Assembly: GCF_949628265.1 (NCBI RefSeq)
Contig: NC_088787.1
Span: 8,608,501-8,672,500 of the forward strand
Length of the DNA stretch: 64,000 nt
Direction of reading: 5' to 3'
Source of the DNA: Cloeon dipterum
Taxonomy: Eukaryota; Arthropoda; Insecta; Ephemeroptera; Baetidae
Part shown: piece after piece, positions 1 through 64,000 of the stretch
How the letters are laid out: each line of letters opens with the position of its first letter
Numbering within the stretch: position 1 is the first letter of the stretch
The notes under the pieces: model-generated
Told to the model about the DNA's origin: nothing
The model's database searches: none
What the model saw: only the letters and a program-made list of their open reading frames with translations
Made by a program: the position numbers and the translations under genes

Positions 1-688
1 ATCGAGGTACAATAATTTTTTGAGTTCGTCGCAGATCGATTCCAAGCTTGTGTATTTTATCTCGAAGCTGGAAATCTCGAGTTTGGTCAGATTCTTCATT
101 CTGCAAATGGCTGAAATCGATCTGCTGTTCATGATGGCGTCTATATTTCTAAAATCTTGGTTGACGCTCAGGTGCTGCAATTTTGTAGCCTTTTCAGCAA
201 TCGTCTCAAGAATCTGCTCACCAGAAACTCTCGATTAACAAAATTATACTTTTAGAAGATTTATATTATCATACTTTATCAGCATTATCTTGAACGCAGT
301 CTGCGCTTCCATAGGACAAAATGTGTTTAAACTCGAACTCTTTCGTCTCACGACCGATTGACAGCGATAGAGCATTGATAATTTTGTCCATAGTATCGTT
401 GTTCTGTCTTTCTTGTGGATCGATGCATTTTATTTGCGTCAAATTTCTCAAGATCAGTTCCAGCAAACAAGTGGCTGTAAAAGATAAAAATTTCAATGCA
501 TGACAACACTTAATAATAAACTCACGTAATGCTTTTAATTTCGTTTCATTTTCGAGGAAGTGTTTAATTTTGCTAGCGATATGAACGGTAGCAATTTCTT
601 TCAGACTTCTCATTCGCCTCTTCTTTAAACTCTGCAGCCTCGTCCTGGTCGTCTGCAGCAGACTTGATGATGAATTACGCGTTTTCAT
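1..688 (-). CDS. LRR-type protein, tandem copy A (5' part only)
   Basis: Truncated by the window start. Exon 1 is 688-526 (ATG at 688), exon 2 is 474-275, and exon 3 starts at 213 and runs off the edge. Intron 1 (525-475, 51 bp) has donor GTGAGT and acceptor TTTTACAG. Intron 2 (274-214, 61 bp) has donor GTATGA and acceptor GAGCAG. Reading through intron 1 stays in frame, so an ORF finder merges exons 1 and 2, but copy B shows the intron is real. The protein starts with a Ser/Arg/Lys-rich segment, then a helical stretch with SLKEIATVHI. Exon 3 carries leucine-rich repeats of the type L..L.I..F. Exons and introns look identical to copy C. Function unknown. Confidence 0.75.
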
Positions 689-2575
689 GTTGAGTGCCTA
701 TAAATTAAACACATTTGTTTAAAACTGATTTCGACCACTTTGCTTAAATATATTTACTGTTAAACAAACAAGCTTTATAAAATAAATAAAAAACTAATTA
801 TTTTTCACATAAAAAGAGTATTGCACTAAGCATATTCCTATTCAAATTTATCTACTATATAAACATGTAGCTCTTGGTAAATTTTTGTATCTTCATTTGA
901 GATGGCCGACCCCTTCTATATTTATCAAAGCTTCAAAGCCGCGTCCCGATCAAGAACGAATAACATTGGTGCACGAGTCTCTTTGAAGGAAGACCCCTAT
1001 CCAGAAAAGGACCAGCGAGCTTGTGTTACTATGCCCCCACACCGGGGTCTTTTTATTTAAAACTAACTGTGAAATTAATGCACGCTTGCTGGAAGCGTGC
1101 AGAGCAGCAAGTTGCAATCGGACTGCCAATATAAACCCTCCCAAATCAGAATGCACACTCATTATTGCCATGCAAGAAAATCAAAATTTTCTGACACAAT
1201 TCGGCTGACACAGAATCGACTTTAGCTTTTTAACTGCCCACGCATTTATGCCGCGAAAGGCACGGCTGAACAAATATTAAAATTTGAGTGGCAGTGTTAA
1301 ACTACCCGAAGTGATCATTGGGTCTACGACGTTATTTTCTCCGGAGTTTAATCATTTTTACGATCTTTGAGCGGCGGCTGATGCATGGTGCAGCTTGGCT
1401 AAAGTCACGCGGTGGCTGGTAGCTTACTTGAAATTGACTTAAAACTAGCCGGCTGGCGCGGCTTGCTCTGACCTCCAGCCACGCCTTTATTATTTTTCGA
1501 CAAAATTTGAGGTCTGATCTGAACCATAAAATAACTTATGAATAGAAATCTTTATTTTTATTTATTCGAAACTGCTGGAAATTTTACACAATTATATGAA
1601 CCACTCATTAAAATCTCCTCTAATACGAAATGATCAGGTAGCTAGATTTTAGTGCGTCTTTATTTATTTTATCGGGTCTTTATTAGGTACCTGAAAATGC
1701 TCTGATAAACCCAGTACGAGGTAATTTATTCTCTCGTCGGGCCGGGTTTGTTAGGTGGGGTTGGGTTTCGTCAAACCGGTGAGGGTGTTTTAAAAACCAA
1801 ATTATGCTTCAACCTGAAAAGAACTTAAACCTTATTCTCATACGCTCTCAGAACAGCAATTCCAATGCATTTTACATATCATTTTTCAATCAGAGAGCGC
1901 AGAGGGCTGAGTGGGTACCATATGGGGATAAACCAGGGTTGCAAAAAAATAATAATTCTTTTCTCAGGTAAAAAGCGTTTTTCTTATTTTTTTTATTTTA
2001 ACTACAGTTTCTTGTGCAGCAACGTTTGCACCTTAGTTTTCAATAATTTTCTAATTATTAGCTCTTGTCTCGACTTAAAAAATTGTGAAATATTTTTTTT
2101 TTTTAAATTGAGGCAGCAAAATGGCAATTTAAAAGCACAAATCAGCACAGTGTAGAGGAAATTTGCAGGCGGAGTGGTCAAAATTTCCTCTACATTGCAG
2201 ATTATTTTTTTTTTGCAAACTAGACTATAAGCCTTCTTTGTTTGTGTGCTCTGCAGAGGGTAGCAATTACAGCTCCAACTTAAAAATTCAAAATGTGAAA
2301 ATGGTTGTTTTGTTTGTCTAAAGCGCTTGTTTTGAGAGTGGCAAAACGGATTCTTAAAATATCAGTGCCATCCTATTATTTAAACCCATCTAACCAAACT
2401 AACTTAACGCCAGCCGAAATTCTTCTATCGAAAAGCATCCTATTTGTAGTCAACGGAATCCCCGAAATTCCAAAATCATGCAAACAAATACCTGTTTTTT
2501 TTTGCTGAGGCCAAAACTCGCGTGTATGCAACACGAGCTCTGACGAAGGGGAAATGCCAGCTGAGGGTTGCTTAC
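1..2575. repeat. Direct repeat, copy A: partial LRR gene plus upstream spacer
   Basis: This segment matches 11063-13637 at a constant offset of 11,062 with no difference found on reading, including homopolymer runs and introns. It also matches 5161 to about 7730 (copy B) with scattered substitutions and indels. The match to copy C breaks down at about 2575/13637. Confidence 0.85.
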
Positions 2576-3831
2576 ATCGTCTGCGTCTGCGCGTGGGTGA
2601 AAAGCACGCGCCCTGAGTTTCAGGTTGAGCCACAAATACATGCAGAGGCACTTATGAAATCTCTTGGTCAATTAAAGTGTTTTTTCCATTTTCAGCTTTG
2701 TTAGGCAATATATGTTTATAGGGCTCTCTTGTTCAAAATTACGAAGTTTAGATTCTTTTGTTTAACTACATAACTGTTCCTTTTTTACTAAACTACACAA
2801 TGCAGAGATGAAAATCTTAGTGAATATTGCGTGGAAGATTTTGAATTCGACATTAATTGGTTTTTGTTACCGGGGATCGATTTCCCTGGGGATCGATTTT
2901 AAATTGAATTCGATTCCTTCTACAAATATGTACAGCAAACGTTGAGAAAAATGCATGTTAATTTTATTCAGTAGACTTAAGTGGCTATGCGAGATCCATC
3001 CCCATTTATACTCTGCTATTTGAGAAATAAAAGTGCTTTGTTTTTCTGGTGATCGCGACTGCAGTAAGGAGTGCCTTTAGCGTCATCAGTGGCGGTGAAG
3101 TTTATATATGTATTTGCCCTCAAATTGGGTTCACAACTGGAGACTAAACAAAATATATCACTACAATGGAATAAAAATTGGAGCTATGGAACTGGCTACA
3201 CAAGGTCGCCAACCGCGTTGCATATCTTCAAAAATATGTGCAATAAAATAGCTATGATATTTCTCGTGTTTTAAAGATTTTAAAATTTATCTTTTCCTCA
3301 TTTCAATTAGAAAATCAGTTTAAATTACATTATTTTTATTGAAGTGCCTCTACCAAATCTTTTGAGAGCATTATTAAGAGCTCAGGATTGTCAAATATTC
3401 AGCTATTTGGTAAAAAAATAAGTAGTGTAGGTAGTAAATATAGAAAAAGAAATGAACTTTTAAAACATTTATAGTGTTCTCGAGTCATTCATTCATTTTT
3501 AATTATTTTTATCATTTATAATTATCTAATTTATAATCTGGTTTCTTTGTAACAAATTAATAAAACTAAAACAAGCATAAACGATACTAAATTTTATTTT
3601 AAAAGACGTAGAAAAGAGTAAAACCACGAACCGTTAGCGATAGCAAAACCAAATTATTTGCCACAATATTTTTACAACATTATTAAAAAAAATAATATCA
3701 GGCTAAAAATTAATATTATAATATACTTATTTCAAAGCTATTCTACATAAAAATGAACAGCAAATCAAGTGATTTTGATTCAGTGGTGGAATACAACCTC
3801 GGTAAATATATTCTATTCTTCTAAAGCGAAG
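689..3831. other. Spacer between LRR copies A and B
   Basis: No convincing gene. The first 1.9 kb repeats in the spacers of copies B and C. It contains AT-rich and T-rich runs and a 13-bp inverted repeat at 2152-2193 (GTAGAGGAAATTT and its complement), also present in copy C and slightly altered in B. Short open frames at 1865-2155 and 2305-2508 have no recognisable protein and sit in low-complexity sequence. From about 3275 to 3831 the sequence again matches the region 3' of copy C (about 9310-9751), so it is the 3' flank of copy B. About 2837-3275 is unique to this spacer. Confidence 0.6.
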
Positions 3832-5846
3832 TTAACAAGCGAATGCACTGATTAACTGAGTGATACTACCATCGCCAATCAACTGGCGAAACCTCTCCCC
3901 AATAATAGGAACATGCTCTTCACGACGGCTTATCAATTCTCGATCAGAATCACCAATCTGTAATTCCAAAGCGACCAGTTCGGGGAGAAACGCTGAAGAC
4001 ATTTGAATGAAGTCTCTAAACGCCTTCAAAAATGGAACGGTTACTCCGTATACAAATTTATCGGAAAATTCTAGACTGAGCTTTGAGAGTTTTCCCAAGA
4101 CTTGTTTGCTCTCGATCAATGACGTCAGTTTCTTCAAGTCCTCTACGTTCAATTTATGGCAACATTCCAGTGACACTCTCTCCAGGTTTGGCGCTGACAG
4201 AATTTTGGACACCTTAAAATTAAGGTCGTCGTCATAGTCGTCTATACTGAAATGTAAAGATTGGATGTTTTCAAAATCAGAAAAACAATTAAAATTACAT
4301 ATCGTTAATTGTGAAAATTGATTTTTATAACAAGCAAAATAACTAGAAAACCACAACATATCATTTAAATTCGATTATTTCTTATATCTAATATATTTAC
4401 CATGGCATCCACTCCAGTTCTCTTAATTTAGCATGTGAATATTGGATTTGCTCATTATCTTCATCCTCATATGTTACATATTTCAAAGCTAACTTCCTCA
4501 GGTTCGGGAAAGCTGCAAAAACTGCGCTCAATTTAAATTCAACCTCCGGTGAGTCCAAAGTTAGTGTATGCAGATTCGCTCCATATGCAGCAGATATTTT
4601 GTTGAACGTTGAAATTGACGGCAAAATATCCAAGAGCAAACTTTCGATTTTGGAAAAACGGAGCACTGAATTTAACTTTCTTTGATCATCGACAAAATTT
4701 GGCCATCCAACCTGTAAAATTATGAACAAAATTTGTTTTAACCTGATTCCTTTGGAAAAAACAAAATATATAAACAGTTTAAATCAAGATATATATCAAA
4801 TAGTTGTCTTTAAAGTTATTTTTTAATTTTGTTTACCTTAAGATCAGTGACATTGGGGTAGTAGAGATGCAGGTCCAAATCGCATATGGCCGTACTCAAA
4901 TGGCGCAAGGATGAAGTCTCAGCAGGTAGCGGTGGTTCTCTTATAGTGCAACACTGGCAAATGCATTCTGTTTCGCGTATCAATTCCAGTTTGGCGAGGT
5001 GCTCCATGCAGAGACTCGTTAATGTTCTGATGTTCTCGTTATTAGAGTAACTGTGCCGGAACAAAAACACTTTGAGCCGGGAGAACCTTGATTTGAATTT
5101 CTCAATCTCATTACTGCTCAATTCCTCCTGCAAATCTATGCCCGAAAAATCAAGGATCACATCGAGGTACAATAATTTTGTGAGTTGGTCGCAGATCGAT
5201 TCCAAGCTTGTGTATTTTATCTCGAAGCTGGAAATCTCGAGTTTGGTCAGATTCTTCATTCTGCAAATGGCTGAAATCGATCTGCTGTTCATGATGGCGT
5301 CTATATTTCTAAAATCTTGGTTGACGCTCAGGTGCTGCAATTTTGTAGCCTTTTCAGCAATCGTCACAAGAATCTGCTCACCAGAAACTCTCGATTAACA
5401 AAATTACACTTTTAGATGATTTATATTATCATACTTTATCAGCATTATCTTGAACGCAGTCTGCGCTTCCATAGGACAAAATGTGTTTAAACTCGAACTC
5501 TTTCGTCTCACGACCGATTGACAGCGATAGAGCATTGATAATTTTGTCCATAGTATCGTTGTTCTGTCTTTCTTGTGGATCGATGCATTTTATTTGCGTC
5601 AAATTTCTCAAGATCAGTTCCAGCAAACAAGTGGCTGTAAGATAAAAATTTCAATGCATGACAACACTTAATAATAAACTCACGTAATGCTTTTAATTTC
5701 GTTTCATTTTCGAGGAAGTGTTTAATTTTGCTTGCGATATGAACGGTAGCAATTTCTTTCAGACTTCTTATTCGCCTCTTCTTTAAACTCTGCAGCCTCG
5801 TCCTGGTCGTCTGCAGCAGACTTGATGATGAATTACGCGTTTTCAT
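3832..5846 (-). CDS. LRR-type protein, tandem copy B (complete)
   Basis: Five exons on the minus strand: 5846-5684, 5634-5435, 5373-4837, 4711-4401, 4246-3832. They total 1,626 nt, or 541 residues, with all phases consistent. Intron 1 is 49 bp, against 51 bp in copies A and C. The 2-bp difference breaks a read-through frame but not the spliced one, which supports the intron. The last exon could instead start at 4342, also in phase; the start at 4246 is preferred because copy C has the homologous acceptor. The protein has a basic N-terminus, a BC-box-like stretch near residues 28-38, then irregular leucine-rich repeats through the rest (for example NLTKLEISSF, NLHTLTLDSP, NLRKLALKYV, NLERVSLECC). 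No F-box, signal peptide or membrane segment is seen. It may be an intracellular LRR substrate receptor; function unknown. Confidence 0.75.
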
Positions 5847-7730
5847 GTTGAGTGCCTATAAATTAAACACATTTGTTTAAAACTGATTTCGACCACTTTG
5901 CTTAAATATATTTACTGTTAAACAAACAAGCTTTATAAAATAAATAAAAAACTAATTATTTTTCATATAAAAAGAGTATTGCACTAAGCATATTCCTATT
6001 CAAATTTATCTACTATATAAACATGTAGCTCTTGGTAAATTTTTGTATCCTCATTTGAGATGGCCGACCCCTTCTATATTTATCAAAGCTTCAAAGCCGC
6101 GTCCCGATCAAGAACGAATAACATTGGCGCACGAGTCTCTTTGAAGGAAGACCCCTATCCAGAAAAGGACCAGCGCGCTTGTGTTACTATGCCCCCACAC
6201 CGGGGTCTTTTTATTTAAAAATGCTAACTGTGAAATTAATGCACGCTTGCTGGAAGCGTGCAGAGCAGCAAGTTGCAATCGGACTGCCAATATAAACCCT
6301 CCCAAATCAGAATGCACACTCATTAGTGCCATGCAAGAAAATCAAAATTTTCTGACACAATTCGGCTGACACAGAATCGACTTTAGCTAATTAACTGCCC
6401 ACGCATTTATGTCGCGAAAGGCACGGCTGAACAAATATTAAAATTGGAGTGGCAGTGTTAAATTACCCGAAGTGATCAATGGGTCTACGACATTATTTTC
6501 TCCGGAGTTTAATCATTTTTATGATCTTTGAGCGGCGGCTGATGCATGGTGCAGCTTGGCTAAAGTCACGCGGTGGCTGGTAGCTAACGACATGACTTAA
6601 AACTAGCCGGCTGGCGCGGCTTGCTCTGACCTTCAACCACGCCTTTATTATTTTTCGACAAAATTTGAGGTCTGATCTGAACCATAAAATAACTTATGAA
6701 TAGAAATCTTTATTTTTATTTATTCTAAACTGCTGGAAAGTTTACACAATTATATGAACCACTCATTAAAATCTCCTCTAATACGAAATGATCAGGTAGC
6801 TAGATTAGTGCGTTCGCCGGGCTGGGTCCTTATTAGGTACCTGAAAATGCCCGGGTAAACCCAATACGAGGTAATTAATTCTCTCGTCGGGCCGGGTTTT
6901 TTTGGTGGGTTTGGGTTTCGTCAAACCGGTGAGGGTGTTTTAAAAACCAAATTATGCTTCAACCTGAAAAGAACTCAAACCTTATTCTCATACGCTCTCA
7001 GAACAAAAATTCCAATGCATTTTACACATTAATTTTCAATCAGAGAGCGGATAGGGCTGAGTGGGCACCATATGGGGATAAACCAGGGTTGCAAATAATA
7101 AATAAATAAAAAATAATTATTTATTGCTCTTGTAAAAAGCGTTTTTCTTTTTATTTTAACTACAGTTTCTTGTGCAGCAACGTTTATACCTCAGTATTCA
7201 ATAATTTTCTAATTATTAGCTCTTGTCTCGACTTAAAAAATTGTGAAAGTTTTTTTTTTTTAAAATTGAGGCAGCAAAATGGCAATTTAAAAGCACAAAT
7301 CAGCACTGTATAGAGGAAATTTGCAGGCGGAGTGGTCAAAATTTCCTCTACATTGCAGATTATTTCTTTTTTTTTTGCAAACTAGATGTTAATTTTAAAA
7401 TGCAAATAAAAAAGTGCGCTGACATTAAAATATGCATTGAAAATAAATTAAAAGAAATATACAATTTTTTTACACCGTGGGCGGGTACATTTGGGTCCTG
7501 AATAATGGGTTGCCTCACTACATAGAGTGCAGGGCAGCAAAAATTGGGCCCGATGAACGCGCTAGACTAGATTCTGTTAAACCTTCTTTGTTTGTGTGCT
7601 CTGCAGAGGGTAGCAATTACAGCTCCAACTTAAAAATTCAAAATGTGAAAATGGGTGTTTGTTTGTCTAAAGCGCTTGTTTTGAGAGTGGCAAAACGGAT
7701 TCTTAAAATATCGGTGCAATCCTATTATTT
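5161..7730. repeat. Direct repeat, copy B (diverged)
   Basis: Starts with the same 12 bases as window position 1 and runs in register with copies A and C. It has single-base changes roughly every 30-60 bases and several indels: 2 bp in intron 1, about 190 bp at 7385-7578 absent from A and C, and small spacer changes. Confidence 0.8.
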
Positions 7731-9751
7731 AAACCCATCTAACCAAACTAACTTAACGCCAGCCGAAATTCTTCTATCGAAAAGCATCCTATTTGTAGTC
7801 AACGGAATCCCCGAAATTCCAAAATCATGCAAACAAATACCTGTTTTTTTTTGCTGAGGCCAAAACTCGCGTGTATACAACGAGCTCTGACGAAGGGGAA
7901 ATGCCAGCTGAGGGTTGCTTACATCGTCTGCGTCTGCGCGTGGGTGAAATGCGCGCGCCCTGAGTTTCAGGTTGAGCCACAAATACATACAGAGGCACTT
8001 ATGAAATTTGTTGGTCAATTAAAGTGTTTTTTCCATTTTCAGCTTTGTTAGGCAATATATGTTTAGTGCTCTCTTGTTCGAAATTACGAAATTTAGATTC
8101 TTTTGTTTAACTACAAAACTGTTCCTTTTTTACTAAACTACACAATGCAGAGATGGAAATTTTAGTGAATATTGCGTGTGCATGGCATCAAATTCATCAA
8201 GATTTGATAAATCTTTCCTTCTACTTTGGAAAATTTGTTTGAACGATTTAGACTCTCTGATGCAAAAATATATATATTTATTTCTCTTAAAACATTGTTG
8301 TGAACCTCTTCGGCCTGAGATTTGCCCCATCACGCGACTGCAGACGAAAGGTGCGGCGCGAGGCCGCTACTCTAGAAATACCGTTTCATGTATGAAATTT
8401 GCTTTTCTTTATTTAAGTCATAATTATTATTATCATAGGAGTTAAAATTTATCTTTTCCTCATCTCAATTAGAAAATCAGTTTAAATTACATTATTTTTA
8501 TTTAAGTGCCTCTGCCAAGTCTTTTGAGAGCATTTGAAAATTCAGTCAGCAAGTTTAAGAAAAATTTATAAAATAAATCAAAATCCTCTGCGTGCTTGAG
8601 TAAATGTTCCGTCAAAGGCTACCCAAAAATTAAGTCTTGAATATTTTAGGCTGGATTACTGTGTGAACTTGGTGCTCAGTTTAAATATCATCTTCTTAGG
8701 ATTGAAGCAATAAATTAATCGTCTTCTTGCGCGTGTTACTCTTTTTGGGTCTTGTAACTTGCACGGCGTCATTCTCTTCAATGGGGGCTTCATATGCAGG
8801 ATAACAAATTTCTCCGTCAATAAAAGACTTTCAATTGCGAAGTTGGCCATAATTACGTTACTAAAGCTAAGTTACGCGGACGAGACTTTGAAAATAAAAG
8901 ATAAATTCTTACTGTGACTGGCAAGGCAAAAGAGGGTTAACTATAATAGGTAGAGGCGCAGGAGAGATGCTACTGCTCGGCAGAGGCGCCAGGAAACCGT
9001 CTGCGGACCGAGCTGGCGAAAGCCGCCTCGAAGCTCGGGGGCGGGGGGTGGTGTGACACCGCTTGGGGTGTCACGTGCCAGCCAGAGATGGGAAAATTAC
9101 AGTTTGGGGCGCCGACGTTAATTTAAGTTGAACAGTGCTCGTTTGTCGTTTAAGGAAAAAAAAATAAAGAAAGACCAATTTTATACATAAAACGGTGTGG
9201 TTCTTGGGTAGCGGCCAGAGCGTCCGGCGGCCGCGCGCCGCGTCTTTAGGTCTGCAGGAGCATGATGGGGCAAATCAGGCCGAGTCGTGTCACGACAATT
9301 AAGAGATCAGGATTGTCAAATATTCAGCTATTCGGTAAAAAAAATAAGTAGTGTAGGTAGTAAATATAGAAAGAAATGAACTTTTAAAACATTTATAGTG
9401 TTCTCGAGTCATTCATTCATTTTTAATTATTTTTTTTATTTAATTATCTAATTTATAATCTGGTTTCTTTGTAACAAAATAATAAAACTAACGAGCATAA
9501 ACGATAGTAAATTTTATTTTACAAGACGTAGAAAAGAGTAAAACCACGAACCGTTAGCGATAGCAAAACCAAATTATTTGCCACAATATTTTTACAACAT
9601 TATTAAAAAAATTAATATCAGGCTAAAAATTAATATTATAATATACTTATTTCAAAGCTATTCTACATAAAAATGAACAGCAAATCAAGTGATATTGATT
9701 CAGTGGTGGAATACAACCTCGGTAAATATATTCTATTCTTCTAAAGCGAAG
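5847..9751. other. Spacer between LRR copies B and C
   Basis: No convincing gene. 5847 to about 8170 is the copy-B version of the shared spacer. About 8180-8440 and 8536-9300 are absent from the copy-A spacer. These parts hold GC-richer sequence with an inverted repeat (arms near 8294-8371 and 9211-9300) and a G-run at 9035-9048. About 9310-9751 again matches the 3' flank of copy B (3370-3831). A 64-residue open frame at 8850-8656 (minus) has no recognisable family. Confidence 0.55.
8294..9300. repeat. Inverted GC-rich arms, possible mobile-element ends
   Basis: The left arm (about 8294-8371) and the right arm (about 9211-9300) read as reverse complements with small indels. The shared core contains TCGGCCTGA, TTTGCCCCATCA and CTGCAGAC, followed by a GCGGCGCG-like stretch. 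Both arms are absent from the copy-A spacer. However, 8440-8535 between them is ordinary spacer sequence shared with copy A, so this is not one simple insertion. Two opposed copies of a short element, or a rearranged element, fit better. Confidence 0.45.
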
Positions 9752-11750
9752 TTAAGAAGCGAATGCACTGATTAACTGAGTGATACTACCATCGCCAATC
9801 AACTGGCGAAACCTCTCCCCAATAATAGGAACATGCTCTTCACGACGGCTTATCAATTCTCGATCAGAATCACCAATCTGTAATTCCAAAGCGACCAGTT
9901 CGGGGAGAAACGCTGAAGACATTTGAATGAAGTCTCTAAACGCCTTCAAAAATGGAACGTTTACTCCAGTTTTAAACCGTCCGGAAAATTCTAGACTGAG
10001 CTTCGAGAGTTTTCCCAAGACTTGTTTGCTCTCGATCAGTGACGTCAGTTTCTTCAAGTCCTCTACGTCCAATAAATGGCAACATTTCAATGACACTCTC
10101 TCCAGGTTTGGCGCTGACAGAATTTTGGACACCTTAAAAAAAAAGTCGTCGTCGTCATCTTCGTCATCGTCGTCGTCGTCGTCACCACTGTTATGTACAG
10201 ATTGAATATTATCAAATAGTATATAACCGTAAAAATGTATTTAAAAATGTCGAAGTTATCTGGATAATCTTAATTTCTGCAGCGAGTAACATAAAATTAA
10301 CACATTATAATTGAAAACAACAAACTGTCTATTTTTATATCTAAATATTTACCTTGGGATCCACTTCAGATCTCTTAATTTCGCATGTGAATATTGGATT
10401 TGCTCATTATCTTCATCATCAAATGTTACATTTTTCAACGCCAACTTGCTCAGGTTCGGGAAAGCTGCAAAAACTGCGCTCAATTTAAATTCAACCTCCG
10501 GTGAGTCCAAAGTTAGTGTATGCAGATTCGCTCCATATGCAGCAGATATTTTGTTGAACGCTGAAATTGATGGCAAGATGTACAGGTACAAACTCTCGAT
10601 TTTAGAAAATCGGAGCACTGACTTTAACTGTCTTTGATCATCGGCATAATCTGGCCATCCAACCTGTAAAATTATGTAACAAAATTATTTTTGCCTGATT
10701 CTTTTGTGAAAAACTAAATAGATATAAACAGTTTAAACCTTAAGATCAGTGACATTGGGGTAGTAGAGATGCAGGTCCAAATCGCATATGGCCGTACTCA
10801 AATGGCGCAAGGATGAAGTCTCAGCAGGTAGCGGTGGTTCTCTTATAGTGCAACACTCGCAAGTGAATTCTGTTTCGCGTATCAATTCCAGTTTGGCGAG
10901 GTGCTCCATGCAGAGACTCGTTAATGTTCTGATGTTCTCGTTATTAGAGTAACTGTGCCGGAACAAAAACACTTTGAGCCGGGAGAACCTTGATTTGAAT
11001 TTCTCAATCTCATTGCTGCTCAATTCCTCCTGCAAATCTATGCCCGAAAAATCAAGGATCACATCGAGGTACAATAATTTTTTGAGTTCGTCGCAGATCG
11101 ATTCCAAGCTTGTGTATTTTATCTCGAAGCTGGAAATCTCGAGTTTGGTCAGATTCTTCATTCTGCAAATGGCTGAAATCGATCTGCTGTTCATGATGGC
11201 GTCTATATTTCTAAAATCTTGGTTGACGCTCAGGTGCTGCAATTTTGTAGCCTTTTCAGCAATCGTCTCAAGAATCTGCTCACCAGAAACTCTCGATTAA
11301 CAAAATTATACTTTTAGAAGATTTATATTATCATACTTTATCAGCATTATCTTGAACGCAGTCTGCGCTTCCATAGGACAAAATGTGTTTAAACTCGAAC
11401 TCTTTCGTCTCACGACCGATTGACAGCGATAGAGCATTGATAATTTTGTCCATAGTATCGTTGTTCTGTCTTTCTTGTGGATCGATGCATTTTATTTGCG
11501 TCAAATTTCTCAAGATCAGTTCCAGCAAACAAGTGGCTGTAAAAGATAAAAATTTCAATGCATGACAACACTTAATAATAAACTCACGTAATGCTTTTAA
11601 TTTCGTTTCATTTTCGAGGAAGTGTTTAATTTTGCTAGCGATATGAACGGTAGCAATTTCTTTCAGACTTCTCATTCGCCTCTTCTTTAAACTCTGCAGC
11701 CTCGTCCTGGTCGTCTGCAGCAGACTTGATGATGAATTACGCGTTTTCAT
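9752..11750 (-). CDS. LRR-type protein, tandem copy C (complete)
   Basis: Five exons on the minus strand: 11750-11588, 11536-11337, 11275-10739, 10663-10353, 10187-9752. They total 1,647 nt, or 548 residues, in phase throughout. Intron 1 is 51 bp, intron 2 61 bp, intron 3 75 bp (donor GTTTAA) and intron 4 165 bp. The domain layout matches copy B. The last exon opens with an acidic run (13 Asp/Glu in a row) encoded by a GAC microsatellite, where copy B has only a short Asp/Tyr stretch. Exon 4 differs from B at several positions (NLSKLALKNV against NLRKLALKYV). Exons 1, 2 and the visible part of exon 3 look identical to copy A. Function unknown. Confidence 0.75.
10140..10186. repeat. Coding GAC/GTC trinucleotide microsatellite
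   Basis: On the plus strand this is a run of GTC with single ATC and TTC interruptions. Read on the minus strand in the frame of LRR copy C exon 5 it encodes an Asp-rich tract. The homologous segment of copy B (4222-4246) is much shorter. Confidence 0.85.
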
Positions 11751-13637
11751 GTTGAGTGCCTATAAATTAAACACATTTGTTTAAAACTGATTTCGACCAC
11801 TTTGCTTAAATATATTTACTGTTAAACAAACAAGCTTTATAAAATAAATAAAAAACTAATTATTTTTCACATAAAAAGAGTATTGCACTAAGCATATTCC
11901 TATTCAAATTTATCTACTATATAAACATGTAGCTCTTGGTAAATTTTTGTATCTTCATTTGAGATGGCCGACCCCTTCTATATTTATCAAAGCTTCAAAG
12001 CCGCGTCCCGATCAAGAACGAATAACATTGGTGCACGAGTCTCTTTGAAGGAAGACCCCTATCCAGAAAAGGACCAGCGAGCTTGTGTTACTATGCCCCC
12101 ACACCGGGGTCTTTTTATTTAAAACTAACTGTGAAATTAATGCACGCTTGCTGGAAGCGTGCAGAGCAGCAAGTTGCAATCGGACTGCCAATATAAACCC
12201 TCCCAAATCAGAATGCACACTCATTATTGCCATGCAAGAAAATCAAAATTTTCTGACACAATTCGGCTGACACAGAATCGACTTTAGCTTTTTAACTGCC
12301 CACGCATTTATGCCGCGAAAGGCACGGCTGAACAAATATTAAAATTTGAGTGGCAGTGTTAAACTACCCGAAGTGATCATTGGGTCTACGACGTTATTTT
12401 CTCCGGAGTTTAATCATTTTTACGATCTTTGAGCGGCGGCTGATGCATGGTGCAGCTTGGCTAAAGTCACGCGGTGGCTGGTAGCTTACTTGAAATTGAC
12501 TTAAAACTAGCCGGCTGGCGCGGCTTGCTCTGACCTCCAGCCACGCCTTTATTATTTTTCGACAAAATTTGAGGTCTGATCTGAACCATAAAATAACTTA
12601 TGAATAGAAATCTTTATTTTTATTTATTCGAAACTGCTGGAAATTTTACACAATTATATGAACCACTCATTAAAATCTCCTCTAATACGAAATGATCAGG
12701 TAGCTAGATTTTAGTGCGTCTTTATTTATTTTATCGGGTCTTTATTAGGTACCTGAAAATGCTCTGATAAACCCAGTACGAGGTAATTTATTCTCTCGTC
12801 GGGCCGGGTTTGTTAGGTGGGGTTGGGTTTCGTCAAACCGGTGAGGGTGTTTTAAAAACCAAATTATGCTTCAACCTGAAAAGAACTTAAACCTTATTCT
12901 CATACGCTCTCAGAACAGCAATTCCAATGCATTTTACATATCATTTTTCAATCAGAGAGCGCAGAGGGCTGAGTGGGTACCATATGGGGATAAACCAGGG
13001 TTGCAAAAAAATAATAATTCTTTTCTCAGGTAAAAAGCGTTTTTCTTATTTTTTTTATTTTAACTACAGTTTCTTGTGCAGCAACGTTTGCACCTTAGTT
13101 TTCAATAATTTTCTAATTATTAGCTCTTGTCTCGACTTAAAAAATTGTGAAATATTTTTTTTTTTTAAATTGAGGCAGCAAAATGGCAATTTAAAAGCAC
13201 AAATCAGCACAGTGTAGAGGAAATTTGCAGGCGGAGTGGTCAAAATTTCCTCTACATTGCAGATTATTTTTTTTTTGCAAACTAGACTATAAGCCTTCTT
13301 TGTTTGTGTGCTCTGCAGAGGGTAGCAATTACAGCTCCAACTTAAAAATTCAAAATGTGAAAATGGTTGTTTTGTTTGTCTAAAGCGCTTGTTTTGAGAG
13401 TGGCAAAACGGATTCTTAAAATATCAGTGCCATCCTATTATTTAAACCCATCTAACCAAACTAACTTAACGCCAGCCGAAATTCTTCTATCGAAAAGCAT
13501 CCTATTTGTAGTCAACGGAATCCCCGAAATTCCAAAATCATGCAAACAAATACCTGTTTTTTTTTGCTGAGGCCAAAACTCGCGTGTATGCAACACGAGC
13601 TCTGACGAAGGGGAAATGCCAGCTGAGGGTTGCTTAG
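11063..13637. repeat. Direct repeat, copy C (matches copy A without visible change)
   Basis: Constant offset of 11,062 from window positions 1-2575, with no mismatch found on reading. After 13637 the two copies differ (GCTTAGATCTTC here, GCTTACATCGTC in A) and soon become unrelated. Confidence 0.85.
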
Positions 13638-14747
13638 ATCTTCTGCGTCTGCGCGTGGGTGAAAAGCGCGCCCTGAGTTTCAGGTTGAGCCACGAAGAGG
13701 CATTTAAAAAATTCATTGCTCATTTTTTTAAGTTTAAATGGTTTTTGTTACATTCCGAAACACAATAGTTTTAAAATTCGGTTCAAAATCGGCGCGTCGC
13801 TCTGAATTACAATAAAATACCGAATCTTTTAATATAACTGCTTTAATTTTTGAATGGGAATATTGTGAAACGACAGTAAAAGTTACTTAGAAGCGCTTAA
13901 AACCAAAATAAAAAATATTTGGGGGGGGGGTGGCAAAAAAATTTAAAAAATTGATTAGATAATATTGCACTTCAGATGAAACAGCTGATGTGAAATTTTG
14001 GTTTTAATTAATTTTCTGAATTTTAATTATTTCGATTGTTTCAAAAAAAGTTCAACACGTATACTATCCAAATTTGTAACACAAAAAATTACTTTTTTCG
14101 CCGCCAAGTTACAGTTTTTGCTACCCCTACTCTTGTATGAGATTCTAATCAGAAAATGGCGAGATGTGTAACCCTGCAGAAACTGTAACTTTATCATATA
14201 GCGCGTTCCTATAAATATAATATTTTCATTATTTATTTAGCTCAAAATCAAATGTTATAAAGGTTATAAGCTTTACAAACAGCAGTCCAGTGTAATCCGG
14301 TGTAATCTAACGGCGCATGAATTTGGCGCTAGGATTTAAACAGCAGGTCTCACCATACTGGAATTCTGACAATCGCACTACTTCTAACTAGATATCTTAA
14401 CACTCAAGGCGCTACAATCGCGGTAGCATTCTGGACGATTTGCCCTTAACAGCGCTGGCTGTGGGTGCGGCTAAAAGCAAAACTACTCCCACAGGCTGAA
14501 AGTGCCTTTAGCAGTAAGCGCCGTAGCGACCGGGTAGCGACCAACGGCGGCCATTTGTAAAGACTGCGTGTCATTCCTCCCTGATCAGTGATCATATGAT
14601 CGCAAGGTGCCGTGGGTTATTTGACGTTTGGCGTCAAGTGTAATTATTGTCAGCGGGCATTTGTGCCGATTTACGAGCCGAGAGCGGCCGGCCCGAGTCA
14701 TGTGAAAAAAGGAAACAGCAGCGTCGCGTCCGATTAATTTCGAAAAA
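11751..14747. other. Spacer between LRR copy C and AP-3 delta
   Basis: The first 1.9 kb is the duplicated LRR-gene spacer. From about 13.7 kb the sequence is single-copy in this window, with a G10 run at 13921-13930 and AT-rich tracts. The last 300-400 bp before 14748 are GC-richer and presumably hold the AP-3 delta promoter and 5' UTR. The LRR gene and AP-3 delta are divergent across this interval. No other gene seen. Confidence 0.6.
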
Positions 14748-17700
14748 ATGGCCCTGCGCAAAGTGAAGGGAAATCTGGAGCGAATGTTCGACAAGAATCT
14801 CACCGACTTGGTCAGGGGAATCAGAAACAACAAGGACAACGAGGTTTGCTGCTTCGAAAAGTTCGCAACCAAGCCGAGGATTTTAATCGAATTATAAATT
14901 TCAGACCAAGTTCATAGCACAATGCATCGAGGAAATCAAACTAGAGCTGAGACAAGAAAACATATCTGTGAAGGCGAATGCGGTCGCCAAACTGACCTAC
15001 GTAAGCGATAAAAATCGACAAACAAAGCGGTGGGTGAACGGAACGATCTATCACCATTTCAGCTTCAAATGATGGGCTACGATGTCAGCTGGGCCTGTTT
15101 CAACGTCATCGAAGTGATGAGCTCGACCAAGTTCACTTACAAAAGAATCGGTTACCTCGCAGCCTCGCAGACCTTTCACCCTGACACCGAGGTTGCTTCC
15201 CTGCACCCTACCCTGATAAATAAAATCTTCAATTGTGTGAATTTAGGTCTTGATGCTGACGACCAACATGGTGAGAAAAGACTTGAACAGCCAAAGCCAG
15301 TACGAGGCTGGGCTGGCCCTGTCAGGACTTTCCTGCTTCATCAGCCCTGATCTTGCTCGAGACCTTGCCAATGACATCATGACCCTGGTATAAACATCGG
15401 AATTTGTCAGTTTAAATTAAAAATTAAATGAATGAATTGTTAGCTGTCCTCGACGAGGCCGTATCTGCGCAAAAAGGCTGTTCTCATGATGTACAAAGTT
15501 TTCTTGCGGTTTCCGGAAGCGCTCCGACCAGCCTTCCCCAGGCTCAAGGAGAAGCTGGAAGACCCTGATTCAGGTAAGAGAAATTTATATTGGCTCAAAG
15601 CTGCTAGTTTTTAGCGAATTTAATTCCATGCCACTATGATTTTTAATTCAGTGGTGCATTCTTGACCAAGAGAGTGCTTGGGATAATTAGTAAGAAAATA
15701 TTCGTTTGAAGGAAATTCTGGCCAGCCAGAAGCTATTTAGGCCTGAGCATTATTTCTCATAAAAAGAATGTCGAACCATTTTTAAAAATTATCTGAGATT
15801 AAATCTAAACATTGCCATCAACACTCTAGGAACCAATTGTGGTATTGCTTTCATCCGAAACTAAACAAAAATCATTAAAATATCTCAAAATTCACTATTA
15901 TTTTTTTCTATTTCATGTTTTAGAAATGCGAGAATTTAAAATATTAATATAAACCCTTCGATCGATATTTAAAAAATATTAATGCTCTTTTAAATAATTT
16001 TAGGGCAACAGTGATTGGTTTCTTTCAATTTTCATCAATTATTGTTCCTAATTTGTATCTCCAGCTACTGTATATCTTTTGATTTTTTTGTCTTAAACAC
16101 CACTTTTAGTATAATTTGTGTTTTGTCTCAAAATGGGTCTTGTAATTTAAAGTGTCTTTGTACACTTTACTGTAATAATTGATATTAATGCTTTGAAATG
16201 ACAAAATTTATTTATATTTTTATGTAAATTAATTTACTCTTCTCTTTATTTGTTTGGTGGCAGTCAGATTTAAAAATTGACCTTTACCTATTTTCCAAAA
16301 CTCTCGATTTATTGCGCAAATTATTTTCAAATTTCCATGAATTCTGCGTTTGTCTGGAAAGTCATTTTAAAGAGGATTATAATTATGCTGCAAATACCAG
16401 AAAAATCCTGTTTTGTCCAAATTACATAGTCATTAGTGTAACAAACATGTTCAAGCGCTAGGTTATCTGGGCAGAGGTTTTTATTTATTTAATTTTCAAA
16501 TGCTTGCCTAGTTTCAGTTCTTTTCAAACAGATTTCCTCAACTCTACATTTTATTTTATTCCCTGTCACAAAAGGCAAGGCCAACACCTTTGGGTAGATG
16601 TTGACAAGATGTATAAAATACTATCCAAAAATCATAAATGCGTTGTCCAGTTCCAAAGTTAATTTATAAAAAAAATTATCACCTCAATCCTGTCTAGATA
16701 AATGCAAATTTTATTTATTCAACACTATAAAATAGAGCAAACAGCTCTTAAAATTAAACATGTTGATGGTTGTGTCTGCGTCACTTGCCAATCAATAAAA
16801 AAATTAAATTTAATACACCATTTAATAAAAATTCAATTCACAGGAGTTCAGTCGGCTGCTGTGAACGTCGTGTGCGAGCTTGCCAGAAAGAATCCAAAGA
16901 ATTACCTTAGTCTGGCGCCGGTTTTCTTCAAGCTGATGACCACGTCGACCAACAACTGGATGCTGATCAAAATCATCAAGCTGGTGAGTGTGCAGGTCGA
17001 GGGCCCGCCTCTCTTGTAATCTCTGTGGCAATTCAGTTTGGAGTTTTCACTCACGTGGAGCCGCGAGTCGGGCAAAAACTGACTCGGCCCTTGTTGGACC
17101 TGATAAGCAGGTGCCCAGAATATTATTTCCTCCCACTTTCACTGTGCGCTTCTCACAACATGATAGTTTACATAAATCGGCATTGTTTGCAAATTGCAGT
17201 TTGGCGCCCTAACGCCGCTAGAGCCGCGGCTTGGAAAAAAGCTTATTGAGCCCCTGACCAACCTGATCCACAGGTAAACCTACCTTGCTTTTACCATTTT
17301 TTCGTCTCACTAGGCTTGTCACAACACGAATTATCGCTCGCATGTTGATCACGGAATTTGATTTCCTCATTGTCAGTCTAAATTTAATAATTTTTAAAAG
17401 CACAAAAAATGAGAAAATACTTTCAGAGGTAGTTTTCTGAAATATAAGTTTTTAAATGGCTCAGGTCTTTTCGTAAATTTGATTAAAGCTTAATTTGAAA
17501 ATTAAGTTTTGTTTCATTTGAAATCACAAAAATGTCTTATTTTTCCCTTATATGTCGTTTTTTAATATGTTCCTAAATCGTGACAAAAATTACAAACGGT
17601 TTTTTCGTTATTTTCTTGCTTGAACGGAAATCAAATTCCAAATTATTTCGTCAAGTATCTTAACTTAAAATCATTTATTGCAGCACATCAGCCATGTCCC

Positions 17701-20700
17701 TCCTGTATGAGTGCATTAACACGGTGATAGCAGGTACGAATTTCCCGCAAACCTAGCCGAAATGTTGCTAATTTTGGCGTGTGTGCAGTTCTTATCTCAA
17801 TATCGAGCGGCATGCCGAACCACAGCACTTCCATCCAGCTCTGCGTGCAGAAACTCCGCATTTTGATCGAGGATTCAGACCAAAATCGTGAGTTCATTTG
17901 GATTCTTGACATTTATTTATTTATTTAATGTTCCGTGTAAATAGTGAAATACCTCGGATTGCTGGCCATGTCGAAAATCCTGAAGACGCATCCCAAGTCC
18001 GTTCAGTCCCACAAAGACCTGATTCTGCAGTGCCTTGATGACAAAGACGAGTCCATAAGGCTGAGAGCGTTAGATTTACTTTATGGAATGGTGAGTTGTG
18101 TCTTGAAAATTTGATTTAATAATGCTTGAAATTTTTTTCAATTATTAGGTGTCCAAGAAAAACCTGATGGAAATCGTGAAGAAGCTGATGATCCACATGG
18201 ACAAGGCGGAAGGAACCAGCTACAGAGATGAGCTTCTGTCCAAAATCATCGAAATCTGCTCACAAAACAATTACCAGCACATTACCAACTTTGAATGGCA
18301 AGTTTATTTAAATTATTTCAGATTTAAACATCATGATGAGTATAATTTGAAAGTTCCAATAATTGTAATATTTAAATTTTTTTGAGTAGCTAAATGAATT
18401 AAAAATGAGCTTTATCTTTGTAAAGACTCTTAAAAATACAATAATTTTTAAGCGGAGAAACCTAAATTATAATTTTGTTTTCTTCCTTCAAATTCATTGT
18501 TTATTCACTCTAAAATGTTATTTTACAGGTATGTCAGTGTTTTGGTCGAGCTGACACGCATGGAGGGCACAAAACACGGCCCACTGGTGGCCAACCAGCT
18601 TCTGGACGTGGCCATCAGGGTGGCAGCCATCCGCGCCTTCGTGGTCGCACAGATGGCACTGCTCCTGGACAACTCGCACTTCATCACTGGCTTTTCGCAG
18701 AGGGCAAGCATGTGCGAGGTCCTCTTTGCTGCAGCCTGGATCTGCGGAGAGTTTTCCGAGTAATTTGACTTTTTAAATTATTTCCTCTAAAGGGAGTTGA
18801 ATATATCTGTTGCCAATGCTAAGAAATACAATTTTTTCCAAATTGAAAAATAATTTAAATAATATAAAATTAGAAAATAGACCCCATTGAAATTTTACTC
18901 AAATTATATGCCGTATCTTCAATTTCAGGTTTCTGACGGACCCAAAAGCCACTCTCGAAGCCCTACTACGCGCCAGAGTGTCCTCCCTGCCAGGTCACAT
19001 CCAGGCGGTGTACGTGCAGAACATCATGAAGCTCTACGGACGCATCCTGACCTCCTCCGGATCGGACGCAAGCGTGGACGAGGACATGGTGGCCAAGGCG
19101 ACCGTGGAGGAAGTTTCGGAGATGGTGGCCGCGCGCCTGCCATCCTTTGTCGAGAGCAGCGAGCTGGAGGTGCAGGAGAGGGCCTCGTGCGCCCTCCAGC
19201 TGGTCAAGTTTGTGCAAAAGCAGCTGACCAAGGGACAGGCGGCTGGCCTTGGCGCCGAAATAGTCTCACTCTTTGATGGGGAGCTCAATCCTGTCGCCCC
19301 CAAGGCGCAGAAGAAGGTCCAGGTGCCTGAAGGGTGAGTAGATACTGATTTGTGGTCAAATTATTGGTCTAATTAGAAAGTAAAAGTAATTTTAAATTTT
19401 ATTACCTCTCAATTTTGTCAAAATTGAATAAAAATATATTTTAATTTTTATCAGACCGATAAATCCACCCGAATATTTCCCAAGCCATGTAGTTTTTAGC
19501 TGTTTAATCCACACTACAGTTATTTTAATTATTTTTAACTTGCCTTTAAGGTTTTTATCGACTAAAAAGGAATTTAAAATGCGCAGAAAATTCATCTTTG
19601 TGGCAATAATTCTCCTGTTTCTTCCCGTAACCCTTTTCCTTTGAATATTTAAGATTTTGAAGGTCCATGATTTTTTTAAATCTTGCCTCGTAAAATCAAA
19701 GTGGGACTAATAAATTTTTGCATCCTCATTATTATTTTTTAAGCCATTTATTTCACTATTTGTAGAAATTTCTTTCAATCATATTTTAATTAAAATTCAT
19801 GCTAAATATTCCCCTTTGTAGGCTGGACCTGGACGAATGGATTAACGAGCCGCCACCTTCAGAAAGTTCTGATTCAGAGCCAGAAGTGCAGCGGCCCAGC
19901 CTCTTCGCCACAGGAAACGCCGAAAACGCGTATGTGGAATCATACCAATCAAGTAAACCTGCCGAGCTGACTCAGGAGGAGGTGCAAAGAGTAAGGAAAT
20001 CATTTTTGCTGACAAACTCTTCATCTCAACTTTAAATTTTCGCAGAATCGAGAGGCGAGGCAGCAGGAGCAAGCTTGCAACCCGAATTACCTCAAGGGTG
20101 GCGGCAAGCTGGAGAGCAAGTCAGGCATGTTCGATATTGCCGAGGTGCCGGTGGCGCAACTTGACCTGCCGGTTGCCCTCAAGATTCCAGGCCTGGCCTC
20201 CTCAGACCACTATCTTCAGAAGCAGAAACAAACGAGCTCCAAGAAAAAGGTCAGCACGAAGAAGAAGAAAAAGTCAAAGAAGCACAAGGGTGAGTCAAAT
20301 TCTTTTGCTTTCTAAGAGGGCTCAATAATTTTTAAATGTTGAAAATGCTTTCTGAAGGTTCTGAAATATTTAAGCACTCCATTTTCTAAGTTGAGAGCTC
20401 ATAGAATTAGTCAAAGCATATTTTGTTTGGTCAGCAACAATTTTTACGGAGGCTGAAAGAGATTTCCCAGAGAATTTGGGCTTTAAATAGTTTTTCAAAA
20501 CATTCTTTCGTTTTTAAAATTTTAATTTCAACATAGTTTAAACAATTCTTTAAATTGAATTCATTTAATTTAAAAAAATCTAATTTGCTTGTTCTGCCAT
20601 TTTTTTATAATTGAACGACAATTATTGCAGCTACCAAGGCATATGAAAATATGGCTAGGGGTTTTTTTTAAATCACTTTAACTTCTAATTGAGTTAGAAT

Positions 20701-23146
20701 TAAACAGAAAATAATTTTTGTGCAAGGAAAAATGCTACAATAATTATTGTTAATACATCATTTTTATCCTAATTTTTCTAATTAATCTTTTATTTTTGAA
20801 ATTCAGAGTCAAGCGACGAGGAGGAGTTAGCCGCGCCGCTGCACGTAGTAAATACAGACGTGGGTGAAATGCCAGAAGGCGCAACCCTGTCCGATGGCAT
20901 GGACGACGACAACAACGACCTGAATGATCCCCACAGAGCTCTGGACGTTAATTTGGACGAGTGAGTAACTTTTTCAGCCTCTGAAGCGAGGTTTAAATCG
21001 CCAGTATCTACTGTTTTAGACCTTTGAGGGCGGAGGAAACGCTCCCGGTTCGAAGTCACAGGGAAGCGGTCAAATTTGAGGTGACTGGGGAGAAGAAGGC
21101 GAAGAAAAAGAGCAGCAAAAAGGAGGAGAAGGTCAAAAAGAGCAAAAAGCAGCCAATTGTGATGGACTTGCTGCAGAACGGGGAGCACACCAATGCACCC
21201 ACGGAGGTGAGATCCTTGGCATTTAATCAACTCATGACTTACTTAAAATGGATGGCTTTTAAAAATTATTGACATGAATAAGAAGTCAAGAGTTTTGTTT
21301 CACCGTTGATTACCAAAACCATCATTTTTGGAGTATCCCACAAACTAAATCATCTTGATTTTTTTTCACAGGAGCCAAGCAACGACTTCTGGCTAGATCA
21401 CGCAGAGTACGAGGCGATGCCTGACACCTCTCAGTCCAAGTTGCAAGTCGAAGATAATGAAAAGCCGAAAAAGAAGAGCAGCAGTAAAACAAAGGAGAAG
21501 TCCAAGGTTTGATTTAGTCTCTTTTGTGCTTTAATTAGTTTTTAAATTTCTCAGAGATGGATGGAAATTAATATTTTTTTTAATTTTCAGGAGAAAAAGA
21601 AAAAGAAGGAGAAAAAGGTGATAAACGAAGACTCTCTTGTTTCCTCCCTTGGAGAGGAAGCGCCAACATTTGTTCCCAATCTGAAGCAAACAATGAGCAA
21701 CAAGGACAAAACCGTCTTAATCGTGAGTTAATTAACATTTTATTATAGGGTTTACATCCCTTATTGTTTTTAAAAGGGAGAAAGCCCTTAAAATATAACA
21801 TTTTATAGAATTTTTGCCTTTTTTTGCATCTGAATACAAAAAAATTTGGAAGTGTAATTACATCAGAATAAACACTGGTTTTGCTGATTAAAAATAAAAA
21901 TCCTGTATTTTCCAGTGCACTCGGCCAATTTTGACTGGCAGCCAGCTGCTGATCAGCGTCGAGGTGAACAACACGACCGCCTCGCCGCTGCGCAGCGCCG
22001 AAATCAGCTTCTCCAAGAACGTCGAGCTTGAGCTCATTCCTGTAAGTTTGAACCGTCTGTCTGGCCTTACTCCTGTCTAAAACATTTTTATTTCTGTTGG
22101 CAGGACGGGCTTACCACCACAGAATTTGGCTCCTACCGCTTCCCACAACAGTTCCCTCCAGGCTGTTTCACATTCCCCTTGCTGTTCAACGTGGCGAATG
22201 TTAACCGTGCCTACAGTGTAAAAGCTACACTCATTTTTAATTTAGAGGTGAGTAACAACAAATTCATACCTAAAGAGAGCAGATGCCCCATTTTTAAAAT
22301 ACTGATTTTTAGAGAAAATGTTGCCTTAAATTTAATTAATTACAGGGCGGAGATTACTTTGTATTTAAGTTGGTCTTATAAATATTTGAATTATTTTATA
22401 CCAATTAATTTGATTTTGATTTTGTTGCAGTCCTACCAGGACAAAATAGATCTTGCTGTCGCCGTGCCAGCCACCTTATTCCTCAAGCCAGCGCCAATTT
22501 CCGGCTCGGACTTTGCGGAAAAACTAGCTAACGGCGAAATGCAGCACCTCTCATCTAGGAAATTTGAATCTAGCAAATCTTTCCAGCAGGTCAGTGTCAA
22601 AAAACTCGAAAAATAGCCTTTATAATTTTTAAAAAATAAAAGGTGTCATAAACAATAGTAGAGACAATTTGGAAATAAATTAGGTAACCAGAAATTTAGG
22701 AAATTGATAAATTAATTAAATCACCCAATTTTAATATACATTTGTTTACTATCTTCAGTTATGTTGGCCCGAAATTCCCTTGTGCATTATTTTTAAAATC
22801 AACCAAAGTAATTGTATCAAGCTTTTAGCTCTATAATTATCCTTAACTTTAAAAAAAATCCTTAATAATTCCAATCTGGACAGGCTCTGAGCTACTGCCT
22901 GGCGTACTTCTATCTGGTGGAGCAAGTGGGCGACACCGCGTCCCTGGCCGCGCAGAACCCGCAGGGCAGGAACGTGTTTTTGCTCATCAAGTCGCAGGTT
23001 TGCTCCTCCATTAATCACCAGTTCGGCAAAATTCTTAATTTATTCTGCTCTTGCAGGGCACAAGCCTGAGCCTCGATGGCAAGAGCGACAACCAGGAACT
23101 GATCGAAAACGTCGTCCAGTCGCTGCAGACGGTGCTGGCCGTCTGA
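14748..23146 (+). CDS. AP3D1: AP-3 adaptor complex subunit delta
   Basis: Large subunit of the AP-3 coat, which sorts transmembrane cargo from TGN/endosomes to lysosomes and lysosome-related organelles (garnet in Drosophila). Coding exons: 14748-14843, 14905-15000, 15063-15191, 15247-15387, 15444-15573, 16844-16983, then 17200-17273 or alternative 17037-17110, 17684-17733, 17789-17887, 17945-18090, 18149-18297, 18529-18759, 18929-19333, 19822-19990, 20046-20289, 20807-20960, 21020-21206, 21372-21506, 21591-21722, 21916-22041, 22104-22247, 22431-22589, 22884-22997, 23057-23146. These total 3,540 nt, or 1,179 residues, near the animal family's usual length. The start matches family N-termini (MALRKVKGNLERMFDKNL). 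The alpha-solenoid trunk fills roughly the first 600 residues (IKIIKL, NTVIAVLISISSGMPNHS, FEWYVSVLVELTR). An acidic/serine hinge and Lys-rich tracts (KKKSSKKEE) follow, then the ear. The exon 18149-18297 donor is GC, giving a GC-AG intron. A polyadenylation signal follows at 23284. Confidence 0.97.
17037..17110 (+). CDS. AP3D1: AP-3 delta alternative exon 7a
   Basis: A 74-bp exon encoding 24 residues (FGVFTHVEPRVGQKL and on) homologous to exon 7b. Acceptor CAATTCAG, donor AG|GTGCCC (weak). It has the same length and phase as 7b, so either can join exon 16844-16983 to exon 17684-17733. Including both would shift the frame. Eleven of the 24 residues differ from 7b. It is probably an isoform exon; a decaying duplicate is the alternative. 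Confidence 0.7.
17200..17273 (+). CDS. AP3D1: AP-3 delta canonical exon 7b
   Basis: A 74-bp exon encoding FGALTPLEPRLGKKLIEPL and on, matching the conserved trunk sequence of animal delta adaptins almost residue for residue. Acceptor AAATTGCAG, donor AG|GTAAAC. It lies 89 bp after alternative exon 7a. Confidence 0.95.
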
Positions 23147-24267
23147 CTCGGAGTGTCTCGGAACGGACGCGTCACATTCCACCCCTGCGGTTGAACAAAA
23201 CCTCTCGGATCAAAATTGGAACTATGCATTTTGCCTGTTATGAAATGAAATTCCCCGGTGAAATATTATGTGTTGTTGATTGTAATAAATTGATGCAGTG
23301 CAATATTATAAATGCAGATCGTTTTATTCCTTTTGTCCACGTTTATCACTACAAAATGCAATTTTTTAGTTTCTCGCTCACATACATTTTTTTTACAGAG
23401 AAAGAATTGAAATTTAATAATTAACTTTCCTTAAAGAAATATTGAGGCATTACCATGAGAGATAACGACCCAAAAAACATAGACACAACATGAATTTCCG
23501 CTGTGATTTGCACTGTACACCAGTAAAAAGAAGGACAAAAAATTAAAAGTTAGAGTCAATTCACTCTTTAGATTTCATCTCCTCCAGGATTCCTATCTTA
23601 TCTCTCGTGCTTAGCTCTTGCATATATCAGTAATTATTACGGTTGTACATGTAACTTATAAAACTATTAATATTTTTTCCATTTTGAGTTTGATATTTTT
23701 ACGAAATAAAATTTCTCCCATTTTCGGCACTGATTTCCTTTCGGTGTTGCGTGTTGTTCCTCAGATGTGGACCAAGGTGGACCCTAGGACAACGGCCTCA
23801 TCATTGGAAAGGCGAAACGCAGCTGAAGTGACACCAGGTGTGTAAATTCTTGATGCAATTTTATCGGAGTCGGAGCAGAGGCTAAGAATTTTTGGTCTTA
23901 TTTAAATATATAGTTTTAGTATATTAATATTTAATTGTTTTAACAAACAGAGCAGGCGCTTTGCTAATGTCCATCAAAATAGCACTAAAAACGTGACCAG
24001 CTAGTCAAGTAAAAGTGTAATTACGCGAGATTATTTCTTTTGATACAGTGCGGTCGGATGCGTAAAATAATTTTATTTGTGTCGTGAGTTGAGACTACGT
24101 GATTGATTGAAGTATTCCGTCCCAAACCAAAACACACTATAATCTCACAGTTATAATGTAAAGATAAGAAGAGCAAATTCGCCAATATTTTCGATACGCC
24201 TAATCTCAAGTCAGTCGAAAGACAAAATTTACTGCCAATGGTTGAGTAACACACACCGCAACGCAGG
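23147..24267. other. Interval between AP-3 delta and the caspase-NACHT gene
   Basis: It holds the AP-3 delta 3' UTR with an AATAAA at 23284-23289, then AT-rich sequence. A possible alternative first exon of the next gene lies at 23765-23837. Nothing else recognisable. Confidence 0.6.
23765..23837 (+). CDS. Possible alternative first exon of the caspase-NACHT-ANK gene
   Basis: An open segment beginning ATGTGGACC and ending CCAG|GTGTGT in phase 1, the phase needed to join exon 24358-24439 of the next gene. It would replace the start at 24268 with a different 24-residue N-terminus. It is preceded by TTGTTCCTCAG, so it may instead be an internal exon of a longer 5' region or a noncoding exon. 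Confidence 0.35.
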
Positions 24268-27200
24268 ATGGCTGCAAATTCGAGCATCGAAGAAATAGCG
24301 GAAAAAGGTCTAAATTGATTATTTTTAAAAATAGCAGTTGCTTAATATTAAAAATAGGATACAATGAAGGCCGCAGTGAGTTGCCTGCTCGGCTGGGCTT
24401 TTTTGAGGCTGGCGAGGGAAGGAAGCAAAACGCAGACAAGTAAGCTAATGTGGTTATCTCCTGTTATCTGAAACTGATAGTCATAATGATTTTTTTATTT
24501 GCCAAAAACAGAACAAAGTCAGGGAACAATTCTAACTATGTACTGGGGGAACGATATTTAGAAATGGTTCACCGCTAAGGTAAAACAATCAGGGCTGTGA
24601 ATTTTAGATGATTTTTTTCAGGAAAATAGTCGACTAAATTTAGACGGTTTTTAGTATAAATTTAGACAGTTTAGTTGATTTTTTTTCAATTTAGACGTTT
24701 TTTGACGATTTTGTTTATTTCTTTTTTTACTGTAAATAACTATATTATCATGTTAAAAATTCGATAAAAAATGACAGTTTCTATTATTTATTGCCTTTTT
24801 ACACGGCGAGAAAAACGAATTTCGGAATGGAACTTTCTGCTCAGATTTATTCCTAATGTGATATTGTGATAGTGTTATTTTATTTTTGAATATCAGCAAA
24901 GAACAGTGAAGAAACAATGATAATATTGAGATAAAAAATTTAATTGGACATTTTTATAGTTCTTTTTTTATAGCAAAATTTAACACATTCTATTTATTAA
25001 CTCCCCCCTTCCTTAGTCGACCGGCTGCTATATTGCTATACGATTTTAAACTCTAATTATAAATATTTTGTTTTCTTTGAGCAATTTCAAATTTGTTAGA
25101 AATAAATTTGATTGTGTTATATGTACAATAATTATGTATTTGTGAACAGCGTGTGCGTTCTTGTGGTGCACTACAAATTTGGAGCAAACAAAGAGTTTTC
25201 CCGAGATGGTGATGAGGAGGACATGCGCAATTTGCGAAGCACCTTTCAGGAGAAGCGCAACTGCACCTTTAGGGAGCTACTTTCCCCGAAAAAGACCGAA
25301 TTGCTTCTTCTTCTTTCGGATGAATACCAGCTTCTCCGTTTTTTCAGCACGCAAGGTAAGGCAGAGGACACAAAAAATGCATATATCATAGGAACTTGTT
25401 TTAGCAGAGGTGCCAGCCGTATTTATTCTGTTCATCCTGTCGCATGGCAGCGAAGGAGGGAAAATATTTACAGACCACTATCAGGAAGGCTCTCAGAATT
25501 ACATACATTTTACCACCACGGAAGTATTAGATTCATTGAGCAAACTCAACAACTTCTCTAGTTGCTTGAAGTTTGTAAATTTTGGCGTAAGTATGCCCTT
25601 TAAAGTTTAATTTAATGTGGGTAATGATTCCATTGAAATTCAATAAATACACAGCCCTGTCGAGGAAATTTGGACGACTCTATTCACCAGTACGCAGGCA
25701 GCCTCGAAGCTTCGTATGACAATCGCAATTCGTGCAGCGTTACCTTTACGCCGGAAATGCACAACCTCATCATCATGTTTTCGACCGTTGAAAGTAAGAG
25801 AGGATAAGCAGAAGTTTTTTAATTAAGAAAAAACATCTACTATTTTCTATGTGTTTAGCCACCACTGCAATCCGAAATAACAGGGGATCGTGGTTAGTGC
25901 GAATGACTTGCGAATCGCTCAACGCGCTGAAAGAAGACAAGCAGATTTTGCCTTTTCTTACTGGCATTCAGTTCAAAACGCACATTGAGTCCCGCTCCAG
26001 CGTTGACATCAGAGGAGCGCCATGCGGAGGCCAAACTCTCGAGCTCAAAATGTTTTCGCAGGATGCCTTGTTCGTAGTATCAGCCCTTCCAAAGTATGAA
26101 CAGTATTCCATATAATAATTTACTTTTAGCTAAAATCTGGAATTTACATATTAGGAAATATTCTCATTAATTAGGACATCACAAAACTGTTGGTTCCTTT
26201 AACAATTTATCTGATGCGGTTCACTTGCCGCAAAACAGTTTATAAAATTTAAAAAAAAAATATGTAATTCATAATTGCTTCTCCAACCGCAAATTATACG
26301 AGCAATGGTTAAATTATTTAATATACGTATTTCTTTTAAAGGGAATCACAAGTCAGAATAGAATCAAGCTGCGACGCCAACGGTAGGCGATATGAAAATT
26401 CTCGCCCATCGCGACCAGAACACTTCTATACTTGGCAGTCGGACCGCGAGGTTAACGTCAGAGGTCGCAGAGCGGTCATTTTCCTTCAAGAATGGAGTGA
26501 TCTGGTTGAAAACATAACTGAAGCACTCTCTAAAAATCTTTCATTTGATACCAGTCATCGATGGCTCACCAACTCGAACCTGCGAGCGTTTCTTCAAGAA
26601 GGTAGCACATTAATCTATACAGTTTCATGAAATTTGACGAAAATTTTGATATATGGAGAGAAAAATTTAGAAAATAATTATTTAAAGAAAATTTATATTT
26701 GCATAAAAGTCTACTATACGTTTGTTTCCAGATTTTGAAGGGGGAGTTGGATGTCTGTTGACCTGCGTGTTTGGCAAGGTAGTAACGGAGCACGAACGGA
26801 GCAATGAAGTGTGCGTGTGCGTGGAGGGTAAAATTATGCCTGTCGGGGACATCATGCACAATTTCATTGGGCCCAAAAATGCAACTTGGATTGGCAAACC
26901 AAAGATTTTCTTCATTATTGATCAGCAAACTGAAGAAAAGAGGGACAATTTGCAGGTCAGCGAACAAAAATTTATATTTGATAAGGCAAAAAAATGCATT
27001 AAATTTAATAATTTTACGTATTTCTAAGATGCAAAAATGTATTGCTATTTTTATCCCGTTCTGTTATATTGTTTTATTTTTCACTCGTGATTTTTCTAAA
27101 TTGGTTTCAGTCTTGCACTCCTCAAGCAGAAACAATTTTGGCAACCAATCACAGTGGGTGGCTCGTTCTCATTTTAAAGAACAATGGTATGTTATTAATT

Positions 27201-30200
27201 TAAACAAAATACATTGTTTTACCTGATTTTACGAATTTTCCCTTATGGATGCAGACTTGGCACGTCACCTTATCGACATCCTCAACGACAAGCAGCTGAC
27301 CAAGGGAAAAAGTCTGCAAGTGCTGCTGGCGAAATTGCTCATTTGTTCAAAGGGCAACTCCGGAATGTTGCTCAACTCCACTCTACAGTACCTCCTCAAT
27401 TTTCCAGATTGGCCAAGAGAATTCGTAAAGCCATTTTTCTTTATTGCAAAGGACCAAGGTGTACCATTATGGTCAAGTAGCCCAATAACTTATGCAAATT
27501 TACTTGAAATGGCAACTCCCACAACTTGCGAAAATCGCGTGTGGCTTTTCAGCTCTGAGGCCGGGTCCGGGAAAACGACAGTGTTGAAGGAAATCGCGTT
27601 TGACCTGGCGAGGTTGCTGCCAGGAGTGAAAATACTGCGAATCTCGCTCTCAAATATGATTTCTTATATCTCAGATCATTATTCCACTTTGAAGCCTGAC
27701 AAATTAATCGCGAAGGCTACCCACCACTCACCAGAAGAAATTAGGGCAGTGCTAAATGAGAGGAATAAAGCGATCGTGCTTCTCGATGGATTCGACGAGG
27801 TTCCAGACGAAAGAGAAAACGTTTTGCTCGTAGCAAAATATCTAATAAAGAAAAACGTTCCTCTGTGGATCAGCACGAGACCGCAAGAAGCAAAATACAT
27901 TCGAGATGAAATTTTGAAAGACGAGGAAAAAACTGCCATTGAAAAACCACGCGAGGGATTCAATTCCGTATTTGATACACGACTAACATCAGCTGAAAAT
28001 CAAAATTCGCAAGTCAAGCATTTTTCGTTACAAAATAGCCATTTAAACGCCGAAATGAAGAAAAACGTCTCTCTGTGGATCAGCACAAGCCCGCAAGATG
28101 AGGAAAAAACTGCCTCTGAAAAACCACCCGAGGGATTCAATTCCGCGTTTGAAAAACGACAATCAGCTGAAAAACAAAAAAACAAAGTCAAGCTTGTTTG
28201 GTTAAAAAATTGCCCTTTAAACGCAGAAATGCAAGTCGAGTTGCTGCAGATGGTGACAAAGAAGAGTTTGGTCGAGTGCCAGCAGTTTGTGAAAGAATTT
28301 GAGGACAAGACAATACTTGAGAACCCGTTCCACCTTACCCTGGTCGCTCAGTGTGGGAGCACTCGAAACTTATATAAAATTTATGAACAAGTTGTGGAGC
28401 AGAAGGTGGAAAAATGTTTAGTAGAAAAAGAAGGGTTGGACACAACAAAACCAACATATATATCCCGCAAGAACAAAGCTTTGAGCTTCCTCAAATCAAC
28501 TGCTTCCCACTTAATAACCAGACGAATAAACGATGCGGAATCAATGAGATCAGAAGCTCAGGGAATAAAAAACCTCGAAAAATTGAACGATTTCGGCATT
28601 GCGACAGTCGAGTCCGGCCAGGTCACGTTTGTACATCAAACCTTCATCGAATTTCTCGCCGCGCAGCAGTATTTAGATAAAATCCCTGAGCTCGATAAAA
28701 ACAAAAATATGGAGTTCTTAGAAGAAATGTGGAAGCATCCACAGTGCATGAAGTTCATTGACCTATATTTTTCGACTGACCAAGAAGAAAAAAAATTTAG
28801 AGCGTTTGCTGATGATTCCTGGAAATTTTTCAAACAAAGGCCTGCTCGTTTTTTGCTTCATGTGTGCAAGGAAAACCTAAAGCACATCTTCAGTAAGTTG
28901 AAACCACAAATTTCGTTTTGCAAAAATGATGAAAAGCCGATTTGTACAACGTTTGGTGGTGAACTCATCTGCAGTGCAGTGCAGCATGAAAACATGTCAC
29001 TGGAATTGCTAGACATGGGAGCAATAGGAGACGAGCATCAACTCGCCAATATTTTGCCCAAACTATTAAAAGCTATTGCTCTTTCCAACTCAACTGGCTT
29101 TTTCAAGAAGATGAAAGAAAAGTTCCCGAAACTATCTGAAATGATTCGCATGCGGAGCCATAAAATCGACGCCGCAATGGCAGCTGTTGAAAAGGGCCAC
29201 TACGAAATACTCGAGCAGCTTCTTTCCAATGGCTTGGATGTGAACTTTTCATTGAACCAAGGACAATTGGCTTCTTTTGTAGCATGCAAACGAGGCGATA
29301 TCGAATGCATGAAAGTGCTGCATAAACATGGAGCCAAACTCGTGATAGAAGACCCTCTATCCGGTGCAGTACTAGATCATGCTCTCTTTGAAGCCATTTT
29401 CAACGGCCATCTAGAGCTTATCAAATTCATGGCAAAGGAAATGCTAGATGATGTATCCATTCAAGACAAAGAAGGCAGAAATGCCATTCATATTGCTGTC
29501 GACAGTGACCAATCAGATATTATTAAATTTTTGAATCAGGTGGACAACAGACTGGTGAATGGAAGAACAAAAATGGGACTTAGCCCGCTGCATTGCGCAG
29601 TTATAGCAGAAAGATGGGAGCTGTGCCATTGGCTTATTAGAGAGGGCCTATTCAATGTTGAAATTTTGGATTCCGAGCTCTTATTTCAAATTGATGACGT
29701 AAATTTCAGCGAAGTTTGTCGCGATTTTAAACTTATGCTCTCATTTTCCGACAATGTGAACTACACTGACAATAGAGGACAAAGTGCGCTTCATTGCGCT
29801 GCCCGCTACGGATGCCTGGATGTGCTTCAGCAGCTTATTCTCGTTGCCGGAGCCGACTTGGAGGTCACGGACCAAAGAGGATGGAACGCCCTACACTACG
29901 CATGCCGGGGCTGGTCAAGTCGTGGTATTTACTCGAATATGCCACTGACTCATAACGTAAATGGTAGCGAGAGGTACTTGATTGCAGCAAAATTTTTGCA
30001 CGATAATGATATTCACCTAATCAAAAAACGGACAGGAGATGAAAAAACTGCATTGCACCTTGCTGTACTAGAAAATGGAGATTTGGCTATGATTAAATGG
30101 CTGGTGGAAGAACTTGGAATCGATGTAAACGCAGAAGATTCAAGTGGTCATTCAGCGATGCAATATGCTATTGAGCAACAAAGTTGGAGTGTTGTTTTTT

Positions 30201-32587
30201 ACTTGATAGAGTTTGGTGCTGCCGTGGACAAAAAATTTATAGCAGATTATTTAGCCCCAACTGATTACAGAAATGTTGCTGTTATCAACGAGCGGGGCGA
30301 CACAGTTGTGCATTTGGCTACAGTTACCTCTATGGTGTTATTGCAAAAATGTATCGACCTAGGTGCTGACTGCAGAATTGCAAACTGCTTGGGAGAATAT
30401 CCGATACACACGGCATGTCAATGTAATCACCTAGCTGAGGCTAAATATTTACACAGCTTGCACAGTGACCTTGTCGAGAAGAGCAACCATTTAGGAGCAA
30501 CGACAATTCATCTTGCCATCGATCACCACGAAGACTTGGAAATGTTGCGTTGGCTTGTGGAACACGCTAAAGTAAACATTAATACTGTGCATTTTGATGG
30601 TGACACAGTTGTGGTCGCCGCATTAAAACAAAGAAGATGGAATGCCGTTGACTATCTCCTCACCCAAACTGGAATTGATATTCACCAGAAAAACAGGCTT
30701 GGCATGAATGCACTGCTCTACGCTACTTACCACGGCAGATTGGAAACCTTGGATAAACTACTTGGCCTAAAATCCGATCCAGCTGAGAAAAATATACTTG
30801 GTTTAAATGCGTTCCACATTGCTTGTGAAAACAACAACCTGCGAGTTGCAAAATTCTTGCTTCCTTACTGTGGGAAATCAACAACAGAAATGACCAATCA
30901 AGGGCAGAATGTACTACAATTATCGGTGTCTAATGCAACTTTGGCAAAAGAAATTGATGTATGTGAACTGATCAAATGGCTATTGGAAAATGTTAACGTC
31001 GATGTGAATCACGTAGACGAAAATAAGGAAACTGCATTGCTGATCGCCTCTCGCAGAAACATTTGGAGCGCTGTCAACGTTTTGCTGCAGCACGGCGCAG
31101 ATGTTCACCAAAAAGACGCTAATGAAATGACAGTCTTGCACTACGCAGCATTTTATGGCAACGTTGAAATGATAGAGAAGTTGGTGAGTGAATTTGGAGC
31201 AGACCTGAGTGCGAAAAACAACCAGGGACAAAATGCTATGCACTTTGCGTGTTTCAAGTCCGAGTTGGAAGCGGCCAAATTCTTGAATAGAAAAAAAAGG
31301 GGTCTCATTTGGGAGGTGACAATAGATCACAACACTGCTCTACATATTGCAGTGCAAGATATTCAACTACTTGACCTGGCGATGGTTCGTTGGCTGGTAG
31401 AAGAAGTTTGCCTGGATCCAGAGGCTTTGAATAGTCAAGGCCAATCTGCTTTGCTCATAGCATGTGCGAGTCAAAGGTTGGACATAGTTTCCTATTTGCA
31501 TCGCATCGGCGCCAAAATTGATGTCGTGGACAAGCAAGGAAAAACTGCTCTACACCACTTTGCAAAATTTGGCCGTCGAAAGAACATTGAAACATTTCTC
31601 CGCTTGGGTCTACATTTAAGAGCCAAATGTAACAGTGGATTTAATATATTGCACGAAGCATGCATGAGTCGGAATTACGAATTAATCTTTCAGCTAATCA
31701 GATCTCCATTGGCTGCGGAAAAAACAAAGGATGGCAAAACAGTTTTACATCTTGCCGTAGAAGCCTCTCCGCCAATATTGCCCAGTGAACATGCCGGAGT
31801 GTCTGATGAGATCAATTTCTGGACGAATCACCAAACTCTGGTGGAAAAAATTCTATCATCCCCAGATGAAAATTTTCCCAGTAAAAATCTGTTGCATGTC
31901 AAAGCAATACTGAGGATGCTTGAAAATCAGGACGTAGATGTAAATGCCGAAGATGAAAATGGTGTATCAGCATTGCTCTTAGCTTTTCAAAAAAATGAAA
32001 TGAGGATAGCATATAGCCTGATAGTAATGAAGTCCGATCAAATAGTTATTGATATCAACGAAAATATGATTGATTTGTGTTTCTTGTTAAATGCTTACAT
32101 GGGAGATCCAGAAATCCTTCAAATTTGTCTCAATATGAATGCAAACATTAACGCCGTAGACAAACGAGGAAACACCGCTTTACATTATGCAGCAGATAGC
32201 AATTTGGATGCATTGAAAGCTCTAATCATGTTTGGAACTGAAGTTTCAACAAAGAACCGGAATGGCTGGAATGCAATGCATGTTGCTTGTACAGGATTGC
32301 ATCTTGATGCTGCCAAAATGTTGCACATGAAAAATAGCAGTTTGATAAAGGAAAGAACTCATGACGGTGAAACCGTTTTGCACCTCGTTACCAGCAAATC
32401 TAGACCTGGCATACGTGCGGAAGATGTGGAAGAGATTCAAAATTGGATTGTAGAGGAGGCGGGAGTTGAACTTGACGCACGTGACAATGAAAACCGAACA
32501 GCACTTCAAAAGGCAATCTTACATAATGACTATGAATGCGTGAAAAATTTGCATAAATTGCAGGCTAAGGTGGCTCCAAAACAATAA
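24268..32587 (+). CDS. Caspase-pseudocaspase-NACHT-ankyrin protein (NLR-like)
   Basis: Ten exons: 24268-24307, 24358-24439, 25150-25355, 25408-25586, 25655-25793, 25859-26093, 26342-26601, 26732-26955, 27111-27186, 27255-32587. They total 6,774 nt, or 2,257 residues, in phase. Residues about 41-290 form a complete caspase (peptidase C14) fold: F..RDG...D near 51-59, catalytic His122 in FILSHGSEGG, catalytic Cys171 in NFGPCRGN, and a p10-like FSTVE...RNNRGSW. Residues about 300-520 resemble a second caspase (GKPKIFFI) but lack both catalytic residues. A NACHT ATPase follows: Walker A EAGSGKTT with Lys587, Walker B VLLDGFDE near 656-662, LWISTRP near 684, and a helical FVHQTFIEFLAAQQYL near 940-955. 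About 30 ankyrin repeats fill 1115-2250 and are presumably the sensor. No signal peptide or membrane segment, so cytosolic. By analogy with NLRs, ATP-driven oligomerisation could activate the fused caspase in cell death or immunity; that role is inference. Symbol unknown. Confidence 0.88.
27849..28230 (+). repeat. In-frame duplication inside the NACHT region
   Basis: Two adjacent coding copies, from about 27849 and about 28058. Both begin with codons for KKNV(P/S)LWIST, continue through DEEKTA.EKP.EGFNS, and end in LNAEM. The first copy keeps the sensor-like STRP; in the second it is STSP. Confidence 0.85.
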
Positions 32588-32939
32588 TTGATTATTCAGC
32601 GTTTCAGTATTCTTTGTGTATTATTGACTAATTTTTGTTAGTTTTAATAGATTTTGTAGCAAATAGAGTGCATAAATGTTACTATTTACGTTTTTTTTTT
32701 TAAAATAAAACATGTTAAAATAAAATGACTGAATTTTAAATTGTCAAATTCTATCTTTTTAAATTTAGGCACATTTTAGCTTACACCACATCCTTGACTA
32801 GAATTACAATTCCTGATTAAATTTTGCAATCAATTAAAAAAAACTGTTTTCCTCAAAACTATGCAAAGCATGATGCTCAAACAGTTTTTGATGGTTGAAA
32901 TTTTTTATTAAATTCTGTTTTCTGCGAGTTTGTTGAAGG
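32588..32939. other. 3' flank of the ankyrin gene and 5' flank of the LINE
   Basis: AT-rich. An AATAAA at 32704-32709 probably serves the caspase-NACHT gene. The 5' end of the retrotransposon lies somewhere in or near this stretch, but no target-site duplication could be fixed. Confidence 0.5.
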
Positions 32940-34145
32940 ATGTCAGGTCCAGCGGTGTGGCGGAGCCCTCCGCCTGGGCACCAGATGCCTACGCAGTCTT
33001 TTTCGGGGGCTCCAAATGCTGTACCGCTTTCAAATCAGACGCAAACTCTCGTCACTCAGTCGGCTCTCCCTGGATCAGCATGGCCTCAGCCGCACGTAAA
33101 TGATGTCAGTAATCACCACTATCAGCAGTGTAGCCAACCTGTGCAAAGTGTAAATAGTCAGCAAACTCAAAATGAGTTAGTGTCAGTCATCCAAAACCTA
33201 ACTCAAGTTTTTGAATCAAACCTGGCATACATGCGTGAAGAGCTTGCTAGATCCAAAGAGGAAGCCAGACGGCGAGAAGAATTTTTAGAGAGGCAGATTG
33301 GCGGTCTTCGGGAAGAGCTGCGACATGTCCAAGAAAGCCTTTCGGACAAGTCATACTCAGCTGATGGCTTTCGGACCCAACCTCCCAACTCCCTCTCCAA
33401 GCAGTTCCCTGGCCCTCAACAGGGCTTCCGGCCTAGGAAGGTATGGCCTAAAGTAGAAAAGTCAGCTGAAACGCCAAATGCTAACGAATATCTGGACAAA
33501 TCTGTGGAGCTTGATCTCGCCCTGAAGAATGGAAAATCCTTAGCAAATCCTCAAGCTAAATGCTCGTTCGTGGAGCACATCGGTAACTTGTGGGAAGCGG
33601 AAGAAGAAGTTAAAATCCACGCAGTTGGTGCTGATCTATCGCTCGGAGTTGGTGTCGCAGCCGATGCTGTGAGGTACGCTGGTCGTCCCGAGTGTGAGCC
33701 GAACTCCGCTGTCGTCGGTGATGTGATCAAACAAGAAGCCGACAAAGTTGGGACTATTTGGCACTTGGTGACTAAGCAGAAGTCTTCATACAAAATCTAC
33801 AAAAAGCCTGAGCCCTTTGTCCAAAATGTGAAAAAAGCTTTCAGATGCCTCGCTGAGGAAATCAAGAAGGAGCAGCTGACTGAAGTGGCCATGTCCTTCC
33901 TCTGCAGCGGATCGGATCGGATGAACCGTGTCTGGATCATGCAAAGACTTTATGAAGAACTGATGGACGTGCCAGTGACTGTGCATTTCTACAATAAATA
34001 TCCATCAAAGCGATGGAATGGGTGCACTCAACTTTTTGCGGCCAAGCCTGATTTGAATCTCGTCGACGACAGAGAGGGTGATGATCCTGCTGAGGAAAGT
34101 TCCTCGAAGAAAAATCTGCGCCCTAGGAAGACAGCTTTAAATTAA
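32940..34145 (+). CDS. LINE ORF1 protein with coiled coil and TARG1-like macro domain
   Basis: 401 residues. A Pro/Gln/Ser-rich N-terminus (1-80) is followed by a charged coiled coil at about 80-135 (REELARSKEEARRREEF) that probably drives oligomerisation as in other ORF1 proteins. Residues about 208-352 read as a macro domain of the OARD1/TARG1 type: HAVGADLSLGVGVAADAV matches the ADP-ribose-binding H.(I/V)..D.(R/S).G.G.A region, LVTK matches the LITKK strand, and SGSDRMN matches the GCGLDR loop. The lysine and aspartate used for catalysis in TARG1 correspond to Lys279 and Asp326, so hydrolase activity is possible. The C-terminus is acidic then basic. I see no CCHC zinc knuckle or clear RRM. 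The macro assignment is from memory of family motifs, not a search. Confidence 0.8.
   Translation: MSGPAVWRSPPPGHQMPTQSFSGAPNAVPLSNQTQTLVTQSALPGSAWPQPHVNDVSNHHYQQCSQPVQSVNSQQTQNELVSVIQNLTQVFESNLAYMREELARSKEEARRREEFLERQIGGLREELRHVQESLSDKSYSADGFRTQPPNSLSKQFPGPQQGFRPRKVWPKVEKSAETPNANEYLDKSVELDLALKNGKSLANPQAKCSFVEHIGNLWEAEEEVKIHAVGADLSLGVGVAADAVRYAGRPECEPNSAVVGDVIKQEADKVGTIWHLVTKQKSSYKIYKKPEPFVQNVKKAFRCLAEEIKKEQLTEVAMSFLCSGSDRMNRVWIMQRLYEELMDVPVTVHFYNKYPSKRWNGCTQLFAAKPDLNLVDDREGDDPAEESSSKKNLRPRKTALN
34136..34142 (+). promoter_or_regulatory. Predicted -1 ribosomal frameshift site (T TTA AAT)
   Basis: In the ORF1 frame the last codons are GCT TTA AAT TAA, so the heptamer T TTA AAT fits X XXY YYZ and abuts the stop codon. 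A -1 slip here enters exactly the frame of ORF2, which is open from 34127 and has no ATG until 34265, after the start of the endonuclease fold. The downstream structure was not evaluated. Confidence 0.65.
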
Positions 34146-37021
34146 GTAACCCCTTCGCAGCACCAGTCAAGCTAAGTGATCTAAAGCTGCTACTTTGGAA
34201 TGTTGAGTCTCTCAAGACCATTATTAATTTAGTTGGTGATATATATTTTCGTGCTTTTGATATTATGGTGCTGACAGAAACATTTCTGCTAAATGACATT
34301 TCAATCAAGGGGTTTTATAGTAAACATATTTTTGGGGTTAAATATGACAGAGGCAGACCTTTAAGAGGTGTATCAATTTTTTATAACTCTAAACTTGGCA
34401 AGCTGGTAAATTATCATAAACTAGAAAATTCTCTGATCTTAAATTTTGATAAATTTTCAATTGTAGGCTGCTACTTTGAACCACACACCTCTTTAAATAA
34501 TTTATGGGATGAATTAGTTGAGGCTTATGTGTACATTGATAATCCTGATACCACCATTTTTTGTGGAGACTTTAACTGTAGACTTGACACGAGCAACTCG
34601 AAAAGTGATTTGATTTCTTATTTCGCTATGGTCAGTAATTTATTTTTAGCAAATCCTACTCCTTATGAGAAGACATATGTCGCTAAAAATGGTTCGAGTG
34701 TGGTTGATCTAATATTTTGTTCTAAAAACATTCATCAAATGAAATTAAAAATTACTGACTCTTTCCTTAGGAAACACAGATTGCTCTGCTTTACTTTTTG
34801 CATTTCAGATATCTCTCCTTTAAAATTAGCAAATATTAACAATGTGGTAAAAATTGATTTCGATCGAATGCACGAACTTGCTATTTTCCCATATAAGAGT
34901 AATTTAAAAGACAATATTAGCTCTTTAGAAGTGGATAAATTTTATGAGAATATCAAACAACTTATTCAAGATTCCAGAACTAATATCAGCTACAAAAAGC
35001 GAATTAGTCAGCCTTGGTTTGACGCTGACTGTTATTCTGCGAGAGCAGATTTATTGTTTCTGAGAGATTTCACAGATAATTTTTCTAAATATCCGGGTAA
35101 AAATACTGAAAGAGATGAAGTCTTAGAAATTTTCAACGAATGTAAGAAGTATTACAGAGGTTTATGCAGAGTAAAGAAGTCTCTCTTCATTGATAAAAGT
35201 GATGAAAAAATAATTCAGGACTCCGAGAAGTTTTGTTTTAAATTACTGAATAAAAATTGTGATACTACGCAAGTCAATAATGTTCCTATGCATGAATGGG
35301 AGGCTCATTTTGGAGCGATTTACAACAATGCCAAATTAAGCGCATCAGATTCTCTAAATCTAAAAGACCTTTTAATAAATTACACTAAAAATCCTACTGT
35401 TAAATGGTTCCTAGAAGATGAAGTAAATTTATCTATTAAGGAACTAAAAATTAAGAAAGCACCAGGGCTTGACTTGGTAACAAATAAATGTTTGAAAGAG
35501 TTAAACGTAGTTTTAAATAGTGAACTAACGAAATTTTATAATATATGCCTTCAGAATGGTATTTTTCCCGATTCCTGGAAACTCTCTAATTTGAAGCTTT
35601 TATTTAAAAACAAAGGTAGTCCGGAGGATGTAAACAATTATAGAGGGATCAATTTATCCTCCTCTATGTTTAATCTTTTGGACAAAATGCTTAACAAACG
35701 TTTGTATTCCTCTCTAATCAGCTATATTCCATTAAATCAATTCGGCTTTATTAAAGGGAAATCTACTGTACAAGCTGTAAATTTACTTATTCAACATATT
35801 CACTCAACAGTAATTGTAAATAAGAGACCCCTGTACGCTTTATTTTTAGATTTACAAAAAGCATTCGATTCTATTAGTAGAACATTTATCTTTAAGAAAG
35901 TCGTAGATACAAAAATCTTTTCTTTTGAAGAGCTAAACTTGCTTGCAGAAATTCTTGACGTAAATTTTCTATTAATTAATGATGGTATTTCCGTTTCTGA
36001 AGAAATTTTACAGTCAAACGGGGTTAAACAAGGAGGGTGCATGTCACCCTTCCTGTTCATTTTTGCTATCAGTGATATTAACGATATTATGAAAGATTTC
36101 CCTGGCGTTAAATGCATTTTGTATGCAGATGATATTGTACTTTTAAGTGAAAATTTAAATGATTTTTCCATTTTACTGCCCAGAATTACAGACTACCTAG
36201 CTATAAGATGTTTAAAATTAAACGAAAAGAAATGCCAAGTCATGAAATTTAGAGCCGGTGGTCATGGTCGTTATAGCAAAGTAGATTTGAACTGGGAAAA
36301 ACAGAATAAAATTACCTTCTGCTCTTCAATTAATTATCTAGGAGTCACTTTCCAAACTGCAGGTGTATGTTTTAGTAAACATATTGATAAGAGAGTTAAA
36401 GCCTCAATATTTGCTACAGGCAAAATTAAAAATTTGTCAAAAAGTTCTATTGTTACAGCCAAAAAATTATTTGATTTAGCTATTTCTCCTGTTGCCTCAT
36501 ATGGTATTGAAGCTGTCTGGAAATACTTGACTTTAAAAGACTTAAATAATCTTGAATGTGCTAAGTCTAGATTTTTTAAGAAAGCCTTATGTGTCGATAA
36601 GAGAATGAAATCAAGATTTGTATATGATCTAGTTGAGACTGATTATTTTGTAAATGACTTAAAGACAAAATTCTCCCTGCCGGACACACCTGTTTATATT
36701 AAATTCTTGGATAATATGATGCATAAAAAACAAAATATTCACCCTAATTTTTACAGTACCCCAGCTATGACAAACAAGAACTGGTGGCTACCCTATTGTA
36801 AAGATCGAAGTGTTTTTACGAGATACTCTTTCCATGGTTATCATTTTCTGTTATGTAAAGACAAACGTTTCCATCTAGATGTTTCTGCTAATTGTGTTTG
36901 CCAATTCTGCGATGAAAGCGGTATAGACATGTATCATTTCCTCAATTGTAAAAATAATACAACTACCTTATTTCAAGCTGCTAAATATAAGAAATTGCAG
37001 TTAAATAATATCGTTATATAA
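34136..37021 (+). CDS. LINE ORF2: AP endonuclease and reverse transcriptase
   Basis: 961 residues from the frameshift site; the first ATG is at 34265. The endonuclease fold opens before that ATG (LLLWNVESL), so translation must enter upstream. Endonuclease motifs: WN, VLTETF, CGDFNCRLD. The final SDH-like motif reads RKHRLL, keeping His but not Asp. Reverse transcriptase motifs in order: YRGINLSS, NQFGFIKGKST, ALFLDLQKAFDSI (motif A), GVKQGGCMSPFLF, CILYADDIVLL (motif C, YADD). The C-terminus has a Cys/His cluster (C..C near CQFC, then H and C) typical of LINE ORF2 tails. No RNase H domain. This enzyme nicks target DNA and copies the RNA in place. Clade not assigned. Confidence 0.9.
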   Translation, partial: FKLSNPFAAPVKLSDLKLLLWNVESLKTIINLVGDIYFRAFDIMVLTETFLLNDISIKGFYSKHIFGVKYDRGRPLRGVSIFYNSKLGKLVNYHKLENSLILNFDKFSIVGCYFEPHTSLNNLWDELVEAYVYIDNPDTTIFCGDFNCRLDTSNSKSDLISYFAMVSNLFLANPTPYEKTYVAKNGSSVVDLIFCSKNIHQMKLKITDSFLRKHRLLCFTFCISDISPLKLANINNVVKIDFDRMHELAIFPYKSNLKDNISSLEVDKFYENIKQLIQDSRTNISYKKRISQPWFDADCYSARADLLFLRDFTDNFSKYPGKNTERDEVLEIFNECKKYYRGLCRVKKSLFIDKSDEKIIQDSEKFCFKLLNKNCDTTQVNNVPMHEWEAHFGAIYNNAKLSASDSLNLKDLLINYTKNPTVKWFLEDEVNLSIKELKIKKAPGLDLVTNKCLKELNVVLNSELTKFYNICLQNGIFPDSWKLSNLKLLFKNKGSPEDVNNYRGINLSSSMFNLLDKMLNKRLYSSLISYIPLNQFGFIKGKSTVQAVNLLIQHIHSTVIVNKRPLYALFLDLQKAFDSISRTFIFKKVVDTKIFSFEELNLLAEILDVNFLLINDGISVSEEILQSNGVKQGGCMSPFLFIFAISDINDIMKDFPGVKCILYADDIVLLSENLNDFSILLPRITDYLAIRCLKLNEKKCQVMKFRAGGHGRYSKVDLNWEKQNKITFCSSINYLGVTFQTAGVCFSKHIDKRVKASIFATGKIKNLSKSSIVTAKKLFDLAISPVASYGIEAVWKYLTLKDLNNLECAKSRFFKKALCVDKRMKSRFVYDLVETDYFVNDLKTKFSLPDTPVYIKFLDNMMHKKQNIHPNFYSTPAMTNKNWWLPYCKDRSVFTRYSFHGYHFLLCKDKRFHLDVSANCVCQFCDESGIDMYHFLNCKNNTTTLFQAAKYKKLQLNNIVI

Positions 37022-37075
37022 TGTACTCTGTGTTGTACACCGTTGGTGTCTAATATAATAAATAATAAAAAAAAA

Positions 37076-37470
37076 TTTATATCACTGTTGCACTGTAAGT
37101 TTTTCAAAAACATATTTGATTCCAAAATCGACGGTACAAAAGGCAAAGGCGGCACTGCATTTCTTTATCTATCACGCGATTTCCAAACTTTCGACTGGAG
37201 CGCCTGCAGAGCGACGAAGTATGCAACCGGGAGACCAGGCGCGTGCAAGTGGTTGCCTACCGTGGCGCTGCCTGCCGGCTGTTCGCCAGTTTGCGCCGAA
37301 AGAAAGAAATTCGATCCGCGCAGGCAGGCAGGCAGACGGACGGACGGTCGTCGGGTGGTACGCACGGCTGCCGAAGCCACGAGCACCGAGCAAAGCGAAG
37401 CAAAGCAGCGTTCGAGCGTCAGTTCTCGTGGTCGGACGGCGACTGCAACACAGCGCGAGTGCGGTGACAG
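37076..37470. other. LINE 3' junction and LMF promoter/5' UTR
   Basis: After the LINE A-tail the sequence turns GC-rich from about 37170, with a short tetranucleotide run of CAGG then GACG units at 37319-37348. It presumably holds the promoter and 5' UTR of the LMF gene. Overlapping open frames on both strands are products of the base composition. Confidence 0.5.
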
Positions 37471-40400
37471 ATGGCGGCCACCTTCCTGCCTCCCGTCAGG
37501 TACACCAGGAACCTCTTCCTGCGCTGCGTCTCCGCCGTCTACCTCTTCACCTTCCTCTCCATCTACGTCCAGATTCCAGGTGAGGACTGATTTTTCAGCG
37601 ATTATCCCTCCCCCACTCTTCATTGGGAAGATTTTCTTGTAAATTTTGTCACATGACAATGCAAATATTTTCACACACTCGCCGCCTACCTGATGTAATT
37701 CGAGCCTCCCGCACTGTGACTTTTATGTGGCTCGACCAGCTCCGCAGCGCACGTGAGAGAGCCACATTCATTTTGTCAGACCCCGCTTGCTGCTGTTGCT
37801 GCTGGAGTCGTGTTTCATTAGAGCTTGATTACTCTTTGCCAATTGAAGCAGAGAGCAAATTATATGTAGGAGAGGTTCTTTCGTATTTTGTTTGCGACTG
37901 AATTCTTTTCATGGAGGCCTATTTATTTCTTAAATTGAGTAGTAATTTTTGAATTTTTCTTTTTAAAATAATGAAGATAAATTTGAAATTTATTATGTTA
38001 GGGAAATTTGGGTATAAAAACTCTAGATCAGGTTGTATAAAATATTTTACAACATTTCAATATCAAATAAATCTTAAAATGCCTGAGGTTGTGGACCTAT
38101 AATAATTAATTACGATTTTAATATGAATAAAATTTATTGGAAAATATTCAAGCCACATAAATATTTCTGCTCGATTTTTTTAATGGAAAGTGAAGTAGAT
38201 TTCTACAAAATTCATAAAGACTTGCTACCCAACAGTATGAAATGCTTCCAAAATGTTCCAAATGTTTTAATAGTACGTAAACCTTAATTTCAAAATTACT
38301 CACATTTAAATATTGACTATTTTAAATAAAAAAATTCGGTTTCGAGTTGAATCATCATTTATTGTAACGTACGTAATATAAGCGAGTCGTTTAACACAGA
38401 CGGTGTTTATCTGATGGAGACAGATGCAATTGAAAATTGCTGACGCTGCTCCTTCTGATACAATAAGCAGAGCAGAAACTTTTACCATCAAGTGCTGGCA
38501 CATGTCATGCGCCTTTGCCGATATTCAACCAAAGAGAAATTGGACCATCAGATTTAAAACACCTATTTAATAAATGAATTTAAATAATAATTTAACTTTT
38601 AATAGCGGATATTAATTAAAACCAAAAATTGTAAATTATTTTAGGCTTTTTAGGTTTCTGTAAAAATGTTTGGATCGAAATAAATTAGGCATTTAAGTAA
38701 TTTCAAAATCTTTTAGGTGATTTTTCCCTGACTATATAAAGAAAAAATGATATAAATCGCAGCAGAAGAGACTGTCATATGTAGCATTTAAAATTTGACC
38801 TATTTAAAGCTTCAAAATCATTAGCTTCATCGATAAATTTTGATCGTTTTAAAGAGTTAAAGAAAACTGAACGATTGATGAGAATGAGACTTGGTTTCTC
38901 AGTTAAATTTGTTTGCTGAGAGATCATAAAATCTGATGATTGATGATTTACCTAATTTCGTGATCGGTTTCTTATATAAAATTGATATTTACGATTAAAA
39001 AGTATAAAAAGCCTAAGGAAAACGGTTATTTTTCAATTTTCCTATCAATTTGAGATAATATTTTAGACACAATATTTAAACGATCTTTATTTCTCTTAAC
39101 AAAACCAAGGAAACAAATTTAAAGTCAAACATGTTCTCCAGATTTGGATTATTCTCTGATTTGATTTATAATTTGGACTATTAGTTGTTTGCCAACGTTC
39201 TGTGCGAATTTATACGGTTTTATTTAAATTTAAATATCTCGAAAGTTCATGGTTTGTGCCTATTCTAAATCCGAAGAAATTAAACTGCCAAAAATGTTAA
39301 AATATGTATTATTTGGTTGAGGTGCAAAATTGAAGTTTGAAGAGAAAAATAAATCTCACTCGTTATTGGTCTAGATTATTTCTCTCGGGTAGATTGTTGC
39401 CTGCATAACAAATCCATCACCGAAGGAATAACAATTTAGCAGTAAGCTCAATAGAAAATATAATGATATAAAATAAATATTTTCGTAACCTCTAGAGCTT
39501 TTTAAAATATTTGAAAAGCTAAAAGGTGAATTTACGCGCGGCATTTTTAAAAAAAGTTTTTCCCTTTTTAAAAATGTCTATGTCGAATAAAAAAGACCCG
39601 TACATATTTAGATCAATTCTCTCTGTAACAAAATTGGATTAGAACCCATTATTGGTACGGATAAAAATCAATCGATAAATCATTAGACTGGAAAATCAAT
39701 AATAACATTGTCCTAGGTGGTTCGACGACCCGTGCAGAGATGGATAGAGTGTGTAACAAAAATATGACTCTTACGTGTTTGTTTCATGTTCGCAGGTCTG
39801 AACGGCAGCAATGGTATTTGTCCGGCGAGGTCGCAGCTCGAGCCGAGCCGGAGCAGAACGCTGCTCGAACAAATAAACGCGAAACCGACACTTGTGTGGC
39901 TTGCGCCTCATTTGGGTCTCGACGCCGAGCACACCCTCGAGCTGATTGCACTTCTAGGGGCTTTCCTCGCCTTCTTGGGGTCCGTAATATTGCATCAGCA
40001 CCCGCTAGCACGGAATTATTATTATTATTCAAGACGCACACACGTACACGATTACCCACACGCGCCTTTCAAGTCTTCCTCCACTCACATTTGGCTGTTT
40101 TTTATTATTAATTTTGTCACAAGCTGTCAAATTGTTGAATTTTTTTGGAGAAATTTAACACAAAGAGAATTAGAACATTTTAAATCACATCTTTTACAGT
40201 TTTATTTTTTGCTCTAATTACGTTTCAGCAATTTTTTAATTAAATTATTGTTAAGTAAAATAATGTACAAGCTATTATTATTTTTTGCTATTTTGGAAGT
40301 TATTTTAAGATTCTTAGATTTAACTAAAAATTAATTTATTCAATTTTACGTACACATTTTTTCTATTTAATTTTAAGTATTGGGGAACACACATACACAA

Positions 40401-43400
40401 CACACAGCGTGCAAGTAAAATAAATTATATGAATGATGCATCAGAAATCCTAGAAAATTTATTTTATAATTTGTTACTAAATTTCACATTTTAACTTTAA
40501 ATTTCAGCACTGTCAGTCAGAAGGCATGCATTCTGCCCACTTTTTTCCTGCTGTGGAGCTTCTTCCTCTCCATTTTCCAAGTCAATCCAGTCTTCATGAA
40601 CCACCAGGCGTAAGTATAAAAGTAGACTACTATTTAGAGCAACTTAGATCCAAAGCATTTATTTCTGAGAGAAAAAAATGAAACGAATATTTTACTAGTA
40701 AGTTACAAATTATTATCATTTTATTGTCATCAAACCATTATGATTTCGACAGTTGATTTATTTAAAAATTTATGAGGAGAGATTTATCATTTTTTTTGTG
40801 AAATATTTAAATTATTAATTAAATATTTTGACAATTCTTTGCCAAATTGCATGTGAGTCAACTCTTTGTGTAAATTTGCTTTAAAATTCCACACATGAAA
40901 TTTAAAAATTTATATTGAAATTCCGTTAAAGGGACAAACTGCTACTAGAGACGGGAGTCCTGTGCATCCTTTTGGCTCCATTGACGCCCGGTGGCGTCAA
41001 GAAATCCGCATTCAAGGACGCAATCGTTCTGTTCATGATCAAGTGGCTGCTGTTTAGGCTCATGTTCTCCACCTGCATAGTCAAGTTCACCACCAAGGGC
41101 AGTAAATTGTGGTGGCAACTCGCAGGTAAACAACTTAATTCTCTAAAGGAAAATCAAAATATTAAAAAAAAATATCCACGCACAATTTTGTCAAATTCGG
41201 TTCGGATAACCTTAAAAAGTACCTTTCATGTTCTTTAAAACGTACTTTCTAAGATTTAATAAATAATATTTTGAATACAGACGTTTTTAAAAAATAAAAT
41301 TGTATTTTTTGGGACTCAAAAATAGTTTAAACAACATGAATTAAAATTGAATTATTCGTACGTCATAAAAACACTCATTAGCAAGTAAATTAGAGCACAA
41401 TTTTGTATGGATTCATTTAAAAGACATCTTTTATTCAATTTTTCTTCAAATTAGCTACAAAATTCATAACCAAATTGAATTATATTAAAATTTTTAAGAT
41501 AATTCTATATTTTGTAGGTTTGGACGTTTACTACGAGGTGCAGTGGCTGCCGAACTACCTGTCGTGGCACATGCACCACCTGCCGCGGTGGTTCCTGCAC
41601 TTGTGCACGCTGTACACGCACTTCACGGAGGTGGTGGTGCCATTTTTCTTCTTCCTTCCCGTGCACTTCGCCTCCGTCGTCGCCTTCTACTGCCAGGTCA
41701 TTAAATTTGAATTGAATTCCGGGGAACACTCTCTCCTGATATGCACGTGAGGCCTCGAGAGAGAGAAAGAGGGAGAGAGGAAAATAAAATATGTGCACTT
41801 CCGAGTGGCACACATTATGCGCCGAGATGCTAATGCCGCCGCCCCATTAAAGTGGAAATTGTCCGCAGATATTCCTCCAACTCTGCATACTGTTCACCGG
41901 CAACTACGGAATTTTAAACCTGCTCATCTGCGTCCTTTGCATTTCCCTCCTCGACGACCGGAACTTCAACGCTGAGCAGAAAAGTAAAGCAGCAGAATCC
42001 ACTGGTAACTTTTATAATTCTTATTTAAATTTACTGAGCACCAATAAATTAGCTTGCCATGGAGTGGAAAATAGTTAAATACACCAGTTGTATAAGCCCT
42101 TAGTGTTTGAAGCTGCCAACAGATGGCGCCACCGTATACTTTAGCAATAAATTTAATTTTAAGGCACTTCCGCTGCGATTTCAGACTCAATCCTGCCAAT
42201 GTGCATTCTTCACTTTATATTTTTTTATTTTGACGTGCTGAAAACAAAAATCAGTCCAACCATTTGCCGTAGAAACGTTGGTAAAGATTTTATATTTCAA
42301 AAATTAGTTTTTCACGATTTTACGGCGATTGGCTGAACCGATTTTGCTTTTCAGCACGTCAAAGGAAAGCAAATTAAGTGAAGAATGCAGAGTAGCAAGA
42401 TTGAGTCTGGAATTACAGCGGAAGTGCCTTAAAATTAAATTTATTTTGAAAGTATACAGTGGCGCCATCTGTTGGTGGATTCGAACACTAAAGTACTTAT
42501 GCAACTGTTCTATTGATTATAAATTTTTCCTAAACGAAACACAAGGATTGAAAGTCTTTGAAAATTCTGCAGATTCGTCAGAGCCAAAATACTCAATACA
42601 ATCGAAAATTGGCGTCACCCTTGCGTACTTGCTGGCCGCCGTGTGGGCGTACAGGTCGCTGACCTTCGGTCCGACCGGCCTGGAGCTGCAGGGCGACCCG
42701 AAGGACGTGGACGAGTTTCTACGGTGGTTCGTGCCGCTGTTCCCTGGAATAGTCCTCGCTTTCCTCTGCTACGAAAGCGGCAAGATGGTGTCCATAACTT
42801 TGCTCCGCAGCGACTCGTGCAAAGAGAAATTGCTGCCGATCGCTGTCCTCGTTGTCCACATTATTGCCTGCATCATCCTCTTGGCCTTCTCTGCCGTGAG
42901 TTATCAATTAGTTCAAAATTGATTATTAGTACACAATTTCATTTTTTATATATAATGTTTTACAAGTTATATGACTATGTCTAGTATAAAACTAAAAGAG
43001 TTTTTTAGTAAAATTGTTTTTAAGTTAAGCATTGTATATCTCGTATCCTCTTTCATGTCTTTTTAAAAAATAAAATAAAAGACAATTAAAATATACTCTT
43101 TAAAAATTGTTAGATCAATGTCAAAGGATTTTATTAAGGAATTTATTTGAATTTTCAGGTGTCATTCTCGGTCATCAGGCCGCCGAGCGCAACCGAACCG
43201 CAGATGATGGTGGCCCTGCGTCCGATCTACGTCCAGGTGCATAAGTGGCACCTGACGAGTCCGTATAGCATGTACCTGCAGATCGACGACAAGATCGTGC
43301 GCAAGGAGATCGTAATTGAAGGCTCTAACTCGCTCAAGGGGCCGTGGGCCGAGTTCAACTTCAAATACAAGCCCGGCAACGTCAACAGGTCACTGCCCAT

Positions 43401-45415
43401 CATTGGTATGGAGGTTTTTTCTTTTTCATTTACTTAAATTAAAAGTCATAATGAAAATGAGGAATTTTTAATACTTTTTTCCTTTAGTCTAATGGACTTG
43501 GTTCTGTAAAATCAGCCCAATTTAAGAGCATATAATTTTTACCTGTTTATGAAACAACATTATTTAATCCGTTGTAGATTCATCAACAATTAATTTGGAA
43601 AGCTGTCTAAAATCATCATAATATACCAAGTAGGAGCATAGTACACTTTTCATTTCCGAAATTTCTAGCTCAATATGTCATTACTACTTAAAGTCAATTT
43701 AAAAAAAATCTTCTATAATGGGCATAATGATTTTTCTAACAATAAAATTCATAATAATTCTGATTATATTAAGATTGGTTTAAATTTATAGTAAACACTA
43801 ATTTTGTAATAAAATATTTTTGATTATTTCAACTATTTATTAATAATAAAAAAATCTAAAATTGTATTGAAAATGGTTATTTTTTGCAACCAATATATTT
43901 TATAAATCGAATCAATAATTATATTTTATATTTTGGTTACTGTAATAATTTTTGAAAAAATTAAAATTAAATTTTATCAGCAATACGAAATTTTAACGAC
44001 GTTTTAAAGAACAATAATGTTTTTTGGGATATCATTTTATTTAATTTATAGCAAATTTTTTTCATTAAGAACAATGAGGTCCAATTAAACTGAAGAATAT
44101 ATTATATGTGCTTTATGGTTTTGTTTCGCAGTGCCTCACCAGCCTCGTCTGGACTGGCAGATGTGGCACGCGGCGCTAAGCACGTACCAACACAATCCGT
44201 GGACGCTGAGCCTCGCCTACCGCCTCCTGCAGGGCCAACCGGACGTGCTGCAGCTCTTGGACCCCAGCAATCCTTTCGTCCTGCCACCCAAGTACGTCAG
44301 GGCAGCTGTCTACGTCTACAAGTACACGCCCTGGTCTGAAAGGTGACACTTATAACAGTTCTTTTTAGCAGATTAATCTTAAACGATGTCGTTTTATTTG
44401 TTTTCAATTTCTCTATAGATGGTCAAATTTAAGCATGCTCAATTATTTCGGACGAAGTTTTGATTCCAAAATGCGGGAGAGCTCTTTAAAATGCTTTGAA
44501 ATCTTGATTTTTCTTTTTATAGCTCTCAAAATTATTTTGCTCTGAAAAAAAATAAATTCAGTTTTTCAGACTATCATCCATTAAATTTTATGAGCTCTGA
44601 ATGTAGAGTAATTTCTAATTACACAGGAAGAATGGCACAAAAAATTCATTCTATTGCTAAATTTTCATTCAAAAGAATATTAAATTTTATCATGTCCCAA
44701 AAATCATTTTTTTCTGGAAACGAACATTTTAGATTTAAAAAAAATAACAAACCCTTTTTAGGCTCAGTTAAATTAGCCTTTTTAAAATTGCTAAGCTCGC
44801 AGTTATCATGTCAATATTAAATACACTTGCATATATTGTCAAAAATAATAAATTCCTACATTTTAGGATTTAAATTTTTATATTGCTCTCTGGTTTCAAA
44901 TTAATGATAAAATGTTTTTATATAAAAAATTCGCTAGAAGTCCTTTGCCGATAGCCTTTTTCAGCCCTATTACAGGAAAATTTAATCAATATTATATCGA
45001 TGAACTATACACATTCAAATTGTTAAATATAGAGTAATGAATTTTTGATATATAAAAATCCTGATTTAATTTTACCCTAACAATTATTACGGAAATCATT
45101 TAAATTTTCAGGTATGGTTCAGCGTGGTGGACACGGCAGCGAAAGGGCGACTATTTCCCGATCTACGCGGTGGACCACCCGCCGCTGCTCGATTTCCTGA
45201 AGCAACACAAAATCGTTGGCGCCAAAGACTGGCCTGTGCGGACTAGGTTTGAATCTGAATAAACCTTTAATTTAAATCTGATTTTAAAATTGAAATAAAT
45301 TTTCAGGTGGCTGGTGTCACTCTTAAGTACCCTGAGGACGCAGCTCGATCCATCCGTCTTCTTGTGGTCCTTCTTCGTGGCCGCCTTCGCGCTCATCGTG
45401 ACTGGAACGCGCTGA
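37471..45415 (+). CDS. LMF2: Lipase maturation factor (LMF2-like)
   Basis: Multi-pass ER membrane protein needed for folding and dimerisation of secreted lipases such as lipoprotein lipase. Eleven exons: 37471-37579, 39796-39979, 40508-40609, 40932-41125, 41518-41696, 41869-42004, 42546-42895, 43159-43405, 44132-44342, 45112-45246, 45307-45415. They total 1,956 nt, or 651 residues, in phase. The start at ATGGCGGCC gives a hydrophobic first segment. Family signatures: GLNGSNGI, LVWLAPHLGLDAEHTLELIALLG, LLLETGVLCILLAPL, the HHLP segment, FTGNYGILNLL, then a conserved C-terminal domain with QPRLDWQMWHAALSTYQHNP and VYVYKYTPWSERYGSAWW. Several hydrophobic helices lie in the N-terminal two-thirds. 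Exon 2 uses an atypical donor (GG|GTCCGT). LMF1 is the alternative assignment. An ER-retrieval tail is not obvious. An intron carries a palindromic element. Confidence 0.94.
42086..42506. mobile_element. Palindromic MITE-like element, copy 1 (in LMF intron)
   Basis: About 421 bp, almost entirely an inverted repeat. The left arm starts AGTTGTATAAGCCCTTAGTG and the right arm ends with TACTTATGCAACT. Inside the arms, GCCAACAGATGGCGCCAC pairs with GTGGCGCCATCTGTTGG, and TTGACGTGCTGAAAA pairs with TTTTCAGCACGTCAA. Related copies lie at 55165 and 56871. It encodes no transposase, so it would move in trans. Confidence 0.75.
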
Positions 45416-46503
45416 ACACAAACGCCATATATCTCACTTTTGATGTGATTGTAAAATCGTAGACTTGGGAATTTTTAATTTTGGATCTGAATATAAGGGA
45501 AGAAATTTTGTCCCTTTTATTCTGGATGAAAATTTGTCATTTTCGATGAGTAATTTTAATTTTTAAAATAAATATCCTGGTTTTGGTGTCCTCTAAATTG
45601 AATTAATCTCTTAAAAATGTTAAGATGTAAATTTTTTAATTTTAATTTAAATGTGGTTTGGTTAAAAAATTGTAGCTCTAGAATTTTAATTTATTTTTTG
45701 GTTAGTCTTCATTTAAATTCCCAAGTCTGACGAACTCTGCGAACCAAATTTTGGATTTCAAAGAAATACCTGTCTGGGAAACAGTTTCAACGAGTGCCTT
45801 TATTGTAGAGAAAGGTCGTTTGAAAGTCTGATACCCCTTTTCCAGCTGTCGAATTATAATTTATTTCGCAGTGCAGAAAATGCTGACGTGCGAGCGGCAT
45901 TTCGAATGCGCGGCGGAAACTGCACTCTTATTTTAAACATGAAGCTTTTCTATTTAAAGATGCTAAAAATGGGCTTATATAACACACTTTTCCCTTGGAG
46001 CCTAGTTTGAAATTCAAATTTGAGAGTGTTTTCACCAATGAATCACGGTGAGGTGTGTGTGTGTATGAGTGTCGAAATTTATTACAATAAAAAACAAAAA
46101 CGATTCAGCCGTAATATAAACCTGCGCTGCTGGACTTTGCCTCAACAAGTACCAAAAATATATTTTATTCATTTTTGACCGACTTTCGAATATATTGTCC
46201 TTCACGATGAGAAAAAAAACAATAAATGAAATCGATCTGCAGCGCGCACGCAAAAAGCCGACTTTTTGACTTTGTGCCGTCCTCTCGCTTATACATACGA
46301 GACACGAATAATAAAAAACACAAATCGCGGTGCAAACACGTCAGCGCGGAGCCTGCGGCGTTCCTTTTTATTATTTTCGTCAAAGCATTATTTATAATAC
46401 GTTTATTGGGCGACCTAGAAAGATGTTTGGGCGTCGCTAAGCAACCCCTGGCGCTGGAGAGCTCGCTGCTCAATCGCCACTCGGCCGACAATTCGGGAAG
46501 ACC
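45416..46503. other. Interval between LMF and PACRG
   Basis: LMF 3' UTR, with AATAAA-like signals near 45567, then AT-rich sequence with a short TG run near 46053. From about 46320 it is GC-richer, probably the PACRG promoter and 5' UTR. No other gene recognised. Confidence 0.55.
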
Positions 46504-49500
46504 ATGCCGACGGCGGCCCAGCCTCGAATCGCGACGAGACACGTGCCGGCCTTCAGCACCCAGGCCGTGCAGCGCCACGTGCAGGTGCGGCCGCCGCCCA
46601 GGGCAGAGGCCAGCAGGCCGCGGCCGCTCGCCAGGCCCACCGCCTTCCGAAAGTTCTACGAGCGCGGCGACTTCCCCATTGCGCTCGAGTTCGACACTTT
46701 TGGCCACAAGATTGCCTGGAAGGTGAGTCTGCTCAAGGAAAAGGTTTGGCAAAATCATTATATAAATTTGGCAAATGATCAGAAACCCGTTGACAATTTT
46801 TTTTAATTATGATCAGGAATATTTTGAGAGAAGATTTCCAAGATATTATTTCTACCTTTTATTTCACAATTCCAAGGATAATAATTAAATTAGATGGAAG
46901 TCAAAATATTAAGTCTATATCAAGAGCGCTATTGGAAAAACAGTTTTTCAATTTTAACTATAATTTTTAGAGATAGGGCTGCCCTACAGATCGAACTGGC
47001 TGTTTTTTTTATTTATTTATTTTTAATATTCCTTCTTGATTTTTTTACTTTTCATACTGGACCAACATCTTGCCACTTTAACTGTCTGTAAATAATTTGA
47101 ACAAATCTTCAATTGGAATTTATTTAAAATAAAATGGAAAATTTGGAGAAAAATACGCTCAATAGTTTCCGCTGTCAACTACAGGCTCACATTTCCTGGT
47201 AAAAACTCGATTTGCTTCCATGAACGAGTCCTCGCGTGCTACCTTCAATGAATATACATATTTTAATTTGGGGAAAAGAAAATAAAGAAGACAACTAGCT
47301 GCCATTTGTACTCTGTGCTGCGTTACTTGACAATAATGAGGAAAAATGCATTTTTAAACTGTATACCGCCAAGTCGACTCACTGCCTCTATTTTTATTTG
47401 AAATTTAAACAATTTTTCTTTTTTTAACAATAGCTTTTTGTTAAAACAACGCAAAATAGATTTTTTAACATTTTCAAAGAAAAATCATTTTTGTAAATAT
47501 TGCTCATTTAATTTATTTTTGTACAAGCATTCAATAGTTATTGTTATATCGATTTTAATTTATAAACGAGAGAAAAGAATCCAAGGTTATGTTTATAGAA
47601 CGTGAGTTGCATATCAGTATGTAAGAGCACCCTTAAAATTGTGTATAAGTTTTTATTATAAATCTAATTCATTCATTCAATTAAATTCACTCAAATAAAC
47701 TAAATAAATTAATTATTTTAATTTCTATCACCAAAAAATTGAAAAAAATGCATAACATTATTCTTTAAATTTTTAAGAAATTTTACATTTTTAATGGCTT
47801 GTATCTTGTAAGTTATGTATTTTAATATTTGTTGCAAATACTGTACGGCTATTTTGAGAATTTTTAAAAGATAAAAAATAGAGGTAAATAATATACTATA
47901 TATGGTCCATTATTTGATAAGACGTCAGATATACATACAACATTTAAAGGTTTCACCTACAATTATATTAGCTTACCAAGACATTCAGTTTTTTTTTTGG
48001 TAATTTCCTTTCCTGAATCATCAGTTATTTCAAAAGTAATGTGGTTTGGTCGTAGGGAACGAGCTAAATAATACATATTATTATATCAATTAAATTTTAA
48101 AAAAAATCGTCAAAAATACAACAATGTCCGCATAAGAAAACCATTGAAACTATAAAAAACGAACAAACATACCAGCAAAATTTAATGAAATAAATAAATG
48201 CAATTTGTTTTATTAATATTTTGATCATTTTTCCGTTCGAGTTGCGGAGTAGTCTTCTCTAGAAACAACTCAGCACTGCGCCAAGTGTGACGTTCAGTGA
48301 GATTAATTGGGTGCGAGTCTTTTTTTCCTTTTCTCAGGTGAGCCTAGACAAATTGGACTTTCACCACTACCTGCCGTTGTTCTTTGATGGATTGTGCGAA
48401 ACCGACCATCCGTACACCTTTTTTGCTCAGCGCGGAATCGCCGACATGCTCGAACACGGCGGCTCGAGGATTCTGCCAGTCGTGCCTCAACTCATCATCC
48501 CCATCAGAAGTGAGCACCACAACAACACAATGCTGGAATTAATTTTTTTTTCGAATAATTAAAATGCTATTTCTTAATTTGCACGAAATAAATCTGATAT
48601 CCTTACCGGTAATTGTCTATGCCATATATTTATAATATTTTTGTTATTTGAATATCTTTCTCTTCGAGAAGAGCACCCCATTATTTATTATTCACTTCCC
48701 ATCAGATTAAATTAAACAAGGAACAAGTTTTGAGCAAACATTCAAGTTAAAATTGTTTCTTCAGATTATAAATTATTCAAAATTAATTCGTGTAATAATA
48801 TACCAACGGTTTTTGAATGAAATTTAAAAATAAAATAAGACTTTAAATGTTTATTAGTCAACTATTTTTTATTAATTACCTGATTATTGCAGATGCACTA
48901 AACACAAGACATCCCGAAATCGTGTGCAACACGCTGAAAGTGCTGCAGGGGCTGGTGACCTCGGCTGACCTGGTCGGACAGGCCTTGGTGCCCTACTACC
49001 GCCAAATTCTGCCCGTGCTCAACCTGTTCAAGAACAAAAACAGTGAGTTTGCATAAAACACACACTGACGCAACCTTTGTTCTCTATATGCCGTCGCCCG
49101 AAACGGAAATTAGAGAGGAAAAGGAAACTCGATATTTACGAGTTGATCTCGCGACCTCCAGATTATAAACTGCAAATGATATAATCTTATTTATAGTTCT
49201 TGAATTGAAAGGAAATTTGAGTCTTGCTTTTCTCTTTTTTTAGAAAAAATTAATATTCATTTTTACGGGCTTTCCTGGACAATTTTGAGTAGGATTCCTC
49301 TCGCCAAGCCCAATCGAACTGTCACAAAATTTGATATCCTGGTCAAGGTCAGAGGCCACTAAATTTAATTTTAATTTACAATTGAAACTTTGGAAATTAG
49401 TTCAGAATGTTGGAATTTCGAAAATAATGCTTACAAGTTGCTCCAAGACATGAAATAAATAGTGTGAATATTACAAAGTGGTTTTCTTATTTTAAAAAAA

Positions 49501-50092
49501 AATCCTCCAAAAAACATGATTTTTGCGAATTGCATTTATTGTCAATGCATAATCAATTAAAAAAATGCAAAAATTAACCACCACTAGATTCGTCTCGACG
49601 TATCCTGACCAGCTAAAAGGGGTGAATTACCCTTCGTCCCCAAATTTCTTTATTTTAACCCCCTTGAAATATGTAAAAACTTTTTAACGCTGGATTTATT
49701 TCTTCTTTTGCACTTAAAATTTTGTTACTGTTTATTTTAAAATAACGTAAATTAATTTTTCTCCTTCTTGCATTCATGAATCCCGAACTCGTAAAAAATA
49801 GATAATTTCCCACGTAATTCGAACAATCATTTCATATTTACTCCTTTTTTTAAATTTGTTTAATTGAAATTTTCGTTCTTTACTCTATTTAATGTTTTTC
49901 GATTTAATCTAATTGTTACAATTTGCAGTAAATATCGGTGACGGGATCGACTTCAGCCAGCACAAGAGGAAAAACATCGGCGACTTGGTGCAGGAGACGC
50001 TGGAAGTGCTGGAGCGCTACGGCGGGCCGGACGCTTTCATCAACATCAAATACATGATTCCCACCTACGAGTCGTGCTTAATCGTCAGTTAA
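46504..50092 (+). CDS. PACRG: Parkin co-regulated gene protein (PACRG)
   Basis: Conserved inner-junction protein of ciliary and flagellar doublet microtubules, bridging A- and B-tubules. Four exons: 46504-46722, 48338-48509, 48893-49042, 49929-50092. They total 705 nt, or 234 residues, in phase. After a variable Pro/Arg-rich N-terminus (about 50 residues) the sequence follows the family closely: [119 protein letters not shown]. The start is the first in-frame ATG of a GC-rich first exon. A polyadenylation signal AATAAA lies at 50348. No parkin gene is seen next to it; upstream is LMF in the same direction. Confidence 0.97.
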
Positions 50093-53000
50093 ATTGGATT
50101 CGAATTCGAAGCGAGAGCGCACAACTTGGCCGGATATCTAGATGAGAAGGGAAAAGGAATGCGTCTAGCTGCATGAATTCCCATTTATTGTTAAACTTGC
50201 GTCGGAATGAGAGAGACTGAACGCTTATGAAACTTTCCTCGGCGCGGCGCGGCACATAGAGGGTTGATTTGCGCTGACTGTTGGCTTAACTTTTGGCGCA
50301 TACATCGAGTGTACCGTACAATTTATTCGATTCTATATGTAAAAGGAAATAAAGTGTAGAATGCGGGAAAATGGAGAGAGGAGCAGCTGCTTTTGGCTTT
50401 TTGTGTCAACCGATTTCATTTGAAAACCCGATAATTTTAAATTGCATGGATACAAAATAAATTTGTTCTTAAAGAGACTATTAGGTTAAAATAATTTTGG
50501 ACTGCATATAGTTTCTAGAGGGAAGTGAAACATTAATTTAATTTATTCGTACACCGTTGGTGCTTAGTAAAATTCCATTCTAATTGGCAGTAACAGGCAG
50601 TAATTAAATGTAATTGAAATATAACATAAACAAAAGGTACAGACTTTAATTTGATATAAATTAAATTGAAATCGGAGATATTAATAGAATACATTTTCGA
50701 ACTGGATAGCAGCTTCAAGATTAATCAACTCCACTTCATTGGTAAAAACACGATTCTTACCCAAATTGCATTGTGATGTAGAATAAAAGAGCCATTCCAC
50801 TGCGGTGTTTTAGCTTCTGTTTAGTTTTACAAAGTATTTAGTTTTAATTTTAATTATACATATTCGAAGGACCATACAGTGTTGTAAGAAATAAAAATCA
50901 AATGTTCCTCTATAGAGATATGTTGATTATGTTCTGCACTGTATTTAATAAATCTTTACTAGACGTAAATATATTTTATAGATCCTGCATCAGAGTGATT
51001 TTTTGCCCATCGCAATTATGTCTATTTGTCCTTTTTAATCAATATTCTCTCTCATTTCCCAGCGCTTTAGTCTTTATCTTATTGTACAAAAGTAAAAAAT
51101 TAGAAAATTTCGTTGCCGTTCAAATTGAAAGCATTGTTTTGTTTATACAACTGAAAATCCTAAGAAGAAAAAAGCTGTACTACCGAACATAGCGAATCTT
51201 TAAAGGACAGAAATGGTTGAAATTAATATTCAATACGTCACACATCGTTGGCTTTGGTAAGTAGTGGTAAATCGAATTTAATTATATATGGAATCTAACA
51301 AAATAATAAACAAAATTCAAATCAGGCCCGAGTCACAGTTTTAAATTTTATATTTCTCCAAATTTTCTGAATAATTGAGCGGCTAATTCGCCACTGGTTT
51401 TTCGCTTTATTTCGATTCCTCTCGTCGCGATCTATACAATTTTTCCTAATTTGAAAAAAGTAGCAATTAGAAGACACTGCTTGCCGCTTGATTAGCATTA
51501 AAACTTTGTTGCTGATTTTCTAAGAAATTTATGCTGCAAAACATGGGAAAATTTCAAGTTTTTCCTAATTTATAGAAAACATTTTACGAAATTATCAAAA
51601 CTATTTAATAATTGTTCTTAATTAAACAATAAAGTTCAGATTATAAATGTCTTAATAAAGAAATGGAATTTGCTATGAAAATTCAGGGCCAAGCCCTCAA
51701 AGTTTTAAGAAAAAAAAAATATCTTCACAATCATAAAATTGTAAAAGCTTCACATTTATTACTACTTACTTAAATTTTGTTGATTGAATATGTATTACAA
51801 AAAATAAATTTTTTAACAAATTTAATGCATTATGTTCCTGACGGTAATTTTTGTTCACAAAATTGATGTAGGAATTTAATGGATTTCAACTGGAAAAATA
51901 GATTTAAGATAGAAATAAATTTCTGAATGTATCAAGCATCTATTGATCCTATTTAAATTGTTATTTAAACTCTCTTATGTCTCGTTTGATCGATTTACAA
52001 TTCGATCGTTGCAAATCTTTGAACCTCACTCAGCGCTCGAGCGTTAGAACAATTTGCCTTTGTCCGTGAAATACGTCAGGCAAGAGTTGAATCAACCTCG
52101 ACGGTGCTAGGAATTGAATTTACAAATAGCTCGCTCGCATTTGATACTCAGATTAGAACGTTTATCTATTATTCATTGGCTCTGCAGGACGGTGTCAAAC
52201 CGTAACATTAAGCTAATTCGGTTCGGCCGAAAACGCATGGACACGAAACGATGACCAGCAGAGCAGACGGCGTGTCGACGACGATTGTTTTCCTCACTTT
52301 CTACCAATTATAAAGGCAGCTTCTGGTTTTTGAATAAAGGATCCAACACCGTCCACTTGATGCGGGGTCAAAGAAAGTTTTCTAGGGCTCGAGCGATAGA
52401 AGAATAAAAGAATATGAAATTTGGATCAAGAAACCTCAGAGATTAGGTAAATGAAAAATATACCAAAATGATTAGCGAATTTTCTGAAATTACTATTCAG
52501 TTATAAATTATATTATGAAGAATCAGAATATTGAATAATTTGAAAAAAAAACTCACAAGAAAGAAAATTTCCCGCATCAATCTCAATTTCAAATCCATGC
52601 AGATTATAGAGCTTGATAATTAAATTTACGATGAAAAATACAAATAATACACATTCTCATCATCTCATTCTGTTGTTTAGCATTGTGGCAGTTACCATTT
52701 ACTTTTTTTTAAGCCAACCTGTAATTGTATGACGATAGATAAGATCTATTGTCGCGTCTGGCAATAAAATAATTCAAATCTCGAGTGTTGTGATGACGCT
52801 TTTAGCTGGGTGTGCAAGCGTTTACACTTTCAAAACTCGAGCTAATTTTTTTTCTGTGGACTGGTGCGTCACGGAAAATAAGTTCTGTAAGCAATTTGGA
52901 CAGAGCAATTTCTGTTATTCATACATCTGGTAGGGGACATTCGAAGATGAGGCAATAAAGCTTCCAAGGTGAGGCAGGCATTCAGCAGTTTTGTCTGGAG

Positions 53001-55164
53001 CCGGCAGTTTTATTTCCGCACTTTTATTTCAATCAGGCATATGATTTAAAAATAAAAGAATCGAATTAGGGAAATTAAGTCATGATGCTAAGCGTTAAAT
53101 TAAAATACACTTGGTCTGGGTCGCAATCATTGATTTTCATATGAGGTGCAAGAAATTCATTTTTCTTCTGGAATTTTCGAGTTGCTATGGGACCTTTAAC
53201 CTCTTCAAATTGGATGAAATTCTGGGATTGCAATTTTTAAAGATAATTGCTAATTTAAACTTGAAAAATAAAATTGCATTTTATCGCCACTCAGATTTTG
53301 TTAATTACTTATGTAGTAATTATTATTTAACCAAATTCCTGCCCAAAATGATTTATCGAATAGCTGTATTTTTTAAAAACACAAATAAACAAAAACAACA
53401 CTAAATTTATACAATTGATTTCCTCGATTTAAAATTTCTGAAATGCTAAATAAACATTAAATTTTAGCTATAAAATTTTAACAGCAAGAAATTGGGAAAA
53501 ATGTCATTTCATATGGTGTTTTTTTTAAATAATGCAAATATTTGCAACTCTGCTTTAAATTCAAACCAATTTTGAATAATCAGCAGTCTCGGAAGCAGAT
53601 AGCGGCAGGAAATATATTCATTCCAGTATTACGAATTTTTAAATGAAAATTGGTGGAAAATTTGATAAAGAAGGGCACCAAAAAGATTAATTTCTGTTCT
53701 TTTAACAATTTTTAATTTATTATATTTAAGAGAAAAAATTGAAAAACTTTAATTATTTTTTTTCTTTTTTCATTGCTTTTTGCGACTGTGAAGCCAATCG
53801 TTTTTTCACGGGGTTTGATGCAATCTTGATTTTATTTAAATGAGGTCTAAAGAACTAAAATAATTTTTTCGCCACAAAAATTTTAATAATTATTTTAAAT
53901 TGTTCCTGTTAGCCAACAATTATTATAATAAAGTGATAACATAATTTTTTGTTGAACACCTACTTCATTTAATTTAACTAGGAATTTTGAAGCGTGGAAA
54001 ATCTCACGTAAGCTCCCTTTCGTTAGATTTTTCTGATTTTTGGACTTAAGTTTTTAAAACGAGTCGAATTATGAATAAAAAATGAGCACTTTTTGAATGG
54101 ATTTGAGGAAAAGGAACCCCGCGCAGGGCGGATTCTGGCGAGTTTGGTGTCACCTTCAATTATACCCGCCGGCAAAGCATTTGAAAGTCGAATAAAGCGT
54201 CTATCACGCGGGCGCGGGAGGCGTCCGCGTATAAATTGCATTTTTGTGTGTCACGCCGTGGCGACATGCAAATTGCAGACTCGGAAATTGGTGCTCATGC
54301 AAATCGGGCGAAAATCCAGGATTTGCGCGCTGTTGCTATGCCGCGATTTTCGTTTTCGTTGCCTCTGCGCTCGAATTTCGGCTTAAAAATCCGGCAAAAT
54401 CACATCATGAGCGGAATAAGCTTCCTTGCGAATTGGTTCTCTGATTCGAACAGCAGAGTTCGCTGGATGAGGAAATCCCTGCGATGTTCACCGATCGAAG
54501 AATGCGCGAACAATAAGACAGAACGTGGCTTTTTAATATGATTAATTATTCTGTTGAATCATAGGTGTCAATCTTCTTGTTATATACGTATATACTGCTT
54601 ATAAATTTCAGCAAGTGATTACGTCAAAAGTAGCCTTGGAATGTTCCTTACTAACAATTTGAGAAGAGCTTTTGCCTTAAAATTAGATTATTCACGTTAA
54701 AACAGTCTTGTAAATAATGAAAAAAGCAGGTTTCTTGACCGATTGAGGTGATAAAAGCATTTGTTTTCATTTTCACACTTTGAAAGTGGGTCAGTTATGA
54801 AAAAATTATCTTTACCTGAAATATGTGATGAAAATTGTTAAAGCTAAAATTTACCCAGTTGTTGTATCAGTTTCAGAAAAAAATTAAAGGGTGTCTTAAA
54901 GTTGAAATTCTTAAAACACCATGCAGTAAAAGAATTGATTTTGTGTTAACCCATTTTATGAGCGTAATTCTTGATCAAAAATTATATATTAATTAGTATT
55001 TATATAACCACTGTATCACTATTTTAACATTCAATTATTTAAGCATTAAACATAAGAAAATATTTATTAAATATTTTTATAATACGTTTAAATAAAAACT
55101 GCACTACTGTCTCTTATAATTATTTTGAATAAGACCTGATTTAAGAAAAAACTGTGAATTGATC

Positions 55165-55602
55165 AGTTGTTTAAACCCTTAGTTTTTGAAGCTGCCAACA
55201 GTTGGCGGCACTGTATACTTTCGTAATAATTGTAATTTTAAGGCAGTTCCGCTGCGATTTCAGTCTCAATACTGTCACTACTGCATTCCTAACTTAATAT
55301 GTTTTCTTTTGACGTGCTGAAAACCCAAATCGGTGCAGCCTAAGGAGAGTAAGGAGTTTACTCTCCTTAGTGCAGCCAATCGCCGTAGAATGTATAATCA
55401 TGAAAAACTATTTTTTCAAATTAAAAATCTTTTCCAATGTTTTCTACATCGAATAGCTAAACTGATTTTGATGTTCAGCGCGTCAAAAGAAAATATATGA
55501 AGTGAAGAATGCACACTAGCATGATTGAGTCTGAAATCGCAGTGGAAGTGCCTTAAAATTAAATTTGTAAGAAAATATGGTTGCGCCATCTGATGGCGGC
55601 TG
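55165..55602. mobile_element. Palindromic MITE-like element, copy 2
   Basis: Same inverted-repeat family as 42086-42506. The left end reads AGTTGTTTAAACCCTTAGT and the right arm ends near GCGCCATCTGATGGCGGC, without the last 35-40 bp seen in the other copies. It carries a 30-bp internal insertion at 55341-55370. Confidence 0.65.
55341..55370. repeat. 30-bp hairpin insertion nested in MITE copy 2
   Basis: Perfect 13-bp arms (CTAAGGAGAGTAA from 55340, TTACTCTCCTTAG to 55370) around a 5-base loop. It is flanked by TGCAGCC on both sides (55334-55340 and 55371-55377). The other copies have one CAGCC-like or CAACC-like motif and no hairpin here. Confidence 0.8.
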
Positions 55603-56870
55603 GTGAATTTTGTGTGATATTACATAGAAAAAACATTGCGAAATATTATGTTACAGAGTGATAGTTTCGGTCGGTTACGCCCCAGATCAGCAAAGTGTTT
55701 TACAATTAGCTTCAAGATAAAATCTATTAAATAAAATAAATTAACGCTCGTTAAAAACGTCTGACCGCAGTCAACACTGTCACTGAGCAAAATCTTGTCG
55801 ACCCCGCTCACTGTGATAAATATCTCCCTCATTGTCAGAAAAATCAGAAAGCCGAAAATTCCATCCTTAGTTTTATTATTGAAGTTTTTCAAAGACTAAA
55901 AGCTAGGAAGAATAAACCGTGTCAAAAGGAATTTTATTATTAGTAATAAAATGCAACGAATTATCTTCCCATTTATTTAAAAATAAAAAACTCAGAGACT
56001 CACAGGAAACTATATAACAACCATAAATTCACCGATAGCTTTGCACGTGACCTGCGCATCTAATCTATTTTAAGTTGAAAACTATCAGAAACTAAAGCAC
56101 TTTGCGGCCGTCTGATTGCGGTGAGCAGGAAGCTACAGCTAGGCAAATTGAAATTGCATATCGGTCACGTGCACGATTAATTCCAATTCTGCTCCCCAAT
56201 GCATTACCGATGCATGCATCTAGTTTCAAATTAGAAAACTTTTGTGTCGAGGCGAATAGATTGGCAGTGCTGCCGATTCTGATTTTATTAATCAGCACGC
56301 TTTGATGCTTTGCTGCTGGCTCGATACATCACTCCAGCTTGATTAAAATATTTGTTATGAAAGAATCAGTTCGTCCGACTTGCCTATGCATGAGACCTGC
56401 ACGTTTCTCTCTAATCTATTTGACATTTTAATCTTTACAAGGCTTCTAGCAGCATATTTTTAATTTATGAAACGGCTCTTACAAGACAAGAATATAAAAA
56501 ACACTGTTAGGTCATTCATTCTTAGTCATGAAATCTGCCTTTAAAAACAAATGCACTCATTGAAATTTCATAATACACCTTATTGTTAATTGATTTGAAT
56601 GTAAAGAACTATCGAGTTCATCTTTAAATTCAGATATTTGGATCACGTAATAATTCCATGATGACTTCATCAGCGTTAAAGAGGTGTTGTTGCAACATTA
56701 TATGCTTTCCATAGGAAATCGTATGCTACTCATTTTTTAACAGATATAATAATATAACTTGTTAATATGAAAGTATCGTCGTATAACTATTATTAATCAA
56801 AGAATATTTTCAAAAAAAGAACATAAAATTAATATATGATAAAATATTTAAATAAATAAATTAATTGACC

Positions 56871-57287
56871 AGTTGCATAAGTCCTTAGTGTTCAAAGCCG
56901 TCAACAGATGGCGCAACCACAGACTTTCTTAAAAAAAATTGTTTTAAACGGTTTTAAGGCATTTTCGCTGCGATTTCAGACGCAATCGAGTTATTTTCCG
57001 TTCTTCAATTAATTTGCTTTTGTTGACGTGCTGATAACCGAAATCGGTTCAGCCATTCGCCGTAGAAACGTTGGAAAATATTTTTTTATTTCAAAAAATA
57101 GTTTTTCACGATTCTACGGCGATTGGCTGAACCGATTTTGGTTTTCAGCACGTCAACAAAAGCATATTAATTGAAGAATGCACAGTTGCTAGACAGGGTT
57201 TGAAATCGTAGCGGAAGTGCCTTAAAAGCGAAAGTCTACGGTGGCGCCATCTGTTGGCGGCTTCTAACACTTAGGGTGTATGCAACT
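56871..57287. mobile_element. Palindromic MITE-like element, copy 3
   Basis: About 417 bp. It begins AGTTGCATAAGTCCTTAGTG and ends GGGTGTATGCAACT. The two arms pair along nearly their whole length, with centre GCCGTAGAAACGTTGG on the left of the symmetry point and TTCTACGGCGATTGG on the right. No coding capacity. Confidence 0.75.
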
Positions 57288-60200
57288 AGTGAATTGAATA
57301 ATTTATTGTTTGATACTTTACGATAAATTTAATGATTTCTGTAGTCGTTAAAAATTTAAAACTTAATAGAAAACAGTTTATAAAACGCATAGGAAAAGCG
57401 CCTCTGTCTTAACCTCATTAATTAATATTTTTCTAAGCCTCTTACAGTTCAATTGGTTTAAAATTACCAAAAGGGTTTTAGATGGAAAGAAACGCGATGT
57501 TAATAGATTCCGTATAACCATAATTCTTAAAAAACCGCATCAACGCTAATAACGTCGTTAGCATTTTTTCTTTCATAACCGTGAAGGGGTCGAGAAAGTA
57601 CCTTTTTTCACCTATTCTTGATTTTCATCCTCAACTTTGGAGTGATTTGAGATCGCGGCAAGATCATCAATTATGTATTCACGAGCGGAAAGGAGAGACG
57701 AGTTCGCATCAGATAGCGCATCGCAGACACAAACTCACAGTCACGGGAAGTAGGGTAAAAAGGCAATGAATCTTGTATTATCTCTCTCTCTGGATTCTCG
57801 GGAGACCTGTTGCACGCTTCCTTTTCCTTTTGACGCGCGCCGATCGATTACGCGCGCACGGTTGTGTGTGTGCAAAAATAAAAAGAGGAAGAAAGGAAAA
57901 AACAAACAGATCAAGTGACTGGCTAGTGCGAGTGAGCGGAGGAATATGAGAACAAAGGGCCTTGGCTAAATGTGCGATGGCTGCGAGGAAAGTGCCCATT
58001 GAGACTCGTTTTCTTCTGCACGACGTCAAATGGGGAAAAAGGCCTTGTGCCTAATGAACGCAGAGTTCCAGCTGCCGACAAAATTAATTAGATTGGATGT
58101 CTTTTCACGAGTGCAAAATGATCATCTTTGCAGCAGCGAGGAAAATAGTCTAATAAAGTAAAGAGAAATAAGGCCTTATACCAACAACAGTAAGAGAAAA
58201 ATAAGAGAACGAATTTAATTTTTTTTTGCCTAATTAACTTAGGCTTAAAAATGATAGTGGAAAATCCCCCGGAAAATCCTTGTCACTGTTGCATAAACTG
58301 ATTCGTAAAAGGGACTCGGTTAAAGCAAAAAATAACTAAGAGTAGCGTAATTTTTTTTAGAAGTAGCTGAAAGTTAATCATGGTTTGCAAATCTCCCTAC
58401 CTAAAATATTTTTTTATTTCAAAACAAATTTAGATTTTCCCCAAGAAGTGTCATGCCTCGTTGGATAGATCTTGACACATGCCAGTGAATATCGTCAAAT
58501 TGCTGGAAATTTTAGAGAAAACTGGTGCTTTTTTATTTGAACTGTAACAAGTTCTTTTGATTATTGCACATTGTAGATTAAATTTTCAAATAAATCAACT
58601 ATTTATTGTAGGTAACAATACAGCAGGAAACAATTGCATAAATATTTTTCGAGTTTATTGAAAAAAATCTAGTAGTTTGCAATTGTTGTTTGGTGGCAAT
58701 TTTCTTTATGTATGAATGGTATGAATTTAAATTATTTTTTAGCCATGTAACTGCGTGAAAAATCAATTTCTATTAAAAACTATTGCAAAAAATACAATTC
58801 CACTAAGAACTTTGATATTTAATCCGCGAATCTAATTTAAAAAAATATATTATTAATTCAGCACAACGTGAAGATCACATTTTTAATTAATATTTATTTT
58901 AAAGAGCGAGTACTAATTACCAATTAAATGTCAATGTGTGTTAAGTTTCGTTGAAATTGGAAACGTGCAACTGTGAGTAAAACAGAGTTTACTGTAAATA
59001 AATTTCCCACATTAGATCTCTGATATTTGAGCTGCTGCTCTACTTTTATAAAAATAATTAGTTCATCACATGCAGATTAGATTAAAAATGTTTGATTTTA
59101 TTAAAGAGCATGTAGTAATTTGCAAATTATTCACCGTCAAATCTAGTTTAAATTAAAGCATAATTATTGCCTTAGATAGAAAAAAATCTTAAATAATTAT
59201 TTCTCATTAGCATTTTTGCGGTTGCTGAGGTAATTTTTCTGACGTTTTGAAGTAAAATGCTGATAAACTTCTGATATTTCAGAGGACACAATACTATTTG
59301 TGGAAATTTTGATAGTGATTGATCGTCTACATTGAGAGGGGTAGTTCTTAGAGTTTTTTTTAAAGAAAAGATTTATTTCAGGAAACTACAACATTCCAGC
59401 TGGTGATTTTTCGGCAACACAAGGCATCATAATAATAATACACAGTCATGTGCAAATTACATACAATCAAATTTTAATGCAGTTATTTAGACTCCATTCA
59501 ATTTTATATAAAGCCATATTTTCCTCTTCACAACAAATATATCGGTCAAATTTTCTAGATCACTTGGTAACATAATAGAAGAGTCTCTGCAAAACACATA
59601 CAGGTGCTTGTTTACAAACATTGGTCCAAAACTGGAGCAAAACGTACGTGTATAATACTGGGGTGCCCTCTGGATACCAAAATAATGGCCATCAAAATAT
59701 TTAACACTCCGCAAATTCAGTTGGTAAATTTTGTCAACACGTTCAAACAATGAAAGAAATGCGCCACATTTTGTTGTTCTATTTTAGAGCACACTTCTTG
59801 TACAGTAATTTTTCTTGTAGGTTAAACAAAGGAGTCAAGATGACGGCTACCCATTCCTCAGGAGGTTATGATATAATTTAAATAGGAAAATGAGCAAGAG
59901 AAAAATACACTATCCTTCTTATTTTTATAAATATGTTGAAATCGGCCTTAAAGAGGTTTGAAACTGGAAAATGCTTGTTGCCAATGCATAAACTCATCCC
60001 TTTGGATTCAGTTGAAGCCAAAATTGACTTAATTTTTGAGAAAAGTGGCTGCAAAGTTAGTATGCTTTTCAAATGGTGAGAACTGTCTCCCTACTTGAAA
60101 TCTGATTTCATTTTTTACGTCAAGAATAAATTAAAATGCTGTCAATAAGAAATTTTGAAGGTAAAACAATTTAATAAGCAGTTAATTTGTTCAATAAACT

Positions 60201-61918
60201 ATTGTAATCAAGGATCTAATTTATAAAATTTATTGATTGTAAAAATAATTATTTTTAAATTAAAATGATTAAAAATTTGGCTTGAACACATTCCTATCGC
60301 TGTGTCAGTCTTCATTAAAAGTGGTTAATTCAGCTCGTAGAAATGTGGAAAACAACGATCCAGTTTGGACTGGAAAATTTAAAGTTGGACTAATCTGCAT
60401 ATCTTTCATTCTGTTTGCGAGGGAAAATCATTCAAATATATGCATTATCCGCTCTCACCGCAAAGTGAATCGGCGATTCAAATGTTCATATCTTATCGCT
60501 TTCAACACACCACGCATCAACATGCAAAGTGATGAAAGTGCGTGGCGAGAATAGAAGAGAAGAGAAAGAGGCTCATTCATCGAGCCGACAGGCGAACATC
60601 TGGGCCGCATCTCTCTCTCGCACGATTAAAATTTCACGCAAACGAACGCATTTCTCATTCGCGCCCACGCAATGCCGCCGCCGCCGCTGCTGTTGAGTGG
60701 TATTAACGCGAGTTTTATTGTTGCGGCTCAACAGCTTGATTTGATCTGGCCTCTCCTCTTCTCTTCTCGCTCTCCCCGCGTCATCCATAGCTCCTTATTT
60801 CGCTTTTCCGCGCTGACAGCCACTTATTCGCACCGAATACGAGTCAAACCCAAGTAATTGCTTCCGAGAAAAGTCACTCGATTGCAGCAGCTCTTGTTAC
60901 GATCAGGAAATTTCACGATCGCTCTCTTCTGCCATTCTGCCGGATTTATTTCGATGCGCAAGATTTGATCCCTTTAACGAGGTGCTTCACAGGAACATGT
61001 TTGTTTTTTGTACGGATCATTTCTAAACAAGAGCTGGGAATGATAGCGACGCTGGAAATATTTTCTCTAAGCTTAAAATAATTAGCGAAACATAGATCTC
61101 TAAAAGGCTGCATTTTAAATGAAATAGTAGTTGTTATTCTATGAAAGCGTGACCCAATTTTTTCTCAACATTATTATATTAATACAAATATTTGCAAAGC
61201 ATCCTGTTTTCCCTCTAATTGGCAGCTTGTCCGTTGTGGCCAATTTCAGAAAATTTCATTGAAACCATGATTTTCAGATCATGTGAAACAATATTTTTTG
61301 AATTTTATATCCTTTTCTTCAACAGCTAGGCCATCAAATTTCTTTAGTTGAAATGTTGATTTCAAAATTATTTAAAGAAAAATAAAACCTGTCACAAAAT
61401 ACGAATGAAAACAGTTTAAAAATATGAAAGAAAAGCTAAGACCATTTCACCGTATTTGATGATAAGAAATAATTACAATCAGATTTTATTGATCATAAAA
61501 TTATTAATAAAAACTTTATTTACCACGGCATTTATATAATTCTAAATATTTTAACTTAAACTAGCAATATTTTAAAGCTTTTCACTGCCACTGGGTATAG
61601 ACCACGATGAGAGAAATCTAAATGAAGTAATAAATCCATGACAGCGTCAGCTAGAACTGTTAAAATATTTCTAAAAAATCGATTTTTACATGGTTTTAAT
61701 TTGAGAAATTAAAAATTGCTTAAATAAATATTAAAACAATTTGATCATCTTGTAACGAGTATATGTTTGTATTAGATACTCTTTTAGTTGCAATGAGTAT
61801 CCGAAATACATGATACAATCTGCTAGATTTAGTCAACAACAATTCAAATAAATCATCGTAATCAATTCAAATGAATTTCAAATGTTGCCCTGTATCAATT
61901 CATTTTAAAGGATAAAAA

Positions 61919-62017
61919 CTACATAATGAGGCCGTGAAAGCAGAAAGTTATTTCCACCTGGCCTTTCAAGAATTTCATAATTGTCAGATATTGAAAGCAT
62001 TTTTCTCTCTGGCCTTC
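61919..62017 (-). pseudogene. Relic or alternative copy of a DM9-like gene exon
   Basis: The minus strand encodes RRPERKMLSISDNYEILE followed by RPGGNNFLLSRPHY. It is homologous to LRPEGKMLSILNNNEIHE and RPGGNFVLPRPHY in the exon at 63587-63971. The one length difference is an in-frame addition. No further exons of a second gene were found around it, so it is a relic, or an exon of an unseen paralogue or isoform. Confidence 0.6.
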
Positions 62018-63296
62018 TATATAATAAATTCGTTTACATATATGATTTCATCCTCAATCAACTTTAGGAAAAAATAATCAAACATTTTTACTCTTTTTGT
62101 TCTGTTCTTCTTAAAAACTCTTATAAAAAATTTTGAAATAGCACTCATTTTACAAAAAGGAAAATTGAAGGCCGTCTTAGAATCCGGACTATTTGCTTTG
62201 CTCTTTTGCACTTTGATGGGTTTATGACAATTCTCCAATGAATTCTCTCGGCCACGAATACTTGAATCACAGAGGAATACATTTCTTTTGCGCGTAGGAA
62301 GCAACAAAATTCCTCTACATCATGGATTGGAATTTAATTTACTCACAGAAAGAAATATTTAAAGAAGATTTCAAAATTAGCCAATATTTTTGCATTCTAG
62401 CAATCATAATAGCCGCTGATTAAAAAACCAATACATGATGTTTTTTTTTCAAATCAACAAATCAGATAAATTCCGTCTCATTGAAGTTTCGAAGATATTT
62501 AGTTTTATTTGCTTCAACAGCCGTAGGAAAACACTCCTAAACTCGAGTTTGGAATTCGTAGATCCGAGTTGCTTTGGCGAATTTTTTGTTTCAAACTCAG
62601 GAGGCATATGTACTAATTATAAATTTTATTTGATTGATAATTGCGCTCTACGTGTAGGAAAGGTTTGATGATCAACTTTATGAAAATGGTATTAAGTTAT
62701 TCCTTCTAATAATTATGTATAAATATCGTGTTAAATGGTGAAGTTTGAATTAAAAAGCCAGTTTTTAGGAATAAATTTTCGTTGTAAGTTTATTAGAAAG
62801 AGACACTCTGCTCCGACATGATTTTAAGCCGGTATATACAACGTATGTTCTCTTGGGTCAAACCCAAAACATAAATGTAATCATATTGGTCTGTGTCCTT
62901 ATTATATTAGCAGCGTGTATAAAGCGCTGATAATGTTTTTGTTTTTAATTTTATCCGATTTATATTAAAAAATAATTGCTCATATAATTATATCATATTA
63001 AAAAATCAGTTCTGCAGAGTTAAAGTAATTTCTTAGCATAATCATCAAAAGAACATGACAAAAGGAATCAGGTTCTGTAGAAGTGTCAGTTTCAATGTCA
63101 GATGGGTATTTTCAGGTCATCCATGTCTAATTTTAAATGCAGTGCCAAGTTTACCATCTTCAACTCCATCATCTTCTTACGAAAACCTCAAATTGTGGCG
63201 CATGCTTTGAACACATTACACCGAAAAAATTGATGAGGCAAGAGTGCTGACCTTCAACCTAATATTTGAGTAGTTTTTTTAAAAAAATAAAAAATA

Positions 63297-63971
63297 TCAT
63301 TTTATAATTTTGGTTACCATTCCGCAGTAACGCTCTCCCCCGATCTTAAAGCTTCCAAATTTAATTTGATCTGATTCGGCTACGAGATCATCAACCACCA
63401 TGCCATTTGCTAATTGAGAACAGTAATCGAATTCGACGTGTGCCTCAACGAGCACTTGGAAGCTGTTGTCCTGGAACAGCTGCCTTTCCCTGGAAACGAA
63501 ATATCCGACGCCTTTGAAGGCGAATCCTGAGAATGAAAATTATTAATAGAAATTATCATAATTATTATTTTTAATCAGACTCTTACCTGCGACATAATAA
63601 TCTTGGTGAAGTGTTCTGGCCACGTAGATCGCAAAATTTCTCGTCATATCAAAGCCACAATAGACCGCGTCAGTTCTACCTGAGTTCAAGTATTCTGTGC
63701 GGTAATCTATCCAGGTCGGCATTGTGTCCGTTTGCTCAATAGAACCGTCTCGCTCAATAGAAGAGTCTTGACTATAATGAGGCCGTGGAAGCACAAAGTT
63801 TCCACCTGGCCTTTCATGAATTTCATTATTGTTAAGAATTGAAAGCATTTTTCCCTCTGGACGTAAATGTAACATGCATTCTAGAAAAATATATGTGATA
63901 TTCGTTTGAATTCCTGATCTTTTTAAGCACAGATGGAAATTAACGTCTGGCTTTCCGTATGATTTCATCCA
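63297..63971 (-). CDS. DM9-like domain protein, last two exons
   Basis: 3' end of a minus-strand gene that continues beyond the window. The upstream exon is 63971-63587 (acceptor TTTTTTTAG, donor GTAAGA). The last exon is 63526-63297 (acceptor TCATTCTCAG), ending in TGA. They join in phase, giving about 204 residues. The last 130 residues resemble the DM9 (DUF3421) pattern: DAVYCGFDMTRNFAIYVART, then YYVAG, SRERQLFQDNSFQVL, then a second partial unit ending GGERYCGMVTK. DM9 proteins include mannose-binding lectins and insect intracellular proteins of unclear role. The N-terminal part has no known family and contains a short internal repeat (SSIERDGSIEQTD). The domain call is by pattern only. 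Confidence 0.6.
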
Positions 63972-64000
63972 CTAAAAAAACCTTAGGGAAAAAATATTCA

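Follow-up and report, generated by a model that had tools for sequence, protein, structure and literature searches.

Gene Model

The analysed window (64,000 nt of the Cloeon dipterum genome, contig NC_088787.1, positions 8,608,501 to 8,672,500) contains one gene whose product joins a caspase domain, a predicted pseudocaspase domain, a NACHT module and an ankyrin-repeat array. We consider it probable (about two chances in three) that this product is a single-chain, NLR-like NACHT-ankyrin receptor-protease with an immune role, in which the caspase followed by the pseudocaspase is the effector and the array and switch control the caspase. Animal NLR signalling is understood to combine a receptor, an adaptor and a separate caspase; arthropods are mostly described as being without complete receptors of this type, and insects are not known to have an NLR arm. 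The first-pass annotation had described a self-contained sensor, switch and protease, which would need no adaptor. This is partly supported: these parts do lie on one chain, but the effector portion holds two domains, a caspase and a pseudocaspase, instead of a single caspase, and roughly a hundred such genes exist in Cloeon.

24268..32587, + strand: whole gene, coding part; 10 exons, 2,257 aa, NCBI LOC135937463
24268-24307 and 24358-24439, + strand: exons 1-2, residues 1-40 (24268..24439), missing from the NCBI model
25150-25355, 25408-25586, 25655-25793 and 25859-26093, + strand: exons 3-6
26342-26601, 26732-26955, 27111-27186 and 27255-32587, + strand: exons 7-10
27187..27254, + strand: last intron, 68 nt, within the small-subunit half of domain 2

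In-phase splicing into a protein of 2,257 residues was borne out by GT/AG borders and matching phases at 10 of 10 exons and by the lack of an internal stop, and the ends given previously (24268, 27186, 27255 and 32587) were exact. The NCBI protein P0054 (LOC135937463, 2,192 aa), which starts at Met66, equals residues 66-2257 letter for letter, which implies that all seven splice junctions between exons 3 and 10 agree. The longer start is supported by the N-termini of paralogs, e.g., P0002, which resemble residues 1-65.

A separate ATG for the large exon exists at 27245, which would suit an annotation fusion of two neighbouring genes, one with the caspase exons and the other with the NACHT-ankyrin exon. 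We reject this reading as highly improbable, because the splice phases are compatible at all nine introns, the NCBI model is identical over its whole length, the fold of domain 2 lies half on either side of the last intron, three paralog proteins share the position of that junction and the same order recurs in a second genus. The two-gene outcome that the first-pass annotation had itself raised is thereby contradicted. Chance assembly of the domains is likewise excluded by the same order at most NACHT loci listed, the window gene included (see below).

The Pfam searches suggested at that stage recovered Peptidase_C14, NACHT and Ank families in the window protein. Matches to RICTOR_N, HBS1_N and RPAP3_C were under cut-off and were set aside, and an Rfam scan of the window at gathering scores gave no match.

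Caspase and Pseudocaspase Domains

24387..26093, + strand: domain 1, caspase, residues about 24-290; exons 2-6 (part of exon 2); from Pfam C14, PDB matches and the fold of paralog P0012
25202..25204, + strand: Arg59, S1-pocket Arg equivalent by alignment; R in 55/57 deduplicated rows
25443..25445, + strand: catalytic His122 (SHG); H in 58/59 deduplicated rows
25658..25660, + strand: catalytic Cys171 in GPCRG; C in 57/60 deduplicated rows
25873..25875, + strand: Arg221, second S1 Arg equivalent; Thr in 17/34 Cloeon rows
26424..27457, + strand: domain 2, pseudocaspase, residues about 322-548; exons 7-10 (start of exon 10); catalytic pair lost

Domain 1 has a caspase fold and the His/Cys catalytic dyad with a deviant active-site motif. 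The fold is indicated by Peptidase_C14 (residues 42-255, E = 3.2e-11, over cut-off), by the PDB matches listed (60 of 139), all of them caspases, which makes the domain resemble animal caspases, and by a predicted model, made of paralog P0012 and not of the window protein; the VIA matches listed for this P0012 model were all taken up by domain 1. A chance match is rejected on the PDB matches and the P0012 fold, which also contradict the possibility, named in the first-pass annotation, that no caspase fold is present. Both catalytic motifs that it had claimed (SHG with His122 and PCRG with Cys171) lie exactly at the positions given.

In place of the QACxG pentapeptide, domain 1 carries GPCRG, with G at 169 in 53/60 and P at 170 in 51/60 deduplicated family rows. 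Activity is therefore not to be assumed, and the pocket geometry may differ from that associated with QACRG. This replacement, the Thr found at the second S1 Arg in half of the Cloeon rows and the already dead domain 2 all favour an alternative in which the receptor is the same and domain 1 is no working protease but a scaffold for binding a substrate or partner, the N-terminal part serving as a decoy or as a platform by which separate caspases are recruited or held back. We regard this as unlikely: His and Cys are kept in nearly all rows despite only 46-52% identity to the window copy in the six members compared, whereas the neighbouring pseudocaspase has lost both residues. A dyad that is kept in a divergent domain 1 and lost in domain 2 indicates that its retention is not explained by fold alone.

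Under the receptor-protease reading, domain 1 would probably be Asp-directed, with Arg59 and Arg221 presumably acting as S1-pocket arginines; the Thr at the latter position suggests that specificity is perhaps not uniform. Asp177, which adjoins the active-site block, is kept in 47/60 rows and at least one linker Asp is present in 43/58, so the protein may be processed by cleavage. Three deduplicated domain 1 rows are without Cys or without both catalytic residues.

The second, degenerate caspase domain (domain 2) was missed by the first-pass annotation. Its caspase fold is predicted on paralogs, and the aligned family indicates that its catalytic pair is gone: the Cys-aligned column 445 holds C in 0/67 rows and the His-aligned column 396 holds H in one of the 67 (P0072, His without Cys), leaving no row with both. 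Pfam C14 matched domain 2 in only one of seven members (E = 4.4e-4), and the window's own domain 2 by itself reached E = 0.11. No similarity between domains 1 and 2 was found by hhalign, and we therefore claim no recent tandem duplication.

NACHT Module and Ankyrin Array

27557..27913, + strand: NACHT domain, residues 582-700 (Pfam span); family profile matches NLRP-type chains and NAIP
27563..27580, + strand: Walker A GSGKTT, residues 584-589
27779..27799, + strand: Walker B LLDGFDE, residues 656-662
27918..28182, + strand: tandem duplication inside the NACHT module; copies 27918-28005 and 28095-28182 (80%), absent from the 8 paralogs compared
28628..28663, + strand: winged-helix motif FVHQTFIEFLAA, residues 939-950
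29183..32560, + strand: ankyrin-repeat array, residues about 1124-2249; from Pfam Ank families and a family-built HMM

The full Walker A/B NACHT described earlier was confirmed by Pfam (E = 5.4e-10, over cut-off) and by its motifs, and the Walker A, Walker B and winged-helix His motifs of NACHT STAND NTPases are all present, the last aligning across the family with FIHMTFQEFFAA of NLRP3. Matches of the family NACHT profile to PDB included NLRP-type chains and NAIP, although in 12 of 13 no single stretch passed alone; they come from the family profile only, the NACHT-side stretch of the window protein by itself giving no PDB match at E up to 1.

The array is about 1,125 residues long, with room for up to ~34 units, and probably represents the sensor. 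A long array had been proposed correctly; the accompanying count of about 30 repeats was not reproduced, the family-built HMM giving 21 units at ≥0 bits and 13 at ≥5 bits. NCBIfam ankyrin matches to bacterial effector models scored far under the respective cut-offs and indicate nothing beyond the presence of ankyrin repeats. Pfam found no LRR in the C-terminal part of the window protein, only ankyrin families, and we therefore use "NLR-like" and not NLR in the strict NACHT-LRR sense. CARD, DED, PYD and Death were found neither in the window protein (Pfam, E up to 1) nor in 29 relatives, for which 18 families were listed; the death-fold domain by which inflammasome receptors recruit a caspase did not appear in these searches.

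A Gene Family Separating by Genus

The family comprises roughly one hundred such genes in Cloeon. Domains 1 and 2 both lie upstream at 86 of the 102 NACHT loci listed in the Cloeon dipterum genome, where "upstream" was judged by strand (the same) and distance (up to 6 kb for domain 1, up to 4 kb for domain 2) alone, and where 102, clustered from the matches listed, is a minimum. The same order, which the first-pass annotation had proposed to look for in related insects, was found in Neocloeon triangulifer, and members from the two genera separate by genus in two trees. No relatives outside Cloeon and Neocloeon appeared among the up to 8,000 candidates scored per protein search, which is not proof of absence. 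By similarity to the window gene, 91 family proteins were collected; for the alignment rows, the 24 Cloeon entries from the older assembly ("Hypothetical predicted protein") were left out so that no gene counted twice, and P0054 was swapped for the window protein. The 30 Neocloeon entries stand for at most 29 genes, P0039 and P0053 having the same LOC number. One subfamily has an N-terminal extension of ~200 residues, which in the one member examined had no Pfam match.

Protein change is faster behind the NACHT module, with dN/dS nearing 1, a value that can equally reflect relaxed constraint. The comparison covered 31 distinct loci out of 40 (L009-L048) and two segments, the first running from the end of domain 2 through NACHT to the winged-helix motif, the second taking in everything after that motif, not ankyrin only; the pair L035/L043, without a boundary, was entered in the second segment alone.

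An active caspase switch could also serve a non-immune purpose, such as development (as an apoptosome-like trigger), genome defence or self/non-self recognition, and some fungal NACHT-repeat proteins are indeed described as incompatibility genes (PMC4986451). We find this quite unlikely, since a copy number near one hundred, the separation of the two genera and the faster change that follows NACHT have the look of recognition genes, a pattern unlike that of one conserved developmental switch.

Comparison with Known Systems

Similar to animal NLRs such as NLRP3 and NAIP, the mayfly protein combines NACHT with Walker A/B, the winged-helix FxHxTFxEF motif and C-terminal repeats, and its large lineage-specific family recalls those described for zebrafish NLRs (PMC4852459). 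Different from animal NLRs and inflammasome receptors, its repeats are ankyrin instead of LRR and its effector is a caspase on the same chain instead of one recruited by CARD, PYD or DED.

Precedents for its parts are separate. Coral Caspase-X (Acropora, PMC4715348) is described as carrying, like the mayfly chain, an active-type caspase domain together with an inactive one, which its authors suggest form a procaspase-8/c-FLIP-like pair; however, the inactive domain comes first in coral and the active one first in the mayfly, and the main text of that paper contains no word starting "nacht". In caspase-8/c-FLIP(L), an active caspase is reported to pair with a pseudocaspase (PMC7586951), but there the two are separate proteins joined via DEDs. 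Bacterial metacaspase-NACHT(-WD40) proteins unite a caspase-like protease, NACHT and C-terminal repeats on one chain (PMC3501461); their protease is a metacaspase, whereas mayfly domain 1 resembles animal caspases in the 60 PDB matches listed of 139, and the relevant passages of that source describe no pseudocaspase or ankyrin. Fungal NLR sensors are reported to carry a protease domain, CHAT caspase-like or S8, on the sensor-switch chain, and fusions of protease domains to ANK repeats also occur, although these sensors use other protease families and gasdermin control, as far as described in PMC12881547. The present combination, or any paper on animal caspase-NACHT proteins, was not among the literature matches listed, subscription papers being mostly outside their coverage, and words starting with nacht, caspase, nlr or ankyrin are absent from the main text of the paper on the Cloeon genome (PMC7250882). 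A caspase-bearing NLR-like protein in a mayfly is unexpected in light of a statement in a 2024 survey (PMC11508797) that arthropod NLRs are without an N-terminal effector domain.

Proposed Mechanism and Implications

We suggest that the ankyrin array would bind a microbial or danger-derived ligand, upon which the NACHT/winged-helix module would exchange nucleotide and oligomerise. Oligomerisation would gather the N-terminal parts and allow domain 1 to adopt an active, dimer-like form, possibly paired with a domain 2 supplied by its own chain or by an adjacent one, by analogy with caspase-8 and c-FLIP(L). The activated protease would then cut a host target, either a downstream caspase or a death effector.

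A bolder proposal, which we put forward tentatively and with slightly more doubt than belief, is that baetid mayflies possess a single-chain inflammasome, with receptor, initiator caspase and c-FLIP-like partner in one polypeptide, whose genes expanded independently in each genus, reaching about one hundred in Cloeon and numerous copies in Neocloeon, each gene with its own sensor and directly gated death protease. If true, insects would possess an NLR arm among the largest and most self-contained in animals.

The fused caspase-pseudocaspase-NACHT-ankyrin order could allow NACHT gating of a caspase to be studied in one protein, and the caspase/pseudocaspase pair in cis would present the caspase-8/FLIP question in a natural form with fixed stoichiometry. 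The family would also show a large NLR-like repertoire in an insect lineage, contrary to the passage on arthropod effector domains in PMC11508797, and its per-genus expansions provide material for studies of recognition by ankyrin repeats.

Gene structure

Judged from its sequence, the gene combining a caspase (domain 1), a pseudocaspase (domain 2), a NACHT module and an ankyrin array is real, and its design is common to two mayfly genera, Cloeon and Neocloeon. The in-phase splicing proposed in the first-pass annotation was borne out, as ten exons with GT/AG borders and agreeing phases yield 2,257 residues. The NCBI protein of this gene, P0054 (LOC135937463), is identical to it over residues 66-2257; the NCBI model starts at Met66 and therefore lacks the N-terminal portion of the caspase domain, while C14 is absent from its precomputed Pfam list. 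Paralogs with similar N-termini support the assignment of exons 1-2 to the gene.

The same annotation had placed the caspase exons and the NACHT-ankyrin exon in one gene, which is upheld by an intron inside domain 2 and a junction common to three paralogs:

27187-27254, + strand, last intron, within the small-subunit half of domain 2

This intron is preceded by ...TNHSGWLVLILKNN and followed by DLARHLIDILND. A junction between ...HSGWLVMILKDK and DLL occurs at the matching position in three paralog proteins, where the genomic gaps of 62, 62 and 63 bases indicate introns near 60 nt. A stop after exon 9 would leave domain 2 in mid-fold.

Distribution in mayflies

Combined genome-match listings gave at least 102 NACHT-region loci in Cloeon dipterum, a baetid mayfly. 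Among the matches listed, both caspase-like domains lie upstream on the same strand at 86 of 102 loci, the remainder having domain 2 only (nine), domain 1 only (one) or neither (six); 47 loci are on contig C4 and 34 on C2, the contig that holds the window (8608501-8672500). The order domain 1-domain 2-NACHT is found in 35 of 37 Cloeon RefSeq proteins, one carrying it twice, and recurs in Neocloeon triangulifer (25 of 30 proteins). Protein searches of at most 8,000 word-sharing candidates returned no relatives outside these two genera among the named matches listed. Thr occupies the position of Arg221, the second S1-pocket Arg equivalent of domain 1, in 17 of 34 Cloeon rows versus 0 of 27 Neocloeon rows, which may point to a shift in specificity among some Cloeon members.

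Nine similar proteins (P0016, P0018-P0022 and P0066-P0068) carry about 200 extra N-terminal residues, domain 1 starting at residue 213-290. This extension (FAYCLDT...NYFIVPS) is alike in P0016, P0018, P0019 and P0067 apart from one or two changes; that of P0016, the one searched, had no Pfam match. Eleven weak domain-2-like matches on contig C3 (8346587-8631675), with no NACHT match nearby, may be pseudocaspases that stand on their own or may belong to a diverged branch.

NACHT module and ankyrin array

The nine members compared all share the key residues of Walker A and Walker B and those of the winged-helix motif (FxHQTFxEFLA). The NACHT family profile matched 13 PDB sequences at E<=0.01 (best E 7e-5), comprising 12 of NLRP type (11 named NLRP3 and one fusion with an incomplete name) and one NAIP; for 12 of these 13, no single stretch passes alone. 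An in-frame tandem duplication within the NACHT coding part (27918-28182; copies 80% alike, 177 bases apart) gives the window gene another LWIST-PQ motif, in which Ser stands in place of Arg; none of the eight paralogs compared has this duplication. Pfam ankyrin families cover the C-terminal part, where a family-built HMM scored 21 units.

Putative mechanism and known systems

Most likely, the ankyrin array would act as the sensing part, NACHT would drive oligomerisation, and the attached caspase would be activated by pairing with the pseudocaspase of its own or a neighbouring chain. Such pairing is suggested by the precedents of caspase-8/FLIP(L) (PMC7586951) and coral Caspase-X, described as reducing cell viability at full length and more strongly as the active domain alone, for which a caspase-8/FLIP-like pair was proposed (PMC4715348). 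For the target, a downstream caspase may reasonably be guessed, since a survey reports no gasdermin E for Arthropoda (PMC11508797). The weakest points are the predicted protease activity, with GPCRG as active-site motif, the predicted transcript and the putative immune role of the family.

Having no LRR, the protein falls outside NLRs in the strict sense (NACHT-LRR), and may function as an NLR would if it carried its effector in cis. Comparable designs on one chain are described for bacterial metacaspase-NACHT proteins (PMC3501461) and fungal NLR sensors with CHAT or S8 proteases (PMC12881547), whereas the mayfly protein has an animal-type caspase plus a pseudocaspase. A shrimp NLRC that has been studied is described without CARD (PMC12370184). 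No published account of the domain 1-domain 2-NACHT-ankyrin architecture was found in the literature searched, and NCBI and UniProt label family proteins as uncharacterized or with single-domain names.

Phylogeny and rates of change

A single branch parts the two genera in trees of domains 1 and 2 (50 rows; support 93/89) and of NACHT (57 rows; 98/96). The window gene is the first, long branch of the Cloeon side in both, which are rooted by midpoint only; rows were sampled by similarity to it, so orthologs may have been missed. Median pairwise dN/dS is 0.35 in the NACHT-side segment (56 pairs) and 0.57 behind the winged-helix motif (57 pairs; maximum 1.17), being greater behind the motif in 50 of 56 non-independent pairs. 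These medians indicate that the genes are maintained, with a faster-changing C-terminal side.

Flanking sequence

What appear to be the final coding exons of a gene further upstream (22900-23146, +; ending ...QSLQTVLAV stop, read by eye) lie about 1.1 kb ahead of the start codon on the same strand. A non-LTR retrotransposon (32940-37021, +) begins about 350 bases past the stop codon; both of its ORFs are open, that of 401 aa giving no match in Pfam and that of 918 aa, for an endonuclease/reverse transcriptase, matching RVT_1 (E 2.4e-32).
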